From positions 4,256 through 16,946 of the forward strand of contig PLKU01000097.1 of the NCBI GenBank assembly GCA_003140705.1: a stretch of 12,691 nt of DNA, given 5' to 3'. Below are positions 1-12,691 of this stretch, one piece after another. Position 1 is the first letter of the stretch. Each line of letters opens with the position of its first letter. The translations under genes and the position numbers were made by a program. Below the pieces are notes generated by a model that saw only the letters and a program-made list of their open reading frames with translations, did no database searches and was not told the DNA's origin. The stretch comes from Acidobacteriaceae bacterium. Its GTDB lineage: Bacteria > Acidobacteriota > Terriglobia > Terriglobales > Acidobacteriaceae.

Positions 1-529
1 CAAGATTGTCGTAGTTGGAGACGCGCTCGGGAGAAGACTCCGAATCGTGGCAGCGGCTGCAGTATTTATCCGCGAGAATGGAACCGAGTCGCTGTTGATA
101 GCCAAGCGCCGTTTCGACGATGTCAAGGCTTACTGGCTTTGATTTGCCTGGTGTAATTGCGCTGATCTGGTATCTTCCCGCAACGGTGCCCAGAGTGACC
201 GAGGTCGTAGCCTGTCCACTGGAATCGGTGACGATCACAGCTGGGTCAAAGGCGACGCCCGTGGTGCCATGAAACTCAACCAGTGCGCCGGGAACAGCGG
301 TTCCCTGATCGTCATTCACCTGCACCACAAGCGGATCTTTCAACACAGTGCCGGTGGCGCCCACCTGGTGCCCGCCGCTCGATTCGACAATTGCGGTTCC
401 AACAGCAGTAGCTTTCAATCCAGCGGCCGATGGAGCGGGGCGCTTGCAGCCTGCCAACGCGGCGAGAGCGAGCAGCGCCCACCATCCGAATTCACGGAGC
501 GCCCTGCGTCCAGTGCTTCGCATTTTCAT
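1..529 (-). CDS. Lipoprotein with Ig-like domain and cytochrome c heme site (3' part cut off by window edge)
   Basis: The visible 176 residues start with a short charged region and a hydrophobic stretch ending in a lipobox (L25-A-G-C28), so the product is probably a lipid-anchored periplasmic or outer-membrane protein. Residues about 40-138 read as a bacterial Ig-like (Big-1/invasin-type) beta domain (pattern DDQGTAVPGALVEF, then TDSSGQATTSVTLGTVAGRY). A covalent heme-c site CSRCH follows at 157-161, and the frame stays open to the window edge, so the cytochrome domain continues outside. The ATG at 527-529 overlaps the stop of the upstream octaheme gene (ATGA), which implies translational coupling and membership in the Rieske/cytochrome b operon. 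A second in-frame ATG lies two codons on (521-523); the ribosome site is only a weak G-rich stretch. The likely role is electron acceptance from, or anchoring of, the multiheme subunit; this is inference. Confidence 0.85.
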   Translation of the reverse strand, partial: MKMRSTGRRALREFGWWALLALAALAGCKRPAPSAAGLKATAVGTAIVESSGGHQVGATGTVLKDPLVVQVNDDQGTAVPGALVEFHGTTGVAFDPAVIVTDSSGQATTSVTLGTVAGRYQISAITPGKSKPVSLDIVETALGYQQRLGSILADKYCSRCHDSESSPERVSNYDNL

Positions 530-2583
530 TTCTTCGCCCCCTGCCCGGCTGGGCCTTTCAGTGACATCAGGAATGCCGTCAGAGCGCGGGCGTCCTCATC
601 GCTCAGGTCCTGGTTCGGTTCAGTCGTGCCAGGCCGCAGCGCTTGTGGATTCCTGAGCCACGCGTAGACCCAGGCGGAAGTCAACCGCGAGCCAACCTGT
701 GTGAGCGTCGGTCCAATGTACCCCTTGTCGGTTTTGGAATCGACGATGTGGCACGACTGGCAGGCATACTTTGAATAAAACAATTGCCGCCCCCGCTCCA
801 CGGCTGCCGGTGGACTCGTGGCCGAAGGCGCAAGGTCAGCGTCGATCGACGGCGATTGATAGACGGTGAGGATGTAGTCTGTCAGTTCCTTGTTGTCACT
901 GTCGCTCAGGTTGAAGCGCGGCATGCGCCGAATGAGTGATGGTCGAAGCGTATTGGGGTTGTGCAGGAAGCTAATCAGCCATTGCCGCTGCACTGCACTT
1001 CCTTCCCATGTAAGATCGGGCGCCATGTCGCCGCCCTTGCCGTTGATCCGGTGGCAACTAGTACACGCTAATTCAGTCATCAGCTTGCCCGCCTGTCCGG
1101 CTGGTTGGTAATTCGTCTCTTGAATTGCAGCTACGCGCAGATTGTCCGGCATTGATCGGCCGCGATTTGTAAGCGCAAGCAGAGCGGTTGTCAAAGCGTC
1201 GGTCTGCGAGGCAGTCAGCGTGAACTGCGGCATTTTGACACTGACGCCGAAGGCTCGTGGCTGACGGATCTTGGCTGCGATGTAACTCGGCAGCGAGTGC
1301 TCCATGCCGGGCAGAAAGACAATCTGCGCCAGGGGCTTGCTCCCAATCGCGCTGAGCTCGGGCGCGAAGTTCTCGGGCTTCTGCACACCGTTCATTTCGT
1401 GGCATGCCGCGCATCCCAGCTCGACGATGAGCTTTCGCCCGTGCGCGATCTGCTTCGTGTTCGCCGTATCCAGATGAACGCCCGAGCCGTAGTCTGAATC
1501 CGTTTTGCTCTGCAAATACTCGGTCAGAGTCGCGATCTGTTGCGCTGTGAACCGGTAGTGAGGCATGGGTGTTGTTGCATCGTAGATACGAGGATTCTGG
1601 AGCCACGCCGTCAGCCACTCGGGCCTGACCTTGTTGCCAAGGCGAGTGAGTTCGGGACCTACATCGCCGCCCACCAAGTTACCTGCGGCATTCTGGACCG
1701 CGTGGCAAGAAGAGCAGAAGGATTCACCATAGAGACTCGGTCCTGCGGACGGATCAGCTTTTGCTGCCAGTTGAACGCTAGCCGCAGCAGTATCTCCCGC
1801 TTGCGGCGTGCTGCTGCTCACTAGGTACGCTGAAATGTCGCTTGCGTCGCCATCATTGAGCTTGTAATTGGGCATCGTCGTTGATGCCGCGTATGCCTGG
1901 GGATCCTTCAGCCAACTATAGATCCACTCGCGAGTCGTCTTGTCGGCGATATGTATAAGTGACGGGGGGCGATCCGTAGCCAGCACTTTGGTGCCGTCTG
2001 GCCGCGTGATGGCGTGGCAGTGAACGCACCCGTAGCGCGCCAGCATGGCTCTGCCAAGGTTCAGTTGGGGAGTTCCGGGCAAAGCATTCTGGTGGCATTG
2101 GCCGCAGCCGGATTCAATGTAGCGAGCAGGTAGGATCGGCTCTTCGCCAGCTCGGTCGCTGTGGTGCGCCTCCGCAACGGTCGTGGCTTGGCCCTGACCA
2201 CCATGACAAATGACGCAGCCGAATCCGTCAAGCGAGTGCGGAACAAACGGGTGCTTACGGAAGGGTTGCTGAGTCACGTCGCCAAGGCTTGCCTCATTCA
2301 ATCCCAGGTGGCACGTGGTGCAGCGGTCGACGACGTCAAGATCCGGCAGCCAAATCTGATGGATGCCCGGCTGGAATCGCCGGCGCAGGCTCACGGCATC
2401 TCCGCGATCATGGATGAGCGCCAAGTAGTGCCGCTGATAGCCGTGCCACTGGCTGAAATGTTCTTTGGCCGGTGCAATCGCAAGAGCCAACAGCAAACCG
2501 AGGCTGACAATGCCGAATGCCCGCACCGGATCGCCGAAGAGGGCCTGCCATGCAGAGGAAAGAATTTTTCTCATAAATTGCAC
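526..2583 (-). CDS. Membrane-anchored octaheme cytochrome c subunit of Rieske/cytochrome b complex
   Basis: 685 residues. A single N-terminal hydrophobic helix (about 21-39) anchors it, with the rest in the periplasm. Eight CxxCH heme sites are visible: 88-92, 123-127, 160-164, 186-190, 290-294, 391-395, 507-511 and 608-612. The first three form an N-terminal multiheme module (RFQPGIHQIWLPDL...VDRCTTCH, then FGCVICHGGQG, then ESGCGQCH). The last five sit in tandem monoheme class-I-like domains. Four of these carry a Met-Pro candidate axial ligand after the heme site (M237, M340, M451, M554); in the fifth the matching position is Glu655 (TTEPNQ). The start is GTG: a GGAGGAG at 2588-2594, inside the end of the preceding gene, has good spacing for GTG 2583 and is too far from the ATG at 2574. 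It directly abuts the cytochrome b C-terminal gene and probably replaces cytochrome c1/f as electron acceptor of the Rieske protein. Confidence 0.93.
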   Translation of the reverse strand: MQFMRKILSSAWQALFGDPVRAFGIVSLGLLLALAIAPAKEHFSQWHGYQRHYLALIHDRGDAVSLRRRFQPGIHQIWLPDLDVVDRCTTCHLGLNEASLGDVTQQPFRKHPFVPHSLDGFGCVICHGGQGQATTVAEAHHSDRAGEEPILPARYIESGCGQCHQNALPGTPQLNLGRAMLARYGCVHCHAITRPDGTKVLATDRPPSLIHIADKTTREWIYSWLKDPQAYAASTTMPNYKLNDGDASDISAYLVSSSTPQAGDTAAASVQLAAKADPSAGPSLYGESFCSSCHAVQNAAGNLVGGDVGPELTRLGNKVRPEWLTAWLQNPRIYDATTPMPHYRFTAQQIATLTEYLQSKTDSDYGSGVHLDTANTKQIAHGRKLIVELGCAACHEMNGVQKPENFAPELSAIGSKPLAQIVFLPGMEHSLPSYIAAKIRQPRAFGVSVKMPQFTLTASQTDALTTALLALTNRGRSMPDNLRVAAIQETNYQPAGQAGKLMTELACTSCHRINGKGGDMAPDLTWEGSAVQRQWLISFLHNPNTLRPSLIRRMPRFNLSDSDNKELTDYILTVYQSPSIDADLAPSATSPPAAVERGRQLFYSKYACQSCHIVDSKTDKGYIGPTLTQVGSRLTSAWVYAWLRNPQALRPGTTEPNQDLSDEDARALTAFLMSLKGPAGQGAKK

Positions 2584-3288
2584 TTAACTCCTCCATGGCA
2601 CAACCCAGGACCAACCCGGGCCGCGGAACCACGTGCCTACAGCGGTGAGCACAATGAGCTCGAAAAGAAACCAGGTCATAATCCAGTAAGCCAATGGTTT
2701 CCTGGCCAGATAGCGACGGAACCGTGAAGGCGAATCGGGCGTGCTGTTGGCGGCGACAATCATTGCTAAAGCCACAATCACGGTGGGCGGAACGGCGACG
2801 TAGACATGGAAGACCAAAAGAAAGGCCAGCATCCCGAGAGCTGCCAGATAGAACAACCGCAATCGCTTTGTCCGGTCTTTCAGAAAGAGGCCGTTGGCTT
2901 CGATGTTGATGTTGAAATACGGAATGACCACCAGGGCGATGATGAGCAGCGTAGGCACCAACACTCCCGCCACGACAGGCGGAAAGTAGTGCAACAACTC
3001 CTGCAGGCCGAGAAAGTACCACGGCGCTTTCGCAGGGTTCGGCGTGTGGGTGGGATCGGCGATGCCCTCAAGCGGAGAGTTGAGGAACAGCGAAACAAGA
3101 ACCAATGCGATGGCAAGCAGTTCGATGGCCAGGGCTGCGCGGAACAACACCGCAGGATAGGTCTGCACCTGGTCTTCCTGCGTGACACGAACCTGCGCCG
3201 AGGTGCGGCGCGTGACGAAGACAACGCGGGTGGGTGAGCGCCGCTGGTCTGAGTCGATGCTGGCGACGAAGTCCTTCGGATCGCTCAT
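2584..3288 (-). CDS. Cytochrome b C-terminal half (subunit IV-like) of Rieske/cytochrome b complex
   Basis: 234 residues, the quinol-oxidation (Qo) half of a split cytochrome b. A polar N-terminal tail of about 44 residues is followed by a hydrophobic helix (45-69), then the Qo loop [16 protein letters not shown], and then three or four more membrane helices. The end, GTWFRGPGW...PW, matches my memory of extended bacterial homologues; plant subunit IV is shorter, with three helices. The PEWY motif is APWY here (88-91), so the catalytic Glu is replaced by Pro. The start is the ATG at 3286-3288, preceded by an excellent AAAGGAGG (3293-3300); the open frame runs further upstream but only as antisense-free read-through over the cytochrome b gene. 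The start overlaps the stop of the preceding cytochrome b gene (ATGA). It sits in the membrane with the b6-like subunit and the Rieske protein, oxidising quinol. Confidence 0.93.
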
Positions 3289-4073
3289 TGAACCTCCTTT
3301 GCGTCGGGTTCGCTCTCGACGTCTGCTTGCGCTCGCGGGTCCGACTGCTGCACGTAGAGGCCGCCATCCTTGCGAATGCGCCAGAAATGGATTGCGATGA
3401 AGAGAATGGCCGCGAGCGGCAGTATTACGCAATGCAACACGTAAAAACGAAGCAGCGCATTTGCGTTTACCTGGTTGCCGCCCAGAAGCAGGAAGTGGAT
3501 CTTGCTGCCTACCAGCGGTACTGCGGATGAAAGATTAGAGCCGACGGTGATCGCCCAGTAGGCGAGTTGATCCCACGGAAGCAGGTAGCCGGTGTAGCTA
3601 AGCAAGAGAGTAATAAGCAACAGTACGATTCCGATGACCCAGTTGAACTCGCGCGGAGTTCGATACGCGCCACGATAGAAAACCTTGAACATGTGGGCAA
3701 AGACCAGGAAGACCATGAGCTGCGCCGACCAGCGGTGCAGATTCCTGAGGAAGAGTCCCGACGATACGACAAATTGCAGATCCTTCATATCCGCGTATGC
3801 CTGCGGCACGGACGGGTGATAGTAGAGCATGAGCAATATGCCGGTGATGACCAGGATCAGGAATGTTCCGAACGTCAGCGTTCCCAGGTACCACGTCGCG
3901 CTAAAACGCACCATGCGCTTGCGAACTTTGGTCGCGAACAAGTGAAGGAATATATTCTGCTGGATTGCCAGTGCGCGGTGCAGCGTGCTTTGACCCGTGC
4001 CGCTGCGGAAGACCGACCGCCACACCCGGCCCGCGCGAACTTGTTCGATGATCTGTTCGGCCTTCGTGGACAT
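3285..4073 (-). CDS. Cytochrome b6-like N-terminal half (diheme b) of Rieske/cytochrome b complex
   Basis: 262 residues from the preferred ATG at 4073. It carries the four helices of the b6 type. The heme ligand pairs are H113/H127 (13 residues between) and H214/H231-type spacing of 14 residues between in helix D (H214/H229), which is the b6 rather than the mitochondrial spacing. Other hallmarks are [27 protein letters not shown] and [10 protein letters not shown]...[11 protein letters not shown] gap-free match to chloroplast b6 around [12 protein letters not shown]...TG puts Tyr62 where b6 has the Cys that binds heme ci; the only Cys in the protein is in helix D, so covalent heme ci is not expected. 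Start choice: an ATG at 4079 overlaps the Rieske stop (ATGA), but the TAAGGA at 4081-4086 is 1 nt from it and 7 nt from the ATG at 4073. About 50 extra N-terminal residues precede helix A. Confidence 0.93.
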
Positions 4074-4075
4074 GC

Positions 4076-4567
4076 TCATATCCTTAGGTACTGGAGTGAG
4101 GGGATATCGGTAGAACGGTCGACCATGAGGTCGCCTTCATCGTCCACCCAGGTCTTAAGCCATGGCAAGGGCTTGGGCGCAGGGCCTTCAATCTTTTCTC
4201 CGGTACGTGTGAATTTGCTGCCGTGGCATGGGCACGCGATGATGCCCAGGTCCTGGTTCCATGCGGTCAAGCAACCCAGGTGAGTGCACACCGCACTGAG
4301 CGCAAAGTAGCCTTCTTCAGCGCGAACCAAATAGATTCCAGAATTCACATCCATGGTCACCGAGTTCACCGCGAAGTTCTCAGGCTTACCTACGTTGACG
4401 ATCGCCGAGGGTTCGTACAGGACATTGGGCGAGAGATATTCGTAGGAGAAGACGATCGTGCCCGCGGCTGCAATGCTCAGCGATCCAAGCCCGATCTTAG
4501 TGAAGAAGGCTCTTCTATCGAGTTCTGCCGGAAGTTTGTGCGTCAATTCAAGTGTTGCGTCGGGCAT
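4076..4567 (-). CDS. Rieske [2Fe-2S] iron-sulfur protein
   Basis: 163 residues. The N-terminus carries a twin-arginine-like motif (DRRAFFTK, 17-24) and one hydrophobic helix (about 25-42), which fits a Tat-inserted, membrane-anchored Rieske protein with its cluster domain in the periplasm. Box I is CTHLGC (94-99) and box II is CPCHGSKF (112-119): C94, H96, C112 and H115 are the cluster ligands, and C99/C114 form the disulfide. The Ser of GS is kept, but the following Tyr of high-potential Rieske proteins is Phe119. A Pro-rich GPAPKPLPW follows as expected. A C-terminal tail of about 12 residues (ending SLQYLRI) extends beyond the core. Three bases separate it from the upstream flavoprotein gene; GAGG precedes the ATG. 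It shuttles electrons from quinol at cytochrome b to the multiheme cytochrome c. Confidence 0.96.
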
Positions 4568-4570
4568 GTA

Positions 4571-6553
4571 TTACCTCTTCAGCGCGGCCGCCAGCGGCGG
4601 TCTGGAGCGCAATGGACGATCAATGGATTCGACAGAAATCAAGCCGGTTGGGTCCGCGGAAACAAGGTTGAAAGACTCCATGGTGATCGTGCCTGCTGGA
4701 CAGCGCTCCGCGCACAGTCCGCAACGGATGCATCGCGACTCATCTTTCAGCATGGCCGAACCGGCGATCACTCCAAGCTCGTCTGCCTTGATGTCGTCCA
4801 GTTCCACGCCAAGCAGACCACGGACCTCTGCGAGTTGTCCGACTGTTGATTCGTCGAAGGCGATGCGGTCGAGCGACACAAGTTCCAGGCAGTTCTCGGG
4901 GCAAACGTCAACGCACCCGCCGCAGAGAATGCATTGAGTGGCGTCCGCAGCGTTGCCTTCAAAGACGGTATTGACCCAACAGTGGAGGCAACGTTGCGCT
5001 TCGGCTACCGCGGCTTCCTCGTCGAAGCCGATCTCAACCTCAGTGACTCCGGTGCGGCGATTGAGCGGGAGCATTGGAATCGGCGGCCGCACCAGATCGA
5101 GGAGATTCAGCGGCATGCGATGGCGCTCAAGCACTTCCACTTCCACAATCGGGGCAGAGTGTTCTTTTCCGCGCAGGAACTCATCAATTCCCACCGCTGC
5201 CCGCTTGCCATCGGCGACGCTGTCAATAATGAGGCGCGGCCCAAACACGCAGTCGCCACCGGCGAAGACACCTGCGGCGGAAGTCATCAGCGTCTGAGGG
5301 TTCACGGCGATCAGCCCGCGCGGCGAGATGTCCACCCCATCTTCGGTTCCAAGAAACTGCAGATTGGGGGCCTGGCCAATGGCCATGATGATGGTGTCGC
5401 AATTGAGCCGCGTCTCGCTGTTCTCGTAGAAAGTGGGGCTGAACCGGCGGTTTGCATCGAAGACCGACTTGGTTTTCAGCACCTCTAGCGCTACGGCTCG
5501 CCCATTTTCGCCAATGATCTGCTTTGGGCCGAACCCAGGGTGGATGATGATCCCTTCTTCTTCCGCCTCTTCAATCTCCTCCAGTGCGGCAGGCATCTCC
5601 GCGCGATTTTCCAGGCACACCAAGTGCACCTCTTGCGCGCCAAGCCGTAATGCAGAGAGCGAAACGTCCATCATCTCGCGGGCAGCCACCGCATTCATGC
5701 TTCCTTGTGACGGCTCGAAGTTTTCAACACCACTAGCATGCTGGCGCAGGACCTCGCGTGCCGCGGACCTGGCCACATCCATGGCCACATTGCCTCCGCC
5801 AATGACGAGAACCTTTTTGCCGATGGTGAACCGGTAGCCCAGATTGACATTGAGCAGGAAATCGATGCCCTTGTAGACTCCGTCCAGATTCACGCCTGGA
5901 ATTGTGAGGTCGCGGCTTCGATGCGCGCCGACTGCGATCAAGACGGCATCAAACTCCCGCCGCAGATCGGCGATCGTGAAGTCGCGACCAGCCGCCTGGT
6001 TCAATTTCAGCGTGATATCGCCGGTGGCGAGAATCTCGCGAACCTGCGCTTCCACCACGTCGCGGGAAAGGCGATACTCGGGCAGGCCGAGGTAGAGCAT
6101 CCCACCTGGCACCTGCGATGCTTCAAATATGGTGACTGCGTATCCCATCAGTGCAAGATCATGGGCGGAAGAGAGTCCCACCGGCCCGGCCCCCACGACG
6201 GCAACGCGAAAAGGAAGTTTCGGCTGTGTGCGCCCGGCGTTTACATCGATGGGGTGCCGTGACTCTGGACCGTATCTCTCGGTCAGGAATCGCTTGAGCG
6301 CCCGGATTGCGATAGGTCTGTCGATCTCTCCGCGACGGCAAGCTGTCTCGCAGGGATGTGCGCAGACACGCCCGCAGATGCTGGCCATCGGATTGGGCTC
6401 GCGCGCGGTGCGATAAGCCTCTTCAAAATCGCCCTCTGCAATCAACGCAACATAGCGGCCTGCATTGGTGTGCGCGGGACAGGCCATCATGCAGGGAAAG
6501 TTGGTGTTCAGCCAATCCCGGTCAACCATTTTGTCGACATAGCGCTGCAGCAT
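4571..6553 (-). CDS. GltD-like FAD/NAD(P) oxidoreductase with N- and C-terminal [4Fe-4S] modules
   Basis: 660 residues, no signal peptide or membrane helix, so it should act on the cytoplasmic face. Domain order: an N-terminal dihydroprydimidine-dehydrogenase/GltD-type Fe-S domain (C21, C25, then C60-x3-C64-x3-C68-x3-C72); an FAD Rossmann motif GAGPVG (121-126) with PGGMLYLGLPEYRL; an NAD(P) Rossmann motif GGGN (252-255); a second FAD motif near GVFAGGDC; a CLHC pair (522, 525); and a two-cluster ferredoxin domain with C541-x2-C544-x2-C547-x3-C551 and C608-x2-C611-x2-C614-x3-C618. GltD-family proteins pass electrons between NAD(P)H, flavin and Fe-S centres. Here the gene starts a run of overlapping genes for a Rieske/cytochrome b complex, so it is probably a subunit or partner linking NAD(P) to the quinone pool; glutamate synthase small subunit is unlikely because no large subunit is nearby. 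GAGAGG lies 6 nt before the ATG. Confidence 0.9.
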   Translation of the reverse strand: MLQRYVDKMVDRDWLNTNFPCMMACPAHTNAGRYVALIAEGDFEEAYRTAREPNPMASICGRVCAHPCETACRRGEIDRPIAIRALKRFLTERYGPESRHPIDVNAGRTQPKLPFRVAVVGAGPVGLSSAHDLALMGYAVTIFEASQVPGGMLYLGLPEYRLSRDVVEAQVREILATGDITLKLNQAAGRDFTIADLRREFDAVLIAVGAHRSRDLTIPGVNLDGVYKGIDFLLNVNLGYRFTIGKKVLVIGGGNVAMDVARSAAREVLRQHASGVENFEPSQGSMNAVAAREMMDVSLSALRLGAQEVHLVCLENRAEMPAALEEIEEAEEEGIIIHPGFGPKQIIGENGRAVALEVLKTKSVFDANRRFSPTFYENSETRLNCDTIIMAIGQAPNLQFLGTEDGVDISPRGLIAVNPQTLMTSAAGVFAGGDCVFGPRLIIDSVADGKRAAVGIDEFLRGKEHSAPIVEVEVLERHRMPLNLLDLVRPPIPMLPLNRRTGVTEVEIGFDEEAAVAEAQRCLHCWVNTVFEGNAADATQCILCGGCVDVCPENCLELVSLDRIAFDESTVGQLAEVRGLLGVELDDIKADELGVIAGSAMLKDESRCIRCGLCAERCPAGTITMESFNLVSADPTGLISVESIDRPLRSRPPLAAALKR

Positions 6554-6586
6554 GGGGGACCTCTCCCATTAGGGGATGGGGAATAC

Positions 6587-6613
6587 GGGCGGCAAGAGAA
6601 GACTCCGCCGCCC
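6587..6613 (-). other. GC-rich hairpin between copper-protein and flavoprotein genes
   Basis: A 7-bp perfect inverted repeat (GGGCGGC ... GCCGCCC, 13-nt loop) fills most of the 66-bp gap between the copper-protein stop and the flavoprotein start. No T-run follows on either strand, so it is not a standard intrinsic terminator. It could partly uncouple expression of the two upstream genes from the Rieske/cytochrome b genes, or be an mRNA-stabilising or processing element. Confidence 0.4.
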
Positions 6614-6619
6614 CTAGAT

Positions 6620-7198
6620 TTACTTGCTGAGTGTGAAGTCCGCCGTGGTATCTCCGGCAACTTTCACAGGATTGGATTTGTTCTTGGCGCCTTCGTGCCA
6701 AGCGGTTACGGTGTAGGCACCGTCCGGCACGTTGTCGATCTTGAAATCGCCGGACTTGTCCGTCACAGCGAAATAGGGCGTTGGCGAAACGATTACGTAG
6801 CCTGACATCTCCGGGTGGACGTTGCAAAGCAGAGGCACGATGCCCGGGTCGTCAAATTTGAAGGACTTCCTTTGACCCTGGGGCCACGTGCCCAGGTTGT
6901 GCCCAAGCTTCTTGTTGCCGCTGATGGAGGGCCAGAACACATTATGCGCAACGCTGTCGCTGTTGAGGAATTCGACGGTTGTGCCTTGTGCGACTGCGGT
7001 GATGTGCGGCACAAACATCAGGCCCTTCTGGTCGACGGTGATATGTTGTGTGGGAGCAGGGAAGGTTTTGCCGGCGACGCCCTCAACATATACCACGGAC
7101 TCACCGCTAACTCCGGATACCTTGCCGTGAATTGTGCCGGCAAAGGCCACTGTAGCCAGTGCCGTCATAAAGATTGTCACGAGTGCGATCTTTTTCAT
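6620..7198 (-). CDS. Secreted cupredoxin (amicyanin-like type-1 copper site) with carboxypeptidase-regulatory-like tail
   Basis: 192 residues with a clear signal peptide ending near AFA20. Residues about 50-138 form a cupredoxin domain: the upstream ligand is in SVAHNVFWP (H85) and the ligand loop is C125-N-V-H128-P-E-M131, the same C-x2-H-x2-M spacing as in amicyanin. Residues about 139-192 (PYFAVTDKSGDFKIDNVPDGAYTVTAWHEG) look like a carboxypeptidase-regulatory-like beta domain. A strong GAGGAG precedes the ATG. It lies 42 bp downstream of the cytochrome-porin gene and 66 bp upstream of the flavoprotein gene on the same strand. A periplasmic electron shuttle between the porin-cytochrome and the multiheme cytochrome or oxidases is plausible but inferred. 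An alternative is a copper-binding or sensory protein without an electron-transfer role. Confidence 0.88.
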   Translation of the reverse strand: MKKIALVTIFMTALATVAFAGTIHGKVSGVSGESVVYVEGVAGKTFPAPTQHITVDQKGLMFVPHITAVAQGTTVEFLNSDSVAHNVFWPSISGNKKLGHNLGTWPQGQRKSFKFDDPGIVPLLCNVHPEMSGYVIVSPTPYFAVTDKSGDFKIDNVPDGAYTVTAWHEGAKNKSNPVKVAGDTTADFTLSK

Positions 7199-7240
7199 TT
7201 GTTCTCCTCTTTGAAGAAAATGTGAGTCCTGTGTGCCGCG

Positions 7241-8839
7241 CTAATAAACGAATTCCAGCCCAACAATCAGAGCGTTTGTTCGGAATGGCCCGGTGAGCGG
7301 CAGACCCGTTGCCGGGTTGTAGACAATCTGTTGTGGCCGGATCTGGTATTCGATCGAGGCCTTGATGTTGGCGTGGATAAGAAACTGCTCGCCAGGAGTA
7401 AAGCGGTTTCGCGTGGCTGAATACGGTGAGAAGAACGAAGAGGGTGGAGGCGCTGACGGATCGTACTCGATAAAGTTGACCCGATCGGCCGTCGATTTTA
7501 CCTGGTCCCATCGCATGATGGTCATCGCCCAGGGCAGGGCCAGGTAGTCCGCTTCAGCGAAGCCTCCGCTGAATGTTGCCGCCGCCGATGGCGTAAATCC
7601 GGTGATGCCCGCTGCTCCCGATGCGGTGACCGGCAAAAGATTGTGATCATGGGCTGCCACATACACGCCAAACACATTGAAGGTACGGTAGTTGAAGTTG
7701 ACGTCCCCGCCTATGCGGTAGAACGGCTCCCGCGCCGTGAGTACGGTTGGCGTTACGCCATCGGAAAGCACGCCGCTGAAGGGCTGCACTGTTCGCCCGT
7801 AGAAGTAGAAGGTGCCCAGAGCGAGATAGGTGTGATCGCGCGGGCCTGTCGTGCCTGCAGCTTGCACCTCATTGCGGCTCGCTGGGTCCTTTTCCAGGTT
7901 GAATCGGTAGACGAACCTGCCGTAGAGATCCTTGAAATTTGAGTCGGAAGAGTACGCAATGGCGTTCTGTGGCGCGACGTTCGGCGGGTTGCTGAAAACC
8001 CCGGTAGTGTTTTGGTCAAACACCGCAACGGAGTAGTGGTATCCCTGGTAAGCGTGGCCACCGCTGAATTCGACGCCATTGGCTGCATCCTCCAAGGCCA
8101 ATCCGTTATTGACATTCTGTGCCGGCGCCAACCCGTTCTGCACGCCGATGTTAGCTTGGCTGAATATGTCCCAGCCGCTGAGGTTCCAGGTGCGCGCCTG
8201 GCTGAAGGGAAGATCCAGCTCGAACTGCCCTGCGCGCAGATTCAGTGAGTCTTTGGGCAGCTTGAGGAAGCGGCTGAGGTCATTGAACTTCAGGTAGCCG
8301 TCGCCCAAAGCTCCGTTGACGTTTGCGCCCGCAACACTTATATCGTCATCCACCCACCACGAAATACCGGTGCCGAAGTTTCCAGCCGTGAAGATGCTGA
8401 AGTACCCAGGCTCAAAATCTGACTTGGGAATGAAGTTTCCAACTGTGCCTGCGGGTAACGCCAGGTTGAAGTTGTTGCGGTTGGCACTTACCTGCTGGAA
8501 GTAGGTGTTGTACCGCAATCCGATCGGTAGCAGACCGGGAATGGAACCGGGATACACCGTGTGCGGCCACAGCTCCGCCTGAGCCGGAGCGCCCAGGAGG
8601 ACGGGCGGCGTCTTCAGGAAAGATTCGTCATCTTTGGGAAACTTGAATCCCGCGTCTTTGAAGGCCTTGCCAAAATCGTTGAGCTTGGGAAAATCCGAGT
8701 GGCAGGTTGTGCAGGAGGTGCCATAGCGTCGTGAGAACGCGGGAATTGCGTCGGCGGAGGGCGGAAGCGAAAGGACTACCAGCGCGCACAAGATCGCCAA
8801 CACAGCGGCGAAGACGAAGGAGAACGATTTGCCGTTCAT
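7241..8839 (-). CDS. Fused monoheme cytochrome c / outer-membrane beta-barrel (Cyc2-like architecture)
   Basis: 532 residues. A signal peptide (hydrophobic 6-25, cleavage near ADA31) is followed at once by AFSRRYGTSCTTCHSDFPKLNDFGKAFKDAGF, with one heme site C43-TTC-H47. The remaining ~460 residues are rich in alternating hydrophobic strands, Gly, Asn and aromatic residues and contain no further heme site. The protein ends in ...GLEFVY, an aromatic C-terminus typical of outer-membrane barrels. A short N-terminal heme domain with the A-x5-G-x-x-C-x-x-C-H-x3-P-x-LN-x-FG pattern joined to a porin is the architecture of Cyc2 iron oxidases, but related porin-cytochromes of unknown role also have it, and I see nothing in the barrel that proves iron oxidation. 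It is first in the respiratory cluster; GAGG lies 7 nt before the ATG. An alternative is a porin with only a structural heme. Confidence 0.8.
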   Translation of the reverse strand: MNGKSFSFVFAAVLAILCALVVLSLPPSADAIPAFSRRYGTSCTTCHSDFPKLNDFGKAFKDAGFKFPKDDESFLKTPPVLLGAPAQAELWPHTVYPGSIPGLLPIGLRYNTYFQQVSANRNNFNLALPAGTVGNFIPKSDFEPGYFSIFTAGNFGTGISWWVDDDISVAGANVNGALGDGYLKFNDLSRFLKLPKDSLNLRAGQFELDLPFSQARTWNLSGWDIFSQANIGVQNGLAPAQNVNNGLALEDAANGVEFSGGHAYQGYHYSVAVFDQNTTGVFSNPPNVAPQNAIAYSSDSNFKDLYGRFVYRFNLEKDPASRNEVQAAGTTGPRDHTYLALGTFYFYGRTVQPFSGVLSDGVTPTVLTAREPFYRIGGDVNFNYRTFNVFGVYVAAHDHNLLPVTASGAAGITGFTPSAAATFSGGFAEADYLALPWAMTIMRWDQVKSTADRVNFIEYDPSAPPPSSFFSPYSATRNRFTPGEQFLIHANIKASIEYQIRPQQIVYNPATGLPLTGPFRTNALIVGLEFVY

Positions 8840-8892
8840 GGGTGGGCCTCAGTGTTCCAGATCACAGCATGAAAAGATGCTTGAGGAAGAAT

Positions 8893-8908
8893 TGTGAGCT
8901 AACTCACA
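8893..8908. promoter_or_regulatory. Crp/Fnr-family operator-like palindrome, site 1
   Basis: TGTGA-N6-TCACA with both half-sites perfect. Read on the minus strand it is TGTGAGTTAGCTCACA, matching 15 of 16 bases of the Escherichia coli lac CRP site as I remember it, though the flanks differ. Its centre is about 62 bp upstream of the cytochrome-porin start codon, so it probably controls the respiratory cluster. The cognate regulator is not in the window. Confidence 0.65.
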
Positions 8909-8918
8909 CCACAAGAGA

Positions 8919-8934
8919 TGTGACGGCAATCACC
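8919..8934. promoter_or_regulatory. Crp/Fnr-family operator-like palindrome, site 2
   Basis: TGTGA-N6-TCACC, nine of ten half-site bases matching. Its centre is 26 bp from site 1 and about 88 bp upstream of the cytochrome-porin start. The tandem layout supports real regulation more than either site alone. Confidence 0.5.
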
Positions 8935-9452
8935 GCATTTGAGGTATTTGTTTGGCGCGTGGGGAGAGAGACACTTCAGGACTCTGAGGGTAGTCTGTCA
9001 GAGCGTCAAATTGGCTACGATTTTGGGCTTTGGGACCGGTCTGACAGTCAGCCATACTTCGTTCACGCCATGAATCTGCACGCCATCCGCCCAATGGAAG
9101 CAGCCGTGTTCATTGCGGCGCATCTCGCAGGCACCTTTGCCGCAACGCTCCCCTCGCGGTGACTTATGCATGCCTCCAAAACAAACTCAAAGCCTTTACT
9201 CGCGGAGTGCGATCAGGACTGATCGTCCTGACCTGCAATCATTAAGCTGCCTGCAAATTATCTACATAGAACTGAAACGTTCCAACGCTCCAGCTGGCTT
9301 GGGCCGATGAGTAACGAAAAACCGACCACTTCTCGTCAGTTAACGGAAACGGTCATTCCGTAATCTGAGGCCACATTCTTTGGGCTTAGCCTATTCGCAT
9401 GGGAATTGGTGTGGGGGCAGGTCGAGACATCTGTTCTGTGCACTATCAGGAT

Positions 9453-9481
9453 TTGACAGCAATCAGCTGAGGGCGTACCGT
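9453..9481 (+). promoter_or_regulatory. Sigma-70-like promoter candidate
   Basis: TTGACA, 17-bp spacer, TACCGT. The -35 is perfect; the -10 keeps only the T-A....T positions. It would start transcription near 9488, just before the hairpin at 9513, so the transcript would be a short RNA or a terminated leader. Confidence 0.3.
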
Positions 9482-9512
9482 GACTCCATCGCAGAACCTT
9501 TCCTTGGATCTC

Positions 9513-9549
9513 CACGAAGCCTCTCGGGAACGAGGGGTTTTCGTGTTTT
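9513..9549 (+). terminator. Intrinsic-terminator-like hairpin
   Basis: CACGAA pairs with TTCGTG (9513-9518 / 9540-9545), and an inner stem CCTCTCG/CGAGGGG (one T-G pair) closes a GGAA tetraloop (9527-9530), with a small bulge between the two stems. TTTT follows on the plus strand. No plus-strand gene ends just upstream, so it either ends a small RNA or attenuates a leader. Confidence 0.5.
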
Positions 9550-9551
9550 GG

Positions 9552-9567
9552 AGTGATGTGGATCACA
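9552..9567. promoter_or_regulatory. Crp/Fnr-family operator-like palindrome, site 3
   Basis: AGTGA-N6-TCACA (nine of ten). The core also reads TGAT-N4-ATCA, close to the Fnr/Dnr type. It lies right after the terminator-like hairpin and about 30 bp before the small ORF at 9596. Confidence 0.45.
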
Positions 9568-9595
9568 TGAACAAATCTCATTACCCTTCATAATC

Positions 9596-9847
9596 TTGGA
9601 GCGATCTAATTGTATCGAGAATGAAGGCTCAACATTGCGGCGACCCTCGCCAACGTTATCACAGCTTTTCAAGTCTGAACGCGATCAATTGGAAAGGCTG
9701 AGGGTACTTGACTCCAGACTGCTTCATGCCACGATCGACGCGGCGCCTGCAATCGAAAGAAAGATTGACGCGCTAGTGGACGAGATTTCAGGTCTGAGTA
9801 AGGCAATCCGAAATTACAAATCGGGCTGCCTGTCAACAACGCAGTGA
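9596..9847 (+). CDS. Doubtful small helical/coiled-coil protein
   Basis: 83 codons from a TTG; the frame has no ATG or GTG near its 5' end and no clear ribosome site, which weakens the call. Residues about 20-75 (SQLFKSERDQLERLRVLDSRLL...IERKIDALVDEISGLSKAIRNY) are rich in Leu, Ile, Glu, Arg and Lys in heptad-like spacing and would form amphipathic helices. No family is recognised. It lies between a Crp/Fnr-like palindrome and the cyclic-nucleotide-domain gene, same strand, 83 bp before the latter. It could be a real small regulatory or structural protein or a chance frame. Confidence 0.4.
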   Translation: MERSNCIENEGSTLRRPSPTLSQLFKSERDQLERLRVLDSRLLHATIDAAPAIERKIDALVDEISGLSKAIRNYKSGCLSTTQ

Positions 9848-9930
9848 TAGGGCACTAACCATCTTGAAGAAAGCGACCCGTCTCAATCCGTTTAGCCACT
9901 CCATTCGGCAGCGGGGAAAGAGGACCTTCA

Positions 9931-10338
9931 GTGGAGCCGAACTCATTCAAAGCAGATCACAAGTTGATTCAAGTTCTGGAGAAGAGGTCCCGGGCAGTTT
10001 CTTGCAGTGAACATTGCATTCTTTTCAAGCAGGGCGAGACCCCACGAGGCCTCTACATTCTCGAGAATGGAGAGGCTGTGCTCACTTTGGAATCTGCATC
10101 GGGCAGTCCAGTGATGTGCGTCCGTGCCGGAGCCGATTCGCTGCTTGGGCTGCCTGGAATTATCGGGAACGAACCGTACACGATGACTGCCATGGCTCGT
10201 AAGGGCTCTGAGGTCAGAGTTGTGACCCGCGCTGATTTTGAAGACGTCATTCGAATGGAGCCTTCGTTGGGTCTGCTTGTCCTGCAGGTTCTCGCTGCGG
10301 AGGTTCGATCTGTGCGGCAGGCACTTTCTGAAGTCTGA
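9931..10338 (+). CDS. Stand-alone cyclic-nucleotide-binding-fold protein (no HTH)
   Basis: 135 residues from a GTG start with a good AGAGGA 6 nt upstream. Residues about 12-120 form a Crp/Fnr-type effector beta-roll: FKQGETPRGLYILENGEAVLTL (32-53), then AGADSLLGLPGIIGNEPYTMTAMA (66-89), then a C-helix-like VLQVLAAEVRSVRQAL. The phosphate-binding cassette lacks the Gly-Glu and Arg that contact cAMP in Crp; GLPGIIGNEPYTMTA takes its place, so cAMP binding is doubtful. The protein stops just after the dimerisation-like helix, where a Crp/Fnr regulator would begin its DNA-binding domain; I looked in the other frames downstream and found no HTH-like sequence. It may be a truncated regulator or a genuine one-domain sensor acting by protein contact. 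Confidence 0.8.
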   Translation: MEPNSFKADHKLIQVLEKRSRAVSCSEHCILFKQGETPRGLYILENGEAVLTLESASGSPVMCVRAGADSLLGLPGIIGNEPYTMTAMARKGSEVRVVTRADFEDVIRMEPSLGLLVLQVLAAEVRSVRQALSEV

Positions 10339-10361
10339 AGAAAGAAGGTTGAGAAGCCTCC

Positions 10362-10457
10362 ATGGAGATCGTTCGCTTAGTTTCGGACGAAGGGTGGTCG
10401 ACCGATCTAGCAAAGATTGAGGGTCAATTGGCGAAAACTGGGCATTCCATGAACTGA
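10362..10457 (+). CDS. Possible 31-residue peptide ORF
   Basis: ATG to TGA, MEIVRLVSDEGWSTD...KTGHSMN. It begins 24 bp after the cyclic-nucleotide-domain gene, with only a poorly spaced AGAAGG upstream, and ends just before the 16-bp inverted repeat. No family is recognised and it is short enough to be chance. Confidence 0.2.
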   Translation: MEIVRLVSDEGWSTDLAKIEGQLAKTGHSMN

Positions 10458-10470
10458 GGTCGCCACTGGG

Positions 10471-10512
10471 CAACCGGAACCAGGAGAACTGGCCGACTCC
10501 TGGTTCCGGTTG
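10471..10512. repeat. Perfect 16-bp inverted repeat (large hairpin)
   Basis: Arms CAACCGGAACCAGGAG (10471-10486) and CTCCTGGTTCCGGTTG (10497-10512) are exact reverse complements around a 10-nt loop. No T-run follows on either strand. It may end transcripts from the cyclic-nucleotide-domain gene without a U-tract, or be a dispersed palindromic repeat or large operator. Confidence 0.7.
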
Positions 10513-10761
10513 TAGAGGCGGAGCTTCGCCTTGTTCACCTTAGTCAACAGACTAAATACCAAAGGATCAAGTGGCCTCATTTCTTCTTTGCTGGGTAGCT
10601 TCATTTCGTTGCATTGACTGGCTTCACACCGCTGTAGTCTGCATAGAGCATTCGGCAAAGAACAACTTCTTAGAAGTCGAAGTGGCGCAAGCACTTGAAC
10701 GGTGAGAAACAATCGTTAACGGGTGAGGTTTCATGCATTGCTTTGAACGCCGCGGGGGAGC

Positions 10762-11604
10762 ATGATGCACCCCAAGATGAAGCGCAAGTTCTCAGATTCT
10801 CGAACGAAGATCGCGGCACTGTTCCTGTTGCCGTGGGTAGCTCAACCCGGTTCGGCTGTCGCGGAAGCTCCGCAGGCAGCCGTTTCAGCTTTCAATTCTT
10901 ATATTGGTGTGGTCGAATCGCGGCTGGCCGAGCAGCACAGGGCGCAGGGTGGCTTCCTCGCCCCTTTGACCGCAGTTCAGCGAAGCGAGGCTCGGCTGCG
11001 CAGCGGGGAGCTGATCGTCGAACGGCTCTCGCCTGAAGATGGTCCAGACTTCTCTGGCGCTATGCTGCATGACTGGCGCGGCACTCTGTTTGTGCCTCGA
11101 GCCAAGGCTCAAGATCTTGAACGGCTGCTGATGGATTTCAACGCCTATCCAAAGCAGTTTTCCCCCCAGGTTCTTAAAGCGAAGGAACTCAGTCATGCCG
11201 ATGAAGGCGGCCTTCATCGGGTCCAGGCCATCATGCGAATACGCCAGGAGCACGTGATCACGGTGGTCATGGACACCACCTACGACATCTCGTTTGGACA
11301 ATTGGATCCGCAGCACGGGTACAGCATCTCGCGAAGCACACAGATTTCAGAGATTGACTCGCCCGGCACCAGCCAGGAGCACGCGCTCAACGCCAGCCAG
11401 GAGCACGGCTTCCTTTGGCGGCTCAATACCTACTGGAGCTGGGAAGAGCGCGACGGCGGACTCTACATCCAGATTGAGTCGGTCTCTCTGACCCGGTCGA
11501 TTCCGCGTGGACTTGGCTGGGCGGTTGGGCCGTTCGTCGAGAGCGTTCCGCGGGAATCGTTGCAATTTACGCTGCGCTCTGCATCGATCGCGTTGCGCAA
11601 ATGA
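10762..11604 (+). CDS. Secreted SRPBCC/START-like protein
   Basis: 280 residues from the first ATG. A signal peptide runs from the basic MKRK (6-9) through a hydrophobic stretch (17-27) to a cleavage site near AVA34. The mature protein has a helical start (SYIGVVESRLAEQHRAQGGFLAPL), then a helix-grip-type fold: LFVPRAKAQDLERLLMDFNAYPKQFSPQVLKAKEL, alternating strands, and a final WSWEERDGGLYIQIESVSLTRSIPRGLGWAVGPFVESVPRESLQFTLRSA, a pattern I associate with SRPBCC lipid-binding-like proteins. No catalytic residues are evident. GGGGAG at 10755-10760 favours the ATG at 10765 slightly over 10762. It is followed after 52 bp by the phosphatidyltransferase gene, so a periplasmic lipid-binding or lipid-handling role is plausible but unproven. 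Confidence 0.8.
   Translation: MMHPKMKRKFSDSRTKIAALFLLPWVAQPGSAVAEAPQAAVSAFNSYIGVVESRLAEQHRAQGGFLAPLTAVQRSEARLRSGELIVERLSPEDGPDFSGAMLHDWRGTLFVPRAKAQDLERLLMDFNAYPKQFSPQVLKAKELSHADEGGLHRVQAIMRIRQEHVITVVMDTTYDISFGQLDPQHGYSISRSTQISEIDSPGTSQEHALNASQEHGFLWRLNTYWSWEERDGGLYIQIESVSLTRSIPRGLGWAVGPFVESVPRESLQFTLRSASIALRK
11369..11407 (+). repeat. In-frame 24-bp-period duplication inside the SRPBCC gene
   Basis: CCAGCCAGGAGCACG occurs at 11369-11383 and again at 11393-11407, a period of exactly eight codons, giving SQEHALNA-SQEHGF in the protein. It looks like a short tandem duplication in a surface loop. Confidence 0.7.
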
Positions 11605-11656
11605 ACAGAGCGGGTAGAGGCAGGCGAGAAAACATGACGCCAGGAGGGAGCTGAGA

Positions 11657-12355
11657 ATGAATACAATTTCAGCAACGAAGACGGATGAAGCGGCATTTCA
11701 GCCGGCACGCAGGGTCAACCAGGCGCTTACGGCTCAAATGGAGAAGCGCGCATTGCAGTGGATGGCCGAGCGTGCGCCAAAATGGCTGACAAGCGACCAA
11801 CTCACCCTGCTTGGACTCGGCGCGCAGGTGGGAGCCGGAATCTTTTACGCGCTATCTCGATACAACCGCTATGCACTGCTTCTGGTTATTTTGTGTCTTG
11901 CTCTCAACTGGCTTGGTGACAGCATGGATGGAACGCTGGCCCGGGTTCGCCGGCAACAGCGACCGCGCTATGGTTTCTACGTCGATCACATGGTGGACAT
12001 CTTTGGATCGGTTGCATTGATGTGCGGGCTCGGATTTTCTGGATTTCTGCACTGGCCGACGGCGATCGCAATGATGGTGGCCTTTCTCTTGCTTTCGAGC
12101 GAGAGCTACCTAGCCACCTATACGCTTTCGTGCTTTGAACTGTCCCAGGGCTTTTTCGGTCCCACGGAGATTCGCATTCTGTTGATCGCCGGCAACCTGG
12201 CGTTGCTGCGCAGTCCTTACTCAACGCTGTTCGGCCACAAGATGCTGTTGTTTGACCTGGGCGGAAGCATCGCGGCGGTGGGCATGTTTCTAATGGCCAT
12301 CCTCGTAACCATGCGGCATACGGCGGAGCTCTATCGCAGGGAGCCGCTTCCATGA
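11657..12355 (+). CDS. CDP-alcohol phosphatidyltransferase family membrane enzyme
   Basis: 232 residues, about six membrane helices after a polar N-terminus of about 45 residues. The family signature is complete: D88-x2-D91-G92-x2-A95-R96-x9-G106-x3-D110-x3-D114, with the aspartates binding the metals used to join a CDP-activated lipid to an alcohol acceptor. SDQLTLLGL before the first helix is also typical. The acceptor (inositol, glycerol-phosphate, serine or another alcohol) cannot be read from the sequence. GGGAG lies 6 nt before the ATG, and the stop overlaps the start of the next gene (ATGA). It probably makes or modifies an envelope phospholipid in the inner membrane. Confidence 0.92.
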   Translation: MNTISATKTDEAAFQPARRVNQALTAQMEKRALQWMAERAPKWLTSDQLTLLGLGAQVGAGIFYALSRYNRYALLLVILCLALNWLGDSMDGTLARVRRQQRPRYGFYVDHMVDIFGSVALMCGLGFSGFLHWPTAIAMMVAFLLLSSESYLATYTLSCFELSQGFFGPTEIRILLIAGNLALLRSPYSTLFGHKMLLFDLGGSIAAVGMFLMAILVTMRHTAELYRREPLP

Positions 12356-12691
12356 ACCCGCTGATCCGTTGGGGAAAATTCAATCTGGTCGGAGCCATCG
12401 GCATGTTTGTCCAGCTTGGCGCGCTAGCTCTATTCAATCGGTGGATTCCGGGGCATTACATGTATGCTTCGGCGGCTGCCTTAGAATTGACGCTGTTGCA
12501 CAACTTTGCGTGGCACCTCGACTACACCTGGCGCGATCGCCGAGACGACTCTGCACAGGCCGCTCAACTGGTCCGCTTTCATATTTCGAATGGACTGGTG
12601 TCGATGGTGGGGAACCTCGCGCTCATGCGAGTCTTGGTCGACGGGGCGCACTTTCCCATCATCGTTTCGAACGGCATCGCCATTCTCTGCT
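12352..12691 (+). CDS. GtrA-family small membrane protein (3' end cut off)
   Basis: 113 codons are visible and the frame is open at the window edge. The sequence begins RWGKFNLVGAIGMFVQLGALALF, has a second hydrophobic segment with LELTLLHNFAWHLDYTWRDRR, then LVRFHISNGLVSMVGNLALMRVLV, the GtrA-family pattern of four short helices. GtrA-like proteins are thought to move lipid-linked sugars across the inner membrane or assist polysaccharide glycosylation. Its start overlaps the phosphatidyltransferase stop, so the two are translationally coupled and may act on the same lipid carrier. Confidence 0.85.
   Translation, partial: MNPLIRWGKFNLVGAIGMFVQLGALALFNRWIPGHYMYASAAALELTLLHNFAWHLDYTWRDRRDDSAQAAQLVRFHISNGLVSMVGNLALMRVLVDGAHFPIIVSNGIAILC

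Follow-up and report, generated by a model that had tools for sequence, protein, structure and literature searches.

A candidate menaquinol-splitting Rieske/cytochrome b complex with a NAD-linked flavoprotein subunit encoded in an Acidobacteriaceae operon

The window analyzed in this work, a stretch of 12,691 nucleotides from an Acidobacteriaceae genome, carries a gene cluster in which a NAD(P)/FAD oxidoreductase (FP) is encoded together with a Rieske protein, a split cytochrome b, and an octaheme c-type cytochrome. The best explanation for this gene set is a menaquinol-splitting Rieske/cytochrome b complex with FP as a NAD-linked subunit, to which we give a probability of about 0.55. The genes are, from upstream to downstream:

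7241–8839, minus strand: Cyc2-like fused cytochrome-porin candidate, 532 aa; N-terminal CXXCH; motif AIPAFSRRYGTSCTTCHSDFPKL
6620–7198, minus strand: cupredoxin; PF00127 28.2 bits (cut-off 21.2), PF13620 35.6 bits (cut-off 32.3)
4571–6553, minus strand: FP, NAD(P)/FAD oxidoreductase, 660 aa; PF14691 (Fer4_20), PF07992 (Pyr_redox_2), PF00037 (Fer4)
4076–4567, minus strand: Rieske [2Fe-2S] protein; PF00355 41.1 bits (cut-off 20.3)
3285–4079, minus strand: cytochrome b, b6-type, N-terminal half; PF00033 155 bits
2584–3288, minus strand: subunit IV-like cytochrome b C-terminal half, 234 aa; PF00032 23.7 bits (cut-off 20.7)
526–2583, minus strand: octaheme c-type cytochrome, 685 aa; eight CXXCH; PF00034 in four stretches; PF13442
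1–529, minus strand, cut by the window end: Ig-like mono-heme cytochrome c lipoprotein; lipobox-like LAALAGC; one CXXCH

The six genes from FP to the lipoprotein, which the original prediction described as overlapping or abutting, are all present and tightly joined. FP and the Rieske gene are 3 bases apart; the Rieske and cytochrome b genes, and the cytochrome b and subunit IV genes, overlap by 4 bases each; subunit IV abuts octaheme c, which overlaps the lipoprotein gene by 4 bases. The interval 2584–6553, earlier assigned to all six, spans just four of them. The lipoprotein gene starts at 529 and ends 209 bases beyond the window (complete gene, L008:4047-4784). FP had also been taken as the first cistron, which is wrong: the cupredoxin gene lies 66 bases upstream on the same strand, preceded at 42 bases by the porin candidate. 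For subunit IV the most likely start is MSDPK (3288), picked from the 4-base overlap. A chance arrangement is excluded because the same gene order is kept in relatives. Promoter and terminator scans gave only chance-level results.

Sixteen Cys of FP are conserved, each in 124 or more of 136 homologues, leaving room for four [4Fe-4S] clusters, in agreement with the number of about four first suggested. The second Rossmann beta strand (beta 2) is closed by a NAD-type Glu, which points to a preference for NAD over NADP. The PRK12771 match of FP reaches 456 bits, below the cut-off of 516, and the closest PDB chains belong to entries named NfnA, molybdopterin oxidoreductase, formate dehydrogenase subunit, NfnI, and GltD.

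The Rieske motif (CTHLGC / CPCHGSKF) retains the Ser and has Phe in place of Tyr, as in 9rk3, which is Kustd1480. This Ser, found in 91 of 92 acidobacterial Rieske proteins, is a potential-raising residue (PMC12954380). In cytochrome b the four heme-b His ligands are intact in 156–157 of 157 aligned rows, the window among them. The heme-cN Cys position, near the start of the first helix, is occupied by Tyr, and none of the 91 acidobacterial cytochromes b taken from beside FP has the Cys; its loss in Acidobacteriota removes one route to quinone at the inner side. Among FP-linked complexes of other groups, the anammox bacteria (35 of 36 rows), Chloroflexota (7/7), and part of the Nitrospirota (11/16) retain this Cys, and it is also missing in two acidobacterial loci devoid of FP. 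The idea that its loss always accompanies FP was rejected on account of these Cys-keeping lineages, and the acidobacterial loss may be a matter of lineage history. A proposed extra b-heme His ligand (His43 of Kuste4571; position 43 in the Kuenenia hertensis homologue) corresponds to His46 in the window. It is likewise kept in all 28 named cytochromes b without FP, and was for this reason discarded as a mark of NAD complexes.

Subunit IV has KAPWYF in place of PEWY, and its aligned C-terminal half differs from the anammox counterpart. The octaheme cytochrome has a hydrophobic N-terminal stretch, judged by eye; its families are those of mono-heme cytochrome c, the HAO-like family of anammox not being among them, and its QcrC-type match (76 bits) is below the cut-off of 200. 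The complete lipoprotein scores 34.1 bits for Big_1, just below the cut-off of 34.9, and 29.8 for Cytochrome_CBB3 (cut-off 27).

The cupredoxin has a type-1 copper motif (C-x2-H-x2-M) and, after it, a carboxypeptidase-regulatory-like domain. The porin candidate has one CXXCH near the N-terminus and a C-terminal Tyr, and gave no Pfam family match. Its AIPAFSRRY is two residues off the strict Cyc2 pattern (AXPXFAR[QK][TY] with CXXCH and PXL), with Ser for Ala and Arg for Gln/Lys; 18 of its 29 homologues carry the strict form. The AlphaFold2 model is unusable (mean pLDDT 33.9), and we infer a barrel, which in Cyc2 is a 16-stranded porin domain, from the motif, the length, and the C-terminal residue. 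In known systems this protein, the window's own partner, would be a point of electron entry, which counts against the direction of flow proposed below. The partner genes vary between relatives (cbb3, NosZ, NarG-like, HAO-like, Cyc2-like porin), and the recognized ones are mostly high-potential reductases, namely cbb3, NosZ, NarG-like, and HAO-like. COX1 had no match in the metagenome-assembled genome (MAG) of the window organism, which is 73% complete, and was found in 26/26 hand-picked relatives; the notion that the organism lacks a heme-copper oxidase was dropped on these grounds. Cytochrome bd subunit I occurs in 22 of 27 genomes (the 26 relatives and the MAG), the MAG included.

We propose that these proteins would form one inner-membrane complex, with FP on the cytoplasmic side and octaheme c on the periplasmic side. 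The outer quinone site would oxidize menaquinol and bifurcate its electrons. The first would reach a high-potential acceptor in the periplasm via the Rieske cluster and octaheme c, in the window most likely by way of the cupredoxin and the cytochrome lipoprotein to an oxidase; an alternative outlet would be the Cyc2-like porin, leading to iron or some other external couple. The second would move through the b hemes, the four Fe-S clusters, and FAD to NAD+, probably rather than to NADP+. The neighboring acceptor genes leave the direction of electron flow unfixed, and proximity in an operon differs from co-purification.

The cofactor chain is usable both ways, and the same complex could work in reverse, from NADH through FAD/Fe-S and the b hemes to menaquinone, or by confurcation with high-potential electrons to menaquinol. 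The first of these two routes is comparable to the one through ferredoxin/FNR and b6f that has been proposed for cyclic flow. The heme-cN Cys kept near the inner quinone site in some FP-linked relatives would suit such NADH-oxidizing use, as would an operon that begins with a Cyc2-like porin candidate, Cyc2 being the Fe(II) electron entry in known systems. We regard it as unlikely, given that this Cys is missing in 91/91 acidobacterial rows, that the recognized partners are mostly terminal reductases rather than donors, and that the MAG has complex I 49-kDa candidates, through which NADH:quinone electron transfer would be better coupled, a point raised for Kuenenia too (PMC12954380).

The attachment of FP to the complex is addressed by its linkage. 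The search for FP homologues in 297 Acidobacteriota genomes gave 130 match rows (hand count), of which 31 were left out and 99, including the window, were examined; the omitted ones cover only about the first 250 residues, and 29 of them lie in frames longer than 900 aa, glutamate-synthase-like by size. The predicted co-occurrence was borne out, since 93 of the 99 homologues are near a Rieske and/or cytochrome b gene rather than apart from them. The remaining six are two incomplete cases and four distant paralogues (33–34%; L191, L192, L193, and L196). L192 passes the 8-kb rule and was nevertheless counted as unlinked (93, not 94), its Rieske match of 72 bits lying 5.5 kb off, beside a molybdopterin enzyme and without cytochrome b. 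FP and cytochrome b have co-diversified: their distances are correlated (r 0.87 over 123 loci, a value that 0 of 999 permutations reached), and in the five two-complex genomes that were followed the copies cluster by layout in both the FP and the cytochrome b trees. FP adjoins the b gene in five phyla. As far as we searched, the presence of the complex in Acidobacteriota, Nitrospirota, Chloroflexota, and one Actinomycetota genome is new, as is its probable presence in non-anammox Planctomycetota. The same is true of the changing partners, the absence of the cN Cys in the 91 acidobacterial cytochromes b, and the co-diversification.

FP might still be a soluble or loosely attached enzyme with an unrelated substrate (for example ferredoxin-linked or a transhydrogenase-like Nfn relative) that is co-transcribed with the Rieske/b genes and stays apart from the complex, as the solved structures closest to it are those of bifurcating or GltD-type enzymes that do not belong to such complexes. 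Within the stretch read, the Rieske/b core is commonly found without FP (37 of 74 named loci), and Nitrospirae, deltaproteobacteria, and some Planctomycetota have Rieske/b/multiheme loci of this family that are FP-less. Furthermore, in 13 of the 14 loci with the cbb3 layout 4.1–5.4 kb separate FP from the b gene, and just 5 of 43 lower-scoring homologues in other phyla stand beside cytochrome b. The acidobacterial linkage, its extension to four further phyla, and the co-diversification nevertheless make this account improbable, as does the comigration of all Kuenenia complex subunits, which PMC12954380 reports from earlier work. A menaquinol:cytochrome c oxidoreductase of the ordinary Q-cycle type, in which FP has only a minor role in regulation or electron overflow, would explain the intact heme b and Rieske ligands but is very hard to reconcile with an Fe-S/FAD subunit that is large and, with its 16 conserved Cys, strongly conserved, with the lack of any cytochrome c1 or cytochrome f family over cut-off in the window, and with the five phyla in which FP adjoins the b gene.

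Returning to the menaquinol-splitting complex, the variety of partners beside relatives suggests a modular way of making NADH from the quinone pool. Tentatively, at slightly less than even odds, quinol-driven NAD+ reductases built on a Rieske/b core may form a modular family that is widespread, reaching at least five phyla, with the quinone-reducing half of the Q cycle rewired to NAD+ and a pluggable energy-yielding half. The sinks would be O2 (cbb3), N2O (NosZ), nitrate (NarG-like), nitrite (HAO-like), and, in the window, a Cyc2-like iron couple at the outer membrane. If true, this would be a general route from menaquinol to NADH without reversed complex I, the usual explanation for NADH supply in slow-growing soil and lithotrophic menaquinone bacteria; a Rieske/b complex passing one of the electrons to NAD+ would solve the problem in a second way, and on its own. 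Anammox bacteria, on which the earlier proposal is built, are difficult to manipulate. Acidobacteriota, some genera of which are culturable, have the same gene set, together with natural variants having different electron sinks, and the hypothesis is therefore testable by genetics, proteomics, and purification.

Among known systems, the flavoproteins GltD, NfnB, and PRK12771 share with FP the core of Fer4_20 and pyridine-nucleotide-disulphide oxidoreductase, whereas FP has an additional C-terminal dicluster and RCLxC pair, scores below the PRK12771 cut-off, and shares its operon with a membrane complex; no glutamate synthase or NfnA gene adjoins it in the window. The porin candidate resembles the Cyc2 iron oxidase (PMC8406198) in its single N-terminal CXXCH, the surrounding motif and spacing, the length, and the C-terminal aromatic residue, and differs in a motif two residues off and in its link to the Rieske/b-NAD gene set. 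The Geobacter sulfurreducens extHIJKLMNOPQS cluster also encodes a Rieske protein (ExtO), a cytochrome b (ExtP), a membrane protein (ExtQ), a lipoprotein cytochrome (ExtS), and a porin-like protein, but no NAD/FAD subunit is among the genes listed in the available part of PMC5877670. An assignment to the Ext system was rejected on this difference and on sub-threshold scores of cytochrome b for NF040969 ExtP (261.7 bits, cut-off 290) and of subunit IV for NF040970 ExtQ (50.9 bits, cut-off 150).

The four b-heme His and the Rieske cluster ligands are common to bc1, b6f, and the window, in which no cytochrome c1 or f family scored over cut-off. The claim of a distinct energy-coupling machine stands against bc1 and b6f, but the type had already been proposed for anammox (PMC12954380). 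The anammox parallel drawn in the original prediction is supported: anammox loci have the same gene set, and the top PDB matches of the window Rieske protein, 9rk4 and 9rk3, are Kuenenia structures (PMC12954380). Kuenenia has two such complexes, for which bifurcation to NAD(P)H is proposed and unproven (PMC12954380). Like Kuste4569-4574 and Kustd1480-1485, the window encodes a Rieske protein, a split b6-like cytochrome b (four-helix, by families and alignment) with subunit IV, a multiheme c (hexa- or octaheme in the anammox type, here an octaheme), and, alongside, a homologous NAD(P)/FAD subunit with room for four clusters, and has the His43 equivalent. The HAO-like octaheme (OCC) partner is particular to Kuste4569-4574 and had no match in the window locus. 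Compared with Kuenenia, the octaheme subunit is only distantly similar, the heme-cN Cys is absent, and subunit IV is without the C-terminal extension. At the end of FP beta 2 the window has the NAD-type Glu, against Arg-Arg in Kuenenia and Brocadia, the gene order is FP-Rieske-b instead of Rieske-FP-b, and a Cyc2-like porin candidate and a cupredoxin are encoded upstream.

The window belongs to contig C160 of an Acidobacteriota MAG that is 73% complete, and records named, for example, Terracidiphilus are among the close homologues of its flavoprotein. The operon, which continues into the larger surrounding stretch L008, comprises:

7241-8839, minus strand: 532-aa protein with one N-terminal CXXCH, a Cyc2-like porin candidate
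6620-7198, minus strand: cupredoxin
4571-6553, minus strand: flavoprotein, a 660-aa NAD/FAD/Fe-S protein
4076-4567, minus strand: Rieske protein
3285-4079, minus strand: cytochrome b
start most likely 3288, stop 2584, minus strand: subunit IV
526-2583, minus strand: octaheme cytochrome
from 529, end beyond the window, minus strand: Ig-cytochrome lipoprotein
L008:2732-4060, continuing the operon after the lipoprotein: secreted-looking 442-aa protein of no known family (10 reading frames found)
L008:1994-2662, continuing after the 442-aa protein: diheme cytochrome

The six-gene junctions are as originally predicted (a 3-base gap, three 4-base overlaps and one abutment). The flavoprotein gene is not the first cistron, as had been proposed, since the genes for the 532-aa protein and the cupredoxin stand upstream on the same strand. 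The plus strand encodes a cyclic-nucleotide-binding domain protein (9931-10338), a protein without Pfam family (10762-11604) and a CDP-alcohol phosphatidyltransferase (11657-12355), and none of the three has a visible link to the operon.

A search of 297 Acidobacteriota genomes found flavoprotein matches at 1e-60 in 94. The match rows numbered 130 by hand count; 31 short ones, nearly all in glutamate-synthase-sized frames, were excluded, and the remaining 99 loci were examined with flanking sequence of up to about 8 kb, shorter at contig ends. A same-strand Rieske and/or cytochrome b match lies within 8 kb in 94/99 loci, and both in 91/99; with L192 counted as unlinked, the figure is 93/99. 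In its acidobacterial relatives the flavoprotein thus seldom stands apart from the Rieske/b genes, and the originally predicted coupling withstands this comparison. The unlinked L191, L192, L193 and L196 (33-34% identity, 441-468 bits) are paralogues; L187 meets a contig end, and at L185 the stretch read stops inside cbb3 subunit I, short of the expected Rieske/b position. Gene labels in the loci come from profiles grown on the window proteins and single-sequence searches, with family checks on representatives and mechanically assigned starts, and many of the genomes compared are MAGs.

In other phyla, samples of 118, 201 and 199 genomes gave matches at 1e-120 in 31, 45 and 40, and the best 30 loci of each were analysed. 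Among these, flavoproteins scoring at least 600 have, within 1.5-kb flanks, cytochrome b in 18/24 and Rieske in 19/24 Nitrospirota loci, both in 17/18 Planctomycetota loci, and cytochrome b in 5/5 Chloroflexota loci; at lower scores cytochrome b is rarely linked (Chloroflexota 3/25, Nitrospirota 0/8, Planctomycetota 2/10), the Nitrospirota counts including one gene of one genome twice (L217 and L225). In four of the five Chloroflexota loci read further, the gene after subunit IV encodes a divergent Rieske protein; L313, L314, L316 and L317 show the order flavoprotein-b-IV-Rieske-cytochrome, with divergent Rieske proteins of 69-119 bits. The eight Planctomycetota loci read further probably stem from non-anammox bacteria, because NarG-like or other molybdoenzyme genes occur in seven and an HAO-like gene in none. 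One Actinomycetota locus carries Rieske, cytochrome b and an incomplete flavoprotein.

Distance matrices of flavoprotein and cytochrome b correlate at r 0.87 over 123 loci (0/999 permutations as high). In quick trees of 98 rows, the cbb3 and NosZ layouts, named after the enzyme beside the core genes, are each split off by a single branch whichever of the two proteins is used (support 92 and 93; 100 and 100); the window layout requires four changes on either tree and the Nar layout five and four. In the two-complex genomes G121, G265, G257, G005 and G243 each copy clusters, on either tree, with loci of its own layout rather than with the second copy of its genome. This agreement indicates that the flavoprotein travels with its own Rieske/b partner. 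Locus L060, from a genome of the window's genus (G171), holds another complex type with hexaheme c and a distant porin, suggesting exchange or loss of complexes between closely related genomes.

Across Acidobacteriota, as judged from gene content, the same core is joined to differing enzymes. With a layout assigned from a partner gene anywhere in the stretch, the 136 flavoprotein-bearing loci (acidobacterial, plus those from a scan with a Kuenenia Rieske, many of them anammox) comprise 27 plus 2 of the window layout, 20 cbb3, 20 Nar, 14 NosZ, 32 HAO-like and 21 with none recognised:

L077, L079, L080, L083, L084, L086-L089, L091-L094 and others: interleaved cbb3 genes
L073, L076, L081, L082, L085, L095, L096, L178-L184: Sec-type NosZ clusters including NAD-linked Rieske/b genes
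L068, L097, L098, L186, L189, L190, L194, L195, L198-L205, L207, L208, L210: NarG-like gene after the complex genes, mostly with NarH

In the cbb3 layout, genes for CcoN, CcoO, CcoG and a copper ATPase are interleaved with the Rieske/b-NAD genes; representatives clearly pass the COX1 and FixO Pfam cut-offs and score 361 bits against TIGR00780, below its cut-off of 583. NosZ representatives reach 882 bits (cut-off 625) and NosD 400 (cut-off 300); these clusters carry pentaheme c, and in L096 cytochrome b and subunit IV are fused. The NarG-like molybdoenzymes, accompanied by NarH, score 1166 bits for DMSO_red_II in L097 (cut-off 985) and 332 in L068, where the protein begins RRNFLQ; they are possible periplasmic nitrate reductases or nitrite oxidoreductases. 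As acceptors, O2 and N2O would give a larger energy yield than nitrite.

In a first set of 61 loci, a Cyc2-like gene lies within 1.1 kb in 26 and a cupredoxin within 1 kb in 28. In the window layout, then, the NAD-linked Rieske/b genes come together with those for a copper protein and a Cyc2-like protein. The Cyc2 signature, AXPXFAR[QK][TY] followed by CXXCH and PXL in the available text of PMC8406198, is strict in 18 of the 29 homologues in flavoprotein loci and relaxed in three, the window included; seven deviate in some other way but retain the heme motif, which is missing from one truncated homologue. The C-terminal residue is Phe, Trp or Tyr in 27/29. Six score only 134-151 bits, three of them about 5 kb from the flavoprotein on its other side, and look like a second subfamily. 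Beyond the operon end, L008:750-1763 (plus strand, opposite to the operon) encodes a 10-CXXCH multiheme cytochrome that we read as DmsE-like; taken with the porin, this is a hint of an electron conduit through the outer membrane. Electrons might flow either outward, with acid-soil Fe(III) as one conceivable acceptor, or inward from Fe(II). Inward electrons could not be lifted to NAD+ by the complex alone and would first have to enter the quinone pool via another complex. Complex I 49-kDa candidates are present in the window MAG, and heme-copper oxidases in 26/27 genomes (relatives and window MAG), the exception being the window MAG.

Sixteen flavoprotein Cys, enough for four cubanes, are kept in at least 124/136 homologues. 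The second Rossmann strand ends in Glu in 100/136 rows and in Arg in 30/136, Acidobacteriota having mostly Glu (window VCLE) whereas Kuenenia and Brocadia have Arg (VYRR); Scalindua copies have Glu. An Arg pair at this position is read as NADP-specific, and all five solved relatives compared, one named as NADP-linked, possess it. Since Glu replaces this pair, NAD would be the likelier substrate of the window flavoprotein. The proposed extra-b-heme His is kept in flavoprotein-linked cytochromes b, and equally in rows without flavoprotein. The Cys for heme cN, next to the inner quinone site, is absent from 91/91 acidobacterial cytochromes b beside a flavoprotein and from two without one; it is present in 35/36 linked and 27/28 flavoprotein-less rows of the Kuenenia-Rieske scan, 11/16 Nitrospirota, 7/7 Chloroflexota and 3/19 rows of the Planctomycetota survey.

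The sequences themselves show gene set, order, ligands, linkage, co-diversification and partner swaps. A dedicated Rieske/b-NAD complex is likely (probability about 0.85); physical assembly of its subunits, a shared cofactor path, NAD specificity, the use of menaquinone and the direction of electron flow are inferred. Forward bifurcation by this complex is slightly favoured. The potentials in the part of PMC12954380 available (menaquinone about -70 mV, NAD(P) -320 mV, nitrite +380 mV) leave energetic room for it. Two difficulties of bifurcation are named there, inner-side menaquinone reduction and the cN potential, and a complex without cN would be spared part of them.

Complexes of this kind are described for anammox bacteria in the accessible portions of PMC12954380, PMC8862662 and PMC12485887; among the open-licence PMC full texts consulted, none was seen to report this complex from Acidobacteriota or its partner swaps. 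In the PDB the window Rieske matches 9rk4 best (90 bits) and 9rk3 next (73 bits), entries that PMC12954380 identifies as the Kuenenia proteins Kuste4569 and Kustd1480; b6f proteins rank behind them. A scan with a stretch of Kuste4569 gave 74 loci. The flavoprotein is present in 37, all with Rieske within 1 kb and 32 with an HAO-like octaheme protein; it is absent from the stretch read in the other 37, some of these stretches being cut by contig ends. The core without flavoprotein occurs in Nitrospirae, deltaproteobacteria and part of Planctomycetota, some with an adjoining molybdopterin enzyme, and genome G300 holds both forms (L136, L145). At L150, L154, L158, L165 and L168-L170, in records labelled Nitrospirae, Thermodesulfovibrio and Deferribacteres, that enzyme has about 784 aa and a Rieske_3 (3Fe-4S) domain, and is arsenite-oxidase-like with a score below that family's cut-off. 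For the Kuenenia complexes, the same portion of PMC12954380 places the Rieske potentials at +303 and +335 mV, presents AlphaFold3 models that contain an extra b heme besides four Fe-S clusters, and favours bifurcation to NAD(P)H, an idea first put forward by others. The anammox gene order is Rieske-flavoprotein-b-IV-multiheme-OCC, whereas that of the window is flavoprotein-Rieske-b-IV-octaheme c.
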